From contig NZ_JAHTIK010000001.1 in the NCBI RefSeq assembly GCF_025655475.1, forward strand, positions 799,622 to 863,621: 64,000 nt of DNA. Direction: 5' to 3'. Each line of letters opens with the position of its first letter. Positions within the stretch are counted from its first letter, which is position 1. Of this stretch, positions 1-64,000 are shown piece by piece. The notes beneath the pieces were generated by a model that saw only the letters and a list, made by a program, of their open reading frames with translations, made no database searches and was not told where the DNA came from. The DNA comes from Kitasatospora sp. DSM 101779 (GTDB taxonomy: Bacteria > Actinomycetota > Actinomycetes > Streptomycetales > Streptomycetaceae). Both the position numbers and the translations under genes were made by a program.

Positions 1-198
1 GAGCGCGCGCCGGCGCCGGACGCCGGCCCGCCGCCGGAGGAGGTGCCGGCCCGGCTGGCGGCAGCCGTGGTGGAGCTGCGGAAGGCCGACGACGCCGCGG
101 CCGGCGACTTGTGGCCGGCCGGGATCGGTCCGGCGGTGCCGGCCGCGGCGGAGCAGCGCGGGTACGTGCTGTCGGGCCGGCTGGCGCACGGCCGGTGA
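1..198 (+). CDS. C-terminal end of an unidentified protein (partial)
   Basis: The reading frame is open from the first base and stops with TGA at 196-198, giving 65 residues. The visible part is Ala/Pro-rich at first (APDAGPPPEE) and then looks like a folded tail with an LAAAVVELRKADD helix and an AAAEQRGYVLSGRLAHGR end. GC-rich third positions fit real coding sequence. No domain can be named from this piece. It converges on the molybdopterin oxidoreductase gene, 16 bp away. Confidence 0.5.
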   Translation, partial: ERAPAPDAGPPPEEVPARLAAAVVELRKADDAAAGDLWPAGIGPAVPAAAEQRGYVLSGRLAHGR

Positions 199-214
199 GG
201 GGGCGCGCCGCGGT

Positions 215-2587
215 TCAGGCCGCCGAGCGCTCGACGGTGACCTTGAGGTGCTTCATGATCGGCTGATCGCTCTGCGTGCTGTGGTCGCCGAGCGCGCAGA
301 GCACGTTCATCTCGGGCATGTAGCCCGCGGCGCAGCCGCGCGGGATGTCGTAGGGGACGGCGAGGTAGCCGTGCAGCGAGCGGGTGGAGCCGTCGCGGGC
401 GGTGCTGGTGATGTCGACCGGGTCGAACTCGCCGAGGCCGCGCTCGCGCATGTCGTCGGCGTTCATGAAGACCAGGGTGCGCAGGTTCTTGATGCCGCGG
501 TAGCGGTCGTCGTCGGAGTAGATGGTGGTGTTCCACTGGTCGTGCGAGCGCATGGTGCCGAGCGCCAGGGTGCCGGGGGCGGGGACGACGTCGGGCAGCG
601 GCGCGGCGGAGAACTCGGCTCGGCCGGACGGGGTGAGGAAGACCAGCTCGCGGGCGGGCTGCTTGATCCGGAAGCCGAGCGGCAGCCGGACGCGGCGGTT
701 GAAGTCCTCGAAGCCGTCGAGGACCTTGGCCATGGTGTCGCGGATGCGGTCGTAGTCCTCGACGTACCACTCCCACGGGGTGGCGCTGTCGGGGAGGGCG
801 GCTCGGGCGATGCCGGCGATGATCGCGGGTTCGGAGAGCAGGTGGGGCGAGGCGGGCCGCTTCATGCCGACGGACAGGTGGACCATGCTCATCGAGTCCT
901 CGACGGAGGTGCTCTGCACTCCGGCCCGCTGGTGGTCCCTCTCGGTGCGGCCGAGGCAGGGCAGGATCAGGGCCTGCCGGCCGTGCACCAGGTGGCTGCG
1001 GTTGAGCTTGGTGCTGACCTGCACGGTCAGTTCCGTGCGGCGCAGCGCCTCGTGGGTGTACGGGGTGTCGGGGGCGGCCAGGGCGAAGTTGCCGCCCATG
1101 CCGACGAAGACCTTGACGTCGCCGCGGTGCATGGCCTCGACGGTGCCGACGGTGTCCAGGCCGTGGGCGCGCGGCGGGTCGATGCCGCACACCTCGGCGA
1201 GCCGGTCGAGGAACTCCTCGGCGGGGCGGTGGTCGATGCCGCAGGTGCGGTTGCCCTGGACGTTGCTGTGGCCGCGCACGGGTGAGGGGCCGGCGCCCTC
1301 GCGGCCGACGTTGCCGCGCAGCAGCAGGAGGTTGACGATCTCGCGGACGGTGTCGACGCCGTGCTCGTGCTGGGTGACGCCGAGGCACCAGCTGACGATG
1401 GAGCGGTCGGCGTCGCGGTAGATCCGGGCGGCTGCCAGGATTCCGGCGCGCGGGACGCCGGACTGCTGCTCGATCTCCTCCCAGGAGGTGGCCTCGCACC
1501 GGGCGCGGTACTCCTCGAAGCCGCTGGTGTGGCGGTCGACGAACTCCCGGTCGAGTGCCTTGGGGTCGGAGCCGGACAGTTCGAGGATCGCCTTCGCGAT
1601 GCCGCGCAGCAGGGCCATGTCGCCGCCGATCCGCGGCTGCAGGTTGAGGGTGGTGGTCGCGGTGGGGTGGAACAGCGCCATGTCGACGAAGTCGTGCGGG
1701 ACGATGGTGCGGGTGGCGGCGGCCTCGACCAGGGGGTTGATGTGCACGATCCGGGCGCCGCGGCGGTGCGCCTCGGCGAGGGCGGTGAGCATTCGGGGCG
1801 CGTTGGAGGCGGCGTTGACGCCGATGATGAACAGGGCGTCGGTGGTCTCCCAGTCCTTGAGGTCGACGGTGCCCTTGCCGGTGCCGAGCGACGCCTCCAT
1901 GGCGCGTCCGCTCGCCTCGTGGCACATGTTGGAACAGTCGGGGAGGTTGTTCGTGCCGAGCTCACGGGCCATCAGCTGGTAGAGGAAGGTGGCCTCGTTG
2001 CCCAGCCGGCCGGAGGTGTAGTAGGCGGCCCGGTCGGGGCTGTCCAGTTCGCGCAGGGTGCGGCCGACGAGTGCGAAGGCGTCCTTCCAACTGATCGGCA
2101 CGTAGTGGTCGGTGGCGGCGTCGTAGACCAGCGGCCCGGTCAGGCGGCCCTCGTTCTCGAGGGCGAAGTCGGACCACTCCATGAGTTCGGTGACGGTGTG
2201 GGTGGCGAAGAACTCCTTGCCGGCGCGCTTGCGGGTCATCTCCCAGGTGACGTGCTTGATGCCGTTCTCGCAGATGTCCAGGTGCAGGCCCTTGGTGTCG
2301 TCGGGCCAGGCGCAGCCGGGGCAGTCGAAGCCGGTGTTCTCGTGGTTCATCCGCAGGATCGCGCGCGGGCCGTCGACGAGGGCGCCTTCGCGGACGAGGA
2401 CCCGGCTCACGCTCTTCGCGGCGCCCCAGCCGGCTGCCGGGTGGTGGTAGGGCCGGAACTCCGGCCGGTTCCCGGGGGTCGGACCGGACCCGTTCCCGGC
2501 GCGGTGGCCGTTTGCCCCGGCGGCACCCTCGGTGGTGCCGGTGTCCGTCGCGAGCGGTGCGTCGTCGTTGCGGTCGGAGGCGTTCAC
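215..2587 (-). CDS. FdhF/YdeP-type molybdopterin oxidoreductase
   Basis: A 790-residue cytoplasmic oxidoreductase of the formate-dehydrogenase-like bis-MGD family, YdeP branch. Near the N-terminus, FDCPGCAW (Cys 89 and 92) and a further Cys 106 (DICENG) suit Fe-S binding. SNMCHEAS (Cys 222) lies where formate dehydrogenases carry the Mo-ligating Cys or Sec. The rest has the usual molybdopterin-binding blocks (e.g. GVNAASNAPRM, RGHSNVQGNRTCG) and a C-terminal dinucleotide-binding domain. In E. coli YdeP is linked to acid resistance; the true substrate here is unknown. The GTG at 2587 is preferred over the one at 2596 because the AAGGG box sits 9 nt before it but directly abuts the upstream one. 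No Fdh partner subunits lie nearby. Confidence 0.9.
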   Translation of the reverse strand: MNASDRNDDAPLATDTGTTEGAAGANGHRAGNGSGPTPGNRPEFRPYHHPAAGWGAAKSVSRVLVREGALVDGPRAILRMNHENTGFDCPGCAWPDDTKGLHLDICENGIKHVTWEMTRKRAGKEFFATHTVTELMEWSDFALENEGRLTGPLVYDAATDHYVPISWKDAFALVGRTLRELDSPDRAAYYTSGRLGNEATFLYQLMARELGTNNLPDCSNMCHEASGRAMEASLGTGKGTVDLKDWETTDALFIIGVNAASNAPRMLTALAEAHRRGARIVHINPLVEAAATRTIVPHDFVDMALFHPTATTTLNLQPRIGGDMALLRGIAKAILELSGSDPKALDREFVDRHTSGFEEYRARCEATSWEEIEQQSGVPRAGILAAARIYRDADRSIVSWCLGVTQHEHGVDTVREIVNLLLLRGNVGREGAGPSPVRGHSNVQGNRTCGIDHRPAEEFLDRLAEVCGIDPPRAHGLDTVGTVEAMHRGDVKVFVGMGGNFALAAPDTPYTHEALRRTELTVQVSTKLNRSHLVHGRQALILPCLGRTERDHQRAGVQSTSVEDSMSMVHLSVGMKRPASPHLLSEPAIIAGIARAALPDSATPWEWYVEDYDRIRDTMAKVLDGFEDFNRRVRLPLGFRIKQPARELVFLTPSGRAEFSAAPLPDVVPAPGTLALGTMRSHDQWNTTIYSDDDRYRGIKNLRTLVFMNADDMRERGLGEFDPVDITSTARDGSTRSLHGYLAVPYDIPRGCAAGYMPEMNVLCALGDHSTQSDQPIMKHLKVTVERSAA

Positions 2588-2750
2588 GGCACTCACCCTT
2601 CGGCGTCGGACCCCCTGGCGTCCGGCGCCGGGGCCTCTGCGGGCGCGGGCCGACGCCCGCTGCCCAGGCTATGCCCGGGGGGCGGGGTCCGCCCGCGGCG
2701 CCGGGGCGCGGGCCTGCGGCCGTCGTCCGGCCGGTCCGGCGGGGTCCCGT

Positions 2751-2756
2751 TAGGGT
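2751..2756 (+). promoter_or_regulatory. Likely -10 box of the Clp-relic/DyP/encapsulin operon
   Basis: TAGGGT matches the actinobacterial TAnnnT -10 consensus and lies 25-45 bp before the first possible starts. No convincing -35 hexamer was seen. An AGGAG box follows at 2760-2764. Confidence 0.4.
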
Positions 2757-2780
2757 GGCAGGAGTTGTGTCCATTGTGAG

Positions 2781-3038
2781 ATGAAGCGAGTGATTTCCAT
2801 GGGTTTGCCCCCCGTGGAGGGTTTCGGCTCCTTCGGGTCCGCGGATCCCTTCTCCGACCTGCTCAACCGCTTCTTCGGCATGTCCGCGGCGTCCTCACCG
2901 CCCGCGGTGCAGCGCGTACCGATCGGGCGGCTGCTCACGGCGTCCTCCCGGGCGCTGATCGCCCGCGCCTCGCAGCGCGCGACCGGGGACGGCAGCAAGG
3001 ACCTGGACAGGGAAGGGACGGGAGGACCTTGGACGTGA
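2781..3038 (+). pseudogene. Truncated N-terminus of a Clp ATPase (ClpA/ClpC type)
   Basis: The 85-residue frame (possible starts ATG 2781 or ATG 2799) reads DPFSDLLNRFFGMS, then VQRVPIGRLLTASSRALIARAS, then DGSKDLDRE. This resembles the start of actinobacterial Clp ATPases, in which a DPF-LL-RFFG leader is followed by the Clp-N repeat (GRLL..ARELL.RA....GS.DLDTEHLL). Homology ends exactly at DLD; the remaining ~750 residues are missing and the frame closes with GGPWT. The TGA overlaps the GTG of the DyP gene by 4 bp, so translation of this remnant could still be coupled to the peroxidase. It may persist as a leader peptide; it cannot be an unfoldase. Confidence 0.65.
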
Positions 3039-4024
3039 CCGGGGACATGGAGGCGCCCACCCCGCAGCCGGTGCTCGGCCCGCTGACCACCGCATCGCTG
3101 TTCCTCGTACTCACCGTCGACCCCGGCGGCGAGCCCGTGGTGCGCGAGCTGCTGGCCGACCTGGCGGGCCTGCGGCGCAGCGTCGGCTTCGGGCACCCCG
3201 ACGGGCGGCTCAGCGTCGTCGCCGGGATCGGCTCGGCCTGCTGGGACCGCCTGGTGGAGGGCCCGCGCCCGGCCGGGCTGCACCCCTTCCGGGAGCTGCG
3301 CGGTGTCCGCCACCGGGCCCCGGCCACCCCGGGCGACCTGCTCCTGCACATCCGGGCCGCCCGGCAGGACCTCTGCTTCTCGCTCGGCTCGGAGATCATG
3401 GCGCGGCTGCGCGGGGCCGTCGCGGTGGCGGACGAGGTCACCGGCTTCACGTACCTGGACCAGCGCGACCTGCTCGGCTTCGTCGACGGCACCGAGAACC
3501 CCGTCGGCCGGGCGGCGGCCGAGGCCGTGCTGATCGGCGCGGAGGACCCGGACTTCGCCGGCGGCTCCTACGTGATCGTGCAGAAGTACCTGCACGACCT
3601 CGACGCCTGGAACCGCCTGCCGGTCGAGCAGCAGGAGCGGATCGTCGGCCGCCGCAAGCTCACCAACGTCGAGATCGACTCCCCCGGCTCGCACGTCGAC
3701 CTCAACACGATCACCGGCCCCGACGGCGGGGAACGGCAGATCCTGCGCGACAACATGCCCTTCGGCAGCCCCGGCGGCGGCGAGTTCGGCACGTACTTCA
3801 TCGGGTACGCGCGGACGCCGGAGGTCACCGAGGAGATGCTCCGCCACATGTTCCTCGGCGACGGGCCGGTGAGCCACGACCGCATCCTCGACTTCTCCAC
3901 GGCCGTCACCGGCACGCTGTTCTTCGTGCCCTCCGCCGACCTGCTGGAGGACCTGGGGGCCGAGGAGGACTCCGGTGCCGGCGAACGGGGGTCGCTCGGC
4001 ATCGGCGACCTCAGGAACCGCTGA
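3035..4024 (+). CDS. DyP-type heme peroxidase, encapsulin cargo
   Basis: A dye-decolorizing peroxidase of 329 residues (YfeX-like, class B). It oxidizes organic substrates or porphyrins with H2O2 using heme. The GxxDG motif is GFVDG (catalytic Asp 151), the proximal heme His is in SHVDLN (His 220), and the distal Arg is in ILRDNMPFG (Arg 238). The last residues read GSLGIGDLRNR, a clear match to the C-terminal loading peptide (SLGIGSLK type) that docks cargo inside encapsulin shells. GTG 3035 is chosen because GGGAGG lies about 9 nt upstream; an upstream TTG at 3029 is too close to that site. The encapsulin gene follows 69 bp downstream, so the enzyme is expected to sit inside the nanocompartment. 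There is no Tat or Sec signal, in line with cytoplasmic encapsulation. Confidence 0.93.
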   Translation: MTGDMEAPTPQPVLGPLTTASLFLVLTVDPGGEPVVRELLADLAGLRRSVGFGHPDGRLSVVAGIGSACWDRLVEGPRPAGLHPFRELRGVRHRAPATPGDLLLHIRAARQDLCFSLGSEIMARLRGAVAVADEVTGFTYLDQRDLLGFVDGTENPVGRAAAEAVLIGAEDPDFAGGSYVIVQKYLHDLDAWNRLPVEQQERIVGRRKLTNVEIDSPGSHVDLNTITGPDGGERQILRDNMPFGSPGGGEFGTYFIGYARTPEVTEEMLRHMFLGDGPVSHDRILDFSTAVTGTLFFVPSADLLEDLGAEEDSGAGERGSLGIGDLRNR

Positions 4025-4093
4025 CAGCACCGACCGCACGGTCGGCGCCGGAGCAGTGCTGCCGGCACCGACGCAGGCGACAGGAGACCCGGC

Positions 4094-4906
4094 ATGGACA
4101 ACCTGCACCGCGAACTCGCGCCCGTCTCGGCCGCGGCCTGGGCCGACCTGGAGCAGGAGGCCCGGCGCACCTTCACCCGGCACGTGGCCGCCCGCCGCAT
4201 CGTGGACGTCCCGGAGGCCGGCGGCACGGAGCTGGCCGCGGTCAACACCGGCCGGCTGGACGAGATCCGCTCGCCCGACCCCGGGGTGCGGGCCCGGCTG
4301 CGGCAGGCGCAGTCGCTGGTGGAGCTGCGGGTGCCGTTCACCGTGGACCGGTCGCAGGTGGACGACGTCGCCCGGGGTGCCGAGGACGCGGACTGGGGTC
4401 CGGTGAAGGAGGCCGCCCGGCGGATCGCCTTCGCCGAGGACCGCGCCGTGTTCGAGGGCTACCCGGCGGCCGGCATCGCGGGTCTGCGGGCCTGCTCCGC
4501 CAACGAGGCGCTGACCCTGCCCGCCGACCCGCGCGACTACCCGACCGTGATCAGCCAGGCGATCGGCGAACTCCGGCTGGCCGGCGTCGGCGGCGCCTAC
4601 ACGCTCGCCCTGAGCGCGGACGCCTTCACCGCCGTCAGCGAGACCTCCGACCACGGCTACCCGATCCACGAGCACCTGCGCCGCCTCCTCGACGGCGAGA
4701 TCATCTGGGCCCCCGCCATCGACGGCGCCTTCCTGATCTCCACCCGCGGCGGCGACTTCACGCTCCGGCTCGGCCAGGACCTGTCCATCGGCTACCTCGC
4801 GCACGACACCGACACCGTCGAGCTCTACTTCCAGGAGTCGCTGACCTTCCTCGTCCACACCGAGGAGGCGGTCGTCCCGATCAACCCCGCCCCCGCGGCC
4901 CGATAG
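4094..4906 (+). CDS. Family 1 encapsulin shell protein
   Basis: A 270-residue HK97-fold shell protein (linocin-M18-like) that self-assembles into a protein nanocompartment. Recognizable parts are the start MDNLHRELAPVS.AAW, the E-loop region with VELRVPFTVDR, the P-domain stretch EGYPAAGIAGLRAC, and the C-terminal VELYFQESLTFLVHTEEAVVPI. Length is normal for family 1. It lies directly after the DyP gene, and its cargo carries a matching loading peptide, so the pair forms a peroxidase compartment linked to oxidative stress. A hairpin at 4905-4929 begins at the stop codon. Confidence 0.95.
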   Translation: MDNLHRELAPVSAAAWADLEQEARRTFTRHVAARRIVDVPEAGGTELAAVNTGRLDEIRSPDPGVRARLRQAQSLVELRVPFTVDRSQVDDVARGAEDADWGPVKEAARRIAFAEDRAVFEGYPAAGIAGLRACSANEALTLPADPRDYPTVISQAIGELRLAGVGGAYTLALSADAFTAVSETSDHGYPIHEHLRRLLDGEIIWAPAIDGAFLISTRGGDFTLRLGQDLSIGYLAHDTDTVELYFQESLTFLVHTEEAVVPINPAPAAR

Positions 4907-4929
4907 CCCGGCGGTGCACGGGCCGGGCT
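4905..4929 (+). terminator. Hairpin after encapsulin
   Basis: AGCCCGGC (4905-4912) pairs with GCCGGGCT (4922-4929) around a 9-nt loop. It overlaps the encapsulin stop codon. No U-tract follows, as is usual in high-GC actinobacteria. Confidence 0.5.
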
Positions 4930-5357
4930 GCGGCCTGCGGTCACCGCGCGGTCGTCCGCCCCGGTTCGATGCCGCAGGAGTTCGCAGAAGCGGCCAGGGC
5001 GCGGTCGGTGCCGCGGCGGTCGCCCCGCGGCGCGGACGGTGGTGACCGTCGGGTCCGATCCGGCATCCCATCAGCGCGTTCGTCCCGGACCGGCCGGTCG
5101 GCCCGGGAACCGGCCCACCGGGGGCCTTCGTCGACCCGGCGATGCCGAGCAGCAGCTCCGCCCCGCCTGGAAGACCGGATCCGGCACCGACTGAATGCCG
5201 CCCGATCGGCGTGGTGCCGCGGTCCCGTTCGAGCACGTGACCTCCGCCCGGGCGCAGTCGACGCCGGCCCGACCGTCCGGACCACGATCGACCGCCGGAG
5301 CACCGATGCCTCCGGGTCTGCCCCGCCCCCGGCCGGAGCAGACCCGTGCCCGTGGTG
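4930..5357. other. Gene-free stretch between convergent genes
   Basis: About 430 bp between the encapsulin and MFS genes. Frames on both strands are rich in Arg/Pro/Ala and lack a believable start or family motif. I see no gene here. Confidence 0.5.
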
Positions 5358-6662
5358 TCAGTGTTCGGCAGGGGCCGCCGGGAGGCTGCGCAGCCGGACG
5401 ACCGGGGAGGCCGGGAGCGCGAGGACGACGACGGCGGAGCCGGCCGCGGCGACGGCCAGGGCGGCGCGCGCGCCGAGGTGTCCGGCCAGCAGGCCCGCGC
5501 CGAGGCCGCCGAGTGCGCCGCCGCCGAAGAGCAGGGTGCGGAAGGCCGCGGTCATCCGGCCCATCATCGGCTGCGGGGTGACGGCCTGGCGGAGGCTGAC
5601 GATGATCACTCCGGCGATGCCGAGCCCGAGGTAGGTGGTGAGGAAGGAGAGCACGAACATCGCCGTCATGACCGGGCGCGGCCCGGTGGCGCACGGGATG
5701 AGCACGGGGCCGAGCAGCAGCGCCGACTGGGCGACCAGGTAGACGCGGCCGAGCGGGAAGCGCTCGATCACCCGGCGCGAGAGGACGGCGCCGAGCAGGC
5801 CGCCGGCCGAGGCGGTGGCGAAGACGCCGCCCAGTGCGGTGGAGGACAGCCGCAGGTCGTGGCTGCCGTACAGCAGGAACATCGTCCACACCGTGACCAT
5901 GGAGAAGTTGCAGCAGAACCCGATCAGGGCGAGCGCCCGCAGCACCCCGTTGCGCAGCACGAAGCCAAGGCCGTCCCGGAGTTCGCGGAGCAGGTGCCGT
6001 TCGGCGGGCCGCTCGGGGCGCGGTTCGGGGGTGCGGATCAGCAGCAGCGAAACGACGGAGACCGCGTACGAGCATGCGTCGACGACCAGCGCGGCGGGCG
6101 CGCCGACGGCGGAGACCAGCACGCCCGCGAGGCCCGGCCCGGCCACGTCCGCGGCGGAGGAGGAGGCGCTCATCCGCGCGCTCGCCGCCACGTACTGCCT
6201 GCGGTCCCGCACCAGCAGCGGCACGTAGGACATCCAGCTGACGTCGAACACCACCGAGGCGGTGCCCACGGCGCAGGCGATCACCATCAGCACCGTCAGG
6301 TCGAGCGCGTGCCACCAGTACAGCAGCGGCACGAGGGCGAGCAGCACCAGGCGGACCAGGTTGGCGCCGAGCATCACGGGGCGGCGCCGGGCCCGGTCCG
6401 CCCAGACGCCGATCACCAGCGCGAGGCCGAGGTAGGGGACGAGTTGCAGGAAGCGCAGCAGGCCGACCTGCTCGTCGGTGGCGCCGAAGGCGTCGATGGC
6501 GGTGAGCGGCAGGGCGAGCGCGGTGACCTGGGTGCCGAGCAGGGAGACCGTCTCGCCGAGCCAGAACCGGACGAAGTCGCGGTTGTGCCACAGGCTCGGC
6601 GGGGTAGCGCGGGTCGCCTGCACCGGGGCCGCGCTGCCGGATGAGGGCGAGAGGGCGGTCAT
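5358..6662 (-). CDS. MFS transporter (probable exporter)
   Basis: A 434-residue inner-membrane major facilitator with about 12 hydrophobic segments. The start SLWHNRDFVRFWLGETVSLLGTQVTALALPL is typical of the MFS_3/enterobactin-exporter-like group common in Streptomyces, and the loop-2 signature appears as GVWADRARRRPVMLGANLVR. Its ATG overlaps the TGA of the upstream PLP-enzyme gene (ATGA), so the two are translationally coupled and probably export or process the same small molecule. The divergent MocR regulator next door likely controls the pair. The substrate cannot be read from sequence. Confidence 0.85.
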   Translation of the reverse strand: MTALSPSSGSAAPVQATRATPPSLWHNRDFVRFWLGETVSLLGTQVTALALPLTAIDAFGATDEQVGLLRFLQLVPYLGLALVIGVWADRARRRPVMLGANLVRLVLLALVPLLYWWHALDLTVLMVIACAVGTASVVFDVSWMSYVPLLVRDRRQYVAASARMSASSSAADVAGPGLAGVLVSAVGAPAALVVDACSYAVSVVSLLLIRTPEPRPERPAERHLLRELRDGLGFVLRNGVLRALALIGFCCNFSMVTVWTMFLLYGSHDLRLSSTALGGVFATASAGGLLGAVLSRRVIERFPLGRVYLVAQSALLLGPVLIPCATGPRPVMTAMFVLSFLTTYLGLGIAGVIIVSLRQAVTPQPMMGRMTAAFRTLLFGGGALGGLGAGLLAGHLGARAALAVAAAGSAVVVLALPASPVVRLRSLPAAPAEH

Positions 6663-7897
6663 CGCAGGCCCTCCGCGGCGAGTTCGGCGACCGCCCCGGC
6701 CACCTCGGCGACCTCGTCCTCGGTGTTGTAGTAGTGCGGCGACAGCCGCAGGCACCACTCGACCTCCTTGTCGCGGAAGTCGAACTGGGCGAACTCCCGG
6801 AAGCTCAGCGCCGAGTTGATGCCTCGGCGGTCCAGGGCCGCCTTGAACGGATGCGGCTCCCAGCCCTCGACGGCGACGGTCACCAGCGCGGCGGGCGCCG
6901 GCCCGCGGTCGAGGGTGCGGACACCGGGCACGCCGGCGAGCCGCTCGCGCAGCAGGGCGGCGAGCGCGGGGGTGCGTCGGGCCACCGCGTCCTGGCCGAC
7001 CGCCAGCGCGTAGCGGACGGCGGCTGCGCAGCCGAGGACGGTGGCGTAGGGGAACTCCCACTCCTCGAAGCGGGCGGCGGTGGGGACGGGCCGGTAGTGG
7101 CCGGGGGCGACCCAGCGGGCGCCGTGCATGTCGATGTACAGCGGCTCGCCGCCGGCCTGCAGGACGCGGTCGGAGACGTAGAGGAAGCCTGAACCGCGGG
7201 GCCCGCGCAGGAACTTGCGGCAGGTGGCGGTGAGCAGGTCGCAGCCGATCTCCTCGACGTCGATCCGGTACTGGCCGACCGACTGGCAGGCGTCCACGAG
7301 GTAGAGCAGGCCCAGTTCCCGGCAGTGCCGGCCGATCTCGGCGACCGGCTGGACCAGGCCGGAGTTGGTGGGCACGTGGGTGGCGGCGACCAGCCTGGGG
7401 CGGTGGGCGCGCATCAGGGCGGCCATCGCCTCGACGTCGACGCCGCTGCCGTCGGGGCGGTCGGGGGCGTGCACGATCCGGACGCCGTGCCGGCGGCGCA
7501 GCGAGAGGAAGGCGATCTGGTTGGAGACGAAGTCGTTCCGGGTGGTGAGGACGGTGTCGCCCGGTCGGAAGTCGAACGAGGAGAGCGCCTTGGTGTAGGC
7601 GTGGGTGGCGCTGGCGGCGAAGGCGATGTTGCCGGGGCGGGTGTTGAGCAGGCCGGCGGTGGCCGCGTAGAAGTCGGCGATCTCGGCGGTGCGGGCGGCG
7701 GCGGCCTCGTAGCCGCCGGTGGCGGCCTCCAGCTCCAGGTGTTCGACCACCGTGCGCAGCACCGGACGGGGCGTCAGTCCGCAGCCGGCGTTGTTGAAGT
7801 GGACCACGGAGGCGCAGCCGGGGGTGTCGGCCCGCAGGGCGGCGATGTCGAGGAGCGGTTCCGGGCCGATGGCGAAAGCGCTATTCTGTGTCGTCAT
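6659..7897 (-). CDS. PLP-dependent aminotransferase class V enzyme
   Basis: A 412-residue fold-type I PLP enzyme resembling cysteine desulfurase/isopenicillin-N-epimerase relatives. FNNAGCG near the N-terminus is the phosphate/substrate loop. D202 and Q205 in YLVDACQSVGQ contact the pyridine ring, and K228 in TATCRKFLRGPRGSGFLY is the Schiff-base lysine. The flexible loop with a catalytic Cys typical of true NifS/IscS is not evident, so sulfur transfer is not assumed. Its ATG and the ATG of the divergent MocR gene share one CATG, which leaves no room for a ribosome-binding site, so both are probably leaderless. It is coupled to the MFS gene downstream. Confidence 0.85.
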   Translation of the reverse strand: MTTQNSAFAIGPEPLLDIAALRADTPGCASVVHFNNAGCGLTPRPVLRTVVEHLELEAATGGYEAAAARTAEIADFYAATAGLLNTRPGNIAFAASATHAYTKALSSFDFRPGDTVLTTRNDFVSNQIAFLSLRRRHGVRIVHAPDRPDGSGVDVEAMAALMRAHRPRLVAATHVPTNSGLVQPVAEIGRHCRELGLLYLVDACQSVGQYRIDVEEIGCDLLTATCRKFLRGPRGSGFLYVSDRVLQAGGEPLYIDMHGARWVAPGHYRPVPTAARFEEWEFPYATVLGCAAAVRYALAVGQDAVARRTPALAALLRERLAGVPGVRTLDRGPAPAALVTVAVEGWEPHPFKAALDRRGINSALSFREFAQFDFRDKEVEWCLRLSPHYYNTEDEVAEVAGAVAELAAEGLR

Positions 7898-7898
7898 G
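7895..7898. promoter_or_regulatory. Shared start-codon palindrome CATG of two divergent genes
   Basis: ATG 7896-7898 starts the rightward MocR gene; CAT 7895-7897 is the leftward ATG of the PLP gene. A TATTCT box at 7882-7887 lies 8 nt before the MocR ATG and a TACCGT-like box lies just beyond on the other strand. Both transcripts are therefore predicted to be leaderless, with each promoter inside the other gene. CAGTACTG at 7910-7917 is an 8-bp palindrome that could be part of an operator. Confidence 0.55.
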
Positions 7899-9299
7899 AA
7901 TGACGGTAGCAGTACTGAGGCCCTGCTGGCGATCCTCCGTACCGAGATCGCCGCCCTGGCTCCGGGCGACCGCCTGCCCAGCAGCAGGGATCTGATCGCC
8001 CGTCACGGCGTCGGGCCGGTCACGGTCTCCCGTGCCGTCGCCCAGCTCGCGGCCGAGGGCGTCGTCGTCACCCGGCCCGGCAGCGGCACCTACGTGACGG
8101 CGCGCCGGACCGCGGGCTCCGCGGCCCCGGACACCTCCTGGCAGTCCGTCGTACTGGCGGACCGCCGGATCGACGCCGCCGAGGAGGAGACGGCCCTGCC
8201 GGAGCTCCCGCCCGGCACCGTTCCGCTCTCCGGCGGCTACCTGCACGAGAGCCTGCAGCCCGGCCGGATCCTCGGCGCGGCCCTCGCCCGCGCCGCCCGC
8301 CGCCCGGACGCCTGGCACCGCGCGCCCGCCGCCGGCCTCGCCACCCTGCGTGCCCTGTTCGCCCGCCAGACCGGCGGCGACCACGGGCCCGAGGACGTTC
8401 TCGTCACCGCCGGGGGCCAGAGCGCCCTGTCCATGCTCTTCCGGGCCGTCGCCGCGCCCGGCGCGCCCCTGCTCGTCGAGTCGCCGACCTACCCCGGCGC
8501 GCTGGCCGCCGCACGTGCCGCCGGACTGCGCCCGGTGCCCGTCCCGATGGACGACCGCGGCCTGCGCCCCGACCTGCTCGCCGACGCCTTCGCGATGACC
8601 GGCGCCCGGCTGCTCTACTGCCAGCCGACCTTCCACAACCCCACCGGCGTCGTCCTCGCCCCCGAACGGCGCCGCCAGGTCGTCGACGTGGCGCGGGCCG
8701 CGGGCGCCTTCCTGATCGAGGACGACTTCGCACGCCACCTCGGCCACGGCCGCGCCGTCCCCCGCCCGCTGGCGGCCGACGACCGCGACGGCACCGTCGT
8801 CCACCTCACCTCGCTCAGCAAGCCCGCCTCGCCCAGCCTGCGGATCGGCGCGATCACCGCCCGCGGACCGGTCGTACGGCGGCTGCTGAGCCTGCGCCGG
8901 GCCGACGACTTCTTCCTCGCCCGGCCGCTCCAGGAGGCCGCCGTCGAACTGCTCTCCACCCCCGCCTGGGACCGCCACCTGCGCGGACTCGGTACCGCAC
9001 TGCGGCAGCGCTGCGCCGTGCTCGCCCACGCCGTCGCCCGCGAACTCCCGGACTGGACACCGGCCCCGACCCCGGAGGGCGGCCTCCACCTGTGGCTGCG
9101 GCTGCCGCCCGGCCCGACCGAGTCCGCCCTCGCCGACGCGGCCCGCGCGCACGGCGTCGCCGTCGACCCCGGTCACCGGTTCTTCCCCGCCGAACCGACC
9201 GCCGCCCACGTGCGGCTCGCCTTCGCCGCCGCCGCGGAGCCCGCCGACCTCGCCGAGGCCGTGCGCCGACTCGCCGCGGCCGCCCGCAGCGGGGCCTGA
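7896..9299 (+). CDS. MocR-family regulator (GntR HTH fused to aminotransferase fold)
   Basis: A 467-residue chimeric transcription factor. Residues 1-70 form a GntR winged helix (LPSSRDLIARHGVGPVTVSRAVAQLAAEGVVVTRPGSGTYV). The rest is a class I aminotransferase fold with the PLP lysine in SLSKPASPSLRIG (Lys 309) and the usual YCQPTFHNPTG and LIEDDFARHL motifs. MocR proteins sense PLP or PLP adducts of amines or amino acids and typically regulate a divergent gene. Here that would be the PLP enzyme/MFS operon whose start codon overlaps its own. Confidence 0.92.
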   Translation: MNDGSSTEALLAILRTEIAALAPGDRLPSSRDLIARHGVGPVTVSRAVAQLAAEGVVVTRPGSGTYVTARRTAGSAAPDTSWQSVVLADRRIDAAEEETALPELPPGTVPLSGGYLHESLQPGRILGAALARAARRPDAWHRAPAAGLATLRALFARQTGGDHGPEDVLVTAGGQSALSMLFRAVAAPGAPLLVESPTYPGALAAARAAGLRPVPVPMDDRGLRPDLLADAFAMTGARLLYCQPTFHNPTGVVLAPERRRQVVDVARAAGAFLIEDDFARHLGHGRAVPRPLAADDRDGTVVHLTSLSKPASPSLRIGAITARGPVVRRLLSLRRADDFFLARPLQEAAVELLSTPAWDRHLRGLGTALRQRCAVLAHAVARELPDWTPAPTPEGGLHLWLRLPPGPTESALADAARAHGVAVDPGHRFFPAEPTAAHVRLAFAAAAEPADLAEAVRRLAAAARSGA

Positions 9300-9378
9300 C
9301 GTCGCGGGGCCGGTCCTCCGCGACCCGGCCGCGGGGCCGGTCCTGCCCGACCGGCCCGGTCGTCGAACGCGGCCGGTC

Positions 9379-10533
9379 TCAGGACGCGGCGCTCTCCGCC
9401 GCGATCATCGCGATCAGTCCGGCCCTGCCGTGCTCGGCGAGGTGGCGGCGCTGCCGTTCGGCGCCGTTGCCCTCCCGCAGCAGCCGGCCGACCAGCGGGG
9501 CCACCGCGCGAGTGTCACCGAGCTCCTCCAGCGCCCGGCGGAGGTGTTCCAGCATGTCGGCGGCGACCTTGCCGGCGGGCCGGGACAGCCCGGTCGCCGG
9601 GTCGTGCAGGGTGCCGTCCATGCCGTACCGGGCGGCGTGCCAGGCCGCGCCCTCCAGGCTCTCCGGCGTCCGCCCGTCCGGGGGGACTCCTTCGGCCGCG
9701 TCCCGCATCGCCGTGACGGCCAGCGCCCGGACCAGCCCGGCGAGCATCACCGCCTCGTCGGCGCGCAGCTGGACATCCATCGCGCGCAGCTCCATGGTCG
9801 GGAACTTGGCCGACAGCCGGGCCTGCCAGTACAGCTGGCCGCGGTCGCGGATCAGCCGGGCCTCCAGGAGGTGGTCGATCCTCCGCTCGTAGTCCTGCGC
9901 GTCGGCGAAGCGCGGCGGGATGCCACTGATCGGCCAGCGGCCGAAGACCACCGTCCGCCAGCTCGCGTAGCCGGTGTCGGTGCCGTACCAGAGCGGCGAG
10001 TTGGCCGAGAGCGCGGTCAGCACCGGCAGCCAGGGCCGCAGGCGGTTGAGCACCTGGACCCCGGTCTCCGGGTCGGGGACGGCCACGTGCACGTGCATGC
10101 CGTTGATCATCGCCTCGTCGGCCAGCCGCGAGACGACGCTCCGGATCGAGTGGTAGCGCGGGGCGTCCACGATCTCCGGGGGTGTCTCGGGCGCGTACGG
10201 GGCGGTGCCGCAGGCCGCCAGCCGGCAGCCGGCCGACTCCGCCGCAGCCGCCAGCGCGTGGCGCAGGCGGAGCAGGTGGCCGCCGACCTCGCCCAGGCCC
10301 TCGCAGACCGGGGTGGCCACCTCCACCTGGGCCTGCAGCAGCTCGTTCTGCAGTTCGTCGTGGTGCACCGCGGGGTGCAGTCCGGCGATCTGCCGCACCG
10401 CGTCGACCCGCGGCAGCGGCAGTCCGCTCTCGGGATCGAGCAGCAGGTACTCCTCCTCGACCCCGACCGTCGGGAAGACCCGCGGATCGCGCAGCGGTCC
10501 GCCCCCGCCTGCCGTGTCGGTGCCAGCGCCCAT
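9379..10533 (-). CDS. YbdK-type carboxylate-amine ligase (glutamate-cysteine ligase family 2)
   Basis: A 384-residue ATP-grasp-like ligase of the GCS2 family. Hallmarks are VGVEEEYLLLD at the N-terminus, the central MHVHVAVPDPE motif with metal-binding His residues, and FPTMELRAMDVQ. The family makes a gamma-glutamyl or similar amide bond and has weak glutamate-cysteine ligase activity in vitro. Actinomycetes use mycothiol rather than glutathione, so the natural product is uncertain. It stands alone and converges on the MocR gene. Confidence 0.9.
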   Translation of the reverse strand: MGAGTDTAGGGGPLRDPRVFPTVGVEEEYLLLDPESGLPLPRVDAVRQIAGLHPAVHHDELQNELLQAQVEVATPVCEGLGEVGGHLLRLRHALAAAAESAGCRLAACGTAPYAPETPPEIVDAPRYHSIRSVVSRLADEAMINGMHVHVAVPDPETGVQVLNRLRPWLPVLTALSANSPLWYGTDTGYASWRTVVFGRWPISGIPPRFADAQDYERRIDHLLEARLIRDRGQLYWQARLSAKFPTMELRAMDVQLRADEAVMLAGLVRALAVTAMRDAAEGVPPDGRTPESLEGAAWHAARYGMDGTLHDPATGLSRPAGKVAADMLEHLRRALEELGDTRAVAPLVGRLLREGNGAERQRRHLAEHGRAGLIAMIAAESAAS

Positions 10534-10618
10534 GACTCCGGGCTACCACGTCCGCCGCGTCAGCACATCCGGGCGGGCTTTCCGGGGGGGTCCGCCGGGC
10601 GCGCCCGGAGCCGTCCGA

Positions 10619-11662
10619 CTACGGCCTGTCCTCGCGGGAGAGGCCGCTGCCGCCGGGGACGGGGGCCGCGGGCCTGCGGCGGCGACGGTGCAGCCAGACG
10701 TAGAGCAGCAGGCAGGGCAGCAGCAGTCCGCCGAGGGTGAGCACGAGGAAGGCCGTGAGGCTGTCGATGTGCCTGACCAGCCAGGCGAAGTTCTGCCCGA
10801 AGAAGCCGACGACGAAGGAGAGCGGCAGGAAGACCGTGGCGATGACGGTGAGTCGTTCCATGGTGGCGCTCTGGCGCAGGGTGATGGTGTTCTGCTCGAC
10901 GGAGATCACCGCGATGTTGGCCTCCAGGACGGTGGCCAGCAGGTCGCGCTGGGCCGCGACCTCCTCGTTCACCAGCAGGAGGTGGTCGTGCACGTCGCGG
11001 AAGAACGGCAGCAGTTCGGCCGGTGCCCGACCCGGCTGCAGGCGCCGGGCGAGCACGGCGAGCAGCGGGTGGACGGCGCGGTAGAAATCGGTGGCCTCGC
11101 GCCGCAGGAAGTAGATCCGCTCGGTCGGCGCGACCGCGCCGGAGAAGACGGTGGCCTCGATCTGCTCGATGTCGCGGTCGAGTTCCGCGACGACCGGGGC
11201 GTAGCCGTCGACGACCTGGTCGAGGATGGCCCACAGGGTCGCGGCGCTGCCCGTCCGCAGCAGGTCCGGGCGGCGTTCGAGGCGGCTGCGGGCGCCGGCC
11301 AGTTCGCTGGCGATGCCCTGGCGGACGGTGATCACGAAGTGTTCGGCGAGGAAGATGCTGATCTCGCCGGTGTCGATCTCCTCGCGCTCGTCGTCGTACC
11401 GCGCGGTGCGGAGGATGATCAGCTCGGTGCCGTCCTCGTACTGCTCGGCCTTCGGCCGCAGGTGGAAGGCCTGGGCGTCCTCGACGGCCAGTTCGTGCAG
11501 TCCGAAGGTCTCCCGGACGCCGGCCAGCTCCTCCGGCCCGGGTTCGAAGACGCCGAGCCAGACGAATCCGCCCTTTCTGGCATGGGCGGCGGCCTGTTCC
11601 ACCGACATCGCGCCCTCGTGCTGCCGGCGTCCGTCGCGGTAGTGCGCGCAGTCCACGATCAT
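10619..11662 (-). CDS. CorA-like magnesium/divalent cation channel
   Basis: A 347-residue membrane protein with the CorA layout: a soluble alpha/beta funnel, a long stalk helix, then two C-terminal membrane helices. The signature before the loop is GFFGQNF (residues 286-292) rather than the canonical YGMNF; GQNF variants are frequent in actinobacterial CorA relatives. The tail is basic (HRRRRRP). A GGAG box sits 6-8 nt before ATG 11662. The substrate is probably Mg2+ or another divalent ion. Confidence 0.9.
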   Translation of the reverse strand: MIVDCAHYRDGRRQHEGAMSVEQAAAHARKGGFVWLGVFEPGPEELAGVRETFGLHELAVEDAQAFHLRPKAEQYEDGTELIILRTARYDDEREEIDTGEISIFLAEHFVITVRQGIASELAGARSRLERRPDLLRTGSAATLWAILDQVVDGYAPVVAELDRDIEQIEATVFSGAVAPTERIYFLRREATDFYRAVHPLLAVLARRLQPGRAPAELLPFFRDVHDHLLLVNEEVAAQRDLLATVLEANIAVISVEQNTITLRQSATMERLTVIATVFLPLSFVVGFFGQNFAWLVRHIDSLTAFLVLTLGGLLLPCLLLYVWLHRRRRRPAAPVPGGSGLSREDRP

Positions 11663-12314
11663 GACCGTTCTCCTCGCGTCCGGCCGACTGCGCCCTCTGT
11701 CGCCCGGATGCGGCATGGCGCGCCGTACACGCCTCCCGGCAACCGATGTTCCTCCGACTCGCCGCGGCCCGCTCAGCGAGCCCGCGGCCGCACCGGGGCC
11801 GCACCGGGGCAGCCCGGCTGCCGGTCCCGCGCCGGCGGGAGACCGGCAGCCCCGGTGCGCGACGATCCGGAACTCGTCGTCCGAGCCGGAGCAGTCGACC
11901 ACGCCGAGGTCCGGCCGCTCGTCGGTGCCGCTGCTATGGACGCAGTCGCCGACGTCCGCGAAGTCACCACCAGGAATCCCTGGTGGCCGCGGACGGTGGC
12001 CTGCACGGCCGGCACCGAGCCGCAGCAGCGGCAGCGGCAGCAGCGGCAGCGGCAGAACGGCCCCACCGCGGACGCGCCGGACGGGAGCTGCGGTGCGGGA
12101 ACGGGCATGTGGATCCGCTCCGGAAGCGGGTTTCGGCGGTGAGCGGTCGGATGCTGTCGGTGCGCACGGACGCCGCAGCACCCGCTTTCCGCGACACCCG
12201 CCTTCCGCGGCCGCGCCCGCCGGCCCCGGACGCTGCGTCAGGTCGCCCGCAAGGGAGCGGGATCCATCCGAAACCGCTGGACAGCCGGGCTCCGCATGGA
12301 AGATCATCCAGTCG
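11663..12314. other. Gene-poor 650-bp region with a coding relic
   Basis: No intact gene is visible. On the minus strand around 11850-11980 one frame reads VGDCVHSSGTDERPDL, then VVDCSGSDDEFRIV. This resembles the Cys-paired extracytoplasmic domain of small Streptomyces membrane proteins (a VGDC..GT..PDL..VDC pattern), but no start, membrane segment or C-terminal Cys lies in the same frame. A CAGCGG-type repeat covers 12021-12056. Confidence 0.4.
12021..12056. repeat. Short CAG/CGG tandem repeat
   Basis: Imperfect copies of CAGCGG and CAG fill 36 bp of non-coding DNA. The tract gives Ala or Leu/Pro runs in shadow frames and is not part of a recognizable gene. Confidence 0.6.
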
Positions 12315-12821
12315 ATGACAACACGAACCGATGTACCCGCGGCCCTGGACGAGCGCACCCAGCTCACCACCTTCCTCGACTACGCCCGCGCCACCGCGCA
12401 CGCCAAGTGCGAGGGAGTCAGCGCCGAGAACGCCCGCCGCGCTCCGCTGCCCGGCTCGCCCCTGATGACCCTCGCCGGCCTGATCAACCATCTCCGGTGG
12501 GTCGAGCACTGGTGGTTCGAGGTCATGTTCCTCGGCGAGGAGGACCGCGGCCCCTGGACGGACGAGGACCCCGACCGGGAGATGCGGATCGCCGTCGACC
12601 GCCCGCTCGACGAGCTGCTCGCCGAGTACGAGGCCGCGTGCGCCCGGCACCGTGAGCTGGTCGCGGCCAACTCCCTCGACACGGTGGCGAAGCGGACCCG
12701 CGGCGACGGCGGCCAGGTCGACCTGCGGTGGATCCTGCTGCACATGATCGAGGAGACCGCCCGGCACAACGGACACCTCGACGTCATCCGTGAACTCGTC
12801 GACGGCACCACCGGAGCCTGA
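12315..12821 (+). CDS. DinB-family protein (DUF664)
   Basis: A 168-residue four-helix-bundle protein of the DinB/YfiT superfamily. The metal-binding histidines are expected in LINHLRWVEHWWF, and in the C-terminal LLHMIEETARHNGHLDVIRELVDG, which is diagnostic of the DUF664 group in actinomycetes. Related proteins are thiol-dependent transferases that can use mycothiol and often act in detoxification. The start ATG 12315 has no strong Shine-Dalgarno. The VOC-family gene follows on the same strand. Confidence 0.88.
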   Translation: MTTRTDVPAALDERTQLTTFLDYARATAHAKCEGVSAENARRAPLPGSPLMTLAGLINHLRWVEHWWFEVMFLGEEDRGPWTDEDPDREMRIAVDRPLDELLAEYEAACARHRELVAANSLDTVAKRTRGDGGQVDLRWILLHMIEETARHNGHLDVIRELVDGTTGA

Positions 12822-12872
12822 CGGTCCGTCGCCGACACACCGCGGTCGGGCCGGGGTCCCGGGTCGTCGACG

Positions 12873-12878
12873 TACACT
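12873..12878 (+). promoter_or_regulatory. -10 box of leaderless VOC gene
   Basis: TACACT ends 7 nt before the ATG at 12886 and no ribosome-binding site is present, so a leaderless transcript is predicted. Confidence 0.4.
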
Positions 12879-12885
12879 GACGGGC

Positions 12886-13269
12886 ATGGCATGCCGCATC
12901 AGTGAGCTGGTCCTCGACGCGGCCGATCCCGGCCTGCTCGCCGCCTTCTGGAGCGAGGTGCTCGGCTACGTCGAACTCGGCCGGGAGGACGACGGAAGCA
13001 TCGAGATCGGGCCGCCCGGCACCGGCTTCGGCGGCCCGCAGCCCACCCTCGTCATCGGCCCCACGACCGACCCGCGGCCGGCGAAGCTCCGCCTGCACAT
13101 CGACGTCAGCGCCACCGACCGCGACCAGGAGGCCGAACTGGCGCGGCTGCTCGCCCTCGGCGCCCGGCACACCGACGTCGGCCAGACCGGCACCGAGAGC
13201 TGGTACGTGCTGGCCGACCCGGAGGGCAACGAGTTCTGCCTGCTGCGCACCCGGATCGAGCCCGTCTGA
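12886..13269 (+). CDS. VOC/glyoxalase-fold protein
   Basis: A 127-residue vicinal-oxygen-chelate protein. The start SELVLDAADPGLLAAFWSEVLGY and the end VLADPEGNEFCLL are the two halves of the usual beta-alpha-beta-beta-beta repeat. The actinobacterial subfamily (glyoxalase_6-like) has no assigned substrate. It lies 64 bp after the DinB gene but appears to have its own leaderless promoter. Confidence 0.85.
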   Translation: MACRISELVLDAADPGLLAAFWSEVLGYVELGREDDGSIEIGPPGTGFGGPQPTLVIGPTTDPRPAKLRLHIDVSATDRDQEAELARLLALGARHTDVGQTGTESWYVLADPEGNEFCLLRTRIEPV

Positions 13270-13312
13270 CCGGCATCGGATCGGCCGGTGCCGTCGGCCA
13301 CGCCCCTGCCGC

Positions 13313-13665
13313 ACGAGTCGTGGACGGGCCGCACTTCGAGCGCCACGACGTGGAAGTCGACCACCCGTCCGGCGACCTCGCGGGCCCGCGCCGGGCTCGC
13401 GCTGTCGAGCACGTAGGAGGCGGTCAGCTGTTCCGCCGCGGCGGGGAGCGGCCCGTCCGACGCGGCCGCGCCACCGTCCACGCCGTCCATCCGGAGCGTG
13501 GTGGTGTCCGCGGGGCAGGCCGGCCCGGCACCGTTGAGCAGTTCGCCGGAGTCCGCCGGGTCCCGGTGGAGCGCCTCGTGCCGGGCGAACACCTCGGCCC
13601 GCTCGTCGGCGGTCATCGCCGCGGTCGCCGCCGGGTCCGGCGTACAACAGCACCATGTACTTCAC
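13313..13665 (-). pseudogene. Frameshifted YCII/DGPF-domain protein
   Basis: The start MKYMVLLYAGP at 13665 is in a different frame from the body, which begins DPAATAAMTADERAEVFARHEALH and ends ALEVRPVHDS. Joined, they make a normal ~120-residue YCII-related (DGPF) protein of the kind that often sits beside ECF sigma factors. An indel near 13630 (net 1 base extra or 2 missing) splits it. The expected stop after VRPVHDS is also absent, so the body frame runs on antisense into the VOC gene. Two defects make a true pseudogene more likely than one sequencing error. Confidence 0.7.
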
Positions 13666-13778
13666 ACCGTCCGGCCCGGCACCGGTGCGGGCCGTCCGGC
13701 GGGAGCATCCCGGAGATGCCGGGCCGCGTGGGCCGAACGGGTTCGCCGTCGGCGGCGCCGGAGGGCGATCATGCGGCC

Positions 13779-14087
13779 ATGAGACCCGAAGTGGCGGCGT
13801 TCGTCGCCGACGGCCCGCTGCCCGACGAGGACGCTCACGAGGACGAGATCGACCGGCGGGTGCGGCAGCTGGAGGCGATCACGCGCCCGGTCACCGCCGA
13901 GGAGGCGGCGCGGCTGGCGCAGTGCTTCGGTCCGGACGACTGCTACGGCGTCGCATGGACCCTGCTGCACCTCGTCGAGTCCGCGCCCACTCCCGTTCTG
14001 ACGGCCGAGCCGGGCCAGGACACGAACGAATGGCACCGGCGGCTGCGGCGGCGGGCGGTGAACGCGGGCCTCGTCCCGGAGGAGTGA
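13779..14087 (+). CDS. Hypothetical protein
   Basis: A 102-residue acidic protein with no recognized domain. It contains DEDAHEDEIDRRVRQLEAITRPVTAEEAARLAQCFGPDDCYGVAWTLLHLVES, which looks like an all-helical fold; the Cys pair CFGPDDC is notable. Codon bias supports coding. The start ATG 13779 fits the beginning of the conserved-looking block. It converges on the AhpD gene. Confidence 0.6.
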   Translation: MRPEVAAFVADGPLPDEDAHEDEIDRRVRQLEAITRPVTAEEAARLAQCFGPDDCYGVAWTLLHLVESAPTPVLTAEPGQDTNEWHRRLRRRAVNAGLVPEE

Positions 14088-14130
14088 GCCGGCCCCGGGC
14101 CGGTCGGGCGCGGGGCCGGTCGGGCGGTGC

Positions 14131-14616
14131 TCAGCCGAGGGCGGCGGCGAACATGCCGGGCTCGTAGGAGCCGCCCTTCTGGTGCACGATCACGGCGAGC
14201 CGGTTGGCCGCGTTGATCAGGGCCACCAGGGAGACCAGCGCGGCGATCCGGTCGTCGTCGTAGTGCTTGCGCACCAGGGCCCAGGTCTCGTCGGACACGC
14301 CCTGGTGGGCGTCGGCGAGCCGGGTGCCCTCCTCGGCGAGCGCGAGCGCGGCCCGCTCGGCGTCGGTGAACACGGTGGACTCGCGCCAGGCGGCGACCAG
14401 GTGCAGCCGGGCGGCGTCCTCGCCGGCGGCCGCGGCCTCCTTGGTGTGCATGTCGATGCACCAGCCGCAGCCGTTGATCTGGCTGGCCCGCAGGGACACC
14501 AGCTCCTGGGTGGACCGCGGCAGCGGCGACTGCTGGATCACCAGGGAGGCGTTGGCGAACCGCTTGGCGAACTTGGCGGCGAGCTCGTTCTCGAACAGGT
14601 TGAATCGGGCGTCCAT
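14131..14616 (-). CDS. AhpD-like alkylhydroperoxidase/carboxymuconolactone decarboxylase family protein
   Basis: A 161-residue all-helical protein with the AhpD redox motif CGWCIDMH (Cys 50, Cys 53, His 57) in a NGCGWCIDMHTKEA helix. It probably reduces peroxides or acts on a related substrate using the Cys pair. It is divergent from a SigJ-type sigma factor; carboxymuconolactone-decarboxylase genes are the classic neighbours and targets of ECF41 sigma factors. A GAGGA box lies 8 nt before ATG 14616. A near-consensus ECF41 promoter (CGTCACA-N16-CATC) precedes it at 14683-14657. Confidence 0.9.
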   Translation of the reverse strand: MDARFNLFENELAAKFAKRFANASLVIQQSPLPRSTQELVSLRASQINGCGWCIDMHTKEAAAAGEDAARLHLVAAWRESTVFTDAERAALALAEEGTRLADAHQGVSDETWALVRKHYDDDRIAALVSLVALINAANRLAVIVHQKGGSYEPGMFAAALG

Positions 14617-14656
14617 GACTTCGTCCTCACTCGTAGTGGTGCACCGGCGACCACAA

Positions 14657-14683
14657 GATGCCGCCGGCCCCTGCCGTGTGACG
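14657..14683 (-). promoter_or_regulatory. Predicted ECF41 promoter of the AhpD-like gene
   Basis: Reading leftward, CGTCACA (14683-14677) is followed after exactly 16 nt by CATC (14660-14657). This differs by one base in each box from the ECF41 consensus TGTCACA-N16-CGTC. It lies about 40 bp before the start codon. Confidence 0.55.
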
Positions 14684-14717
14684 GGCCGTCGCTGTGACGG
14701 ACGCCACGGTCCGCGGC

Positions 14718-14744
14718 TGTCACAGCGCGGCGGGGAGCGGCGTC
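14718..14744 (+). promoter_or_regulatory. ECF41 autoregulatory promoter of the SigJ-type gene
   Basis: TGTCACA (14718-14724), 16 nt, CGTC (14741-14744). This is a perfect match to the promoter motif reported for ECF41 sigma factors and lies 45 bp before the GTG start of such a factor, so the sigma factor should read its own promoter. Confidence 0.8.
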
Positions 14745-14788
14745 CTGTGCGCGGGACGTCGTCGGGAGCGAGCAGACGGGAGCAGCCG

Positions 14789-15727
14789 GTGGGGAACGAG
14801 CGCAGCGGGCGTACGGCGGGTTCGGACGGCGGGGCCGGCGGGGCGGGGCCGGACCCGGCCACCGAGGCGTTCGTCGCCCACCGCAACCTGCTCTTCACCG
14901 TGGCGTACGAGATGCTCGGCTCGGCCGTCGACGCCGAGGACGTCCTGCAGGAGACCTGGCTGCGGTGGACGGGCGTCGACCTCGCCGAGGTGCGGGACCG
15001 GCGCGCCTACCTGGTGCGGATCACCACCCGGCAGGCGCTCGGCCGCCTGCGGACGCTCGGCCGCCGCAGGGAGTCCTACGTGGGGTCCTGGCTGCCGGAG
15101 CCGCTGCTCACCGCGCCGGACGTGGCCGAGGACGTCGAGCTGGCCGACAGCGTCTCGATGGCGATGCTGCTGGTGCTGGAGACGCTCGCGCCGACCGAGC
15201 GGGCGGTGTTCGTGCTGCGCGAGGTGTTCGACCTGGAGTACGGGGAGATCGCGGAGGCGGTGGACAAGAGCCCGGCGGCCGTCCGTCAGATCGCGCACCG
15301 GGCGCGGGCGCACGTCGCGGCGCGGCGGCCGCGCGGGACGGTGTCCCCGGCCGAGACCCGGGACGCGCTGGACGCGTTCCGGCGGGCGACCGAGACGGGC
15401 GACCTGCAGGGCCTGCTCGACGTCCTGGCGCCGGACGTCGTCCTGCTCGGGGACGGCGGCGGGATCAAGCAGGCCGTGCTGCGGCCGGTCGTGGGGGCGG
15501 ACAAGGTGGCCCGGCTGCTGGCCGCCGGCTTCGGCCGGCTCACCACGGACCGGTCGCTGCAGCCGACCCAGGTCAACGGCTGGCCGGCGCTGGTACTGCA
15601 GCTCGACGGCGAGCTCGACACCGTGCTGGCCCTGCGCTTCGAGGACGGCCTGATCACCGGGCTCTACGCCGTGCGCAATCCCGAGAAGCTGTCCCGGATG
15701 GAGCGGGAGACCGAACTGCGCCGCTGA
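14789..15727 (+). CDS. sigJ: SigJ-like ECF41 RNA polymerase sigma factor with SnoaL-like C-terminal domain
   Basis: A 312-residue sigma factor: region 2 (residues ~25-95, DAEDVLQETWLRW), the ECF41 linker motif WLPEPL (101-106), region 4 (~120-178, YGEIAEAVDKSPAAVRQIAHRARAHV), then a fused SnoaL_2 domain holding DGGG (222-225) and NPEKL (297-301). These last motifs are the signature of ECF41 factors, where the extension replaces a separate anti-sigma factor and tunes activity. GGGAG lies 6 nt before GTG 14789. The divergent AhpD-like gene is the expected target. The inducing signal is unknown, though oxidative stress is plausible. Confidence 0.93.
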   Translation: MGNERSGRTAGSDGGAGGAGPDPATEAFVAHRNLLFTVAYEMLGSAVDAEDVLQETWLRWTGVDLAEVRDRRAYLVRITTRQALGRLRTLGRRRESYVGSWLPEPLLTAPDVAEDVELADSVSMAMLLVLETLAPTERAVFVLREVFDLEYGEIAEAVDKSPAAVRQIAHRARAHVAARRPRGTVSPAETRDALDAFRRATETGDLQGLLDVLAPDVVLLGDGGGIKQAVLRPVVGADKVARLLAAGFGRLTTDRSLQPTQVNGWPALVLQLDGELDTVLALRFEDGLITGLYAVRNPEKLSRMERETELRR

Positions 15728-15843
15728 GCGGCCGGCCCGGGTCAGTCCCCGAAGGTGCCCGGGTCGCCCGGGTCGCCCGGTTCGGTCGCCGGCGCCTCGC
15801 GGTCGAGGGCGTGCCCCGGTCCGGCGGGGGAGGATGCGGCGGG

Positions 15844-16680
15844 TCAGAGGGTCGGCGGCGCCGTGCGGCGGGCCGCGTGACGGGCGCGGGCGGCGGCCAG
15901 GTCGCGGCGCAGCTCGTCCTCCGGGATCTCCGGGGCGAGTCCGGCCCGTCCGGGGTTCTGCCGCCAGCAGCCGCAGGGCCGGCTGAAGGTGCGGCCGTCG
16001 GTCGTGGTGTCGAGCAGCTCCGGCAGCCCGGCGAGGCGGCTGCAGCCGCGGACGGCATCGCGTGCCCGGTCGGCCGCGTGGAGCAGTCGCAGCTCCCACC
16101 GCAGGATGCAGTACGAACAGGCCGGGACCGCCGCCCGGTCGGCCTCGGCCAGCTCGGCGAGTGCGGTGCGGACGGGCCCGGCCAGGGACTCGTCGGCCGC
16201 CGCCTGCAGCAGCAGGAGGTTCACGGACTCCCGGTCCCGCGGATCGCACCAGATGAGCCGCAGCAGGGCGGCGGCCAGCAGGCGGTCGCCGCCGTCCGGA
16301 AGGGGCGCGACGAGGTGGATCCGGGTCAGCAACTGCTCGTCCCCCGCCGTCTCCTGTCCGTCGGCCGAGCGCCGGGCCTCCCAGTCCAGCTCGAACCGTG
16401 CGGCGTCCTCGCCGGCCGCGGTGTCCACCGGATACTCCAGCGTGCACTGCCGCCCGCTCCGGACGGTGGGCGCGAGCTCCACGTGCGTCCTCGTGCCGTC
16501 GGCAGCGTCGTACCTCCGCCGCACCCGCACGACCGGACGGGCCGGCGGCATGACCAGCCGCAGCACGAGGTCGCGTGCCGACCACCCCGGCGCCGGCGGC
16601 ACGACCCGCAGCGACGACCGACCGCCGTCGAGGCCGATCGACACCAACTCCTTGTGTTTGACGACCAGTTCCCAATCCAT
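15844..16680 (-). CDS. Hypothetical protein
   Basis: A 278-residue soluble protein with no family I can name. The N-terminal half is beta-rich (MDWELVVKHKELVSIGLDGG, VVRVRRRYDAADGTRTHVELAPTV). The C-terminal half is helical with Cys-containing patches VPACSYCILRWELRLL and FSRPCGCWRQNPG. A strong GGAGGAGGG site precedes ATG 16680, supporting the start. It is downstream of a disrupted gene on the same strand. A structural or effector role cannot be assigned. Confidence 0.7.
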   Translation of the reverse strand: MDWELVVKHKELVSIGLDGGRSSLRVVPPAPGWSARDLVLRLVMPPARPVVRVRRRYDAADGTRTHVELAPTVRSGRQCTLEYPVDTAAGEDAARFELDWEARRSADGQETAGDEQLLTRIHLVAPLPDGGDRLLAAALLRLIWCDPRDRESVNLLLLQAAADESLAGPVRTALAELAEADRAAVPACSYCILRWELRLLHAADRARDAVRGCSRLAGLPELLDTTTDGRTFSRPCGCWRQNPGRAGLAPEIPEDELRRDLAAARARHAARRTAPPTL

Positions 16681-16744
16681 GCGCGTCCCTCCTCCGGTTA
16701 CCGACGTACGGCCGGACAGCATCGGTTGCGCCCGGCCGTGCCGG

Positions 16745-17277
16745 TCAGGACGGTGCGAGTTCGCCGACCAGGCGTTCGTGGCTGCGGCGCAGCACCTGGC
16801 AGGCACGCCGGTCGGGGCCGCCGAAGGCAGGGTCTGCGGTCAGCGCTGACCAGTGTGCCAGCCGGGCGACGGCTCGGCGGGGCAGTTCGGGGCGGGGCGT
16901 GCCGGCGGGGAGGCCCAGCCGGGCGGCCGGGTCGGTGCCGTACTCGCCGGCCACCCGGCGCAGTTCGAGCAGGTCGGCCAGCCGGGCACCGAGCTGTTCC
17001 ACAACAGCGGCCCGGGTGTCGACCAACGGGCGTCTCTCCGGCCCGAGTTCGGCCGCCCGGCGGGTGGCCTGCTCGCTGGTGGCCGTCCGGGCGGACTCCA
17101 GCCGGACCAGTGCCTCCCGGGCGGACCCCCGCTCGCGGGCGATCCGGCTCTCCGACTCCGCCCGCACCGCGCCGCGCCGGCCAGGGTCCGGGTCACATCG
17201 CCGAACGCATGGGCGAGGTGGCTGTACTGGCCGGGGAAGGACGTGCCGAAGTCCACCACGAGCACCGGCGCTGCCAT
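16745..17277 (-). pseudogene. Disrupted gene, Hsp70-like start fused out of frame to a coiled-coil body
   Basis: ATG 17277 begins MAAPVLVVDFGTSFPGQYSHLAHAFGDVTRTL, whose VLVVDFGTS resembles the phosphate-1 loop of actin/Hsp70 ATPases. The sequence then continues sensibly only in another frame as RAESESRIARERGSAREALVRLESARTATS, a charged helical region, ending VGELAPS. The total of 533 nt is one short of a whole number of codons, so a single-base indel near 17160 separates the parts. The ATPase core is absent, so either this is a deletion remnant or the resemblance is fortuitous. It may have been co-transcribed with the hypothetical protein downstream. Confidence 0.5.
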
Positions 17278-17609
17278 GTCCCACCCGCTGGACGCATCCG
17301 GCCGGTCACAGAGCGCGCCGACCTGGATGTGCCGCGAGACTAGCCGCGGTGGATCCCCCCGCTCCGGCGGTTCCCGCCCCCCGGCCACACCGACGCGAGG
17401 CCGTAATCGACCTTCTACGCACGGATGTTGATGCTCCGTCCGGCAGTGCGAGCGAGTCGTACCGAGGGGCTCGGATATGCCAGCGGGGGCTCCGCGGGGT
17501 CGGGTGCTCGGACTCCGCCCCCGGGGCCGGACCGGTTCGGCGATCGCGCGGGACGGCCGGCGCGGGCGGGTCCGGACCGCAGCGGCGGCGGCCGGTCGGC
17601 CCGCCGGGG
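17278..17609. other. Non-coding stretch, nothing recognized
   Basis: About 330 bp between the broken gene and the sigma factor. No start with a ribosome-binding site, no strong inverted repeat and no family motif was seen. Confidence 0.5.
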
Positions 17610-18431
17610 TCAGCAGGGTGCCACCGCCTCGGGCAGGGTGGGTATCAGGGACGAGGTGACGATCCGGCGGTTGGCCCGGCGGAACTCCTCGGCCACCCGG
17701 CCGCAGCTGAGGCACTCGTCCAGGTGCCGCGCCAGCTCCCGCCCGCGCCGCCGGCCCGGGCGGCGCACGGCGCCGGCCAGCAGCGAGGTGAAGTAGCGGC
17801 ACTCCAGACCGGTGCCCTCGTCCACGTGCGCGCGCAGGTACGCCTCGCGCAGCCCGGACCGGGCCCGGGCCGCGAGGGAGCGCACGCCGCTCGGCGTCAT
17901 GCTCATCCGCTTGCCGACGGTCGCGGCGGACTCGCCCTCCACCACGAAGAACCAGAGCAGCACCTGCCAGCGCTCGGGCAGGGCCCGGAAGGCCCGGGCG
18001 ATCAGCTCGGCCTCCTCGGCGGCGAGCAGCGCGTTCTCGGTGGCCGTCTCGTCGGCCAGGTGGTCGGCCCAGCTGTGGAAGTCGTCCGGCAGCAGGACGC
18101 GGTCCGCGGTCTGGGCGCTCCACTCCATCGCCGTCCGGCGGACGCAGGCCTTCAGGTACGGGCGCCAGGCGTGCCGCGGACCGCGGCCGCGGGCGACAGA
18201 GTGGTACGTGCTGGCGTAGGCCTCGGCGGCGAGGTCCTGCGCGGTCTGCAGGTCGCGGCAGTAGCGGCGGGCGTAGGCGAGCACGGCGCCGTGGTGGCGC
18301 GTGAACACCTCGGCCATCACCTCCCGGATGCGGGAGGTTCCGGTCGCGGTCGGGGCGGCGATGACCTCCGCGAGTTCGGCGTCGCTCAGCGCGCTCAAAC
18401 CGGACTCGGGGGTACTGGTACGAGGGGTCAC
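17610..18431 (-). CDS. ECF-type RNA polymerase sigma factor with C-terminal zinc finger
   Basis: A 273-residue protein. Region 2 is the DLQTAQDLAAEAYASTYHSVA block and region 4 the LPERWQVLLWFFVVEGESAATVGKRMSMTPSGVRSLAARARSGLREAYL block. It ends with ARHLDECLSCGRVAEEFRRANR, an HxxxCxxC zinc finger like that of ZAS anti-sigma factors, but fused to the sigma factor itself. The acidic, long region between regions 2 and 4 is typical of this Streptomyces group. GTG 18431 has a GAGGAGG site 6 nt upstream. No separate anti-sigma gene is adjacent, so control may be built in. Confidence 0.88.
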   Translation of the reverse strand: MTPRTSTPESGLSALSDAELAEVIAAPTATGTSRIREVMAEVFTRHHGAVLAYARRYCRDLQTAQDLAAEAYASTYHSVARGRGPRHAWRPYLKACVRRTAMEWSAQTADRVLLPDDFHSWADHLADETATENALLAAEEAELIARAFRALPERWQVLLWFFVVEGESAATVGKRMSMTPSGVRSLAARARSGLREAYLRAHVDEGTGLECRYFTSLLAGAVRRPGRRRGRELARHLDECLSCGRVAEEFRRANRRIVTSSLIPTLPEAVAPC

Positions 18432-18911
18432 CCTGTTCCTCCTCAGCTCTGGCCTTCTCACGGGGGGAGTTCGCGGGGCCTGGCCGGCGTGTCGGCCGCA
18501 CGGGCCGGGACGGGGAACTGCCTGGACGAAAGGCATCGACGGCGTCTGCTGGGGCCGTCGGGACGGTGTGGCGGGAGGGCCACAGCACACCAGTCCCACG
18601 GGTTTCAGTGCAACAGTCTTCAAAACACCGGCGCGCAGGACGATTCCGGATCCGAATGTGGGGGAATCGCGTGCATCGCATCACGGCTGCGTCTCGGCGC
18701 CGCAGGACGCGCTCCCGCCCCTGGTGGGCGCACTTCCCGACACTCTGGCGCGACCGCGTCAAGTGGAACGGCTGCGAAATGCGCGGAAAGTTCATACAGC
18801 ATTTGCATGGTTGGGCGCCCCCGGCGGGCGGCTTGTGTGACAGAGTGTCAGCAATTTGGGTGACGCTCCGACACATGCCGTGCAGCGCACAGCGACAACG
18901 CGCATGCAAGA
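18432..18911. other. Upstream region of the zinc-finger sigma factor
   Basis: About 480 bp with no gene I can support. TGACAGAGTGTCA at 18838-18850 is a 13-bp inverted repeat (TGACA-GAG-TGTCA) and could be an operator. Promoter boxes could not be placed confidently. Confidence 0.4.
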
Positions 18912-18953
18912 GGGCGGGGTCACCCCCGGCTGTTGCCGGCGGTAACCCCGCCC
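18912..18953 (-). terminator. Terminator of the redox/secreted-protein operon
   Basis: GGGCGGGGT and ACCCCGCCC form the outer stem, with CCCGGC and GCCGG forming an inner stem, just beyond the last leftward gene (stop at 18976). Confidence 0.7.
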
Positions 18954-18975
18954 TCTCGTCGCTGTGCGTGTCCGG

Positions 18976-19452
18976 CTATCCCCCGCCGGTGTGCTCGTGC
19001 GTTCCGGTGTGGTCGGCCCCGTTCACCACCTTTCCGCCCAGCAGGCCGTGGAGTTGGTCCGCGGTGGCGTCGGAGAGCACCACCACCCAGTCGTCGCCCA
19101 CCAGATAGGACCCGCCGTAGGCCTCGGCCTCGGTGATCCAGGCCTGCTGGGCCCGGGGCTCCGGGAAGGTGGCGATCCAGATCTCCTCCCCGCCCGAGCT
19201 GCACAGGCCCTGGCGGAGGTCGGCCGTGTCGGCGGTGATCTCGGCTGTGCAGCCGATCCGCTGGGCCAGCAGCTCCACCGAGTTGCCGGAGGGGCGCTGG
19301 GCGGCCTGCGAGGTGCCGGCCAATCCTCCCGGCCCCCAGAGGAGTTCGAAGACCCCGAGGAGGAGCAGGAGGGCCAGCGCGGACCACTTCAGTGCGGTGC
19401 GGACGGAGCGGCCGTCCCCGGGCGGCGCCAGGGCCGCGCTCAGGGGCCTCAC
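18976..19452 (-). CDS. Membrane-anchored extracytoplasmic protein, last gene of redox operon
   Basis: A 158-residue protein: short basic N-terminus, one membrane helix (TALKWSALALLLLLGVFELLW), then a ~100-residue outside domain. The domain contains a likely disulfide pair (GCTAEITADTADLRQGLCSS), the stretch GSYLVGDDWVVVLSDATADQLHGLLGGKVV and a His-rich end (HTGTHEHTGGG). GTG 19452 overlaps the stop of the YxFxxD gene (GTGA), so it is coupled to it. Function unknown; position suggests a partner or anchor for the secreted redox protein. Confidence 0.75.
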   Translation of the reverse strand: MRPLSAALAPPGDGRSVRTALKWSALALLLLLGVFELLWGPGGLAGTSQAAQRPSGNSVELLAQRIGCTAEITADTADLRQGLCSSGGEEIWIATFPEPRAQQAWITEAEAYGGSYLVGDDWVVVLSDATADQLHGLLGGKVVNGADHTGTHEHTGGG

Positions 19453-20465
19453 TTGCCGGTCGCCGCCTTGCCCTGCGGGTTGATGGCCGTCCACAGGCCG
19501 TTGGCCAGGCCGTTCCCCAGCGCGTCGCCGGCGGTCTTGTCACCGGTGTAGAGGTAGGCGGGGGTGCAGTTGATGCTCAGCTGCCAGGAGCCGTCCGAGC
19601 GCTGCATCTTGCCGATCAGCTTCGGGTCCACACCCTTGATCTTCTTGGGGTCGACCGGCGGCGCGGGCGTCCAGGTCTTGAGGCACTCCCCCTCACAGTT
19701 GGACTTCATCGGCCAGGCGGTGTCCTTGCCGAAGTGGTAGAGCGTCATGCCGTTGGCGTCCACCATGATCGGACCGAGCTGCGGGTGGTTGAAGACCGAG
19801 ATCTGGACGCCGGCCGGGGCCTGCTGGGTCATCGACGGCATGGCGGTGGGCTGGGCGGTCGCGGTGGGCGCCGCGGTGGCGCCGCCGGCCTTGGCCTTGC
19901 TCCCGTCCGGCGCCAGGGCGTGCCAGGTGCCGCCCACGCCCTCGCCCTTGGTGTCACCGGGCGCGGTGTCCTGTGCGTAGCGGTAGGCGGGCCATCCGCC
20001 GACCGTCAGCTGCCGGGAGCCGTCGGCCCGGGTGATCTCGCCGAGCTTGCCGGCGTCGACGCCGGTGCCCGCCGTGGTGGTGTCGTCCTTCAGGACGGGC
20101 GGCCAGGTGGTGGCGCACGTCCCCGCGCAGTTGGACGCCGGCGGCTTGGCGGTGTCCTTGTCGAAGCGGTAGAGGGTGAAGCCCTCGCCGTCCGTCAGCA
20201 CCGGGCCGAGCTTCTCGTCGACGCGGACGGCCAGCTGTCCGCCCGGCTTGCCCGCGGTGCCCGCCGGCGCGGAGGACCCGTAGTCCCCGTAGGCTCCGCC
20301 TCCGCCCGCCGGGGCCGGCGTGCCTCCCGCCCCGGCCAGCTGGCCGGCGTCGGTCTTGCCGTTGGACGGGCTGGCGCTGCTGTTGGCGCTGCCGAAGGCG
20401 GCCATGAGCACAAGGCCGGCCAGCAGGAGGCAGACCGCCACGAGGCCGTATCGTTTCGTGGTCAT
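19449..20465 (-). CDS. Secreted YxFxxD-repeat protein (COG4315 family)
   Basis: A 338-residue exported protein with an N-terminal hydrophobic segment (GLVAVCLLLAGLVLMAAFG), no lipobox, and a Gly/Ala/Ser-rich spacer. It carries two tandem units of the COG4315 'Yx(FWY)xxD' type. The motifs are YRFDKD (99-104), YRYAQD (161-166), YHFGKD (243-248) and YLYTGD (304-309). Each unit also has a Cys pair before a Trp (SNCAGTCATTW, SNCEGECLKTW). The family is common outside the membrane in actinobacteria and its role is not established. It lies downstream of a cytochrome b and a NuoF-like flavoprotein, so an extracytoplasmic electron-acceptor or metal role is inferred. Confidence 0.82.
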   Translation of the reverse strand: MTTKRYGLVAVCLLLAGLVLMAAFGSANSSASPSNGKTDAGQLAGAGGTPAPAGGGGAYGDYGSSAPAGTAGKPGGQLAVRVDEKLGPVLTDGEGFTLYRFDKDTAKPPASNCAGTCATTWPPVLKDDTTTAGTGVDAGKLGEITRADGSRQLTVGGWPAYRYAQDTAPGDTKGEGVGGTWHALAPDGSKAKAGGATAAPTATAQPTAMPSMTQQAPAGVQISVFNHPQLGPIMVDANGMTLYHFGKDTAWPMKSNCEGECLKTWTPAPPVDPKKIKGVDPKLIGKMQRSDGSWQLSINCTPAYLYTGDKTAGDALGNGLANGLWTAINPQGKAATGK

Positions 20466-20588
20466 CGTCAAGATCTTCCTTGCCTTTCCATCGGTGGTGC
20501 TGTTCGAGGGATCGCTGGTCAAGGTCGTTCGGTCGGGGAATCGTTCGGTCAGGGGATCGTCGGTTCAGGTGCGTCGCCGGTGCACGGC

Positions 20589-20654
20589 TGTCGTCGGTAC
20601 TGGGGCGTCGTCGGTACTGGGACGTTGTCGGTACTGGGACGTCGTCCGTGGGGA
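20589..20654. repeat. 17-bp tandem repeats inside the redox operon
   Basis: Nearly four copies of a 17-bp unit (CGTCGTCGGTACTGGGG type) at 20589-20605, 20606-20622, 20623-20639 and a degenerate 20640-20654. They fill part of the 199-bp gap between the NuoF-like gene and the YxFxxD gene, on the transcribed leader of the latter. Confidence 0.85.
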
Positions 20655-20664
20655 CGTGCGGGGA

Positions 20665-22101
20665 TCACTGGATCTTCAGGGCCAGCGCCGGGCACCGGTC
20701 CACCGCGCGGGCGGCCTGCTGGAGCAGCTCCGGCGGAACGGGCATGACACCGGCGGCGGGGAAGCCGTCCGCCTCCAGGCTGATGACCTCGGGCAGGACG
20801 CTGGTGCACAGGCCGTGCGCCTCGCAGAGGGTCCAGTCCACGACGATCGTCCCGGCGCTCTCCATGACCGGCATGGGGAGCACGTCCTGGACGGGCCGGC
20901 CGCAGCCGTACTGGTAGGTGTGCATCTGCAGGTCCTCGTCGAAGACCTCCAGCGCCGAGGCGACGAACCGGGAGGCGGCGTCGGGGTGGCTGCACGCGCC
21001 CCGTCCCGTGACCGCCTTCATCCGCGACTCGACGGCCTCCAGGGCGGGACGTCCGCCACCCTTCACCACCTGCTCCAGCTCCTTCACCAGGGCCGGCAGT
21101 CCGAGATAGCAGGGCCCGCACTGGCCCGCCGTCTCGTCGGCCAGCCAGCGGGCGACCCGGAGGACCTCGCCGAGCGGGCAGGTGGTGGGCGGCAGCGGCA
21201 GGAGCGCTCCGGCGCCCAGTGCCCCGCCCAGGCTCCGCAGGGACTGCCGCGACACCGTCGCCCGGCTCGCGGCTTCAGGGCTGAGCCACTTGCCGTGGTA
21301 GCCGCCGGTCAGCACGCCCTGCCCGATCTCCAGGTCGAACAGTGCGAGCAGTTGCGGGAGCGGGACGCCGAGGGGCGTCTCCACCACCTGGCGGCCGGCG
21401 AGGGTGAGCAGGACCGTCCCTGGCTCCGACGGGGTGCCTGCCTCGCGGTAGGGCAGTGCCCCCAGCCGGGCCGCGACGGCGAGTTGCGCGTAGGTCTCGG
21501 CGTTGGACAGCAGGGTCGGCAGGCCGCGGACGCCGCTGTCGCTCGTCCGGACCTTGCCGCCGCGCGGCAGGGCGATCCCGCTGGTGATGCCGCGGGCCAG
21601 CGAGCTGCCCTCGCCCGAGACGAACCGCTCGGGCAGCCGGGCGACGTTGACCGGCACCCGGGTCGACCGCCGCTCCGCCAGCGCCCGGCGCAGCGACTGC
21701 TCGGTGTCGGCGCGGGTGACCCCGAGCACCACCTGCTCGGCGTCCAGGGCCTCGGCTGCCAGCAGGGCCCCGTCCACGACGAGGTGGGGGGTGCGCAGCA
21801 GCAGGGCCGCGTCCTTGAGACAACTCGGTTCTCCTTCCGTTCCGTTGACGACCACGACCGGGCGGGTGCGGCGCCGGGCGGCCGACTTCACGACGGCCCG
21901 GAGCTTCCGGGCGAACGGGAAGCCGGCGCCGCCCCGGCCGCGCAGGTCGACGTTCTCGGCGAGGTCGGCCAGGTCCTCGGCCTTCATCGGGGACAGCCGG
22001 CCGTGGACGACCAGGTGCTCGCGGTAGTCCAGCTGCTCGGCGTGCTCCAGGCCGGCGAAGAGCACGGGCCGGCCGAGCCAGGCGATCGGGGCGCCGCTCA
22101 T
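20665..22101 (-). CDS. NuoF-like NADH-flavoprotein fused to a ferredoxin domain
   Basis: A 478-residue cytoplasmic protein. Residues ~40-250 are the NADH/FMN domain (LRGRGGAGFPFARKL and VVNGTEGEPSCLKDAALL), followed by the SLBB region. The NuoF Fe-S motif reads ETAGQCGPC plus GRGACSHP (Cys 328, 331, 370), with Ala where complex I has its first Cys. The last ~60 residues form a ferredoxin with CEAHGLC (426, 432) and DRCP (470), a three-Cys pattern that suits a [3Fe-4S] cluster. It should take electrons from NADH and pass them on. Its ATG overlaps the stop of the cytochrome b gene (ATGA), implying a stoichiometric complex with that membrane protein. Confidence 0.88.
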   Translation of the reverse strand: MSGAPIAWLGRPVLFAGLEHAEQLDYREHLVVHGRLSPMKAEDLADLAENVDLRGRGGAGFPFARKLRAVVKSAARRRTRPVVVVNGTEGEPSCLKDAALLLRTPHLVVDGALLAAEALDAEQVVLGVTRADTEQSLRRALAERRSTRVPVNVARLPERFVSGEGSSLARGITSGIALPRGGKVRTSDSGVRGLPTLLSNAETYAQLAVAARLGALPYREAGTPSEPGTVLLTLAGRQVVETPLGVPLPQLLALFDLEIGQGVLTGGYHGKWLSPEAASRATVSRQSLRSLGGALGAGALLPLPPTTCPLGEVLRVARWLADETAGQCGPCYLGLPALVKELEQVVKGGGRPALEAVESRMKAVTGRGACSHPDAASRFVASALEVFDEDLQMHTYQYGCGRPVQDVLPMPVMESAGTIVVDWTLCEAHGLCTSVLPEVISLEADGFPAAGVMPVPPELLQQAARAVDRCPALALKIQ

Positions 22102-22949
22102 CCGTCCTGCCTGCGTCGTCCGGTGCCGGCGGCGACCGTCGGCCGGGAGGCCGTGTCGGGCCGGACCGCGGTGGCCGGGCGGCGCGGGGCGCCGCGGTCC
22201 TGGAAGGCCATCCGCAGCCCGAGCGCGACGATCACGCCGACCACGGCCACGCAGTACATGACGGTGATGTAGGTGGCGGGCAGCCGGCCCGCGTTGAGTC
22301 CGTGGACCAGGCCGGCGCCCCAGGCCGGGTAGGCGAGGACGTGGACGATCCGCCAGCGACGCGAGTCGCCGGTGCGGGCCAGCAGGCCGCGGGCCGCTCC
22401 GGCCAGTGCGACGGTGAGGAGCACGTAGCCGGAGAGCACGCCGAGGCCGTAGAGCACGGGCTTCTGCGGATCGGCGAACGGCACGAACGCACCGAGTGCT
22501 CCGATCTGGTCCTGGATCAGGTTCATCCACACGTGCAGGACGAGGAAGACCACGCCGCTGATGCCCATCACCCGGTGGATCGCCTGGGCGGCGAGCCGGT
22601 GGACGGGGTACAGCAGCAGCCGGTCGGTCGCCGCCAGGCCCCACAGCACCGCGGAGGTGAACGACACCAGGGCGAGCACCCCGGCCGCAATGCCGAGGAA
22701 CGCCTGGAGTGCGCCGTTGACGGCGACGGCCGTGAGGCCGAGCCCCGCCGCCAGCACGGGGAGGAAAGACCACACCGAACGGGGCTGCCGGCCGCCGGCG
22801 TCGGGCCGGTCCGCCGCGACCGCGGCGGGTGCCTGCTCGGTGCGCGCGGCACGGGCCGACCGGTTCGCCTGGCGGTTTCGGGCCGCTCGGCCCGCTCGCG
22901 CCGGCCCTGCGGCCGAATGCCAGGATCGGCGTCCTTGACCTGTCAACAT
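22098..22949 (-). CDS. Ferric-reductase/cytochrome-b-like membrane protein
   Basis: A 283-residue integral membrane protein with six predicted helices after a basic Ala/Arg-rich tail. Heme ligands are expected at His 125 (AIHRVMGISG), His 139 (VLHVWMN), His 203 (RIVHVLAYPAW) and His 216 (GLVHGLNAG). These are two His pairs spaced 13 residues apart on two helices, as in ferric-reductase-like transmembrane domains that hold two hemes. It lacks the FAD/NAD domains of Nox/Fre proteins; the coupled NuoF-like gene downstream probably supplies electrons. Together they could move electrons from NADH across the membrane. Confidence 0.82.
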   Translation of the reverse strand: MLTGQGRRSWHSAAGPARAGRAARNRQANRSARAARTEQAPAAVAADRPDAGGRQPRSVWSFLPVLAAGLGLTAVAVNGALQAFLGIAAGVLALVSFTSAVLWGLAATDRLLLYPVHRLAAQAIHRVMGISGVVFLVLHVWMNLIQDQIGALGAFVPFADPQKPVLYGLGVLSGYVLLTVALAGAARGLLARTGDSRRWRIVHVLAYPAWGAGLVHGLNAGRLPATYITVMYCVAVVGVIVALGLRMAFQDRGAPRRPATAVRPDTASRPTVAAGTGRRRQDG

Positions 22950-23067
22950 CGCTGAGCCCTCCGGCTGTGTCCTTGCTCTGCTCGAATGGCGCCCGGCTCC
23001 CCGGGCGGGCCGCGCGAGGGGTCGCGGCCCTGGCCGCCCGGGGTGTGCCCGGCGGCGACCCGACGGG

Positions 23068-24453
23068 TCAGCCGCAGCGGCGACCCTCGTTGATGCAACT
23101 CACCATCTGGTCCAGCAGGTTGCGGTTCATCACGTTGATGAAGTCACCGTGGTCGGTGATCGGGTTGTGGAGCTGCTCGGGGAAGCTGTCGACGGCGAAC
23201 TTGGCGCCGGACGGCACGTCGTAGGCGACGCGCTCCACCAGCTGGGGGATGGCCCGGAAGTTCCGAGGGCAGCTGCCGTTCTTGGAGAAGGCGGTGTGCG
23301 TGCGGTGGTTGGCGCTGTCGATGTTCTTGCCGTCCCAGCAGTCCGGGAACTTCAGGGTCCGCACGACCCGGCTGCCGTTCGGGCAGATCGGGTACTTGTC
23401 GGCGAGCTGGCGGTCCTCGAAGCCGGTGCAGCTCCAGGAGGCGTGGGCGTTGGCCGGCCCGTTGGTGAGGGCCTTGGCGTCGCCGGTGATGATCCGCAGG
23501 AAGCGGGTCATCGGCTGGACGCGGTTCCCGTTGGCGGAGCTGTAGGTGATCCCGACCTCGGCGGGCTGCAGGATGCGTCCGACGTTCTTGTCCTTGCCGC
23601 CGCCCGGGGCCTTGGCGTCCTTGTCGTTGGTGCCGTCGAGGAGCCGCAGCACCGGCCAGTAGTACGCGGACTGGTCCCCGTTGGAGCAGGTGGTGCCGGC
23701 GCCGGCGAGCTTGCCGTTGGAGGAGAACCCGTCGGTGATGCGGTTGCCGACGTAGTCGTGCATGTGGTGGGCGCCGTTGCTCACACCGGGCGCGACGATG
23801 ACGTTGTCGGGGTTGAGGTGGCGGTTCTCGTTGCGTCCGCAGCTGGAGGTGAAGGTGCCGGTGGCGGGGCCGTTGCGGGCGGGGCGGGCGGTGTTCGGGG
23901 CGACGGACCGGATATCGACGAAGCCGCGGCCGGGGCCGGACTTCGACCCGCCGGAGTTCTTGCTCTGGGCGGCGACGCTCTGCGCGTCGTTGGCGTAGTC
24001 CTTGGTGGAGGCGTCGACCACCAGGTCCTTGCGGATCGCGCAGTTCGCCAGTCCGGACATGTCCTGCGGCAGGCCGGAGTCCTTCCCGGCGCTCGCGGCG
24101 AGCTTGCGCAGGGTGTCGGACCGCTTGGCGGCCAGGTCACCCATGACGCGCTTCTCGCCGCCCCCGGCGCCGGGCTCGGAGAGGCTGCGGTAGGCGTCCG
24201 CGACCTGCACGTCGAGGTCGGCGAGGTCCCGGTCGACGTCCGCACGGGCGTTGTCCGGCACCGAGGCCAGGCCCAGCCCGACGTCCGCGCAGGCGACCGT
24301 GCCCGTCTGGGCGTTGGCCTGCTGCGACCTGGACGGGCGCTGCCCGGCGAACGCGGCCGCGGCGATCACCGAGCCACCGGCGACGGCCAGCACGCCGGCG
24401 AGCAGCAGGGCCAGCATTCTCCGTCCGGCCTTATCGCGTTTGTGAGTCCTCAT
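23068..24453 (-). CDS. Secreted DUF1996 protein
   Basis: A 461-residue exported protein. MRTHKRDKAGRRMLALLLAGVLAVAGGSVIAAAAFA is a typical signal peptide. Residues ~35-150 are a helical, charged spacer; the DUF1996 domain follows. It shows the family features NENRHLNPDNVIVAPGVSNGAHHMHDYVGN, CSNGDQSAYYWPVLRLLDG, and a Cys-rich end (FPDCWDGKNIDSANHRTH). DUF1996 proteins are secreted in fungi and actinomycetes and have no proven activity. ATG 24453 gives a clean signal peptide; a longer start at 24492 lacks a good ribosome-binding site. It is 118 bp before the cytochrome b gene on the same strand. Confidence 0.88.
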   Translation of the reverse strand: MRTHKRDKAGRRMLALLLAGVLAVAGGSVIAAAAFAGQRPSRSQQANAQTGTVACADVGLGLASVPDNARADVDRDLADLDVQVADAYRSLSEPGAGGGEKRVMGDLAAKRSDTLRKLAASAGKDSGLPQDMSGLANCAIRKDLVVDASTKDYANDAQSVAAQSKNSGGSKSGPGRGFVDIRSVAPNTARPARNGPATGTFTSSCGRNENRHLNPDNVIVAPGVSNGAHHMHDYVGNRITDGFSSNGKLAGAGTTCSNGDQSAYYWPVLRLLDGTNDKDAKAPGGGKDKNVGRILQPAEVGITYSSANGNRVQPMTRFLRIITGDAKALTNGPANAHASWSCTGFEDRQLADKYPICPNGSRVVRTLKFPDCWDGKNIDSANHRTHTAFSKNGSCPRNFRAIPQLVERVAYDVPSGAKFAVDSFPEQLHNPITDHGDFINVMNRNLLDQMVSCINEGRRCG

Positions 24454-24523
24454 ATTCACACTCTCGGTAGTCGTGGACAGGGTTTTCTGCACATTGTCCG
24501 GCGCTGCGGATCACCCGCTTCGT

Positions 24524-25243
24524 TCAGCGCTGTCCCGCCGGTTTCGGGCTCGGTGAGGCGGATCCCGCAGGCAGCGCGGAAAGTCCGCCGTAATTGACCA
24601 GACGGGTGTCCTCAAGCACCGTCATGTGGTCGAGGACCGTGGAATTCGCCACGGTCGCGAGATCCCGGACGGTGGAATTCTGGGTACTGGCGCGCACCTG
24701 CGCGACCACGGCGAAGACCTGGCCGTGGGCATTGCGCACGATGTTCGCGAAGAGCCTGTCGAACTCGGCGCCCTGGGCCGCGTCCAGCTGCTGCAACCAG
24801 CCCTTCTGCTGGTCGTTCGGCTCACTGGGGACGTCCATGCCCAGGGCCGCGGCCGCCTCCAGGTCGGCCCGGTCGAGCGCGGTGTGCCCGTCGACCAGGT
24901 GCTGGCCGGCGGTCTTGACCTCGGGCGTGCCGCCCTTGGCCAGGGCCATCCGGCCCGCGGGGATCTCCCAGAGTCCGGCCAGCCGGACCCGTTTGACGAA
25001 GTCCCGGTCGAGCGCCGTCAGCGGACCGGTCGCGGTCTGCGTCGTCGTTCCCGGGGTTGCCCCGCCCGCCTGGGGTGTCCGGTAGGAGCCCGCCGACTTC
25101 ACGACGGGGACCACCAGGGCCGTGACCGTGGACATCATGGCCACGATGATCGCGAGGGTGGCGAACGACCGCGGAAGGCGGCTCACCCTGGGCAGGCCGT
25201 ACACGCCTTTCTCGGATCCGCGTTTCTTCCTGGAAGATGACAT
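24524..25243 (-). CDS. Secreted/anchored DUF4142 protein
   Basis: A 239-residue protein with an N-terminal membrane segment (FATLAIIVAMMSTVTALVVPVV), then a ferritin-like four-helix DUF4142 domain. LTALDRDFVKRVRLAGLWEIPAGRMALAKGGTPEVKTAGQHLVDGH is the classic family opening and HMTVLEDTRLVNYG the end. Its metal status and function are not established. AGGAAA lies 5 nt before ATG 25243. It is first in the leftward run with DUF1996, 70 bp apart, so they may share a transcript. Confidence 0.87.
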   Translation of the reverse strand: MSSSRKKRGSEKGVYGLPRVSRLPRSFATLAIIVAMMSTVTALVVPVVKSAGSYRTPQAGGATPGTTTQTATGPLTALDRDFVKRVRLAGLWEIPAGRMALAKGGTPEVKTAGQHLVDGHTALDRADLEAAAALGMDVPSEPNDQQKGWLQQLDAAQGAEFDRLFANIVRNAHGQVFAVVAQVRASTQNSTVRDLATVANSTVLDHMTVLEDTRLVNYGGLSALPAGSASPSPKPAGQR

Positions 25244-25445
25244 CAATTTCCTATCACGCCGGAATGGGTGATCGCACCGGCCGCCGCCGGTATTCCTTTC
25301 GGACTTTCCCGGCGACCTCGGTGAAAACCCTACGGAACGCGGGGGCGGCCGTCGGATCATTCATCAACAATGGACAGGTTTTTCGAACGGCCGCGGATCC
25401 CGGTCGAAGGTCACGGAATCCCGGTGCGATCGGGGCGCGCAGCGC

Positions 25446-26216
25446 TCAGCGGCTGCTGCGGCGGACGTCCTGGCGGGCGCCGAACGTCCGGTGCGGGGGC
25501 AGTTCCTCCGCTCTGCGGCGCAGCCGGGCGCATTCGGCGGCCGTGCCGTGGATCTTCAGTGCCAACAGGATCTCGAAGCGGGCCTGCGAGGTGCGCAGGC
25601 TGCTGCCGAAGATCCGCTCCAGCTTGCGGAGCCGGTAACGCACGGTCTGCGGGTGGATGCGCAGCAGCACCGCCGCCTCGGTGGCGCCGCCGCCCTCCAG
25701 CCACGCGAGCAGGGTCTGCTCCATCCGTTCGCGCTGGCGCGGCGTCAGGTCGTTCAGCCGGCCGAGCCACTTGGCCGACAGGCGGCCGGCCAGCAGCGGG
25801 TCCTGGAGCAGGAGCACCTTGGCCAGGTGATCCTCGACGAAGAGGAGTTCGCCGTGGCCGTCCGGCCACTGCGGCCCCAGTGCGAGCAGGGTGCGGGCCC
25901 AGCGCAGGGACGCTCCGGCCTCGGACCGGGAGACCACCGGGCCGACCACGGCGGCCCGGCCCTGCAGCCAGCGGGTGAGGTTCCGGCGCATCCCCGGCGC
26001 GGGGTCGGGGATCAGCAGGTAGGGCTCGGGGCCGTGCAGGTAGGCGACGACCTTCGCGCTGGAGAGGCCCGGCGGGGGCGGTCCCGGTACGGCGGAGAGT
26101 GCCACCGCCTGGGCGACTCCGGGGCCGGCCTGCAGCTGGGGCTTGTCGGCGGGCGCGGACGGCCTGCGTCGGACGAGTTCGCCGCGGCCGCCGCCGGGCA
26201 GGGTCAGTGAATCCAC
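25446..26216 (-). CDS. PucR-type helix-turn-helix regulator (short form)
   Basis: A 256-residue regulator. The C-terminus has the PucR/CdaR HTH (EGGGATEAAVLLRIHPQTVRYRLRKLERIFGSSLRTSQARFEILLALKI), and the middle (VVGPVVSRSEAGASLRWARTLLA) matches the GGDEF-like domain before it. The larger N-terminal sensory domain found in most family members is missing. A strong GGAGGGAGG site 5 nt before GTG 26216 argues that this short form is real. It faces away from the LysR gene and may control the neighbouring secreted-protein genes. Confidence 0.8.
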   Translation of the reverse strand: MDSLTLPGGGRGELVRRRPSAPADKPQLQAGPGVAQAVALSAVPGPPPPGLSSAKVVAYLHGPEPYLLIPDPAPGMRRNLTRWLQGRAAVVGPVVSRSEAGASLRWARTLLALGPQWPDGHGELLFVEDHLAKVLLLQDPLLAGRLSAKWLGRLNDLTPRQRERMEQTLLAWLEGGGATEAAVLLRIHPQTVRYRLRKLERIFGSSLRTSQARFEILLALKIHGTAAECARLRRRAEELPPHRTFGARQDVRRSSR

Positions 26217-26729
26217 AGCGCCTCCCTCCACGGCCTGCCGGAGCTGCACCGAGGGGGGCGGTCGCCGGGCTTCGCGGTGTCGGCGCGGCGGCCGGACGGG
26301 GTGGGCGTCCTGTGCGCGGGGGCGCCGGACGGGCCGGGTGTCCGCCGCACGGATGCGTCGGACGGGGAATGCACTGCCGGTCGACCGCTGGGGCAAGCGT
26401 GCACCGGACCACCTCCCGGGGGAACTGCCGGCCACGGGCGGGCCGGTCACCGTGAGAAGAGGGCCGGATCGAGGTTTCGTCCCGCGCCTTTGCCAATCCT
26501 TTACTCTTTGCCGGATTCCGGTCCGGGCCGCGCCCCGGCGGCCGCCGGCCGGCCCGACTGCTCGTCAACCCGGTTGCGGCACACGGAGAACGGCCGCACA
26601 CGACCTGTTGATCTTGCAGGTGAACCGCCTGTGACACGGGCCCGGTGCACGGTACATTGCCGTACCGGCCGGGCCCGCGGGCTGCCGCGCCGGCCCCTGT
26701 GTCCCAACCCTCCGGACGCGAGCGAGGCC
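26217..26729. other. Divergent promoter region, PucR/LysR
   Basis: About 510 bp without a gene. CGGTAC-N6-GTACCG at 26650-26667 is a 6-bp perfect inverted repeat 65-80 bp before the LysR start and is a good candidate LysR-type operator. Nothing else was recognized. Confidence 0.5.
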
Positions 26730-26732
26730 ATG

Positions 26733-27638
26733 ATGCGACTGAACCTCAATCAACTGGCGGTTTTCGCGAAGGTCATCGAGTGCGGGGGATTCTCGGCCGC
26801 CGCACAGGTGCTGTTCCTGAGCCAGTCCTCCGTGTCGAAACAGGTGCAGAACCTGGAGATAGCCCTGCGGACGCAGCTGGTCGACCGCTCGGGCCCGAAG
26901 ATCCGGCCCACCCTGGCGGGCGAGGTCCTGCTGGCGCAGAGCAAGGAGGTGCTCGCCGTCGCGGACCACGCGGTCGAGGCCGTCCAGGCGGCCGCACTGC
27001 TGCGCACGGAACCCCTGGTCATCGGCAGTACGAGCACCGTCAGCGGCCTGTTCCTGCCATCGGTCCTGCGGGAGCTGCGGCGCCGCGAGCCGGCCGCCCA
27101 GTTCAGCCTCGCCATCGGCACCGCCGACCAGCTCGCCGAGGCCCTCGAGGAGGGCCGGACTGGCATCGGGCTGAGCGGCGGCCCGCTGCCGCCCGGCCGC
27201 TACCGGTCCGAGCGGCTCGCCGAGGACGACATGCTGCTGATCTGCCCGGCCGACCATCCGCTGGCGGGCCGGCCCGTCACCCCGTCCGACCTGTCGGGCG
27301 AGACCTTCCTGCTGCGCGAGTGCGGCTCCCGGACCCGCCGCCAGCTGGCCGACCTGCTGCACAGCTGGGAGCTGACCGGCACCCGCACCCTCGACCTGTG
27401 GGGCACCGAGGGCGTCAAGGAGGCCGCGCGGATAGGCCTCGGGGTCGGCCTGGTGCCGCGCCGTTCCGTCCAGCTGGAACTCCGGCACGGCGTGCTCGCC
27501 GAACTCGCGATCCGCCCGGCGCCCGAGCGCCGCGCCGTCGTCGCCAGCTGGACGCTGGCCCGCCCGCTCACCGCCTACGAGCAGCTGCTGCTCCCGCTCC
27601 TGCGCGAGGTCGCGGGGGCGACGGCCGAGGCGGCGTGA
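26733..27638 (+). CDS. LysR-family transcriptional regulator
   Basis: A 301-residue LTTR. The N-terminal winged HTH is LNQLAVFAKVIECGGFSAAAQVLFLSQSSVSKQVQNLEIALRTQLVDR, and residues 90-290 form the periplasmic-binding-like effector domain. Two ATGs occur in a row (26730, 26733); the second leaves better spacing from the GAGG at 26724-26727. The SVSKQVQNLE recognition helix is that of CysB/CbbR-like LTTRs, but the effector is unknown. Its nearest downstream gene is a broken agmatine deiminase on the other strand. Confidence 0.92.
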   Translation: MRLNLNQLAVFAKVIECGGFSAAAQVLFLSQSSVSKQVQNLEIALRTQLVDRSGPKIRPTLAGEVLLAQSKEVLAVADHAVEAVQAAALLRTEPLVIGSTSTVSGLFLPSVLRELRRREPAAQFSLAIGTADQLAEALEEGRTGIGLSGGPLPPGRYRSERLAEDDMLLICPADHPLAGRPVTPSDLSGETFLLRECGSRTRRQLADLLHSWELTGTRTLDLWGTEGVKEAARIGLGVGLVPRRSVQLELRHGVLAELAIRPAPERRAVVASWTLARPLTAYEQLLLPLLREVAGATAEAA

Positions 27639-27737
27639 CGGGCGGGGGCGCGGCCCCACGCCGACGGCGCGGGGCGATCTGCCGGCCGGGGACCGGGCGG
27701 CAGCGGATCGGGCGCCAGGGGACCGGGCACCAGAGGA

Positions 27738-28600
27738 TCAGACGACGGGCTGCTGCTGGGTGACGCAGTGGATGCCGCCGCCACCGGCGCCCAGGCAGTC
27801 GATGTCGAGCTGCACCACCGTGCGGCCGGGGAACATCCGCGCCAGGGTCGCCCTGGCCTCGGAGTCGGCCGAGGCGTCACCGAGCTGCGCGGAGATCACC
27901 GCGCCGTTGCAGACGTGGTAGTTGGCGTAGGCGGCGACGAAGTTGGGGCCGCTGGAGCGGATCTTGCAGTAGTCGGGTCCCTGTAGCTTGGTCACCGCGA
28001 TCGGGCGGCCGGCGACGGTCGTCGCGGTCGAGAGGATCCGGTACTGCTGGCGGACGTCGTCGGCCCAGGCGTCGGTGTCGGTGGCGAGCGACATCTGGCC
28101 CAGGCCCGAACCCGGGGTCAGGAAGCGCGAGGTCGCGTCGACACGGTCGTCGGTGATGTCCTGGCCGGCGATGCCCTTGAACCAGATCACCCTCGACGCG
28201 CCGTAGGCGGCGCACATCGCGGCCTCCAGCCGGGCCTGGCTCCGGCCGGGGTTGCGGTTGCTGTGGATGATGCTGCTGCGGGTGGCCATCAGGGTGCCGG
28301 CACCGTCCTGTTCGATGGCCCCGCCCTCCGCGACCAGGCCGGCCGCGGTGGAACGGGACGCCGACGTACGCGGCGATCCGCTGCGTGACCAGGGCGTCCT
28401 TGGCGTGGGTCTGCCGGCCGCCCCAGCCGTTTGCGGTGTGGCCCACATCCTCCATCGAACTGAAAATTCAGCCAAGACAACTCGGCCACCGATCCGCCGA
28501 TCTCCAGCCCCCGCGGGCACGGACAGCGGAAAACGCCGTCCGGGATCGGTGCCGACATGGCCGCCAGCAGCATTCACCGCATGCGGCCGGGAGGGGCCGC
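27738..28600 (-). pseudogene. Degraded agmatine deiminase/peptidylarginine-deiminase-like gene
   Basis: The C-terminal ~215 residues are intact in one frame: AGLVAEGGAIEQDGAGTLMATRSSIIHSNRNPGRS, then VIWFKGIAGQDITDDRVD and the catalytic-Cys motif GGGGIHCVTQQQ at the end. Upstream the homology jumps to a second frame (TANGWGGRQTHAKDALVTQRIAAYVGVP) and then to a third (AELSWLNFQFDG). About 130 N-terminal residues, including the start, are missing and replaced by the promoter of a truncated TetR gene. So there are at least two frameshifts plus a 5' truncation. The intact enzyme would hydrolyse agmatine or a related guanidine. Confidence 0.8.
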
Positions 28601-28662
28601 ACGCTGATTTTCCGGTCAGGAAATGACCCGGGCTCGGCTGGATCCGGGTGGAGTGGGCGCCC

Positions 28663-28983
28663 ATGTCGGACCGTCAAACAGCGATACTCAGGGCCGCGAC
28701 CCGCGTCATCGCACGGCGGGGCGTCCGCGGACTGCGCGTGGAGGAACTCGCCGCCGAGGCGGGGGTCTCGACGTCGCTGATCTACCACCACTTCGGCGAC
28801 CGCGCCGGGATCCTGCGCAGGACCCTGGAGTTCATCAGCGACCGGGCCGACCGCTACACCGCCGAGCGCCCGGGGGCGCTCGAACGGGCCCGTGCCCGGC
28901 TCAGCGGCCGAGCCGCGCCACCTCGACCTCGATCGCCTCGGCCATCAGCGCCCGCGCGTGGGCGAGCGGCAGGCTCCCGCTGA
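28663..28983 (+). pseudogene. Truncated TetR regulator (DNA-binding domain only)
   Basis: ATG 28663 (GGAG 9 nt upstream) starts a complete TetR N-terminal HTH (ILRAATRVIARRGVRGLRVEELAAEAGVSTSLIYHHFGDRAGILRRTLEFISDRADRY). Family similarity then stops, and a Pro/Arg/Ala tail is read from DNA antisense to the end of the neighbouring intact TetR gene. The HTH is about 80% identical to that of the facing gene, so it is a truncated inverted copy. As a free DNA-binding domain it could still compete for the operator, but it lacks the dimerization and ligand domain. Confidence 0.75.
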
Positions 28984-29482
28984 GCCAGCGCATGCTCAGA
29001 CCCTCCAGCAGCGCGGTCAGCCGCTCGGCCGCCGAGGCCAGCGCGGTGGCGGGAGTCATCGGCCGCACCCGGCCCAGCAGCTCGGCGATCTCCTGCACCC
29101 AGACCAGGGTCGCCCTGGCCAGGTCCTCACGCAGCGCGTCGTCGAAGACCGCGCTCGCCCTCAGCTCGCCCCAGGCCGTGCTGTTCTCCCGCACCTCGGC
29201 CGAGTCCTGCAGCTCCAGCAGCAGCGTGTGGTCGAGGTCCTCGCGGGGGCTGAGCGGCGGTGCGTCGGGGTCGCGCTCCGTCGTGTAGCGCTCCGCCCGG
29301 TCGTTGATGAACTCGAGCGTCTGGCGGAGGATCCCGGTGCGGTCCTTGAAATGGTAGTAGATCAGCGCGGTGGACACGCCGGCCTCCGCCGCGAGTTCCT
29401 CGACCCGCAGCCCGCGGACACCGCGCCTCGCGATCACCCGCGCGGCTGCTTCCAGGATTGATGTTCTACGAGGACTGGCCAC
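28901..29482 (-). CDS. TetR/AcrR-family transcriptional regulator
   Basis: A 193-residue repressor. The N-terminal HTH (ILEAAARVIARRGVRGLRVEELAAEAGVSTALIYYHFKDRTGILRQTLEF) is followed by a normal-length helical ligand/dimer domain ending in LMAEAIEVEVARLGR. It appears leaderless: TAGGGT lies 7-8 nt before GTG 29482 with CTGACC 16 nt further up. A perfect 8-bp inverted repeat overlaps this -35, so autorepression is expected. No obvious partner gene survives except the diverging copper operon 300 bp away. Confidence 0.9.
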   Translation of the reverse strand: MASPRRTSILEAAARVIARRGVRGLRVEELAAEAGVSTALIYYHFKDRTGILRQTLEFINDRAERYTTERDPDAPPLSPREDLDHTLLLELQDSAEVRENSTAWGELRASAVFDDALREDLARATLVWVQEIAELLGRVRPMTPATALASAAERLTALLEGLSMRWLSGSLPLAHARALMAEAIEVEVARLGR

Positions 29483-29788
29483 GGTCGACCACCCTACTCG
29501 GCGGGACGCCCTGGTCAGCACATCTGCTGACCTTCTCATCAGCCATCGGATTCGCCTAATGTACCGACGTCGAGCTGCAGCTTCGTCGTGACAGCAGCCG
29601 GCGGTCCGAGCCGGTCCGCCCCGGGCGACGGCACTGAGTGGCCGGAGCGGCCACACATCCTGACCTATTCTTCAAACCGCCCGGCCCGGCTGCCACCGCC
29701 CCACCCGTCGCCCGCCCGTCCCCGAACCCGCCGGCGGGATCCGAGCGGACCCGGGAACTCACGGCCTCCCCGCGCCGACTGCTGAGGT
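29483..29788. other. Intergenic region between TetR and copper operon
   Basis: 306 bp. It holds the TetR promoter and palindrome. Nearer the copper operon, GTGGCC-N5-GGCCAC (29638-29654) is followed by TATTCT at 29666-29671, a possible -10 for the rightward genes. No CsoR- or CueR-like operator was recognized. Confidence 0.45.
29513..29532. promoter_or_regulatory. TetR operator palindrome
   Basis: GGTCAGCA-CATC-TGCTGACC is a perfect 8-bp inverted repeat with a 4-bp centre. It overlaps the predicted -35 (CTGACC) of the TetR gene, the usual position for an autorepressor site. Confidence 0.7.
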
Positions 29789-29995
29789 GTGGAGACAACG
29801 GAGCCGGACACCCGGCCGCATCGTGTTCTGACGGGCTTCGTGCTGCTGCTCGTCCTCGTGTTCGGCGGGGCGTTCGCCCTGGGCCGGGCCGTCGGCCCGG
29901 TGGCACCGGGGCTGCGGCCCGCCACCGGCGGCACGCCCGGCACCGGTCACCCGGGCGACGGCATGCCGGGCCATGTGATGGGGGCGGCCCGGTGA
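29789..29995 (+). CDS. Small membrane protein upstream of the copper ATPase
   Basis: A 68-residue protein from GTG 29789: one membrane helix ([24 protein letters not shown]), then an outside tail containing [13 protein letters not shown], where spaced His and Met residues could bind copper. It overlaps the ATPase start by 4 bp (GTGA), so it is translationally coupled. Similar single-helix proteins precede copper ATPases in other actinomycetes. A role in handing Cu(I) to or from the pump is inferred only from position and composition. Confidence 0.7.
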
Positions 29996-32214
29996 GCACC
30001 GCGACCGACCGGGTGGTCACCGACCTGACCGTGGGCGGCATGACCTGCGCCGCCTGCGTCGGCCGGGTCGAGAAGCGGCTGGCCCGGATCGACGGCGTGA
30101 CGGCGTCGGTGAACCTCGCCACCGGCCGTGCACGGGTCGTCCATCCGGCCGAGGTCCCGCCCGCCGACCTGGTCGCCGCGGTCGAGCGCGCCGGCTACAC
30201 CGCCGCCCCCGTCCCCGACGGGCCGGCCGGGGCCGTCCCTGCGGAGGAGGCCGAAGGACGGCTCCGACCGGCCGTCACGGCCGCGCTTGCCGCGCCGGTG
30301 CTGACCGTGTCGATGGCGCCCGGGCTGCAGTTCCCGGCCTGGCAGTGGGTCTGCTTCCTGCTGGCCGTGCCGGTGGTGACCTGGGGCGCGTACGGGTTCC
30401 ACCGGCGGGCCTGGCACAACCTGCGGCAGGCGACGGCCACCATGGACACCCTGGTGAGCCTGGGTGTCCTGGCCTCCTTCGGCTGGTCCGCGTACGCGCT
30501 GTTCCTCGGCGGCGCCGGCGCGGCCGACATGCGGATGCCGTTCTCGCTCACCGCGGACACCGGTGGCGCCGCCCACGTGTACCTGGAGGCGGCGGTCGGC
30601 GTGCCGCTGTTCGTGCTGTGCGGCCGCTTCCTGGAGGGCCGGGCCCGCCGCCGCGGCGGATCTGCGCTGCGGGCGCTCGCCGAGCTCGGCGCCAAGGAGG
30701 TCTGCGTCCGCGAGGCGGGCGTCGAACGGCTCGTCCCGGTGCGGCAGTTGCTGCCCGGCCAGGAGTTCGTCGTACGGCCCGGCGAGAAGGTCGCCACGGA
30801 CGGTGTGGTCGTCGGGGGCCGCTCGGCGCTGGACGCGAGCCTGCTCACCGGCGAGAGCGTGCCGGTGGAGGTCGGCCCGGGCGACCGGGTCACCGGCGCC
30901 ACGGTCAACGTCGGCGGGGTGCTGGTGGTTCGCGCGACGGCGGTCGGGGCGGACACGCAGCTCGCCCGGATCACCGCCCTGGTGACCGAGGCCCAGGCGG
31001 GCAAGGCACGGGCGCAGCGGGTGGCCGACGCGGTCGCCGGCGGGTTCGTGCCGTGCGTGCTGGCGGTGGCCGCCTGTGTGCTGGGCTTCTGGCTGGGCGC
31101 GGGTGGCGATCCGCAGGCCGCGGTCACGGCGGCGGTGGCGGTGCTGGTGGTGGCGTGTCCCTGTGCGCTCGGGCTGGCGACACCGACGGCCCTGCTGGCC
31201 GCGACCGGCCGGGGTGCCGAGTTGGGCGTGCTGGTGCGCGGGCCCGAGGTGCTGGAGGGCCTGCGCCGGATCGACACGGTGGTGCTCGACAAGACCGGCA
31301 CCCTGACCACCGGGCGGATGGAGCTGGTGGAGGTCGCCGCGGCGCCGGACGCCGACGAGGCGGAGGTGCTGCGGCTGGCCGGGGCGGTCGAGGACCGCTC
31401 GGAGCATCCGATCGGGCGGGCGGTGGCCGCAGCGGCCCGGTTGCGCGGCGGGGCGGACCTGCCTGCGGTCGACGGGTTCGCGGCGACGGCGGGCCTCGGT
31501 GTCCGAGGGACGGTCGGGGGCCGGCGGGTGCGGGTCGTCCGCCCCGACCGCGCGCCGGGTCTGCCGGGACGCCTGCGCCGGGCGCTCGCCCGGGCCGAGT
31601 CGGACGGGCGGACGGCCGTGGTGGTGGAGCTCGACGGACGGGCGGCGGCCGTCCTGACGGTGGGCGACACGGTACGGCCTGGCAGTTGGCGGACGGTGCG
31701 GCGGCTGCGCGGTCTGGGGCTGGAGCCGGTGCTGCTCACCGGTGACCGGCCGGGCCCGGCCCGGGCCGTGGCGGCCGGGTTGGGCATCACCGTGGTGCAC
31801 GCCGCGGCCTCGCCGGAGCGCAAGGCCGAGGTCGTCGCCGAGCTGCGGGCGGCCGGGCGGTGCGTGGCGATGGTCGGCGACGGCGTCAACGACGCGGTGG
31901 CGCTGGCCTCGGCCGACCTGGGCGTCGCGCTTGCGGGCGGCACGGACGCGGCGATCGGTGCGGCGGGGCTGACGTTGGTGCGCGGGGACATCGAGTCCCT
32001 GGTCGTCGCGGTGCGGCTGGCCCGGCGCACCATGGCGACGATCCGCACCAACCTGGTCTGGGCGTTCGGCTACAACGCCGTCCTGCTGCCGATGGCGGCC
32101 CTGGGCCTGTTGAATCCGATGCTCGCGGCGGTCGCGATGTCGGCGAGTTCGCTGCTGGTGGTCGCCAACAGTCTGCGGCTGCGCACCTGGCGGCCCGCGC
32201 GGGGTGTCCGGTGA
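29992..32214 (+). CDS. copA: Copper-exporting P1B-type ATPase
   Basis: A 740-residue heavy-metal ATPase. The N-terminal metal-binding domain has GGMTCAAC (Cys 19, 22). Two helices precede the actuator domain with LLTGES. The membrane metal site CPC is at 389-391, the phosphorylation motif DKTGT starts at Asp 433, the nucleotide-domain SEHPIG has His 472, and the hinge GDGVND starts at 629. The CPC plus downstream YN and MS motifs ([22 protein letters not shown]) are those of Cu+ exporters. It is coupled at both ends, to the small membrane protein and the PCu(A)C-like gene. Confidence 0.95.
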
Positions 32215-32678
32215 ACCGGGCGGCGGCGCTCCCGCCGGCGGCCGCGGCGACGGCGGCGCTGGCGCTGCTGTGCGGCTGGGCCTCCTTCGGCCGGGCGGGG
32301 CGGCCGGAGCCGGTCGCCGCCGGTGAGGGCCGGATCCTGGTCTCGGCGACGGGCACGGCGACGGCTGCGTTCTTCGTGCTGCGCAATGCCGGCGACGTGC
32401 CCGACGAACTGACGGGGGCGAGCTGGGGGCCGGCGGGCCGGGTGGTGCTGAAGCGGCACGTGCACCGTGGGGCGACCGGCAGTTGGGAACCGGCGGCGGG
32501 GCTGCCCGTACCTGCCCGGGCCGAGGTGCGGATGTCCCCCGAGGGTGTCGACCTGCTGGTCGTCCGCCCGCCGGCCCTGCGCGCCGGGGAGCAGGTGGAG
32601 TTCACCCTGCACTTCCGCCGCGGCCCGGACGTCAGGGTCCGGGCCGTGGCGGTCCCGCCGGGCTCCGCCGGGAGGTGA
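32211..32678 (+). CDS. PCu(A)C-like exported protein
   Basis: A 155-residue protein with an N-terminal membrane segment and a cupredoxin-like domain of the PCu(A)C copper chaperone family: [29 protein letters not shown], then [21 protein letters not shown] and VEFTLHF. The family Cu(I) site needs a Met and a C-terminal HxM; here that position reads VDLLVV, so His and Met are lost, while an HVH pair remains in the middle. Copper binding by the classic site is therefore doubtful. GTG 32211 overlaps the copA stop (GTGA), so it belongs to the copper operon. Confidence 0.75.
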
Positions 32679-32692
32679 CCGGCGGCGGAGGG

Positions 32693-33577
32693 TCAGGCGT
32701 CCAGGGGCTTCCAGGCCGGGCCGTCGCCGTCCTGCCGGACGTGTCCGAACACCACGTCGGCGAAGTGGACGCCGAACCCGATCGTGTCCGGCTCGGCGAG
32801 TTCGGCGACGAGCCGGCGGCGGTGCTCGGCGGTCCGGGCGAGGTCGTGGTCGAAGGCTGCGGACCACTCCGGGTGGTCGATCTGGATCGGCGAGTGCACG
32901 GCGTCGCCGAAGGCGATCAGGCGGCGTCCGCCGCCGGTGATGACGTACTCGGCGTGCCCGGGGGTGTGGCCGGGGGTGATCCTCGCGCGGACGCCGGGGA
33001 AGACCTCCTGCCCGTCGCCGATCGTCCGGACGTGCGGTGCGAGGGCGGCGACCTGTTCGGCCGCGCCCTGGGCCTCCAGCAGGTCCCGCCCCTCCCACTC
33101 CGGTCCGGAGACCAGGTGGTCCGCGTGGGCGAAGACGGGCCGGTCGCCGCCGGGGACGACGTGGCAGGCCCAGCCGAGGTGGTCGGAGTGCAGGTGGGTG
33201 AAGGCCACCGCCTCGATGTCCTGCGGTACGCGGCCGAGTTCGGCGAGGTTGTGCAGCAGGGCGCCGCCGTGGATGACGTCGAGCGGGCCGTCCGGGGCCG
33301 CCAGCGTCTGCGGGCCGAAGCCCGTGTCGATCAGCAGCGCGCGGCCGCCGTGCTCCACCAGCAGACCGCCGACGCTGCCCACGAGGCGGCCGGCGGCGTC
33401 CAGGTACTCCGGGTGCGCGGCCCACACCTCGGCGGTGCTGTCCGGGAGAAGCTGCAGCGGCCTGAGCCGCACGTCGCCGTCCGGCAGGTACGTCACCGTG
33501 GTGTCGCCCAGCCGGATCGACCGGATTCCCGCCGGCCGGTTGAGTCGTCCGTCCTGAGCTGCCGTCACGTCGAGCAT
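32693..33577 (-). CDS. MBL-fold metallo-hydrolase
   Basis: A 294-residue metallo-beta-lactamase-fold enzyme. The zinc motif is THLHSDHLGW (His 128, His 130, Asp 132, His 133); GHTPGHAEY and AFGDAVHS supply further ligands. The layout matches the AttM/lactonase-like group of soluble hydrolases, but the substrate is not evident. GGGAGG lies 6-7 nt before ATG 33577. It diverges from a MarR regulator over an AT-rich 130-bp spacer, so it is the likely regulated gene. Confidence 0.9.
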   Translation of the reverse strand: MLDVTAAQDGRLNRPAGIRSIRLGDTTVTYLPDGDVRLRPLQLLPDSTAEVWAAHPEYLDAAGRLVGSVGGLLVEHGGRALLIDTGFGPQTLAAPDGPLDVIHGGALLHNLAELGRVPQDIEAVAFTHLHSDHLGWACHVVPGGDRPVFAHADHLVSGPEWEGRDLLEAQGAAEQVAALAPHVRTIGDGQEVFPGVRARITPGHTPGHAEYVITGGGRRLIAFGDAVHSPIQIDHPEWSAAFDHDLARTAEHRRRLVAELAEPDTIGFGVHFADVVFGHVRQDGDGPAWKPLDA

Positions 33578-33650
33578 GAGTCGCCTCCCATGAATGGTCG
33601 TCAGAGGCACGCCGCGGTGGGCCGCGGCGGCGACGCCCACCATATGCATC

Positions 33651-33703
33651 AAGTTCAAATCATTCAAGTTGCAAATATTTGGATCGGGAGGATTTGCTAG
33701 GCT
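33651..33703. promoter_or_regulatory. MarR/MBL divergent operator-promoter region
   Basis: An unusually AT-rich island for this genome. It has two TCAAGTT repeats (33649-33655, 33664-33670) and the 10-bp palindrome CAAATATTTG (33672-33681). TAGGCT at 33698-33703 lies 6 nt before the MarR ATG, so that transcript is probably leaderless. MarR proteins bind such AT-rich palindromes. Confidence 0.6.
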
Positions 33704-33709
33704 GGGCGC

Positions 33710-34150
33710 ATGACGACGTCCCCGCAGGCAGAGGCGCAGGCACAGGCCGTGGCCGAGCGACAGCTGTGCGGCCTGGTGAACGGGCTGGCCCAGCGCATCG
33801 CCGAGCACGTACGGGAGCGCGCCGCCACCCTGGGGCTGACCGCGTCCCAGGCGACCGCACTGCGGGAGATGAGCGGACCGATGACCATGCGCGAGCTCGC
33901 CGAACGCATGAGCTGCGAGCCCTCCAACACCACCTTCGTCGTCGACAAGCTGGAGAAGCAGAGCCTCGTCGAGCGCCGCCCGCACCCCACCGACCGCCGG
34001 GCCAAGCACCTCGTCCTCACCGCCGAGGGCACCGCACTGCGCGAACGCCTGCTCGCCCTCCTCGCCGTGGACTCCCCGCTCTCCGGCCTCACCCCGCAGG
34101 AGCAGGGCCTCCTGCACGGCCTGCTGGAGCAGGCCGTCACCGGCCGCTGA
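33710..34150 (+). CDS. MarR-family transcriptional regulator
   Basis: A 146-residue winged-helix repressor. The HTH is TMRELAERMSCEPSNTTFVVDKLEKQSLVERRPHPTDRRAKHLVLTAEG, with the DRR wing typical of MarR. It has a single Cys (SCEPSN) in the HTH and another near the N-terminus, which could sense oxidants. The divergent MBL hydrolase is the probable target. It seems leaderless. Confidence 0.92.
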   Translation: MTTSPQAEAQAQAVAERQLCGLVNGLAQRIAEHVRERAATLGLTASQATALREMSGPMTMRELAERMSCEPSNTTFVVDKLEKQSLVERRPHPTDRRAKHLVLTAEGTALRERLLALLAVDSPLSGLTPQEQGLLHGLLEQAVTGR

Positions 34151-34199
34151 GCCCCGCCGCCCACGGCCCGGGCCGTCCGGCGCCCGGACCTGTGCGGCG

Positions 34200-35135
34200 T
34201 CAGGGCACCCGGAGGGTGACGGCCGCGGTGTGCAGCCGGCCGCCGGCCCGGAACTGCAGGAAGACCCGCCAGTTCCCCGGCCCGGCGAGCCGGGCGTAGA
34301 AGGTCAGCACCGGGCCGCCGCCGCCCGCGGTGACGGGCGTGATCGGGTGCAGGTGGGCCAGCGCCAGGTCGCCCTCGTGGAAGGCGCTGAGGTGGGCGTA
34401 GCTGCCGAGGTACGGCTGCAGGTCGGTGGCCGGCCTGCCGTCCGGTCCGGTGGCGGTGACGGTGAGCGGGAACGCCTCCTTCGCGGTCGGGTCGGCCTGG
34501 AGGGCGAGTGTGTAGCCGTCGGCCTCGGCCGTGCCGGACGCGGCGGGCAGTCGCTCCGCCGTGGCGGTGCCCGGCACCGTCACGGTGCGGCCGAGGACGT
34601 ACTCCGTCCCCTTGCGCGGCCCGCTGTTCGGGGTGAACGAGGCGTACACCCGCCAGGCACCCGGATCGAGCGCGGCCAGGTCGGCCGTCCAGGTGCCGTC
34701 GCCCGCCATCACGGGGTGCAGGTGCTGGTAGCCGGTGAGGTCCGAGCGGATCGCGAAGAGGTGCATCCGCTCGGTCTGGGCCTCGGCGAAGTCGGTGACC
34801 GGCCGGCCGTCCGGACCGGTGATCACGAACGGGAGGCTCGTCGGGGTGGCGGCGGGGAGGCTGCCGAGGCGGGGATCCAGGCGGTAGCCGTCGCGTTCGG
34901 AGGCGAGCCCGTCGGTGCCGCCCATGGCGTGGGCACCGTGCTTCCCGGCCGCCGCCGGGGCCGCCGCCGCGGCGTGCTTGGCGACGGAGTGCCCCGGCCC
35001 CGTGGACGAAGCCGGCGCCGGGGTACCCTGCGCCGATGATCCCTGCGCGGCCACCCCCAGCAGGGCGGTCGCACCGACGGCCAGCACCAGGGAGCAGGCG
35101 AGCAGCGGGCGGTGGCCCTTCCAGTCAGTGGTCAC
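34200..35135 (-). CDS. Secreted His-rich two-domain protein
   Basis: A 311-residue exported protein. The signal/anchor is PLLACSLVLAVGATALLGVAA, followed by a low-complexity His/Ala/Met spacer (HSVAKHAAAA..GKHGAHAMGG). Then come two similar immunoglobulin-like domains, each with an HLHP motif (YQHLHPVMAGDG and LAHLHPITPV) and an ITGPDGRPVTD or TGPDGRPATD start. Similar proteins sit near copper genes in actinomycetes, so periplasmic metal binding is a fair guess. GTG 35135 has AAAGG 8 nt upstream. Confidence 0.75.
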   Translation of the reverse strand: MTTDWKGHRPLLACSLVLAVGATALLGVAAQGSSAQGTPAPASSTGPGHSVAKHAAAAAPAAAGKHGAHAMGGTDGLASERDGYRLDPRLGSLPAATPTSLPFVITGPDGRPVTDFAEAQTERMHLFAIRSDLTGYQHLHPVMAGDGTWTADLAALDPGAWRVYASFTPNSGPRKGTEYVLGRTVTVPGTATAERLPAASGTAEADGYTLALQADPTAKEAFPLTVTATGPDGRPATDLQPYLGSYAHLSAFHEGDLALAHLHPITPVTAGGGGPVLTFYARLAGPGNWRVFLQFRAGGRLHTAAVTLRVP

Positions 35136-35417
35136 GGTGCGCCTTTCGAGCGTGCTGCCGGGGGACGGTGCGTCCGCGCGTTCTCCGGCCGGTCCGGCCG
35201 CGTCACTCAGGAGATCCGCGGACGCGCCGCCGATAACGGAAATCTCCGGGTTTCGGACGATCGGCTGTCGGGGCGGCGGCCGGGCACCGACCGGGCCACG
35301 GGCCGCCGGGCCCCGGCTGCCGTGCAGGTGCTCCGCGCATCACCCACGATCGGGGGGAGGACTCGTTCGCCGAGCCTGGAGGTCCCGATGGAACACCGGA
35401 GCGAGGAGCACGGGAGC

Positions 35418-35433
35418 CGGCCGGCCGGCCGGC
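35418..35433. repeat. (CCGG)4 tetranucleotide repeat
   Basis: Four perfect CCGG units within the first 50 bp of a coding region. Three units would put the start codon in frame with the membrane-protein body; four do not. Confidence 0.85.
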
Positions 35434-35993
35434 GGAGGGTACTTCGCGGGGTTCGCGCCCTGGATCGTCTTCGACGTGGTGGCGAGCCCGAGCACCTGGG
35501 AGTTCGCAGCCCTGGCCGGCCTGGTCACGGCCGTCCTGTTAGGACGGCCGGCCGCCGGGCGCGGGGGTTGGAAGATCCTGGACGTGGCCGGCATCGCGTT
35601 CTTCGCGGTCATGAGCCTGCTGGCGCTCGTCCTCGGCCGGGACGATCTGACCTGGCTGGAGACGTACGCCCAGGTCATCTCGTCCGGGGTGCTGGCGGTG
35701 GTGGCGTTCGGCTCGCTGCTGTTCGACCCGTTCACCGCCCAGTACGCGCGCGAGTCGACCCCACGGCAGTACCGGGACAGCCCGGTCTTCCGGCAGGTCA
35801 ACCGGACGCTGACGGCGGTGTGGGGGCTGGTGTTCGCCGTGATCGCGGTGCTGGGGGTGGTCGCGGTGCACGTCGACCAGGGCGACGACTGGCTCAACTG
35901 GGTGATCCCGATCGCGCTGATCACAGCTGCGTTCACGTTCACCGCCCGCTACCCCGACGCGGTGCGCCGCCGGATGTCGGCGGACCGGGCCGC

Positions 35994-36041
35994 AGCGGGC
36001 GGCGAGGGGACGGCCGGAGCGGGCGGCGAGGGGACGGCCGG
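35994..36041. repeat. 24-bp direct repeat, two copies
   Basis: The C-terminal tail of the membrane protein contains two adjacent copies encoding GGEGTAGA. Confidence 0.7.
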
Positions 36042-36102
36042 AGCGGGCCTGCGGGACGGCCGGGGCGAACGACCGGGCCCCGGCTGACCGCACGTTCACC
36101 GC

Positions 36103-36143
36103 ACGGCTCGGCGCCCGGCCGGTGCGGCCGGGCGCCGAGCCGT
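36103..36143. terminator. Bidirectional terminator with 18-bp perfect stem
   Basis: ACGGCTCGGCGCCCGGCC (36103-36120), loop GGTGC, and its exact complement at 36126-36143. It lies between convergent genes and touches the stop codon of the MFS gene. Confidence 0.85.
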
Positions 36144-37522
36144 CACAGCCGCTCGGGGACGGGGTTGCCGACGGCCTCGACGGCCCGGCGGAGGGGGACC
36201 TTCACCAGCACGGCGAAGCCGATGACGAAGAACACCAGCAGAGAGATGATCGCCGAACGGTAGCTGCCGGTGATCTGGTACGCGAGGCCGAAGACCAGCG
36301 GGCCCATCCAACTGGTGCCGCGGTCGCTGACCTTGTAGAAGCTGAAGTACTCGGCCTCCTTGCCGGCCGGGACGAGGTGGGAGAACAGCGAGCGGGAGAG
36401 CGCCTGGCTGCCGCCCAGCACCAGGCCGATCATGCAGGCCAGGGCGAAGAACCAGATCGGCCGGTGGGCGGGCATGACGTACCCCAGGGCGAGGGTGAAC
36501 ACCCAGGCGACCAGCGAGCCGAGGATGGTCCGCTTGGCGCCGTACCGGCCCGCGATCCGGCCGAGCAGCAGCGCGCCGCCGATCGCCACGATCTGGACCA
36601 GGAGCACGGCGGCGACCAACGAGGTCTGGTCCATGCCGAGTTCCTCGCTGCCGTAGAGCGAGGCCTGCGAGACGACGGTCTGGATGCCGTCGTTGTAGCA
36701 GAGGAAGGCGGCCAGGTAGAGCAGCGTGAGCGGGTACTGGCGCATGCCGCGCAGGGTGCGGGCGAGTTCGCGCAGGCTGCCGGCGGCGGGCCGGTCGGGT
36801 GCGGCCGCGGCACGCTCGGGCCCGGCGCCGGCCCGGGAGGGCAGCCGCAGCATCGGGACGATCGTGAACAGCGCCCACCACAGGCCGGCCGAGGCCAGGC
36901 AGATCCGCACGGCGGTGCCGGACGACAGGCCGAGCGCGTCGTGACCCTCGAACAGCGCCAGGTTGGCGATCAGCAGCAGCCCGCCACCTGCGTAGCCGTA
37001 CGCCCAGCCCTTCGAGGAGACGGCGTCGCGCTCGTCGGGGGTGGCCAGGCGCGGGAGGTAGGCGTAGGACAGCGCCACCGACACCGCGTACGCGATGTTG
37101 GCGACCACCAGCAGTGCGCCGCCGAGCAGGTAGCGGTCGCCACCGAGGAAGAACATCCCCATGGTGGCGATCGAGCCCACGTAGGCGAAGCCGCACATCA
37201 GTTCCTTGTGCCGCCCGGTGCGGTCCGCGACGGTGCCGGTCACCAGCATCACCGCGACCGACACCAGCACGGAGAAGGAGACCGTGTACGGGAAGAACGA
37301 CCCCGCACGGATCGAGAGGCCGAGCGGGTGCACGTCGCCGGCCGCGTCGGCGGCGTTCTTGGCGACGGAGGTCAGGTACGGCCCGAGGAACACCGTCAGG
37401 ACGGTGGCCGAGAAGGCCGCGTTGGCCCAGTCGTTGATGTACCAGCCGAACTGCATCCGGCGCAGGGCGTGCCGGTCGGCCGAGGTCTCGAGGTGGTCGG
37501 GCAGTTGGGCCGCGGTGCTCAT
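36143..37522 (-). CDS. MFS transporter, UMF1/Atg22-like family
   Basis: A 459-residue integral membrane protein with about 12 helices. MQFGWYINDWANAAFSATVLTVFLGPYL is the characteristic start of the UMF1/Atg22-like group, and SDRGTSWMGPLVFGLAYQITGSYRSAI is the conserved C-terminal block. Substrates of this bacterial family are poorly known. Its ATG overlaps the stop of the GDPD gene (ATGA), so the two are coupled and may import and use a glycerophosphodiester or its products. Confidence 0.88.
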   Translation of the reverse strand: MSTAAQLPDHLETSADRHALRRMQFGWYINDWANAAFSATVLTVFLGPYLTSVAKNAADAAGDVHPLGLSIRAGSFFPYTVSFSVLVSVAVMLVTGTVADRTGRHKELMCGFAYVGSIATMGMFFLGGDRYLLGGALLVVANIAYAVSVALSYAYLPRLATPDERDAVSSKGWAYGYAGGGLLLIANLALFEGHDALGLSSGTAVRICLASAGLWWALFTIVPMLRLPSRAGAGPERAAAAPDRPAAGSLRELARTLRGMRQYPLTLLYLAAFLCYNDGIQTVVSQASLYGSEELGMDQTSLVAAVLLVQIVAIGGALLLGRIAGRYGAKRTILGSLVAWVFTLALGYVMPAHRPIWFFALACMIGLVLGGSQALSRSLFSHLVPAGKEAEYFSFYKVSDRGTSWMGPLVFGLAYQITGSYRSAIISLLVFFVIGFAVLVKVPLRRAVEAVGNPVPERL

Positions 37523-38322
37523 GGGGCTCCTGTTTCCGTGCCGGAGCCGGTGCTGCCGTCGTTCCAGCAGCCGCGCTCGCCGAGGACGTCCCGCAGGACG
37601 TCGATGCGATCGGCCATGATGCCATCCACGCCGAGGTCGAGGAGAGCCCTGATCCGTGTGGGATCGTCCACAGTCCAGACGTGCACCTGCAGGCCGAGGC
37701 GGTGGGCGGTTCGGACGAAGGCCCGGTCGACGACCCGCAGCCCCCGGTGCCGCTCCGGCACCTGTGCGCACACCCCGGCGAACGGTGCCCCGCTCCCCCG
37801 CAGCAACGGCCCGGTCAGCGAGCGCAGCCGCAGTCGGGCCACTTCGCGGGGGCCGAGCGAGGTGGCCAGGCGGGGGCCGGCGGCGGCGCGGACGGCGGCG
37901 AGGCGGCTGTCGGAGAACCCGCCGACGCAGACCCGGTCCCAGGCGCCGGTCCGGCGGATCGCCTCGACCAGCGGCCCGACGGCCTGCACCGCCTTGACGT
38001 CGATGTTGAAGCGGGCATCCGGGAAGGCGCCGAGCAGGTCCTCCAGCAGCGGTACGGGCTCGGTGCCGCCGATCCGGGCCCGCCTGACGGTGTCCCAGGG
38101 CAGGTCGGCCACCGCCCCGGTGGAGTCGGTGACCCGGTCGAGGCGGGAGTCGTGGAAGGCCACCAGCACGCCGTCGGCGGTGGCGTGCACGTCCGTCTCC
38201 AGGTAGCGGTACCCGAGCGCGACGGCGGCCTCGAACGCGGCGAACGAGTTCTCCGGATGCCCGAGGTCACCGCCCCGGTGGGCGAAGGCGAGCGGCCCCG
38301 GTTGGTCGAGGAAGGGATGCAT
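37519..38322 (-). CDS. Glycerophosphodiester phosphodiesterase
   Basis: A 267-residue TIM-barrel GDPD. The catalytic His is in AHRGGDLGHPENS (His 15, with Glu 24) and metal ligands are in ETDVHATADGVLVAFHD (Glu 42, Asp 44; second His 46). It hydrolyses glycerophosphodiesters to sn-glycerol-3-phosphate plus an alcohol. There is no signal peptide, so it is cytoplasmic. It is the first gene of a two-gene operon with the MFS transporter. A 9-bp inverted repeat at about 38396-38435 lies upstream. Confidence 0.93.
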   Translation of the reverse strand: MHPFLDQPGPLAFAHRGGDLGHPENSFAAFEAAVALGYRYLETDVHATADGVLVAFHDSRLDRVTDSTGAVADLPWDTVRRARIGGTEPVPLLEDLLGAFPDARFNIDVKAVQAVGPLVEAIRRTGAWDRVCVGGFSDSRLAAVRAAAGPRLATSLGPREVARLRLRSLTGPLLRGSGAPFAGVCAQVPERHRGLRVVDRAFVRTAHRLGLQVHVWTVDDPTRIRALLDLGVDGIMADRIDVLRDVLGERGCWNDGSTGSGTETGAP

Positions 38323-38395
38323 GTGGTGCTCCGAGGTGCGGGAGGGCCCACGCGAGGCCGGACGGTACTGCCCGCTCCGACGGTGTCTCGGACCG

Positions 38396-38437
38396 CGCGC
38401 GTTACAGTATGACGCAACCTGTCAAGCAGTAACGCGC
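38396..38437. promoter_or_regulatory. Inverted repeat before the GDPD/MFS operon
   Basis: GCGCGTTAC and GTAACGCGC flank about 23 bp. On the leftward strand a TTGACA hexamer lies inside it, so the repeat surrounds a probable promoter about 75-115 bp before the GDPD start. A repressor or looping site is likely. Confidence 0.55.
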
Positions 38438-38490
38438 GGTGTGCCGGAGCGGGCCGGGGAACGGCCCGGCCGCCCGGCCCCGGGCCCGGC

Positions 38491-39522
38491 TCAGCCCCGG
38501 GCGACGGCCTGCCGGGTGCGCCGGGCGAGGCCGTGCAGACGCTGGACGGCCACGAAACGGCGCATCCGATCGGCCAGTGTCAGGCGGTACTTGAGCCACA
38601 GCTGGGTGCTCAGCCCGGCCAGCCGCTCGGGGCCGATGGCACGGAGCAGCCGGCTGACGTGGCGCTGGTAGGCCTCGCGGTAGGCGTGGTCGCCGTCCGG
38701 GACGGACCAGAAGAACATCGGGATCTCCTCGACCAGGCAGTTCCGGTCGTAGGCACGCAGGTGCTCGGCGAACACCGGCTCGGGCCGGCCGAGCAGCCAC
38801 TCCCGGACGAGTTCCATCGACCGGACCCGGTCGACCAGGCCGCGCGGGTCGGTCTTCTTCTGGGTGATCGACAGCTCGCCGTCCTCGCGGACCCGCCAGT
38901 GGTAGATCGGATCCGCCAGCACGTCGACCCGCTCGGCGAGGAAGTGGTGGGGCACGCTGACCGGCGCGTCCTCGTACAGGATGCCCTCGGGGTAGAGGAG
39001 GCCCGCAACGTCGAAGAACGAGCGCCGGTAGACCTTGTTCCAGGCGGTGCGGTCGGTGACCAGGGCGGGCAGTTCGCTGACGTGGGTGCGCAGCCGGGTC
39101 TCACGGAACGGGCGCCGGTGGGCGTGCGAGGGGGTGAGGCCGTCGCTCCGCAGCCGCATCGCGTTGCCGGCGGCGAAGTCGGATCCGGTCTCGTCCAGCG
39201 TACGGATCATCAGCTGGTACGCGTGCGGCGGCAGGGCGTCGTCGCTGTCGACGAAGGCCAGGTACTCGGTCCCGGGGGTGACGTGGCGCCAGCCGGTGTT
39301 GCGGGCGGCGCCGAGACCCTTGTTCTCCTGCCGGACCAGTCGGAAGCGGGGGTCTTCGGCGGCGTACGCCTTGGCGATGACGGGGCCGTCGTCGGTCGAG
39401 CCGTCGTCGACCATCACGCATTCGAAGTCCTCGAAGGTCTGGGCCGCGATCGAGTCGAGGCACTCCTTGAGGTAGCGCTCGACGTTGTAGATCGGAACGA
39501 CGACGGAGAGGCGCGGCGCCAT
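38491..39522 (-). CDS. Family 2 glycosyltransferase
   Basis: A 343-residue GT-A enzyme. LSVVVPIYNVERYLKECLDSI opens the nucleotide-sugar domain, VDDGSTDDG and FVDSDDALPP (the DxD) bind the metal-sugar nucleotide, and GILYEDAPVSVPHHF contains the acidic catalytic motif (ED). The C-terminal ~100 residues are helical and basic, as in teichoic-acid-like or capsule GT2 enzymes. There is no transmembrane segment. It stands alone, so the acceptor cannot be inferred. AAAGG precedes ATG 39522. Confidence 0.92.
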   Translation of the reverse strand: MAPRLSVVVPIYNVERYLKECLDSIAAQTFEDFECVMVDDGSTDDGPVIAKAYAAEDPRFRLVRQENKGLGAARNTGWRHVTPGTEYLAFVDSDDALPPHAYQLMIRTLDETGSDFAAGNAMRLRSDGLTPSHAHRRPFRETRLRTHVSELPALVTDRTAWNKVYRRSFFDVAGLLYPEGILYEDAPVSVPHHFLAERVDVLADPIYHWRVREDGELSITQKKTDPRGLVDRVRSMELVREWLLGRPEPVFAEHLRAYDRNCLVEEIPMFFWSVPDGDHAYREAYQRHVSRLLRAIGPERLAGLSTQLWLKYRLTLADRMRRFVAVQRLHGLARRTRQAVARG

Positions 39523-39746
39523 CCAACGGCCTTTCGCTCAGGGGCGGACGCGCCGTGCGGGCGCCGACCAACGATCACCGGAAGTGCATGGTCGCCACCG
39601 GTGGCGGCCCGAGCGTAGGGAACGCGTGCGACCGCCGGGTGAACGGCGGTTGGCGTCGCGGAGCTGCGGCGCGGTGCGACAGCGGGCGGTACCGGCCCCT
39701 GTACCGGTGCGCCCGTCCGCGCGGGCGGCCGCGCCGCGGGCTCGCG

Positions 39747-40115
39747 TCAGCCGGTGGCGCCGGGCCGGAGGTCGCCGAGGAGCTCGGCCCTGCCGGCGAT
39801 CACGTCGGTGAGGATGTGCCGGGCGACGGCGAGGAGTTCGGCGACCTCGGGGCTGGTGATCCGGTAGATCACGGTGGCCCCGTCACGCCGCGAGGTGACG
39901 ACGCCGGCGCGGCGCAGGACGGCCAGCTGCTGGGAGAGGTTGGAGGCCTCGACGCCGACGTCGGCGAGGAGTTCGGCGACGGCGTGCTCGCGCCGGCTGA
40001 GCAGTTCGAGGACGCGGATGCGCACCGGGTGGCCGAGGGTCTTGAAGAACTCGGCCTTGACCTGGTACAGCGGCACGGCGGCGACGGAGGACTGCCGGGG
40101 TCTGCCGACTGGCAT
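39747..40115 (-). CDS. ArsR-family regulator (paralogue 1)
   Basis: A 122-residue winged-helix repressor. KAEFFKTLGHPVRIRVLELLSRREHAVAELLADVGVEASNLSQQLAVLRRAGVVTSRRDGATVIYRI spans the HTH. It has no Cys residues and lacks the ELCVC metal site of ArsR/SmtB, so it does not sense metal by that route. It is closely similar to the second ArsR at 42823-43173. No target gene is coupled to it. TTGCA-N6-TGCAA at 40232-40247 is a possible operator 120 bp upstream. Confidence 0.92.
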   Translation of the reverse strand: MPVGRPRQSSVAAVPLYQVKAEFFKTLGHPVRIRVLELLSRREHAVAELLADVGVEASNLSQQLAVLRRAGVVTSRRDGATVIYRITSPEVAELLAVARHILTDVIAGRAELLGDLRPGATG

Positions 40116-40231
40116 GGATCACCGTCCGTGTCGAGAGTCGATCAGCTGCTGTTTCGAGGGTATCAACGCAGGTCGGGACGGTGGTCGGCGACAGTCTTCC
40201 GGTGGCGCGGGCGTCCCGCCCGACAGGCACA

Positions 40232-40247
40232 TTGCACATATTTGCAA
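40232..40247. promoter_or_regulatory. AT-rich inverted repeat TTGCA-N6-TGCAA
   Basis: It lies in the 240-bp space between the leftward ArsR gene and the rightward PNPOx-like gene, in an AT-rich patch. It is a candidate binding site for the ArsR protein. Confidence 0.45.
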
Positions 40248-40354
40248 CTGATAAACTCAATGATACCGGCGGTGCTTCGACGGCGCTGCCGTCCCGGGCC
40301 CGCTGCGCTATGGGGGTGCGGCGGGCCCGCCCCCGCCTTTTCGAGGTGCGCGCG

Positions 40355-40768
40355 ATGGACGACGAGGGCCGGGCTCCGTCCCTGGTCCCGGTGGACCAGG
40401 AACCTGTGCAGGCACTGACCCTGCTGGCCGGGCTCGCCCCGGGGTGCCTGCTGCGACCGCCCGGTGGCACGCCGCCGACCGTCGTCCGGCATCTCGTCGA
40501 GGGCCGCCTCCTCTACCTCCGGGTCCGCTTCCCGGGCGGCATCCCCGTCTGTCCCGGCCGGCTGACCTACCAGGCGCAGCGGATCGATCCGGAGGGGCAC
40601 TCCGGGTGGTTGGTGCTGGTGACGGGACCGGTACGACTGGTGGCGGAGCCGGACGAGCGGGACCGGCCGCGGATCCCGGTGGGGCCGTGGTCCGGCGAGG
40701 CGGACCAGCTGCTGTTGCTGGTGCCGGAGCGGCTGTCGGTGTTCCGGCTGGCCGGCGTCCTGGACTGA
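40355..40768 (+). CDS. PNPOx-like flavin-binding fold protein
   Basis: A 137-residue split-barrel protein of the pyridoxamine-5'-phosphate-oxidase-like superfamily. LTLLAGLAPGCLLRP, VRHLVEGRLLYLRV, and RIDPEGHSGWLVLVTGPVRLV followed by LLLLVPERLSVFRL match the actinobacterial flavin-binding relatives often paired with stress regulators. The usual GRLA motif of the cofactor site is altered (GCLL), so FMN or F420 binding is uncertain. ATG 40355 has GAGG about 8 nt upstream. Confidence 0.72.
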   Translation: MDDEGRAPSLVPVDQEPVQALTLLAGLAPGCLLRPPGGTPPTVVRHLVEGRLLYLRVRFPGGIPVCPGRLTYQAQRIDPEGHSGWLVLVTGPVRLVAEPDERDRPRIPVGPWSGEADQLLLLVPERLSVFRLAGVLD

Positions 40769-40839
40769 CCTCCCGGGTTCGCGTCCGCCGGCGGGACGGC
40801 TCCAACGGCGGGACGGCTCCGCCTGCGGGGTACGGGGCT

Positions 40840-40974
40840 TCAGCGGCGGTGGCCGAGGGTGAAGAGCAGGATCACGAAGCCGGCGAACAGGTGCGTTCCG
40901 GCGATGTAGATGGTGGCGCGGACGAGCATGGCCTTGCGGCGGGCGTTCTCGTCGCGGCCGGCCGGGGTGGTCAT
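40840..40974 (-). CDS. Small single-helix membrane protein (DUF6126-like)
   Basis: A 44-residue protein. A polar N-terminus (MTTPAGRDENARRKAML) leads into one membrane helix with VRATIYIAGTHLFAGFVILLF and ends TLGHRR. The pattern IAGTHL/HLFA..LLF.LG resembles the small DUF6126 proteins widespread in streptomycetes, whose function is unknown. It sits 139 bp downstream of the SulP gene on the same strand. The coding case rests on the family resemblance and the clean ATG and stop. Confidence 0.6.
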   Translation of the reverse strand: MTTPAGRDENARRKAMLVRATIYIAGTHLFAGFVILLFTLGHRR

Positions 40975-41113
40975 CGGGTACTCCGTAGCGGGTTGCGGCT
41001 GGTTGCGGCGGGGCGGTGGGGATCGGGCGGAGGGAGGTCGCTGTCGTGGCTGCCGACGGCCGAGTGCGTGGAACCGGCGGCGGCCCGCGGGTGGGGCGTC
41101 GGCCGCTCGGCGC

Positions 41114-42826
41114 TCACCGGCCGCCTCCGCCGGCGGCGGGGGTGAGGTGGACGCCGAGGTGGGTGCGGGCGTGGGCGATGGCGTCGGGGGTGGTGGCGAA
41201 GACGCGGTGTTCGGCGTGCAGCCGGTCGAGTGTGCCGAGGGCGTCCAGGGTCCTGCGGTGGTCCTCGCGGACGCCGGAGACCAGGACGAGGACGCCGCGG
41301 TGTTCCAGCTTGTCGATGGCGTCGCCGAGGACGAGGGCGCCGGTGGCGTCGATCGCGGTGATCCGGGACAGGCGCAGCACGAGGGCCTTCACGTCGCCGG
41401 TCTCGGCGAGTTCGAGGAGGAAGCGGTGGGCGGCGGCGAAGAACAGCGGGCCGTCGATCCGGTAGGCGACGATGTGCTCGGCGAGCAGGGCCTGTTCCTC
41501 GGTGTGGTGGTCGGCGGGCGGCAGACCGTCGTGCAGCGGGACCCGGGTGAGTGCGGCGGAGCGGGCCACCTGGCGCAGCGCCAGTGCACCGGCCACGAGC
41601 AGACCCACGACGACGGCGGTCACGAGGTCGAAGGCGAGGGTGGTGGCCGCGGTCAGCGTCAGGATCGCGGCCTCGCCGCGTCCGGCTCTGGCGAGGGCGC
41701 GCAGGGAGGCGACCTCGACCATCCGCACCGCGGTGGCGATCAGCACGCCGGCCAGCGCCGCGAGCGGGATGCCCTCGACGAGCGGGGCGGCGAGGAGCAC
41801 CACGATCGCGAGGACGGCCGCGTGGACGAGCGCGGCGAGCCGGGAGGCGGCGCCGGAGCGGACGTTGACGGCAGTGCGGGCGATCGCGCCGGTGGCGGCG
41901 ACGCCGCCGAACAGCGGTGCGGCCAGGTTGGCCAGGCCCTGCCCGAACAGCTCCCGGTCGCTGTCGTGCCGCTCCGAGACGCTCATCGCGTCCGCGGCCG
42001 TCGCGGACATCAGCGACTCCAGCGCGGCGAGCGCCGCCACGGCGACCGCCGCCGTCGCCAACTTCGGCACGTCGGCGACATGGAAGAACCCGAGCGAGGG
42101 CGCGGGCAGCCCGGAGGGCAGGTGGCCGATCGTCGCCACGTCCAGGCCGGCGCCGGAGGCGAGCAGCGTCGCGCCGACCACGGCGAGCAGTGAGAACGGG
42201 ACGCCGGGCCGCAGCCGGGCTCCGAGCAGCATCACCGCCGCCACGCCCGCAGCGAGGGCGAGGGCGGTGGGGTGCGGGTCGGCGACGAAGTCGGCCAGGG
42301 CGTCCCACGCGGCGACGGCGGTGTTCTCCGCGCCTGAGGCCTGCACGCCGAGTGCGGCCGGGACCTGCTGCAGACCGATGACTGCGGCGATGCCGAGGGT
42401 GAAGCCCTCCACCACCGGCGCCGGCACGAACGCCATGAAGCGCCCGGCACCACCCAGGGCCGTCGCGACGAGCAGCAGGCCGGCCAGCAGGCCCACCGTC
42501 AGCACGCCGTCGGTGCCGTAGCGGTGGACGATCGGCACCAGGACCACGGTCATCGCCCCGGTCGGCCCGGACACCTGGAAGTTGGAACCGCCGAACACGG
42601 CGGCGAGCGCGCCGGCGACCACCGCGGTGGCCAGACCCGCCTGCGCGCCGGCGCCGGAGGCGACACCGAAGCCGAGCGCGAGCGGCAGGGCAACGATCGC
42701 GACCGTCAGCCCGGCGAGCAGGTCCTTGCGCGGCGAGCGCCGCATCGTCGACCAGGTGGCGTGGTCGGGCAGCACGGCGCGCACCCGCATCCCGAGACGG
42801 CGCGCCACTGTGACCGCGCCGCTCAT
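41114..42826 (-). CDS. SulP/SLC26-type anion transporter with STAS domain
   Basis: A 570-residue transporter. The membrane core (RKDLLAGLTVAIVALPLALGFGVASG, the Q-rich GGSNFQVSGPTGAM anion site, ADAMSVSERHDSDRELFGQGLANL) matches SulP carriers of sulfate, bicarbonate or carboxylates. Residues ~450-560 are the cytoplasmic STAS domain (IDGPLFFAAAHRFL, IDATGALVLGDAIDKL). Its ATG overlaps the stop of the upstream ArsR gene (ATGA). The RHDSDRE stretch is seen in several bacterial family members, but the ion cannot be fixed from sequence. Confidence 0.93.
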   Translation of the reverse strand: MSGAVTVARRLGMRVRAVLPDHATWSTMRRSPRKDLLAGLTVAIVALPLALGFGVASGAGAQAGLATAVVAGALAAVFGGSNFQVSGPTGAMTVVLVPIVHRYGTDGVLTVGLLAGLLLVATALGGAGRFMAFVPAPVVEGFTLGIAAVIGLQQVPAALGVQASGAENTAVAAWDALADFVADPHPTALALAAGVAAVMLLGARLRPGVPFSLLAVVGATLLASGAGLDVATIGHLPSGLPAPSLGFFHVADVPKLATAAVAVAALAALESLMSATAADAMSVSERHDSDRELFGQGLANLAAPLFGGVAATGAIARTAVNVRSGAASRLAALVHAAVLAIVVLLAAPLVEGIPLAALAGVLIATAVRMVEVASLRALARAGRGEAAILTLTAATTLAFDLVTAVVVGLLVAGALALRQVARSAALTRVPLHDGLPPADHHTEEQALLAEHIVAYRIDGPLFFAAAHRFLLELAETGDVKALVLRLSRITAIDATGALVLGDAIDKLEHRGVLVLVSGVREDHRRTLDALGTLDRLHAEHRVFATTPDAIAHARTHLGVHLTPAAGGGGR

Positions 42827-43173
42827 GTCTCGGCCGCCGACGACTTCGGCCCGCCGAGCTCGGCCAGCAGGTCCGACTGGTCGGTGATCATCGCGCCGAG
42901 GATGCGGCGTGCGGCCTGCAGCAGCTGCGCGACGTCCGGGGTGCTCAGCGCGTACACGACGGTGTTGCCGTCGCGGGTGGCCGCGACCAGCCGGGTGCGG
43001 CGCAGCACGGCGAGTTGCTGGGAGAGGTTGGAGGGCTCGATCTCGAGCGCGGCGAGCAGGTCGCGCACCGGCATCGGGCCGTCCTGCAGGAGTTCGAGGA
43101 CGCGGATGCGCGCCGGGTGGCCGAGGGTGCGGAAGAACTCGGCCTTGAGCTGGTAGAGCGGTACCGCCGCCAT
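42823..43173 (-). CDS. ArsR-family regulator (paralogue 2), coupled to SulP
   Basis: A 116-residue winged-helix repressor, a clear paralogue of the ArsR at 39747 (AAVPLYQLKAEFFRTLGHPARIRVLELL; EPSNLSQQLAVLRRTRLVAATRDGNTVVYAL). It has no Cys metal site. Its stop overlaps the SulP start, so regulator and transporter are made together. A 14-bp perfect palindrome about 90 bp upstream is its likely operator. Such ArsR-SulP pairs occur in other actinobacteria, where the signal is unknown. Confidence 0.92.
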   Translation of the reverse strand: MAAVPLYQLKAEFFRTLGHPARIRVLELLQDGPMPVRDLLAALEIEPSNLSQQLAVLRRTRLVAATRDGNTVVYALSTPDVAQLLQAARRILGAMITDQSDLLAELGGPKSSAAET

Positions 43174-43263
43174 CGAACCCGTCGCTCCTTCCCGCCTCCG
43201 GCCCGTGCCGGGGCTGCGCGTGCGGCCTGCCAGCCGGCCGCACCCTGGCAGCATGTATCAATG

Positions 43264-43277
43264 TGAAGAATTCTTCA
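43264..43277. promoter_or_regulatory. Operator palindrome of the ArsR-SulP operon
   Basis: TGAAGAATTCTTCA is a perfect 14-bp palindrome in an AT-rich patch 90 bp before the ArsR start, with further CTTCA/TCTTCAT half-sites just beyond it. Confidence 0.7.
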
Positions 43278-43444
43278 ACTTCTGATCTCTTCATGTACCT
43301 CTTCATGGAGCGCCGAGGGGACCCGGTGGGCGATTGCGGTCGGTTGAGGTCATCCGCACGCCCGCAACAGGCACGGTTTCATAGCCTCCCGGGCAAGACC
43401 GGTGCGCGGCCGCGCCCGGGAGGACCCGTACGAGGAGGACCGGC

Positions 43445-43819
43445 GTGGACGGTGTGGAGCAGGCACTGACGGAGGCCATGGGCATCGACGGTGCGCTGGG
43501 GGCGGCGATCGTGGACGGGGACAGCGGCATGGCGCTCGGCACCCGCACCGGCGGGGCCCTCGGCATCGATCCGGCGCTCGCCGCTGCCTGCCACACCGAC
43601 GTGGTGCGGGCGGCCCGCCGCGCCCTGGACGACACGGGCCTCGGCCGCGAACGGGTCGAGGACATCCTCACCTCGCTGTCCGGCCAGTACCACCTCATCC
43701 GCCCGCTCACCCGCACCGGCAGCGTCCTGTTCCTCTCCCTCGTCCTGGACCGCACCCGCGCCAACCTCGCCATGGCCCGCCACCGCCTGCGGCTCATCGA
43801 CGACCGCGTGGTGCTGTAG
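43445..43819 (+). CDS. Roadblock/LC7-domain protein
   Basis: A 124-residue protein with the longin-like roadblock fold (GALGAAIVDGDSGMALGTRTGG, then a helix, then YHLIRPLTRTGSVLFLSLVLDR). In streptomycetes roadblock proteins often form conservons with a histidine kinase and small GTPase, but none is next to this one. GAGGAGG precedes GTG 43445. It may modulate a small G-protein encoded elsewhere. Confidence 0.82.
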   Translation: MDGVEQALTEAMGIDGALGAAIVDGDSGMALGTRTGGALGIDPALAAACHTDVVRAARRALDDTGLGRERVEDILTSLSGQYHLIRPLTRTGSVLFLSLVLDRTRANLAMARHRLRLIDDRVVL

Positions 43820-43939
43820 CCGGACCGCGGCCCACCGGGGCGCCACTCGTGCGGGTGAGATGCCGTGTCACTGCATCGGAGCCACCGGTCCGGCCCGGAG
43901 ACTGACTGCGCCCAGCAGGACGCAGAGCGAGGGATCGAC

Positions 43940-44146
43940 ATGGCGCAAGGCACCGTGAAGTGGTTCAACGGCGAGAAGGGCTTCGGGTTCATCGCACCCG
44001 ACGAGGGAGGCCCGGACGTCTTCGTCCACTTCTCCGCGATCGCGGGGAGCGGCTTCAGGAACCTGGAGGAGAACGACCGGGTGGAGTTCGAGGTCCAGCA
44101 GGGCCAGCGCGGGCCGCAGGCGGTCGACGTCCGGGTCCTGCGGTAG
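43940..44146 (+). CDS. Cold-shock-domain protein
   Basis: A 68-residue OB-fold nucleic-acid-binding protein. RNP1 is KGFGFIAPD and RNP2 is VFVHFSAI. The start [17 protein letters not shown] is typical of CspA-type proteins in streptomycetes. It acts as an RNA chaperone. GAGGGA lies upstream of ATG 43940. Confidence 0.96.
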
Positions 44147-44302
44147 AGCCCACCGGGTGACCCGGACGTGCGGAGCCCGGACCGTGGGACGGTCCGGGCT
44201 CCGGGCCGGTCGCGCTTTCATTGACAGGTCGGTGGGCGGGGAGAAGCCTGGGGGACAGTCAGAGCGCAAGCGCTCCGGCGTCCCCCAGCCGAAGGACGGG
44301 TC

Positions 44303-44661
44303 ATGATCCCGCTCCTGCACACCACCCACATCGCGGGCGCCGCGCCCGGCATCGACTTCCTGCGCCTGCGCGGCGAGGCCGACCAGGACGCCGCTCCGCC
44401 GATCTCCGGCTCGCCTTCGACCACGCCCTGCGGAGCCTGCCCGCACCGCACGTCCTGCTCGTCGACTGCCGCGAGCTCACCTTCTGCACCTCGGCCGGCC
44501 TGAACGCGATGCTCAGGGCCCGGCGCCTCGCCCTGCGCCAGGGCACCGCCCTGCGGCTCACCGGCGTCACCGGCCAACTGCGCCGTCTGCTGCGCGTCAC
44601 CGAGGTCGACACCGTCCTCGACATCCAGGACTCCCCCACCACCACCCGGGACGCCGTCTGA
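44303..44661 (+). pseudogene. Frameshifted STAS-domain anti-anti-sigma factor
   Basis: ATG 44303 reads MIPLLHTTHIAGAAPGIDFLRLRGEADQDAAP, the first strand of a STAS domain. The rest continues in another frame as DLRLAFDHALRSLPAPHVLLVDCRELTFCTSAGLNAMLRARRLAL, with TSAGLN at the phosphorylatable-Ser position. The two parts join near 44397; 359 nt is not a multiple of three, so one base is missing or two are extra. The GC-rich run GCTCCGCCG at the break makes a sequencing error possible. Without the shift it would be a normal ~119-residue anti-sigma antagonist. Confidence 0.7.
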
Positions 44662-44844
44662 CCCTCGGACGCATCCGGTGCGGGCCCGGACCGTTCAGGG
44701 GGGCGGTTCGGGCCTGGGCCCGGGCGAACGCCGACGCCGTCAGCGACCGGCGCCCGGACCCTTCCGGCATCCGGGAGGCATGGGAAGCCGCCCGCAGGAA
44801 CGACTGACCGAAGCCGGGGCCGCCCCCCGGCGGCGCCCGAACGC

Positions 44845-44880
44845 AGCAGGGCCCGGCACCTCATGGTGCCGGGCCCTGCT
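44845..44880 (-). terminator. tRNA terminator with 16-bp perfect stem
   Basis: AGCAGGGCCCGGCACC, loop TCAT, and its exact complement. It lies 5 bp past the 3' CCA end of the leftward tRNA. Confidence 0.85.
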
Positions 44881-44884
44881 GTCG

Positions 44885-44961
44885 TGGTAGCGGGGACAGG
44901 ATTTGAACCTGCGACCTCTGGGTTATGAGCCCAGCGAGCTACCGAGCTGCTCCACCCCGCG
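44885..44961 (-). tRNA. Initiator tRNA-fMet (anticodon CAT)
   Basis: 77 nt with encoded CCA. The acceptor stem CGCGGGG/CCCCGCT has a C1-U72 mismatch and the anticodon stem carries three consecutive G-C pairs (TGGGCTCATAACCCA), both marks of an initiator tRNA. The T-arm is GGTTCAAATCC. A strong hairpin follows. Confidence 0.97.
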
Positions 44962-45073
44962 TCGGTGAACCAGACTCTACGGCACGGACCGCGCCGGAAG
45001 GAAATCGGTTACGGACGCCGTCACGGAAGAGCCCGGACCCGAGGGCGGTCACGGACCGGATCGGGACTCCCGG

Positions 45074-46165
45074 CTACAGGAGGACGAGCAGCTTGGTGCC
45101 AGGCACCAGCTTCCGGTTGACGGAGGTCGACTGGACGAACACGGTGTACGACGGGTTCTCGCCCGGCTTCACCGTGGCTTCGGAGGTCGGCAGGCCGAGG
45201 AGCTGGCGGGCCGCCGGACCCGAGAACACCCGGCCCGTCATCCGGCCGGTGACCGGGTCCTTCTCCGCCACGGCGAGCTGCTTGCTGCCCTGGACCTTCT
45301 CGCGCTTGGACAGCTCGTAGAAGGCGCAGCCGGTCTTGTAGGCGTGCCCGGCGCTGGTGACGAACTCGCGGATCGGCGTCGGCTGGTCGACCGGGACCAG
45401 GATGTACTTGCCGGTGTCCAGGGCATCGAGGTTGGCCTTCACCTCGGCGGTGCTCAGGTCCTGGCCCATGGCGAACAGGTTCCTGGTGCCGCGAACGCCC
45501 TGCTCGCGGCCCCGCAGGAAGCTCGTGGCAGCCGACTTGACGGTGCCGATGGCCTCCTCGACGCCCTTGCTGGAGTCCGCGTCCCAGATCGCGATGTTGC
45601 CCGCCGGGAAGCCGTACTCCTGGGCGGTGCGCTTGGCCAGGGAGTTCGGGACGAGGATCGCCGAGGTCCAGTGGTCGGGGAGCGCGTCCATGGCGCCCTG
45701 GATGCGGCCCATCCAGGTGCGGAGGGTGGCGCTGCCGCGGCTGCCGCCCACGCGGGTGTGCATCTGGCCGGTCTCGGACCAGCCGGAGGCGTTCTCCTCG
45801 CCGTCGGTGACGACGACCTGGAGGAAGGAGTGCTCGCCGTACCCCTCCCAGATGTTCTTCAGGTCGTCGACCGACTTCACGGCCGCCTCGATCAGCGCCG
45901 TCGCACCGCCGTCGACCGCGTAGAGGCCCCGCAGCGACGGCAGGTGCTTCACGTCCATGTCCCAGACCAGGTTCTCCACCTCGTGGTCGAACGCGTAGAG
46001 GCTGATGCGGGTCTCGTGACCGAGCCGGTCGGACTCCTCCTGGAGGCCCTTCACGAACTCGTCGACGACGCGGACGAGCTGCGCCTCGTGCTGACGCATC
46101 GAGCCGGACTTGTCGACCACCAGCGAAACGTGGTTGACCTTGTGCTTGATCCTGTTCGCAGACAT
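45074..46165 (-). CDS. VWA-domain protein
   Basis: A 363-residue soluble protein. The N-terminal von Willebrand A domain has a full MIDAS (VDKSGSM, Asp 18, Ser 20, Ser 22; TALIEA; VVTDGEEN). The C-terminal ~120 residues (AGHAYKTGCAFYELSKREKVQGSKQLAVAEK, LPTSEATVKPGENPSYTVFVQS) form a separate beta-rich domain I do not recognize. There is no signal or membrane segment. It is a lone gene downstream of an AAGGGG site. A role in metal-dependent complex assembly is the general expectation for cytoplasmic VWA proteins. Confidence 0.85.
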   Translation of the reverse strand: MSANRIKHKVNHVSLVVDKSGSMRQHEAQLVRVVDEFVKGLQEESDRLGHETRISLYAFDHEVENLVWDMDVKHLPSLRGLYAVDGGATALIEAAVKSVDDLKNIWEGYGEHSFLQVVVTDGEENASGWSETGQMHTRVGGSRGSATLRTWMGRIQGAMDALPDHWTSAILVPNSLAKRTAQEYGFPAGNIAIWDADSSKGVEEAIGTVKSAATSFLRGREQGVRGTRNLFAMGQDLSTAEVKANLDALDTGKYILVPVDQPTPIREFVTSAGHAYKTGCAFYELSKREKVQGSKQLAVAEKDPVTGRMTGRVFSGPAARQLLGLPTSEATVKPGENPSYTVFVQSTSVNRKLVPGTKLLVLL

Positions 46166-46269
46166 GGTTCCGCCCCTTTTCCAACGCTCTTCCGGCGCCA
46201 TTTCCGGCGCCCCCTCCGACGTTGGTTCCACAGTACGGCGGAGCACTGACATTCCTTCCTGACCTGCGG

Positions 46270-48273
46270 TCATGCAGGATCGGCCCGCTCACCCCCCGAC
46301 AAAACGTGTGCGAACGCATGCCCGTCGCGCGACCGGGCCGACGGGAGCGCGCCCGGGGATTTCCCCGATGGCACATCGGGTGCGGTGTCCGCGGCGAAGG
46401 CCCGCAGCAGGGCCCGGGCCGCGGTGTCGTTCTGGCGGAAGGCGGGGGCGTCGGTCCGCGGCCGGGCGAAGGCCGCGTAGCTGCGGGCGTTGGTGTGCGG
46501 GCCGAGGGCGAGCCGCCGCGGGTGGGGGGCGCCGTCGAGGGCCGGATCCAGCAGCCCGCCGTCGGCGGCGACCTCGATCAGGCCGGAGCGGTGGGTGTGC
46601 CCGGGGTCGGCGAGCACCTCCTCGCGGATCCGGCCGTCCCGCAGCAGTCGGCGCAGCACCGGGTCGGCGGTGCGGCCGGCGGCGTGCCGCGGGAGGCGCG
46701 CCTCGATCAGCGCGGTGGCCCGGACCCGGCGGCCGGGCACGGTGGGGCTGTGGGCGACGAAGGTGCCGTCGCTCTCGTCGGGGACGATCGCGGTGTCGGC
46801 GCCGAGGAAGCGTACGACGCCGGCCTCGGAGAGGGCGAGCAGCTGGCGCAGCCGGAAGCCGGGCGGTCCGGAGGCGAGGTGGCTGAAGTACCCCGTCCAC
46901 CAGCCGTCGAGGTCCTCGGCGACCGAGCGGGCCGACAGCCGGCCGGAGCCGAGCAGCCTCGGCAGCTGCCCGTACAGCGACAGCAGGGCGAGGAACGCGC
47001 CGAGGTCGGCGCTGTGCTCCGGGTCGGCCCGGCGGTCGGCGTCGGCGCGGACATGGGCCCGCAGGTGTTCCTGCAGCGATTCGCCGTCGGGCAGGAGCAC
47101 CCCGGTGAGCGGCCGGTCCAGGTGTTCGAGGTCCAGCCGGTCGGCCGGGTCCGGCACCGCCACGGCGACGAGGGCCGCCCTCTCGGGGCCGTACCAGTCG
47201 AGCCGGTCGTAGGCGGCGAGGAACTCCGGCCAGGGCAGCGCGGTGCGTTCCGGATGGGCGTGGAACAGCTCGTGGTAGTAGCCGAAGCCGATCTCCTTGG
47301 CCATCAGCGGCCAGACGTCGCGGCGCAGTTCGAGCGGCCCGGGGCGGGCGACGAGGGCGTCGACCGCGGCTGCGTCGAAGTGGCGCGGCAGCGGGGCGGG
47401 CGGGCCCTGCAGCCGATAGTGGGTCTTGGAGTGGTAGGGGACACCGCGGCGGGAGCCCAGGTGGAGCACCGGTTCGCGGCCCGAGGGCAGGTAGCGCAGC
47501 CCGTCCGCGGCGGGTTCGAAGCGGCCGCCGCGCCCCTCGGTGAGCAGCGAGACCAGGTCGACGGCGGCCAGTCCCATGCCGTGCAACAGGACGTGCTCGC
47601 CGGGCCGCAGCGCGGAGAGGTCCGCGTCGGCGGAGTAGGCGGGCGGTAGGTGGAAGCGGCCGTGCCGGGCGGCGAAGGCGGCGTTCGCGCGGTGCTGCGC
47701 CTCGGGTGCGGAGTCCAGGTGGCCGAGGGCGAGGACGACCCGGTCCGCGGTGAGGACCCGGTCGGTGAGCCGGACGGACTGCGGGCCGTCGGCCGGGCCG
47801 GTGACCGCGTGCGCGGTGTCCCGGTGGACGGTGACGGTGACGTGCGGGGGCAGTTCGGCCACGGCGCGCCGGAACACCCAGTCCAGGTAGGCACTCTGGG
47901 CCCGGCGGGTCGGGAAGTCGGCCGGGGCGAGGGTGCGCAGCTCCTCGGCGAGTGCCGGGTCGGCCGGCGGCAGGAACGGGGGGTACGCCTCGGGGCGGGC
48001 GGCCCACTCGGCGAGGGACGGGCCGGGCCGGACGGGTCCGGCGACGGTGGACCGTTCGTCGGTGAACATGGTGACGTCCTCGGCCATCGAGTTCATCCGC
48101 AGCAGCGGGGACTGCTCGTGCCGCCAGATCCGCCCGCCGCCGGGCGGGTGCGGGTCGACCAGGTGGATGTGCAACGGTCGTTGCGCGGGCAGGAGTTCGG
48201 GTGCGTTGGCGGCGATCCGCTCCAGCAGTCCGGTGCCGCGCGGCCCGGCGCCGACGATGACCAGCGCGCTCAC
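46270..48273 (-). CDS. FAD/NAD(P)-binding oxidoreductase of the sulfur-type cluster
   Basis: A 667-residue flavoprotein. ALVIVGAGPRGTGLLERIA is the dinucleotide fold; DPHPPGGGRIWRHEQSPLLRMNSMAEDVTMFTD and VLLHGMGLAAVDLVSLLTEGRGG are conserved in this actinobacterial family (NAD_binding_9). The long C-terminal region ends with LALGPHTNARSYAAFARPRTDAPAFRQND. Substrate unknown. GTG 48273 overlaps the stop of the permease gene (GTGA). With the divergent flavin monooxygenase and transporter it probably acts on an imported organosulfur compound. Confidence 0.8.
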   Translation of the reverse strand: MSALVIVGAGPRGTGLLERIAANAPELLPAQRPLHIHLVDPHPPGGGRIWRHEQSPLLRMNSMAEDVTMFTDERSTVAGPVRPGPSLAEWAARPEAYPPFLPPADPALAEELRTLAPADFPTRRAQSAYLDWVFRRAVAELPPHVTVTVHRDTAHAVTGPADGPQSVRLTDRVLTADRVVLALGHLDSAPEAQHRANAAFAARHGRFHLPPAYSADADLSALRPGEHVLLHGMGLAAVDLVSLLTEGRGGRFEPAADGLRYLPSGREPVLHLGSRRGVPYHSKTHYRLQGPPAPLPRHFDAAAVDALVARPGPLELRRDVWPLMAKEIGFGYYHELFHAHPERTALPWPEFLAAYDRLDWYGPERAALVAVAVPDPADRLDLEHLDRPLTGVLLPDGESLQEHLRAHVRADADRRADPEHSADLGAFLALLSLYGQLPRLLGSGRLSARSVAEDLDGWWTGYFSHLASGPPGFRLRQLLALSEAGVVRFLGADTAIVPDESDGTFVAHSPTVPGRRVRATALIEARLPRHAAGRTADPVLRRLLRDGRIREEVLADPGHTHRSGLIEVAADGGLLDPALDGAPHPRRLALGPHTNARSYAAFARPRTDAPAFRQNDTAARALLRAFAADTAPDVPSGKSPGALPSARSRDGHAFAHVLSGGERADPA

Positions 48274-49220
48274 CGGGCCGGCTCCCGCCGTCCGGGTCCG
48301 AACGCCGCCCGCAGCCGGGCGAGCGGGGTCGGCGGCTGCTCGTCGCGGCCGGCGCCGCGGGCGTAGTGCCGCTCGACGTAGTACTGGCCCACGGAGAGCA
48401 CGCTGGTCACCGCGATGTACCAGAGCGTGGCCACCACCAGCAGCGGGATCACCTGGTAGGTCTGGTTGTAGATCAGCTGAGCGGAGAAGAGCAGGTCGTG
48501 CACGGCGAGCACGCTGACGATGCTGGTGCCCTTGAGGGTGCCGATCAGCATGTTGCCGGCGGTCGGCACGATCGAGCGCATCGCCTGCGGCAGGACGATC
48601 CGGCGCAGCACACGGGCGGGGCGCAGCCCGAGCGACTGGGCGGCCTCCAACTGGCCCTGGTCGACGGAGAGGATGCCGGCCCGGACGACCTCGGCGGCGA
48701 ACGCGGCTTCGTGCAGGGTGAGTCCGACGATCGCGGTGGCGGTCGGCCCGAGCAGGTTCACCGTCTTCACGCTGAGCAGTTCGGGCCCGTACGGGACGCC
48801 GAGCGAGAAGGTCGGGTAGAGCGCGCCGATGTTGAACCAGAAGAGCAGTTGGACGAGGACGGGCGTGGCCCGGAAGACCCAGACGTAGCCGCGGCTCAGT
48901 GCGGCGAGCACCGGGTTGCCGGACAGCCGGGCGGCCGCGAGCAGGGTGCCGAGGGCGAAGCCGAGCGCCATGACGGCGGCGGTCAGCCACAGGGTGAGTA
49001 CCAGGCCGTGCAGGATCGCGGTCGAGGTGAGGTACTGGCCGACCACGTCCCACTGGAAGGCGCGGTTGTGCGCGACCGAGTTCAGCAGCAGTCCGACGGC
49101 GAGCAGGGCGAGCACGGCGGCGAGCGTCCGGCCGGGTCGGCGGCGGGCGACGATCGGCAGGTCGGTGTCGGCGGGCGGTGGGGCGAGTGCGGCGGGCAGG
49201 ACGTCGTGCGACGTGGCCAT
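48270..49220 (-). CDS. Amino-acid-type ABC transporter permease (copy 1)
   Basis: A 316-residue permease of the HisM/TcyL family with about five helices and the EAA loop ([49 protein letters not shown]). It is a paralogue of the permease at 52413 (shared YVWVFRATPVLVQLLFWFN and YYVERHYARGA). GGAGT lies 5 nt before ATG 49220. It has no ATPase of its own on this side and probably pairs with the divergent one. Confidence 0.9.
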   Translation of the reverse strand: MATSHDVLPAALAPPPADTDLPIVARRRPGRTLAAVLALLAVGLLLNSVAHNRAFQWDVVGQYLTSTAILHGLVLTLWLTAAVMALGFALGTLLAAARLSGNPVLAALSRGYVWVFRATPVLVQLLFWFNIGALYPTFSLGVPYGPELLSVKTVNLLGPTATAIVGLTLHEAAFAAEVVRAGILSVDQGQLEAAQSLGLRPARVLRRIVLPQAMRSIVPTAGNMLIGTLKGTSIVSVLAVHDLLFSAQLIYNQTYQVIPLLVVATLWYIAVTSVLSVGQYYVERHYARGAGRDEQPPTPLARLRAAFGPGRREPAR

Positions 49221-49437
49221 GGGGACTCCGGGGCGGACGCGGGCAGGGGTCTGCTGGTCCGTCACGCGCGCCGCGTCCCTCAACACGGCGGGAGCCGACG
49301 GGACTTCGGCCGGCTCCTGGGCACCTCGCTCGGGCCGATCGTACGCGTGCCGCAGCGGCGGGTGTCAAGGGCGTTCCGGCCGTCCCGGATCCGGACGGAG
49401 GTTGACGAACTCCACGGTTCACTGCTCAACTTGCCGC
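49221..49437. other. Divergent control region of the transport cluster
   Basis: No gene. Nested inverted repeats GTTGA (49401-49405)/TCAAC (49426-49430) and GAAC (49407-49410)/GTTC (49417-49420) lie just before the leader peptide. TTGACG (49402) and CTCAAC (49425) are 17 nt apart and could be its promoter. Confidence 0.5.
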
Positions 49438-49515
49438 ATGTACGCCGAGCAGCCCCTGGTCACGCGCGGCCACATCGACTTCGGTCGGGTGTGGTCCGCG
49501 GCGTGTTGCGGCTGA
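49438..49515 (+). CDS. Cysteine-type leader peptide
   Basis: A 25-residue frame: MYAEQPLVTRGHIDFGRVWSAACCG, stop. The core (LVTRxHIDxxRVxSAxC) matches the 'putative leader peptides' found upstream of sulfur-metabolism operons in Streptomyces. The adjacent Cys-Cys codons near the stop are the arrangement expected for cysteine-dependent ribosome stalling or attenuation. It begins 7 nt after a possible -10, so it may be leaderless, and it ends 267 bp before the monooxygenase gene. It should act in cis to tie the operon to cysteine supply. Confidence 0.75.
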   Translation: MYAEQPLVTRGHIDFGRVWSAACCG

Positions 49516-49782
49516 CCCGGCAGCAGGCCGTCTGACCGGCCCGTCGTCCTTCCGGGCGGCACTCCCTCGTCCGCCCCGCCGTGTTGGGGCCGGCTCCCGT
49601 CCGCCCGCTGCGGACCTCCCGGCATGCTGCCGCCGCCTTTCCGCGCACCCGCTCCCGCCGACGCACCGTCGGCGTCCGTCGCGCACCCGTCCGTCCACCA
49701 CCCGTACTGCCGGGCGGCCCTGCCACGCGCCCCGCCGCGCGCGTGCTCCACCCTGCCCGCCCCCGTAGAGAGGCCATGCACC
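49516..49782. other. Transcribed leader between the Cys-Cys peptide and the monooxygenase gene
   Basis: About 270 bp of C/G-rich leader. Several short complementary blocks are present, but I could not draw a single convincing terminator/antiterminator pair by eye. No SAM or other known riboswitch signature was seen. Confidence 0.4.
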
Positions 49783-50934
49783 ATGCCCGTCGAGTTCCTC
49801 GGCATCGCCGCCACCGGCGACGGCTCGGAGACCACGCCCCGCACCACCGCCGCGTTCGACCGCGACTACACGCTGCGGCTCGCCCGCGCCCACGAGGACA
49901 ACGGCTGGGACCGCGTCCTGTTCGCCTACGGCGCCGGCTCCCCGGAGCCAGCGGCGGCCGCCGCCTTCCTCGCCTCGAAGCTGGACCAGCTGCAGATCCT
50001 GTTGGCGCACCGGCCCAACGTCTCGTACCCGACGTTCGCGGCGAAGACCTTCGCGACCCTGGACCGGATCAGCGACGGCCGGCTCACCGTCCACTTCATC
50101 ACCGGCGGCAACGACCACGAGCAGCGCCGCGAGGGCGACTACCTCACCAAGGACGAGCGCTACGAGCGCACCCGCGAGTACATCGGCATCGTCAAGAAGG
50201 CCTGGACGTCCCACGAGCCGTTCGACCACGAGGGCGCCCACTACCGCTTCGAGGACTTCGTCTCCGACGTCTTCCCCGTGCAGCAGCCCCGGCCGGGCGT
50301 GTCCTTCGGCGGCTCCTCCGAGGCGGCGTACGCGGCCGGTGGCGCGGAGGCGGACGTCTACTGCCTGTGGGGCGAGCCGCTGGCCCGCACCGCCGAGCAG
50401 ATCGAGAAGGTCGAGCAGGCCGCCCGCGCAGCGGGCCGCGCCGACACCCCGCGGATCCAGGTCGCGTTCCGGCCGATCATCGCCGCCACCGAGGAACTCG
50501 CGTGGGAGAAGGCGCACCGGACGGTCGGCGCGATCAGGGACCGGCGGGCCGGCGGCGACCTGGTGCGGCGGCGTTCCGCGGAGGCCCCGGAGAACACCGG
50601 GTCGCAGCGGCTGATCGCCATCGCCGAGGCCGGCGAGCGCTACGACCGTGCGCTGTGGACGCCCACCGCGGCCGCGACCGGCGGCGCCGGCAACTCCAAC
50701 GCCCTGGTGGGTACCCCCGAGACGGTCGCCGAGGCACTGCTCGACTACTACGACCTGGGCGTGGACATCATCTCCGCCCGCGGCTACGACCACGTCGCCG
50801 ACGCGGTCGACTTCGGGCGGTACGTCATCCCGATCGTCCGGGAGGAGGTCGCGAAGCGGGACGCCGCGAAGGCCGCCGCCCTGGCCGCGGCGAAGGAGCG
50901 CGACCGGCAGCAGCTGATCGCGGTCCAGGCGTGA
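49783..50934 (+). CDS. Flavin-dependent monooxygenase, SsuD/LLM class
   Basis: A 383-residue luciferase-like monooxygenase. Features are HEDNGWDRVLFAYGAG, LLAHRPNVSYPTFAAKTFATLDRISDGRLTVHFITGG, and REGDYLTKDERYERTREYIGIVKKAW, all typical of SsuD-like alkanesulfonate or thioether monooxygenases. It uses FMNH2 from a separate reductase and O2. It leads an operon with a GNAT, two binding proteins, a permease and an ATPase. By analogy with the Bacillus ytm operon (CmoJ/YtnJ), an S-substituted cysteine or its N-acetyl form is a plausible substrate. Confidence 0.9.
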   Translation: MPVEFLGIAATGDGSETTPRTTAAFDRDYTLRLARAHEDNGWDRVLFAYGAGSPEPAAAAAFLASKLDQLQILLAHRPNVSYPTFAAKTFATLDRISDGRLTVHFITGGNDHEQRREGDYLTKDERYERTREYIGIVKKAWTSHEPFDHEGAHYRFEDFVSDVFPVQQPRPGVSFGGSSEAAYAAGGAEADVYCLWGEPLARTAEQIEKVEQAARAAGRADTPRIQVAFRPIIAATEELAWEKAHRTVGAIRDRRAGGDLVRRRSAEAPENTGSQRLIAIAEAGERYDRALWTPTAAATGGAGNSNALVGTPETVAEALLDYYDLGVDIISARGYDHVADAVDFGRYVIPIVREEVAKRDAAKAAALAAAKERDRQQLIAVQA

Positions 50935-51452
50935 GCACCACCGTCGAGATCCGGGCCGCCCGGCTGGACGAACCGGTCGCCGAGCCGCTGGTGCGCGAGC
51001 TCACCCACGAGTACGTCAGCCGCTACGGACCGGGCGGCCACGAGGAGATGGCGCGCTACCCGGTCGAGGAGTTCGCCCCGCCGGGCGGCCTGCTGCTGCT
51101 CCTGCTGGAGCAGGGCGCACCGGTCGCCGGCGGTGCCTACCGGCGCCACGGTGATCCCGGCACCGCCGAGGTGAAACGGATGTGGACGCACTCCGCGCAC
51201 CGGCGCCGGGGCCTGGCCCGGCGGGTCCTCGCCGAACTGGAGCGGGCCGCGGCGGCGGAGGGCTACCGGCGGTTCTTCCTCACCACCGGCTCCCGCCAGC
51301 CCGAGGCCCGGCAGCTCTACCTCGCGGCCGGCTACACACCGCTGTTCGACCTGGACGCGCCCCCGGGCGCCCTGCACCCGCTGCCCTTCGAGAAGGACCT
51401 GACGGACCGCCGCCCGGCGGCCCCCGAACCGAGAGAGGCCCCCGAACCGTGA
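50931..51452 (+). CDS. GNAT N-acetyltransferase
   Basis: A 173-residue acetyltransferase. The acetyl-CoA site is RMWTHSAHRRRGLARRVLAELERAA, followed by FFLTTGSRQPEARQLYLAAGYTPL. Its GTG overlaps the monooxygenase stop and its own stop overlaps the next start (GTGA at both ends), so it is embedded in the operon. In the analogous Bacillus operon a GNAT (SnaA/YtmI) N-acetylates S-alkyl cysteines before oxidation; the same role is inferred here. Confidence 0.88.
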   Translation: MSTTVEIRAARLDEPVAEPLVRELTHEYVSRYGPGGHEEMARYPVEEFAPPGGLLLLLLEQGAPVAGGAYRRHGDPGTAEVKRMWTHSAHRRRGLARRVLAELERAAAAEGYRRFFLTTGSRQPEARQLYLAAGYTPLFDLDAPPGALHPLPFEKDLTDRRPAAPEPREAPEP

Positions 51453-52381
51453 GCCGCACACCCGCCGCCGTCGCAGCCGCCGCCGCCGTATTCCTCCTGG
51501 CCGGCTGCGGCGCGGACCCGGTACCGGCCGGGCCCGCGGCCGGAGCCTCCGCGGTCGAGGCCGCCTCCCACGACGTGGTGTCCGGCGTGCGGAAGGTCGA
51601 CGCGATCGCCGCACTGCTGCCCGAGGAGGTACGGAAGTCCGGCACGATCCGGCTCGGCGGCGCCGTCGGCGCCCCGCCGAGCGCCTTCTACCCGGATCCG
51701 GCGAAGAAGACCCCGGCCGGGCTGGACGTCGACGTCGCCGACGCCGTCGCCAAGGTCCTCGGCCTCGCCGTACAGCGCGAGGACGCCGCCTTCGAGACCA
51801 TCCTGCCCGCCCTCGGCAGCGGCAAGTACGACGTCGGCACCGGCAACTTCGGCGTCACCACCGCCCGGCTGAGGACCATCGACTTCGTCACGTACATCGA
51901 CGACGGCCAGGGCTTCGCCGTCCGCAAGGACGACACCAGGTTGCAGCAGGTCACCGACCTCGTCCAGCTCTGCGGCCTCACCATCGGCACCGGCGCCGGC
52001 ACCACCTTCGAGACCACGCTCAACGCCAGGAAGGACGTCTGCGCCGCGGCCGGCCGCAAGCCCTACGAGGTCAGGGCGTTCTCCGACAGCGGCGCCGTCC
52101 TGACCGGGCTGCAGCAGGGCCGGATCGACGTGGTGATGTCCACCATCAACGGGCTGCGCCACCAGGCCGCCCAGCCCGCCGCAGGCACCCGCTTCCTCGG
52201 CGAGTTCCACCGTCTCGACGTCGGCTTCGCGTTCAAGAAGGGCTCGCCGCTCACCCCTGCCTTCCAGGCCGCCGTCAACCAGTTGATCAAGGACGGCACG
52301 TACGCACGCATCCTGCAGAAGTGGGGCACCGGGGACTCCGCGGTCACCGCCTCGCAGATCAGCCCGCCCGAGCACCCGTGA
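51449..52381 (+). CDS. ABC transporter substrate-binding lipoprotein (copy 1)
   Basis: A 310-residue SBP of the amino-acid family. The signal peptide ends in the lipobox LLAGC. The mature part has LPEEVRKSGTIRLGGAVGAPPSAFYPD, GLDVDVADAVAKVLGL, and an ILQKWGTGDSAV end typical of cystine/glutamine-type SBPs. It shares the VDAIAALLPEEVR motif with the second SBP of the cluster. It binds substrate outside the membrane and delivers it to the permease encoded downstream. Confidence 0.93.
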   Translation: MSRTPAAVAAAAAVFLLAGCGADPVPAGPAAGASAVEAASHDVVSGVRKVDAIAALLPEEVRKSGTIRLGGAVGAPPSAFYPDPAKKTPAGLDVDVADAVAKVLGLAVQREDAAFETILPALGSGKYDVGTGNFGVTTARLRTIDFVTYIDDGQGFAVRKDDTRLQQVTDLVQLCGLTIGTGAGTTFETTLNARKDVCAAAGRKPYEVRAFSDSGAVLTGLQQGRIDVVMSTINGLRHQAAQPAAGTRFLGEFHRLDVGFAFKKGSPLTPAFQAAVNQLIKDGTYARILQKWGTGDSAVTASQISPPEHP

Positions 52382-52412
52382 TCCCGTGTCCGCCCCGCAG
52401 AGGAGTCCCGCC

Positions 52413-53381
52413 ATGACCACCACCGCGCCCGCGCAGACCGCCGGGCCGAGAACCGGGCCGCCCGGCGACGCCGGCCTCCCGGTCGTCCCCGCCCGCCACC
52501 CGTGGCGCTGGGCGGCCGGCGCCGCCGCCCTCGTCCTGGTCGCGCAGTTCCTGCACGGCCTCGCCACCAACCCGGGCTGGGACTGGCCCACCTTCCGGGT
52601 CTACTTCGCCACCGGCACGATCCTCCAGGCCGTCGGCACCACCCTCCGGCTCACCTTCTGGGCCACCCTGCTGGGCTTCGCGCTCGGCGCGGTGGTGGCC
52701 GCGCTGCGGCTCTCCCGCAGCGCGATCCTGCAGACCATCGGCTGGACGTACGTCTGGGCGTTCCGCTCGATCCCGCTCATCGTCCAGCTGGTCTTCTGGT
52801 TCAACCTCTCCTACCTGTACCGGCGGTTCGGCCTCGGCGTCCCCTTCGGGCCGGTTCTTTGGGAGTTCGACACCGTGCACGTGCTCGGCGCGTTCGGCGC
52901 CGCCGTCCTCGGGCTCGCCCTGCACCAGGCCGCCTACGCCGCGGAGATCATCCGTGCCGGGGTGATCGCCGTCGACACCGGTCAGCTGGAGGCCGCCGCG
53001 GCCCTCGGCATCCCCCGGCTGCGGCAGGCCCGGCGGATCGTCCTGCCGCAGGCCATGCGCGGCATCCTGCCGAACGCCGCCAACGAGATCGTCTCGCTGT
53101 TCAAGGCCACCTCGGTGGTCTACGTGATGGCGATCGGCGAACTCTTCTACCAGGTCCAGGTGGTCTACGGCCGCACCGGCCGGGTCGTCCCGCTGCTCAT
53201 GGTCGCCACCGCCTGGTACGTGCTGCTCACCACCCTGCTGTCGATCGGCCAGTTCTGGGTCGAGCGGCACTTCGCCCGCGGCGCCGACCGCACCCCGCCG
53301 CCCGGGCCGCTACGCCGGGCCCGGGACCTCGTCCGCCGGATCACCGACGACCGGCTCAGCCCCTCGGGAGGCCCGCGATGA
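52413..53381 (+). CDS. Amino-acid-type ABC transporter permease (copy 2)
   Basis: A 322-residue permease of the HisM family with an N-terminal extension and five or six helices. The EAA loop is [49 protein letters not shown]. Paralogous to the divergent permease at 48270. AGGAGTCCCGCC immediately precedes ATG 52413; the same 12 bases precede the second SBP gene. Its stop overlaps the ATPase start (ATGA). Confidence 0.93.
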
Positions 53382-54145
53382 CCGCGACCGCCATGGTGGA
53401 CGTCCGTGGCGTCCACAAGAGCTTCGGCCGGCTGGAGGTGCTGCGCGGCGTCGACCTGCAGGCCGCCCCCGGCTCGGTCACCGTCGTGCTCGGCCCGTCC
53501 GGCTCCGGCAAGTCCACCCTGCTGCGGGCGATCAACCACCTGGAGAAGCTGGACCGCGGCACCGTATCCGTCGACGGCGAACTCATCGGCTACCGCCGCT
53601 CCGGCGGCCGGCTGTACGAGCTCAAGGAGCGCGAGGTGCTGCGCCAGCGCACCCGGCTCGGCTTCGTCTTCCAGAACTTCAACCTCTTCCCGCACCTCAC
53701 CGTGCTGGAGAACCTGACCGAGGCGCCGGTGAGCGCCCTCGGCAAGTCCAGGGCCGAGGCCCGGGCCACCGCCCTGGAGCTGCTCGCCCGGGTCGGGCTC
53801 GCGGACAAGGCCGAGGAGTACCCGCGCCGGCTCTCCGGCGGCCAGCAGCAGCGGGTCGCGATCGCCCGGGCGCTCGCCCTGGAGCCCAAGGTGCTGCTCT
53901 TCGACGAGCCCACCTCGGCGCTCGACCCCGAACTGGTCGGCGAGGTGCTGGACGTGATCCGGGACCTCGCCGCGGCCGGCACCACCATGATCGTCGTCAC
54001 CCACGAGATCGGCTTCGCCCGCGAGGTCGCCGACACCGTCGTCTTCATGGACGGCGGCGTGGTCGTCGAACAGGGCCCGCCGGAGGCCGTCCTCGACCAC
54101 CCGCAGCACGAACGCACCCGCGCCTTCCTCTCCAAGGTCCTCTGA
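53378..54145 (+). CDS. Amino-acid-type ABC transporter ATPase
   Basis: A 255-residue ABC subunit. Walker [10 protein letters not shown] is at 39-47, the Q-loop is in [13 protein letters not shown], the signature is LSGGQQQR, Walker [14 protein letters not shown], and the switch His VVTHEIGFA. Closest in pattern to GlnQ/TcyN. It is the only ATPase in the cluster, so it probably serves both permeases. Confidence 0.95.
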
Positions 54146-54178
54146 CGTTCCCTCCGAACACCGCACAGGAGTCCCGCC

Positions 54179-55156
54179 GTGTCCCTCCCCCGCCGTGCCC
54201 TCGCCGCCGCTGCCGCCGCCCTCCTCCTCACCGCCTGCGGCTCCGCCTCCACCGGCGCGTCCGCCGACCTCGCGGGAGCGAAGTCCGGCACCGCCCCCAA
54301 CGGCGTCACGATCAACCTGACCCCGAACCAGCACCGCGTCACCACACCCAAGGTGGACGCGATCGCCGCCCTCGTCCCGGCGGAGATCCGCCGAAGAGGC
54401 ACCCTCCAGGTGGTCGACTCCCTGGGCACCGTCCCGCCGCTCGACTTCCACGCCACCGACGACCGGACGATCATCGGCGCCGAACCGGACCTCGCGCACC
54501 TGATCGGCAACGTCCTCGGGCTGGAGGTCGAACTCAACCCGGTCTCCTGGGAGAACGTCTTCGTCGGCCTCGACAGCGGCAAGTACGACCTCGGTATCAC
54601 CAACATCACGGTCACCGAGGCCCGCAAGGAGAAGTACGACTTCGCCACCTACCGGCTGGACATCCTCGGCTTCGAGGCGAAGAAGGGCGGCAGCTGGCGC
54701 GTCACCGGACCGAAGGACGTCGCCGGGCACACCATCGGCACCTCCTCCGGCACCAACCAGGAGAAGCTGCTCATCGCCTGGAACGAGCAGAACGTCCGCG
54801 CGGGCCTCAAGCCGGTCGACATCAAGTACTACCAGAACTCCTCCGACTACTACCTGGCGCTCTCCTCGGGCCGGATCGACGCCTGGCTCGGACCCAACCC
54901 GACCGAGGCCTTCCACGCCGCGCAGACCGGCGAGACCGAGGTGATCGGCACGTACTCCGGCGGCGGCGCCGACGTCCTCGGCAAGATCGCCGCCACCACC
55001 AGGAAGGACAACGGGCTGGTCAAGGCGGTGAACGCGGCCATCAACGAAATCATCCGGAACGGCACCTACGGACAGGTCCTCAAGCGCTGGGGCCTGGACG
55101 GCGAGGCCGTGCGGACCTCCGAGATCAACCCGCCCGGCCTGCCCAAAACCGGCTGA
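54179..55156 (+). CDS. ABC transporter substrate-binding lipoprotein (copy 2)
   Basis: A 325-residue SBP with lipobox LLTAC. VDAIAALVPAEIRRRGTLQVVDSLGTVPPLDF and GKYDLGITNITVTEARKEKYDFATY are family blocks, and the end VLKRWGLDGEAV resembles the first SBP. Two SBPs, two permeases and one ATPase reproduce the TcyJKLMN arrangement of Bacillus cystine/S-substituted cysteine importers. AGGAG lies 7 nt before GTG 54179. A GC-rich hairpin follows the stop. Confidence 0.93.
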   Translation: MSLPRRALAAAAAALLLTACGSASTGASADLAGAKSGTAPNGVTINLTPNQHRVTTPKVDAIAALVPAEIRRRGTLQVVDSLGTVPPLDFHATDDRTIIGAEPDLAHLIGNVLGLEVELNPVSWENVFVGLDSGKYDLGITNITVTEARKEKYDFATYRLDILGFEAKKGGSWRVTGPKDVAGHTIGTSSGTNQEKLLIAWNEQNVRAGLKPVDIKYYQNSSDYYLALSSGRIDAWLGPNPTEAFHAAQTGETEVIGTYSGGGADVLGKIAATTRKDNGLVKAVNAAINEIIRNGTYGQVLKRWGLDGEAVRTSEINPPGLPKTG

Positions 55157-55161
55157 CAACG

Positions 55162-55192
55162 GCGGCCCGCCCCCGCCGGGGGGGGGGCGGGC
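55162..55192 (+). terminator. Terminator of the transport operon
   Basis: GGCCCGCCCC and the following G-run GGGGCGGGCC pair around a short loop just past the SBP stop. The nine-G run is unusual. Confidence 0.65.
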
Positions 55193-55246
55193 CGGTCTTC
55201 GGCATCCCCCTGTCAGGAATCGCCGGGCGGGGTTAGCCTGCTCGGC

Positions 55247-55834
55247 ATGGCACCTCGGCCCCTCGCGCCCGTCGTCCTGCACGGCCGGTACGTCCGGCTG
55301 GAGCCGCTGACCACGGCGCACGTACCCGACCTGCACCTCGCGGGCAGCCGCGACGACGGCCTGTGGCAGTGGCTCCCGGTGGTCACTCCCTACACCCTCG
55401 GCGAGATGCACATGCTGGTCGAACAGCGGCTCGCCCAGCAGTCGGCGGGGAACGCGGTGATGTTCGCGATCGTCCCGGCCGGCTCCACCCGGGCCGCCGG
55501 GTGGGTCGCGTTCACCGACATCGCGGTCGTCGACGAGCGCCTGGACATCGGATGGCACTGGGCCGCCCGGAACACCTGGGAGACCCCGATGACCGCCGAG
55601 ACCCACCTCCTCCTGCTCCGCCACGCCTTCGACGACCTGGGGTTCGGCCGCGTCCAGTGGCAGGTCGACCACCTCGACGTCCGCACCCAGCTCACCCTGT
55701 CCGGCCTCGGCGCCGTCCGCGAGGGTCCGCTGCGCCGCCACGCCCGGCGCTCGGACGGCACCTGGCGCGACACCCTCGTCTACGCCGTACTCGCCACGGA
55801 GTGGCGGGACGGCCTCGGCGCCGGCCTCCTCTGA
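55247..55834 (+). CDS. GNAT acetyltransferase (RimJ/RimL-like)
   Basis: A 195-residue acetyltransferase. GRYVRLEPLTTAHVPDL opens the fold, GWVAFTDIAVVDERLDIGWHW is the central sheet, and FDDLGFGRVQWQVDHLDVRTQLTLSGLGAVREGPLRRH closes it, as in proteins acting on N-termini or small amines. TAGCCT at 55233-55238 lies 8 nt before the ATG and there is no ribosome-binding site, so a leaderless transcript is likely. It is not part of the upstream operon, which has its own terminator. Confidence 0.9.
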   Translation: MAPRPLAPVVLHGRYVRLEPLTTAHVPDLHLAGSRDDGLWQWLPVVTPYTLGEMHMLVEQRLAQQSAGNAVMFAIVPAGSTRAAGWVAFTDIAVVDERLDIGWHWAARNTWETPMTAETHLLLLRHAFDDLGFGRVQWQVDHLDVRTQLTLSGLGAVREGPLRRHARRSDGTWRDTLVYAVLATEWRDGLGAGLL

Positions 55835-55913
55835 ACGCCACCCCGCGCCCCCGGGCGCAGGTCCCGGGGGCGCGGGGCGACGGCAGGTGCGGCCCGCACC
55901 GGGGATGTCCGGA

Positions 55914-56603
55914 TCAGGCCGGAGCCGCCCCCGGCTCGGGCGAGGCCACGGAGCCGACCGCGACGATCGCCCTGCTCTTGACGAGCCACGCGACACCGAA
56001 CGCGAACACCGACACCGCCTCGCCGACGTACGTCAGGGTGAGCGGGAGGTCCCACGCGAAGTGCAGCACACCGGCCGCGGCGATCAGCACGGTGCAGCCG
56101 ACGACGACCCAGCCGCACACCAGGTAGACCCAGTTGTGGATCCGGTGTCCCGGCTGACCCCGGCCGTCGCCGAACAGCCGCAGGCAGAAGAACGCGAGCA
56201 GGCCGAACAGCCCTGCGGCGCAACAGAGGTGGAGGATGCCGACGGTCGTCTGCACCTGGGTGGGATGCGGTGTGACGGACGTCGGCGGCAGCGTGGGGAA
56301 CAGGGCCACCAGGATCGCGAACACCCCGGCCAGTGAGCTCAGCCGGTCCTCGCGCCGGTCGTGGCGGTAGCAGATCAGGAAGACGCCGATGGCGCACAGA
56401 CTGCCGACGAAGACGTTGCGCATGTGCGTGTAGTAGGACGCGCTCATCGAGGCGAGCAGGGTGAGTCGCGCCGACGTGATGATGTTTCCGATCGGGAGGA
56501 CGATCGGCAGGAGGAACCCGATGACGCCGACGCCGAAGCGGAGGCGCTGCACGGTCTGCGGGTCCTGGTCCTGCGGGTCGAGTCCGGAGTCACGGTGGGT
56601 CAT
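55914..56603 (-). CDS. Multi-pass membrane protein
   Basis: A 229-residue protein with about seven hydrophobic segments. ASMSASYYTHMRNVFVGSLCAIGVFLICYRHDRREDRLSSLAGVFAILVALFPT is a pattern seen in DUF998-like or other unassigned actinobacterial membrane proteins. No catalytic motif was seen. GAGGGAG precedes ATG 56603. Function unknown. Confidence 0.8.
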   Translation of the reverse strand: MTHRDSGLDPQDQDPQTVQRLRFGVGVIGFLLPIVLPIGNIITSARLTLLASMSASYYTHMRNVFVGSLCAIGVFLICYRHDRREDRLSSLAGVFAILVALFPTLPPTSVTPHPTQVQTTVGILHLCCAAGLFGLLAFFCLRLFGDGRGQPGHRIHNWVYLVCGWVVVGCTVLIAAAGVLHFAWDLPLTLTYVGEAVSVFAFGVAWLVKSRAIVAVGSVASPEPGAAPA

Positions 56604-56763
56604 GAGACGCTCCCTCAGCCACCCGGAATGCTCAGTACCTCCCGATTTTCCCGCGCATCCTTACCTCGAAACCGGGCCGCGCACACGTCGAATTCCCGCC
56701 ATCCGTGCGACCGCCGGTCCGAGCCGTCCCGCGCGGCCGCACGCCCCCGCCGGCCCGGCGGGC

Positions 56764-57555
56764 TCAGAACGCGGAGTTGGCGAACCAGTGCGCCAGCAGG
56801 TCGCCGTCGCCCTCGTGCGCGACGGCGTCCGCGTCGAGGGAGAGGCGGCCGTACGCGAGCAGCAGGAGGTCGGCCGCGGCGCCCCGGACGGTCGCGTCCG
56901 CGGCGGCCGCTCCGTCGTCCGCGGGGTCGAGCCCGAAGCCGTCCGGCCGCAGGCGGACCAGCCAGCTCTCGTGCCCGTCGGTCGACCGGAACCGGATCGT
57001 GCGCCCGTCCGCGCGGAGGTCGGCCACCTTGGGGGCGAACAGGCCGGCGAAGGGGAGGTTCGTCAGGAACTCGTCCACGCCGTCGACGGCGAGCGCGCGG
57101 TCGATCTCCGGCCGCACCCCGAGGGCCAGCTCGGCGTCGACCCGGTGCACCAGGGTCTCGAAGAGCATCCGGCGCGCCCAGAACCGGGCGTGCTGGTCGG
57201 CGCCCCAGGCCCACATCGGGGTGTCCGGGGCGGTGGCCCGGAACGCGTCCGCCGCCACCGCCGCGCTCCCGGCCAGCCAGTCGGCCCACCCGTCGTCCCC
57301 GGCGGGCAGCTCGAGGTCGACGTCACGGCTGCGCGGCGGCTCCTGGATGCGCCCGTGCAGCAGCACCGAGAACCACCGGTGCACGCTGCCGGTGTGCCGG
57401 ACCAGGTCGGCCAGCGTCCAGCCGGGGCAGCTCGGCACCGGGGTCGCGAAGTCGGCGCCCTCGACCGCCGCCGCGAAGCGGGCGGTCTCCGCACCGACCG
57501 CCGCACGGTGGTCGATCGGAGCGTGCCCGAGGGCCCGGTCGCCGGAGATCGTCAT
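56764..57555 (-). CDS. Maleylpyruvate isomerase-family mycothiol-dependent enzyme
   Basis: A 263-residue DinB-superfamily protein. VPSCPGWTLADLVRHTGSVHRWF gives the first metal-binding His cluster, FWARRMLFETLVHRVDAELALG the second. The C-terminal MDMPI_C-like domain (WLVRLRPDGFGL) completes the actinobacterial mycothiol-dependent isomerase layout. The true substrate is unknown. Its promoter is easy to read: TTGACC (57665-57660), 17 nt, TACGGT (57642-57637), overlapped by a palindrome. Confidence 0.88.
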   Translation of the reverse strand: MTISGDRALGHAPIDHRAAVGAETARFAAAVEGADFATPVPSCPGWTLADLVRHTGSVHRWFSVLLHGRIQEPPRSRDVDLELPAGDDGWADWLAGSAAVAADAFRATAPDTPMWAWGADQHARFWARRMLFETLVHRVDAELALGVRPEIDRALAVDGVDEFLTNLPFAGLFAPKVADLRADGRTIRFRSTDGHESWLVRLRPDGFGLDPADDGAAAADATVRGAAADLLLLAYGRLSLDADAVAHEGDGDLLAHWFANSAF

Positions 57556-57636
57556 GGTGCTCGTGCCTCTCTGGTCGGAGCGGCGCTCCCGGGGGATCAC
57601 GGGCTTCCACGGATGCGGACCTTGCGCGCCGACTCG

Positions 57637-57674
57637 ACCGTAGACTCAATGGTTCATATGGTCAACCTTTGAGC
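57637..57674 (-). promoter_or_regulatory. Promoter with overlapping palindrome
   Basis: Leftward -35 TTGACC (57665-57660), 17-bp spacer, -10 TACGGT (57642-57637). The spacer and -35 carry an inverted repeat, GGTT-N9-AACC within CTCAA...TTGAG (57646-57674), centred near CATATG. This is a typical repressor site for the isomerase-family gene. Confidence 0.65.
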
Positions 57675-57895
57675 TCCCCATTCGATCCGTGTCCGACATC
57701 ACCCTCGTCGCCACGGCGACGACGATGGGCTCCCACTCCAGGTCGGAAGCCCGCGGCGCCCGCGCCCCGGGCCCGGTCCGAGTGCGGATCCGGCGGGTGA
57801 CCGGCTGCGGCTCGGAACGGTGCACCGGGGCGCGGGACGTCAGTGGGCGGTCGGCGGGACGTCGACGTGAGGTCGGCCGGGCGGCAACGGGAGGG
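57675..57895. other. Spacer between chitinase stop and isomerase-gene promoter
   Basis: About 220 bp with no gene. The chitinase ends at 57896. No clear terminator hairpin was identified. Confidence 0.4.
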
Positions 57896-59509
57896 TCAAC
57901 GGCCCTGGAGGGACTTGACGTTGTCGCCGAAGGTCCAGCCCTTCGAGCCGTCCCAGTTGATCGACCAGGTCATGAGCCCCTTCAGCGAACCGCCGAAGGC
58001 GTTCCACGACTGGCCGACCAGGCTCGGCGCCATGTAGCCGCCGCCCGCGCCGGACTGGGCCGGCAGGCCGGGCACCTGCTTGTCGTAGGGCACCTTGATG
58101 GTGGTGCCCTGGATGACCAGGCCGTTGTTCAGGCAGGTGGTCTGCGCGGTGAAGCCCTGGACGGTGCCGGCCTGGTAGGAGTCGCCGGAGCAGCCGTACA
58201 TGCTGCCGTTGTAGTACTGCATGTTCAGCCACCAGAGGCGGCCGTTGTCGACGTACTTCTTGATGATCGGCAGGTAGGCGCCCCAGATCGACCCGTAGGT
58301 GACGCTGCCGCCGGTGACGTACGCGGTCTCGGGGGCCATCGTCAGGCCGAAGCCTGCGGGCATCTGGGCCAGTACCCCGTCGATGATGCGTACCAGGTTG
58401 GCCTGGGAGGCGGACAGCGTGCCGATGCTGCCGCTCCCGGAGAGGCCGGTCTCGATGTCGATGTCGATCCCGTCGAAGTTGTACTTCTTGAGGATCGGGA
58501 CGACGGTCGCGACGAACCGGTCGGCGACGGTGCTGGAGCTCAGGTCGATGCCTGCGGCGGCGCCGCCGATCGACATCAGGACCGTCGCCCCGGCCGCCTT
58601 GGCCTGGCACATCTCGGCGGGGGTCGAGACCTTGACGCCTGCGTCCATGCCGTCCTGCCACAGGACGGTGCCGTCCGAGAGGATCACCGGGAAGGCGGCG
58701 TTGACGACGTTGTAGCCGTGCGCGGCGATCCGGCTGTCCGTGATCGGGACCCAGCCCATGCCGGGGTGGACGCCGTTCGCGGCACCGTCCCAGTTCTCCC
58801 AGTAGCCCTGCAGGACCTTGCCCGACGGCTTCGGCTTGGTGGGGCAGGTCTCGCCGCCCGTCGGGCTGGTGCTCGGCGAGGCACTGGTCGACGGGCTGGC
58901 GCTGGTGGACGGGGACGCACTGGTGCTCGGCGAGGCACTGGTCGACGGGCTGCTGCTCGGCGAGGGGCTGCTGCCGCCGGGGCCGGTGAGCGACACGTCG
59001 TCCGCGTAGTACGCGGGCTGCCCGTACCAGCCGTGCACGTAGACGGTCACCGAGGTGGTGGTCGCCCCGGTGGTGAAGCTGACGCTGAGCTGGCCGTACG
59101 ACGCGTTGTTCGGCGTCCAGGTGGACGGCGCGGTGGTGAGGCCGGTGCCGGTGGCGCCCAGGTAGACGTAGCTGCCCTGGAGGTAGGCGCTCAGCGTGTA
59201 CTGGGAGTTGGGTTGCACACTGATGGTCTGCGTGCACTGGGCGTTGTCCTGGCCGGTCGGCGTGGCCCTGAGCGCGGAGGCGCCGGAGTGGACCGGGCTG
59301 CCGACGGCCGCGCCGGAGCCGCCGGAGCAGGTCCAGCCGGAGAGTCCGCTCTCGAAGCCGGCGTTGGCCACCAGGTTGGGGGTGGCGGCCCCGGCCGTGA
59401 CGGAGCCGGCCACGGCGATGCCGGCGCCGATGACGGCGGCGGCGCTCACCCCGGCGACGGCACGGCGCAGGACGGTCGATCCGTGCCGGGCGTGGCCGGT
59501 CCGGTTCAC
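57896..59509 (-). CDS. Secreted GH18 chitinase
   Basis: A 537-residue extracellular chitinase. The signal peptide (basic start, then VAGVSAAAVIGAGIAVAGSVTAGAA) is cut near residue 42. A ~135-residue CBM-like beta-sandwich (LVANAGFESGLSGWTCSGG ... YADDVSLTG) follows, then a linker of five SPSTSA-type repeats. The GH18 barrel has the DGIDIDIE catalytic motif (346-353, Glu 353) and SxGG in LMSIGGAA. It hydrolyses chitin to chitooligosaccharides. GTG 59509 gives the right signal length. A DasR/chitinase-type operator and a good promoter lie upstream (59704-59746). Confidence 0.95.
   Translation of the reverse strand: MNRTGHARHGSTVLRRAVAGVSAAAVIGAGIAVAGSVTAGAATPNLVANAGFESGLSGWTCSGGSGAAVGSPVHSGASALRATPTGQDNAQCTQTISVQPNSQYTLSAYLQGSYVYLGATGTGLTTAPSTWTPNNASYGQLSVSFTTGATTTSVTVYVHGWYGQPAYYADDVSLTGPGGSSPSPSSSPSTSASPSTSASPSTSASPSTSASPSTSPTGGETCPTKPKPSGKVLQGYWENWDGAANGVHPGMGWVPITDSRIAAHGYNVVNAAFPVILSDGTVLWQDGMDAGVKVSTPAEMCQAKAAGATVLMSIGGAAAGIDLSSSTVADRFVATVVPILKKYNFDGIDIDIETGLSGSGSIGTLSASQANLVRIIDGVLAQMPAGFGLTMAPETAYVTGGSVTYGSIWGAYLPIIKKYVDNGRLWWLNMQYYNGSMYGCSGDSYQAGTVQGFTAQTTCLNNGLVIQGTTIKVPYDKQVPGLPAQSGAGGGYMAPSLVGQSWNAFGGSLKGLMTWSINWDGSKGWTFGDNVKSLQGR
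58855..58968. repeat. SPSTSA linker repeats of the chitinase
   Basis: Tandem 18-bp-based units encode the Ser/Pro/Thr linker between the binding and catalytic domains. Such linkers are usually flexible and O-glycosylated. Confidence 0.75.
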
Positions 59510-59598
59510 CTGCGGTGCGCGTTCGCGGCGGCGGCCGGGATCCGGACAGGGGTGGACGTCTCCCGACGACCGTGGAGTGCGCGACCTTCGACGGACAT
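59506..59598 (-). CDS. Possible 30-residue upstream ORF coupled to the chitinase
   Basis: ATG 59598 has a strong AAGGGAG site 6 nt upstream, whereas the chitinase GTG has almost none. The frame (MSVEGRALHGRRETSTP, ending NAHRR) stops with TGA overlapping the chitinase GTG by 4 bp. It could be a translated leader that delivers ribosomes to the chitinase start. The alternative is a frameshift in a longer N-terminus. Confidence 0.45.
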   Translation of the reverse strand: MSVEGRALHGRRETSTPVRIPAAAANAHRR

Positions 59599-59703
59599 GC
59601 TGTGCTCCCTTCCCGCCGGACGTCATGGACATGATCATGGCGTGGGGGTGCGACGCCCGGCTGCGGGTGAGGCGGGGGGACATGTGGGGCTGTGCCGGTC
59701 CGG

Positions 59704-59733
59704 ATCGTAGGAGGGCCGGCAAGTCGCGGTCAA
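59704..59733 (-). promoter_or_regulatory. Chitinase promoter
   Basis: -35 TTGACC (59733-59728), 18-bp spacer, -10 TACGAT (59709-59704), reading toward the chitinase. Transcription would start about 100 bp before the upstream ORF. Confidence 0.7.
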
Positions 59734-59734
59734 T

Positions 59735-59746
59735 AGGTCTGGACCA
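59735..59746. promoter_or_regulatory. DasR/chitinase-type operator
   Basis: On the coding strand TGGTCCAGACCT, identical to the 12-bp element I recall from Streptomyces chitinase promoters and close to the DasR 'dre' core TGGTCTAGACCA. It lies directly upstream of the -35, so GlcNAc-responsive control is expected. Confidence 0.75.
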
Positions 59747-59902
59747 ATAGCACGGGCTGCGGCCCGGTCGAGCAGCGGTGACGCGCACAAGTTCCGCTTG
59801 CGGGAGGACCGATGAGTGCTCCTCGGCAACCACGGGCAGAGCCGGCGCGAGCCGGCGGGGCTCCAACGGCCGCGGCCCGGAGCGCTGTTGTACCGTCCGA
59901 GC

Positions 59903-60826
59903 GTGACCGGCTCCGCGCTCGTACGCCTCGCGACCTTCAACGTCCTGCACGGGAGGCGGATCCTGGACGACGGCCGCCCGTCGCCGACGGCCCCCGGCAC
60001 CGCCACCGTGCAGCCGCTCGTCGACGCCGTCGCGTCCCTGGGCGCCGACGTGCTGGCACTGCAGGAGCTCGACCGCTTCCAGGAGCGGTCCGGCCACGTG
60101 GACCAGGCGCGGGCGATCGCCGCGGCGAGCGGTGCCGCGGACTGGCGTTACGCCTCGGCGTTCCACGCCCGGGCCGTGCCGGGCCGGAGCTGGGTCCGCG
60201 ACCGGTCGGAGCCGGGACTGCGGGTGTACGGTCCACCGGGCTCGGGGCACGACGGAGAGGTTCCCTCGCACGGCGTCGCGCTGCTGTCCAGGCTGCCGGT
60301 CCTGAGCTGGCGGGCCCGGCGGTTCACCGCGCCCCCCGTCGCGCTGCCGCTGCGGGTGGCCGGGCGGCGGGGCCTCACGGTGATCCGCGACCATCCGCGC
60401 GCGGCACTGGCCGCCGTGCTGGAGGGGCCGCGCGGCCCGTTCACGGCGGTGGCGCTGCACCTGTCCTTCGTCCCGGGGTGGAACGTCCGTCAACTCCTCG
60501 CCGTACGCCGCTGGATCGCCGACCTGCCCCGGCCGCACGTCCTGCTGGGCGACTTCAACCTGGTGGGTGCGATTCCCGCGGCCACGCTCGGCGCGGCCGA
60601 GCTGCTGTCCCCGTCGAGGTACTCGGCGCCCCGGCCCGCAGCCTCCCGCCCCCGGCCCGGCTGGCGCGACCCGGCCCGCGTCCCGACCTTCCCCTCGCAC
60701 CGCCCCGTGGTGCAGCTCGACCACGTCCTCGCGACCGGACTCGGGCCGCACCGCACGGAGTCGGCGTGGGCTCCCAGGACACCGATCTCGGACCACCGGC
60801 CCCTGGTGGTCGAGCTGCCGCTGTAG
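59903..60826 (+). CDS. Endonuclease/exonuclease/phosphatase-fold protein
   Basis: A 307-residue DNase I-like fold protein. Motifs in order: LATFNVLHGRR, LALQELDRFQ (metal Glu), VALHLSFVPGWN (catalytic His), LLGDFNLV (Asp, Asn) and ISDHRPLVVEL (terminal DH). No signal peptide. The family cleaves phosphodiester or phosphomonoester bonds in nucleic acids, lipids or sugars; specificity cannot be read. TACCGT at 59891-59896 lies 6 nt before GTG 59903, so it is probably leaderless. Confidence 0.9.
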   Translation: MTGSALVRLATFNVLHGRRILDDGRPSPTAPGTATVQPLVDAVASLGADVLALQELDRFQERSGHVDQARAIAAASGAADWRYASAFHARAVPGRSWVRDRSEPGLRVYGPPGSGHDGEVPSHGVALLSRLPVLSWRARRFTAPPVALPLRVAGRRGLTVIRDHPRAALAAVLEGPRGPFTAVALHLSFVPGWNVRQLLAVRRWIADLPRPHVLLGDFNLVGAIPAATLGAAELLSPSRYSAPRPAASRPRPGWRDPARVPTFPSHRPVVQLDHVLATGLGPHRTESAWAPRTPISDHRPLVVELPL

Positions 60827-60849
60827 ACCGCCGGGGCGGTGGGGCCGGG

Positions 60850-62352
60850 TCAGGTCGCCGCAGGCCGCTCGACCACGATCTCGCGCTTGAGGATCTTGCC
60901 GGTGGCGCCCTTGGGGAGCCGGTCGGCGAAGGTGACGATCCGGGGGTACTTGTAGGCGGCCACCCGCCGCTTGACGTGCTCGCGGATCAGGTCGGCCGTG
61001 GTCCGCTCGCCCTCCCGGAGGACGATCACGGCGGCGATCTCCTCCCCGTGGTGCTCGTGCGGGACGCCGACGACCGCGGCCTCGGCCACCGCCGGATGCT
61101 CGTACAGCACCTCCTCGATCTCCCTCGGGTAGACGTTGTACCCGCCGCGGATGATCAGGTCCTTCTTGCGGTCGACGATGTAGTAGTAGCCGTCCGCGTC
61201 GACCCGGGCCAGGTCGCCGCTGTGGAACCAGCCGTCCTGGAAGGCCTCCGCGGTCGCCTCGGGACGGTTCCAGTAGCCCTTCATCACGTTCTCGCCGCGG
61301 ATCGCGATCTCGCCGACCTCACCGGGCCCGACCGGGGTGCGGTCGGCCGCCACGAGCCTGAGGGCCACACCGCGGACTGGGAGCCCGATCGAGCCGGGCC
61401 GGCGCGGCCGGTCGGGGTGGTTGAACGAGGCCACCGGGGCCGTCTCGGAGAGGCCGTACCCCTCGAGCACGACCGTGCCGAACGAGCGCTCGAAGGTGTG
61501 GAGCACTTCGACGGGCAGCGCGGCGCCGCCCGACACGGCCAGCCGCACCTGCGGGAGGTCGTGGCCGTCCGGGGCGCCGGTGTTGAGCAGCGCGGTGTAC
61601 ATGGTGGGCACGCCCAGGAACACGGTGACCCCGTCCCGCCGGAGGATCTCCAGGGCCTGCTGCGGATCGAAGCGCGGCAGGAGGGTCAGGGCCGCGCCGG
61701 CCGCGACGGCGGCGTTCATCGCACAGGTCTGCCCGAAGGCGTGGAACAGCGGGAGGCCGCCGAACAGGACGTCGTCCGGGCCGAGTTCGAAGAGCGTCTC
61801 GACACAGGTCACGGCGTTGCTCAGCAGGTTGCGGTGGGTGAGCTCGGCGCCCTTCGGCGTCCCCGTGGTGCCCGAGGTGTAGAGGATCACCGCGGTGTCG
61901 TCGGCGGCCCGCTCGGCGACCCCGTGCAGCGGCGGGATGCTGCCGAGCAGGGTGTCGAAGGCCGAGGCCTCGACGACCAGGCTGCCCACCCCGGCCTCCC
62001 CGGCGGCCTCGGCGACCTCGTAGGCGAACGGCGGAGCCGTCAGGACGGTGCGGGCCCCGGAGTCCCGCAGGACGAAGGCCATCTCCCGGGCCTTCAGCAG
62101 CGGGTTCATCGGCACCGCGACGGCACCGGCGCGCAGCACGGCGTAGTAGGCGACCGGGAAGAGCGCGACGTTGGGCAGCACCAGGGCCACCCGGTCGCCG
62201 GGGCGGACGCCGTCGGCGTGCAGCAGGGCGGCCAGCCGGGCGCTGGCGTCCTCCAGCCGGGCGTAGGTCAGGACGGTCCCGTCCTGCCGGACGGCGGTCC
62301 GTTCCCCGTGTGCCCGGGCCGAGGACACCAGGAGCGAGACGAGGTTGGTCAT
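60850..62352 (-). CDS. Long-chain fatty acid-CoA ligase (AMP-forming)
   Basis: A 500-residue ANL-superfamily enzyme. The P-loop is YTSGTTGTPKG (158-168), the A5 motif YGLSETAP, the A7/A8 region GWFHSGDLARVDADGYYYIVDRKKDLIIRGGYNVYPREIEEVL, and the C-terminal catalytic Lys lies in LPKGATGKILKRE. It activates a carboxylic acid with ATP and CoA. AAGGAG precedes ATG 62352. It is transcribed away from the AraC gene from a promoter whose twin lies on the other side of that regulator, so AraC control is likely. Confidence 0.93.
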   Translation of the reverse strand: MTNLVSLLVSSARAHGERTAVRQDGTVLTYARLEDASARLAALLHADGVRPGDRVALVLPNVALFPVAYYAVLRAGAVAVPMNPLLKAREMAFVLRDSGARTVLTAPPFAYEVAEAAGEAGVGSLVVEASAFDTLLGSIPPLHGVAERAADDTAVILYTSGTTGTPKGAELTHRNLLSNAVTCVETLFELGPDDVLFGGLPLFHAFGQTCAMNAAVAAGAALTLLPRFDPQQALEILRRDGVTVFLGVPTMYTALLNTGAPDGHDLPQVRLAVSGGAALPVEVLHTFERSFGTVVLEGYGLSETAPVASFNHPDRPRRPGSIGLPVRGVALRLVAADRTPVGPGEVGEIAIRGENVMKGYWNRPEATAEAFQDGWFHSGDLARVDADGYYYIVDRKKDLIIRGGYNVYPREIEEVLYEHPAVAEAAVVGVPHEHHGEEIAAVIVLREGERTTADLIREHVKRRVAAYKYPRIVTFADRLPKGATGKILKREIVVERPAAT

Positions 62353-62702
62353 GGCGTGGTCTCCTTCGGGCCGAGCCGGTGGCGGCTCCGGTACGGGAGG
62401 CGGACGGCGAGGTCCGCCGGGTGCGGTGGGGTGATCGCGTCGAGGGGCGGGACGCCGCCGCGACCGGTGTCGGTGTCGGTCCGGTACGGGTCCGTCCACA
62501 GGGCGGGCGGAAGCGGCCGGCCCTGCCGCAGGGCGAGCCGGAGCCGCAGCAGGTGGCGGCGGTGTCCCGGGCCGTCCCGTACGCGGAGCGGGAGTGCAGG
62601 AGCGCACGTGGCGGTGCCGGGCGGAGGGAGATGCGGGCGGTCCGTGGCCGGCCCGCCGGCCGCCGCTGGGGCCGGCGCGCCGACCCGCTCGGCGGTGGTG
62701 CA
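62353..62702. other. Long 5' leader of the acyl-CoA ligase
   Basis: About 340 bp between the predicted -10 (62703-62708) and the ligase start. Frames here are Pro/Arg-rich with no start or family motif. No gene is seen. Confidence 0.45.
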
Positions 62703-62767
62703 ACGGTAGGTGCCCGCCCGTCACATCGCTTGACTTCACGTGACAATTGACTTACCACTTGGGGACA
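62703..62767 (-). promoter_or_regulatory. AraC-type control module, left copy
   Basis: Reading leftward: TGTCCCCAAGTGGTAAGTC (62767-62749), 3 nt, TGTCAC, 5 nt, GTCAAGCG, then TCAAGC-N19-TACCGT as -35/-10 (-10 at 62708-62703). It drives the acyl-CoA ligase and ends 22 bp from the AraC start, so it can also autoregulate. Confidence 0.75.
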
Positions 62768-62789
62768 TCCTCCGAGGGGAGCTGATCCC

Positions 62790-63803
62790 ATGAGGCCCCT
62801 GGTCCGCACCGCGGCGCTGAGCGGCTACGTCGAGCTGAGCCGGTCGCTCGGTCTCGACCCGCAGCCGCTGATGAAGCGCGTCGGCCTGGATGCCGCCGGC
62901 CTCGCCGTCCAGGACCGGTGGATCTCCGGCGCAGCCGTGGTGCAGCTGCTGGAACTCTCGGCCGCCGCCGCCCGGCGCGAGGACTTCGGCCTGCGGATGT
63001 CGGAGTTCCGCCGGTTCTCCAGCCTCGGCCCGATCAGCCTCGTCCTGCGGGAGGAGCCCGACGTCCGCAGCGCGCTCGGGCTCATGCTCCGGCACGAGCA
63101 CATGTACAACGAGGTGCTGCACACCCGGCTCTCGGAGCGCGACGGCCTCGCGACGATCAAGGTCGGGCTGGACCTCGGCGAGCCCATGGAGCACCGCCAG
63201 GCGACCGAGCTGGCGGTGGGGGCCTTCCACCGCGTCCTGCTCGGCTTCCTCGGCGCCCACTGGCGCCCGCTCTCCGTCTGCTTCACCCATCCCGCCCCGG
63301 CGGACACCGGCACCCACCGGCGGATCTTCGGTTCCGCGGTGGAGTTCGGCCGGGAGTTCGACGGCATCGTCTTCTACGCCGCGGACCTCGAGTCGCCCAA
63401 CGCGATGTCCGACCCGCAGCTGCGGACGTACGCCCAGCAGTACTTCGAGGCCATCGCCGTCCCCAGGGACACCACCGTGCCGGACCGGGTGCGCGAGCTG
63501 ATCGAGGTGCTGCTGCCGACCGGGCGCTGCTCGGTCGAGCAGGTCGCCCGCAGTCTGGGCGTCGACCGGCGCACGGTGCACCGCCATCTCGCGCAGTCGG
63601 GCGAGACCTTCTCCTCGCTCCTCAACGCGACGCGGGTGCAGCTCGCCGAGCAGTTCGTGGCCAACCGGCGGCGGTCGCTCACCGAGATCGCCGACCTGCT
63701 GGGGTTCTCGGCGCCCAGTGCGTTCTCCCGCTGGTTCCGCGAGCAGTTCGGCTGCACCGCCCGGGAGTGGCGGGACCGCCGGGGGCAGACCGCCGAGCAC
63801 TGA
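62790..63803 (+). CDS. AraC-family regulator with arabinose-binding-like N-terminal domain
   Basis: A 337-residue OruR/ArgR-like regulator. Residues ~10-210 are the PF12625-type sensor domain (SGYVELSRSLGLDPQPLMKRVGL, FTHPAPADTGTHRRIFGSAVEF). The C-terminal double HTH is CSVEQVARSLGVDRRTVHRHLAQSGETFSSLLNATRVQLAEQF plus SLTEIADLLGFSAPSAFSRWFREQFGCTAREWR. GGGGAG precedes ATG 62790. The gene sits between two near-identical promoter modules, suggesting it activates the acyl-CoA ligase and the next gene to the right. Relatives often control lipid or sterol catabolism. Confidence 0.93.
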   Translation: MRPLVRTAALSGYVELSRSLGLDPQPLMKRVGLDAAGLAVQDRWISGAAVVQLLELSAAAARREDFGLRMSEFRRFSSLGPISLVLREEPDVRSALGLMLRHEHMYNEVLHTRLSERDGLATIKVGLDLGEPMEHRQATELAVGAFHRVLLGFLGAHWRPLSVCFTHPAPADTGTHRRIFGSAVEFGREFDGIVFYAADLESPNAMSDPQLRTYAQQYFEAIAVPRDTTVPDRVRELIEVLLPTGRCSVEQVARSLGVDRRTVHRHLAQSGETFSSLLNATRVQLAEQFVANRRRSLTEIADLLGFSAPSAFSRWFREQFGCTAREWRDRRGQTAEH

Positions 63804-63826
63804 CCGCGCCGGCCTCCGGGGCCGCG

Positions 63827-63891
63827 TGTCCCCAAATGGAAAGTCCGCTGTCACCCACGGTCAAGCGCCGCCGCCCGGCGAGCCCTACCTT
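63827..63891 (+). promoter_or_regulatory. AraC-type control module, right copy
   Basis: TGTCCCCAAATGGAAAGTC (63827-63845), 3 nt, TGTCAC, 5 nt, GTCAAGCG, then TCAAGC (63861)-N19-TACCTT (63886-63891). Same element order and spacing as the left copy, inverted. It should drive a rightward gene beyond the window. Confidence 0.75.
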
Positions 63892-64000
63892 TGCTGCACC
63901 GCGAGAGACGGCCGGCCCCGCACCGACGGGCCCGGCGGCGGCCCACCCTCAGCCTCCGCCGCGCCGGCCCGGGAGCACCACCGCGTCGTCCGCGCCCCGT

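Follow-up and report, generated by a model that had tools for sequence, protein, structure and literature searches.

Two probable operator-promoter modules flanking an AraC-family regulator gene and the compact local regulon that they probably define

The gene of an AraC-family regulator (337 aa, 62790..63803, plus strand) is bordered on each side by a 65-bp module, at 62767->62703 on the minus strand (left module) and at 63827->63891 on the plus strand (right module), near the end of the window, i.e., the whole stretch of 64,000 nucleotides that was analysed. Judging from their sequence and distribution, these modules are very probably the operator-promoters of the regulator encoded between them, which would act on both by class II activation within one local, two-promoter regulon. 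From the conservation of the module, the tracking of target genes by its right copy and the presence of two sites in each orthologue-bearing genome, we infer that a VirS-like AraC activator most likely governs a β-keto-acid-cleavage (BKACE/TauD/acyl-CoA ligase) gene cluster through a compact regulon of two sites.

The regulator, which is the presumed binder of both modules, combines an N-terminal Arabinose_bd domain (PF12625, 2e-46, residues 21-203) of the VirS/QhpR/GliR-like branch with a C-terminal AraC helix-turn-helix domain (PF12833, 7e-18; PF00165, 2.7e-10). Among solved structures, VirS comes closest (8rcx, E=1.8e-40), with a phmmer score of 142 bits over query residues 3-332, thereby covering both domains. 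The regulator had initially been labelled OruR-type; VirS is the solved relative nearest to it, and the genes around it are those for BKACE, TauD and the ligase. Assignments as QhpR (NCBIfam NF049968) or GliR (NCBIfam NF050186) were rejected, as the scores of 193.5 and 105.2 bits are below the curated cut-offs of 250 and 570, respectively. A second copy of the regulator, 53% identical, is present in a congeneric genome (G074:C42:7820-8809) and has no module within 3 mismatches beside its gene; the operator of this copy has presumably diverged.

Architecture of the two modules

Both modules were read directly from the sequence and are found, base for base, where a preliminary description of this DNA had placed them on the two sides of the AraC gene. 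On the minus strand from 62767, the left module is composed of half-site 1, TGTCCCCAAGTGGTAAGTC (62749..62767), which is conserved in orthologues, followed by AAT, half-site 2, TGTCACGTGAAGTCAAGCG (62727..62745), 18 nt, and the -10 hexamer TACCGT (62703..62708), with a predicted transcription start at about 62696. On the plus strand from 63827, the right module consists of half-site 1, TGTCCCCAAATGGAAAGTC (63827..63845), CGC, half-site 2, TGTCACCCACGGTCAAGCG (63849..63867), 18 nt, and the -10 hexamer TACCTT (63886..63891), for a predicted start at about 63898. In both copies, half-site 2 sits at the -35 position. The elements that had been singled out initially are all present, namely a 19-bp box identical at 17 of 19 positions between the modules, TGTCAC after 3 nt, GTCAAGCG after a further 5 nt, and TCAAGC 19 nt before TACCGT or TACCTT. 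It is likewise correct that the spacing is kept while the spacer letters differ: the core is identical at 31 of 41 nt between left and right copies, versus 6 of 18 for the spacer preceding the -10, which is near chance. In a blind repeat search, the module pair emerged as the longest inverted repeat of the region (41 nt, 76%).

The box, TGTCAC and GTCAAGCG had been presented as separate pieces; while their sequences stand, each module is better described as a pair of direct half-sites in tandem, about 19 bp long and 22 bp apart (TGTCCCnnnnnGnnAAGTC / TGTCnCnnnnnGtnAAGC). The three pieces form a single tandem direct repeat because the similarity of the column profile peaks at offset 22: over 48 non-redundant sites, the profile of positions 1-19 recurs there with r=0.76, as compared to 0.26 for the next best offset. 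In the left copy alone, the two half-sites match at 9/19 positions, barely above the 8/19 obtained at offset 21. The half-site patterns are TGTCCC-N5-G-N2-AAGT for the first and TGTC-N-C-N5-G-t-N-AAGC for the second. A TANNNT sequence begins 18 or 19 nt past half-site 2 in 73 of 77 sites, and exactly 18 nt past it in 39 of the 47 UP sites and 29 of the 30 DN sites. The element TCAAGC, initially proposed to be -35-like, does occupy this position, but it is part of half-site 2 and is not a canonical -35.

No consensus sigma-70 promoter, canonical -35 or terminator was found at the modules, nor any Rfam match for an RNA element in the leader, and the 12 nt preceding half-site 1 are devoid of conserved elements, including any that might belong to the promoter of the regulator gene. 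For a transcription start located 7 nt beyond the -10, the half-sites would lie at about -71 to -53 and -49 to -31. With its proximal half-site overlapping the -35 position and its -10 at a fixed distance, this predicted layout is that of AraC/XylS class II promoters, and the arrangement itself is already known, being the standard one of this family. For instance, CphR, an AraC-type activator of Rhodococcus sp. YH-5B, binds two tandem imperfect direct repeats (-69..-55 and -49..-35, with a two-base overlap between the proximal repeat and the -35) before its target promoter, and its gene is divergent as well; however, for CphR the half-site reads TGCA-N6-GGNTA and the period is 20 bp, in contrast to TGTCnC-N5-GnnAAG with a 22-bp period here (PMC6205950).

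Conservation and co-distribution with the regulator

The site collection draws on 65 relatives of the regulator in species genomes, complemented by genome searches. The 180 bp preceding araC were scanned, on the predicted strand, with a 31-position pattern (score of at least 20/31); as this pattern was derived from the two sites of the window itself, the collected sites are anchored by it. The preliminary description had suggested looking for the boxes beside orthologous AraC genes, and the idea survived this check: excluding the window species and near copies, the module lies upstream of araC in 50 of 56 actinobacterial orthologues, the other 6 scoring below threshold. At the same threshold, 8 of 15,386 windows taken at random from these loci (0.05%) passed, as did 3 of 5,600 shuffled upstream regions. 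Orthologues with the module include those of Streptomyces, Streptacidiphilus, Rhodococcus, Nocardia, Kutzneria, Saccharopolyspora and Gordonia. Pseudomonas orthologues have the same build with a 21-bp period, as in L102, where TGTCCCGAAATGTCAAGTTCA TGTCCCGATCGGTCAACCC, 18 nt and TACAGT can be read by eye.

Where target genes lie right of araC, a second copy is found on that side in 30 of 30 loci; the 29 others have none. These do not amount to 59 independent observations because about three changes in right-copy presence suffice on the regulator tree (two of them on well-supported branches). One of these changes sets apart a Rhodococcus/Prescottella group that has the MFS gene alone on the right. 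An independent-pairs test on the tree has too few changes to reach significance. The initial proposal that the conserved spacing points to selection, the module being an operator motif of the AraC regulator, is supported by both its conservation beside orthologues and the tracking of the target operon by the right copy.

In two Streptomyces loci (L051 and L092), the BKACE operon is 11-12 kb away from the regulator, and whole-genome searches revealed a second module there, 230-270 bp upstream of BKACE. In two Nocardia loci (L072/L077), the divergent operon encodes a small Pfam-negative protein and then a DyP-type peroxidase, and in Pseudomonas L102 the divergent gene encodes a small unrelated protein; in all of these, a module is still found beside araC. 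The module therefore stays with the regulator where the enzyme genes differ, and goes along with the operon where the latter has been relocated. A single module is found in Rhodococcus, Nocardia, Kutzneria and Saccharopolyspora, whose cluster is for the most part one divergent operon.

The module had also been put forward as a candidate regulon motif. As a motif it holds, but its reach is not genome-wide: it is local, with two sites per genome. The 8.5-Mb host genome has no third site within 3 mismatches of the 19-base skeleton. Among 70 congeneric genomes, the 5 that have an orthologue carry exactly two sites each (up to 2 mismatches) and the other 65 none, while matches with 3 mismatches are no more frequent than those of a reversed-pattern control.

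Target operons and loss of a leading gene

The left module was said to fire toward the acyl-CoA ligase gene, and this is its orientation, although through a decayed dioxygenase gene. The AMP-forming ligase (500 aa, 60850..62352, minus strand) is preceded by the 3' remnant of a gene for a second TauD-like dioxygenase (62353..62601, minus strand), covering residues ~281-364 of 365. This remnant is 90% identical at the DNA level over 250 nt to locus L043 (tblastn E=7e-26). The intact gene (PF02668) lies between left module and ligase in L037, L043, L044 and L059, where it encodes a protein of ~365-398 aa, and a gap of the same size separates module and ligase in most other streptomycete loci. In the window, about 0.94 kb is gone between the remnant and the left promoter, and the promoter beside the gap is intact. 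From this comparison, the remnant is what is left of the former first gene of the left operon and would now serve as leader of the ligase mRNA. In another genome (G026, locus L036), the dioxygenase has apparently been lost altogether and the ligase is directly behind the module.

The right module does point out of the window, as had been noted, and just outside lies an operon (L035:8780-15892). Its first gene begins at L035:8780, about 160 nt beyond the window end. The operon encodes a BKACE enzyme (PF05853), a quinone-oxidoreductase (QOR)-like dehydrogenase, a TauD-family dioxygenase very close to the solved protein 5vn6 (E=1.5e-142), an MFS transporter, a serine hydrolase and an acetoacetyl-CoA synthetase (TIGR01217, above cut-off). 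BKACE enzymes convert a β-keto acid and acetyl-CoA into acetoacetate and an acyl-CoA, and the presence of an acetoacetyl-CoA synthetase in such an operon fits, since BKACE yields acetoacetate. The BKACE operon is conserved across Streptomyces, Rhodococcus, Nocardia and Saccharopolyspora, and part of it occurs in Pseudomonas. Downstream of it, at L035 ~15950-16550 (plus strand), examination of the ORF list by eye indicates an apparent truncated fragment of a LysR-type regulator.

Mode of action, alternatives and a possible wider code

In the proposed mechanism, a dimer of the regulator, presumably with an inducer from the pathway bound to it, would bind head-to-tail to two half-sites separated by 22 bp, or about two helical turns. 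Of these, the downstream one would replace the -35, with the TANNNT -10 located 18 nt later, and the bound dimer would contact RNA polymerase so that the promoter fires, as in class II activation. The left copy would thereby drive the ligase gene, and the right copy the operon for BKACE, the QOR-like dehydrogenase, TauD, the MFS transporter, the hydrolase and acetoacetyl-CoA synthetase. Such a regulon may serve to break down a compound by oxidation to a β-keto acid and cleavage of the latter to acetoacetate.

The comparison with VirS of Mycobacterium tuberculosis (8rcx, 8rcw), the closest solved sequence over the full length, is relevant here. Both regulators share a two-domain build, and both adjoin a target operon, the operator region of VirS being located between virS and mymA (PMC13234193). 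Unlike in the VirS/mymA system, there are here two target promoters, one per side, and the cluster is centred on BKACE and not on mymA. The VirS operator sequence was not found in the literature search. The sign of regulation is the weakest step of the mechanism proposed above because the VirS ligand alpibectir lowers binding of VirS to its operator while inducing mymA (PMC13234193).

The regulator could indeed act on the modules mainly as a repressor, covering the -35 region until an inducer releases it. The overlap of half-site 2 with the -35 position and the effect of alpibectir on VirS would both fit, and since VirS may not be a simple activator (PMC13234193), repression or dual action is conceivable in the present case as well. 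Repression as the main mode is nonetheless unlikely, given promoters devoid of a recognisable -35 (no sigma-70-like match), a fixed distance between half-site 2 and the -10, as expected where an activator substitutes for the -35, and tandem repeats at a position that is typical of AraC/XylS activators (PMC6205950). This fixed distance would also suit a sigma-factor promoter, and one could envision that the modules are bound by an unusual sigma factor or by another, genome-wide regulator, with the AraC gene lying between them by chance. That the host genome has no further good site, that good sites are confined to genomes with an araC orthologue, and that the module stays by araC where the neighbouring enzyme genes differ make this very improbable.

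Even less credit can be given to the second module being a functionless product of recent inverted duplication or of chance likeness. The gene is indeed bracketed by the two copies as an imperfect inverted repeat, but the core has been maintained between copies whose spacers differ (6/18 identical), and the copy moves with the BKACE operon; moreover, Streptomyces and Streptacidiphilus have retained both copies, as has, independently, the Rhodococcus group with the MFS gene on the right. Class II activation by the AraC-family regulator from both modules is thus the preferred reading.

The module code did not match the motifs described for GliR, SAV742 and MSMEG_0307. GliR (PA3027) of Pseudomonas aeruginosa is a related AraC-type regulator and also has two sites, one of them at the -35, but the modules bear no resemblance to its motifs, YYGGCGHTDTYSGMC and GGAYAWCGCCG (PMC8151288). 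SAV742 of Streptomyces avermitilis, although a streptomycete AraC-family regulator, is a global repressor recognising a short inverted repeat of low specificity, GCCGA-n-TCGGC, in contrast to the two high-specificity tandem sites per genome described here (PMC5107987). In the open-access literature searched, a scope that leaves out most subscription journals, no description of the motif or the cluster was found, and this DNA code and its spread across many bacteria appear to be undescribed so far.

Whether the code extends further is a more speculative matter. In several Pseudomonas loci (L095:1395-1607 and L097/L099/L103), the gene of a paralogous AraC regulator (~38% identical) lies opposite BKACE; between the two are tandem TGGCACGTAATGAAAGG-like / TGGCACGTAATGAAAGGTTTT-type repeats, which have a 21-bp period and the same skeleton, with otherwise different sequence. 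It is possible, if rather doubtful, that TGnCnC-N5-GnnAAG, in tandem at 21-22 bp, represents the operator code of the whole VirS-like AraC branch in Actinomycetota and Pseudomonas. If true, and as suggested by these paralogues, the operators of uncharacterised members, and perhaps of VirS itself, would be readable from sequence.

For this group of AraC regulators, for which the literature searched gave no described motif, an operator motif of exact geometry is now available, and a two-promoter regulon can, with the qualifications given above, be assigned to a conserved BKACE catabolic cluster. As the cis-element tracks a shuffled operon and outlasts the loss of its promoter's first gene, it offers a clean natural case of operator-regulator co-inheritance, and the specific sensor/promoter pair may be used in the search for the inducer.
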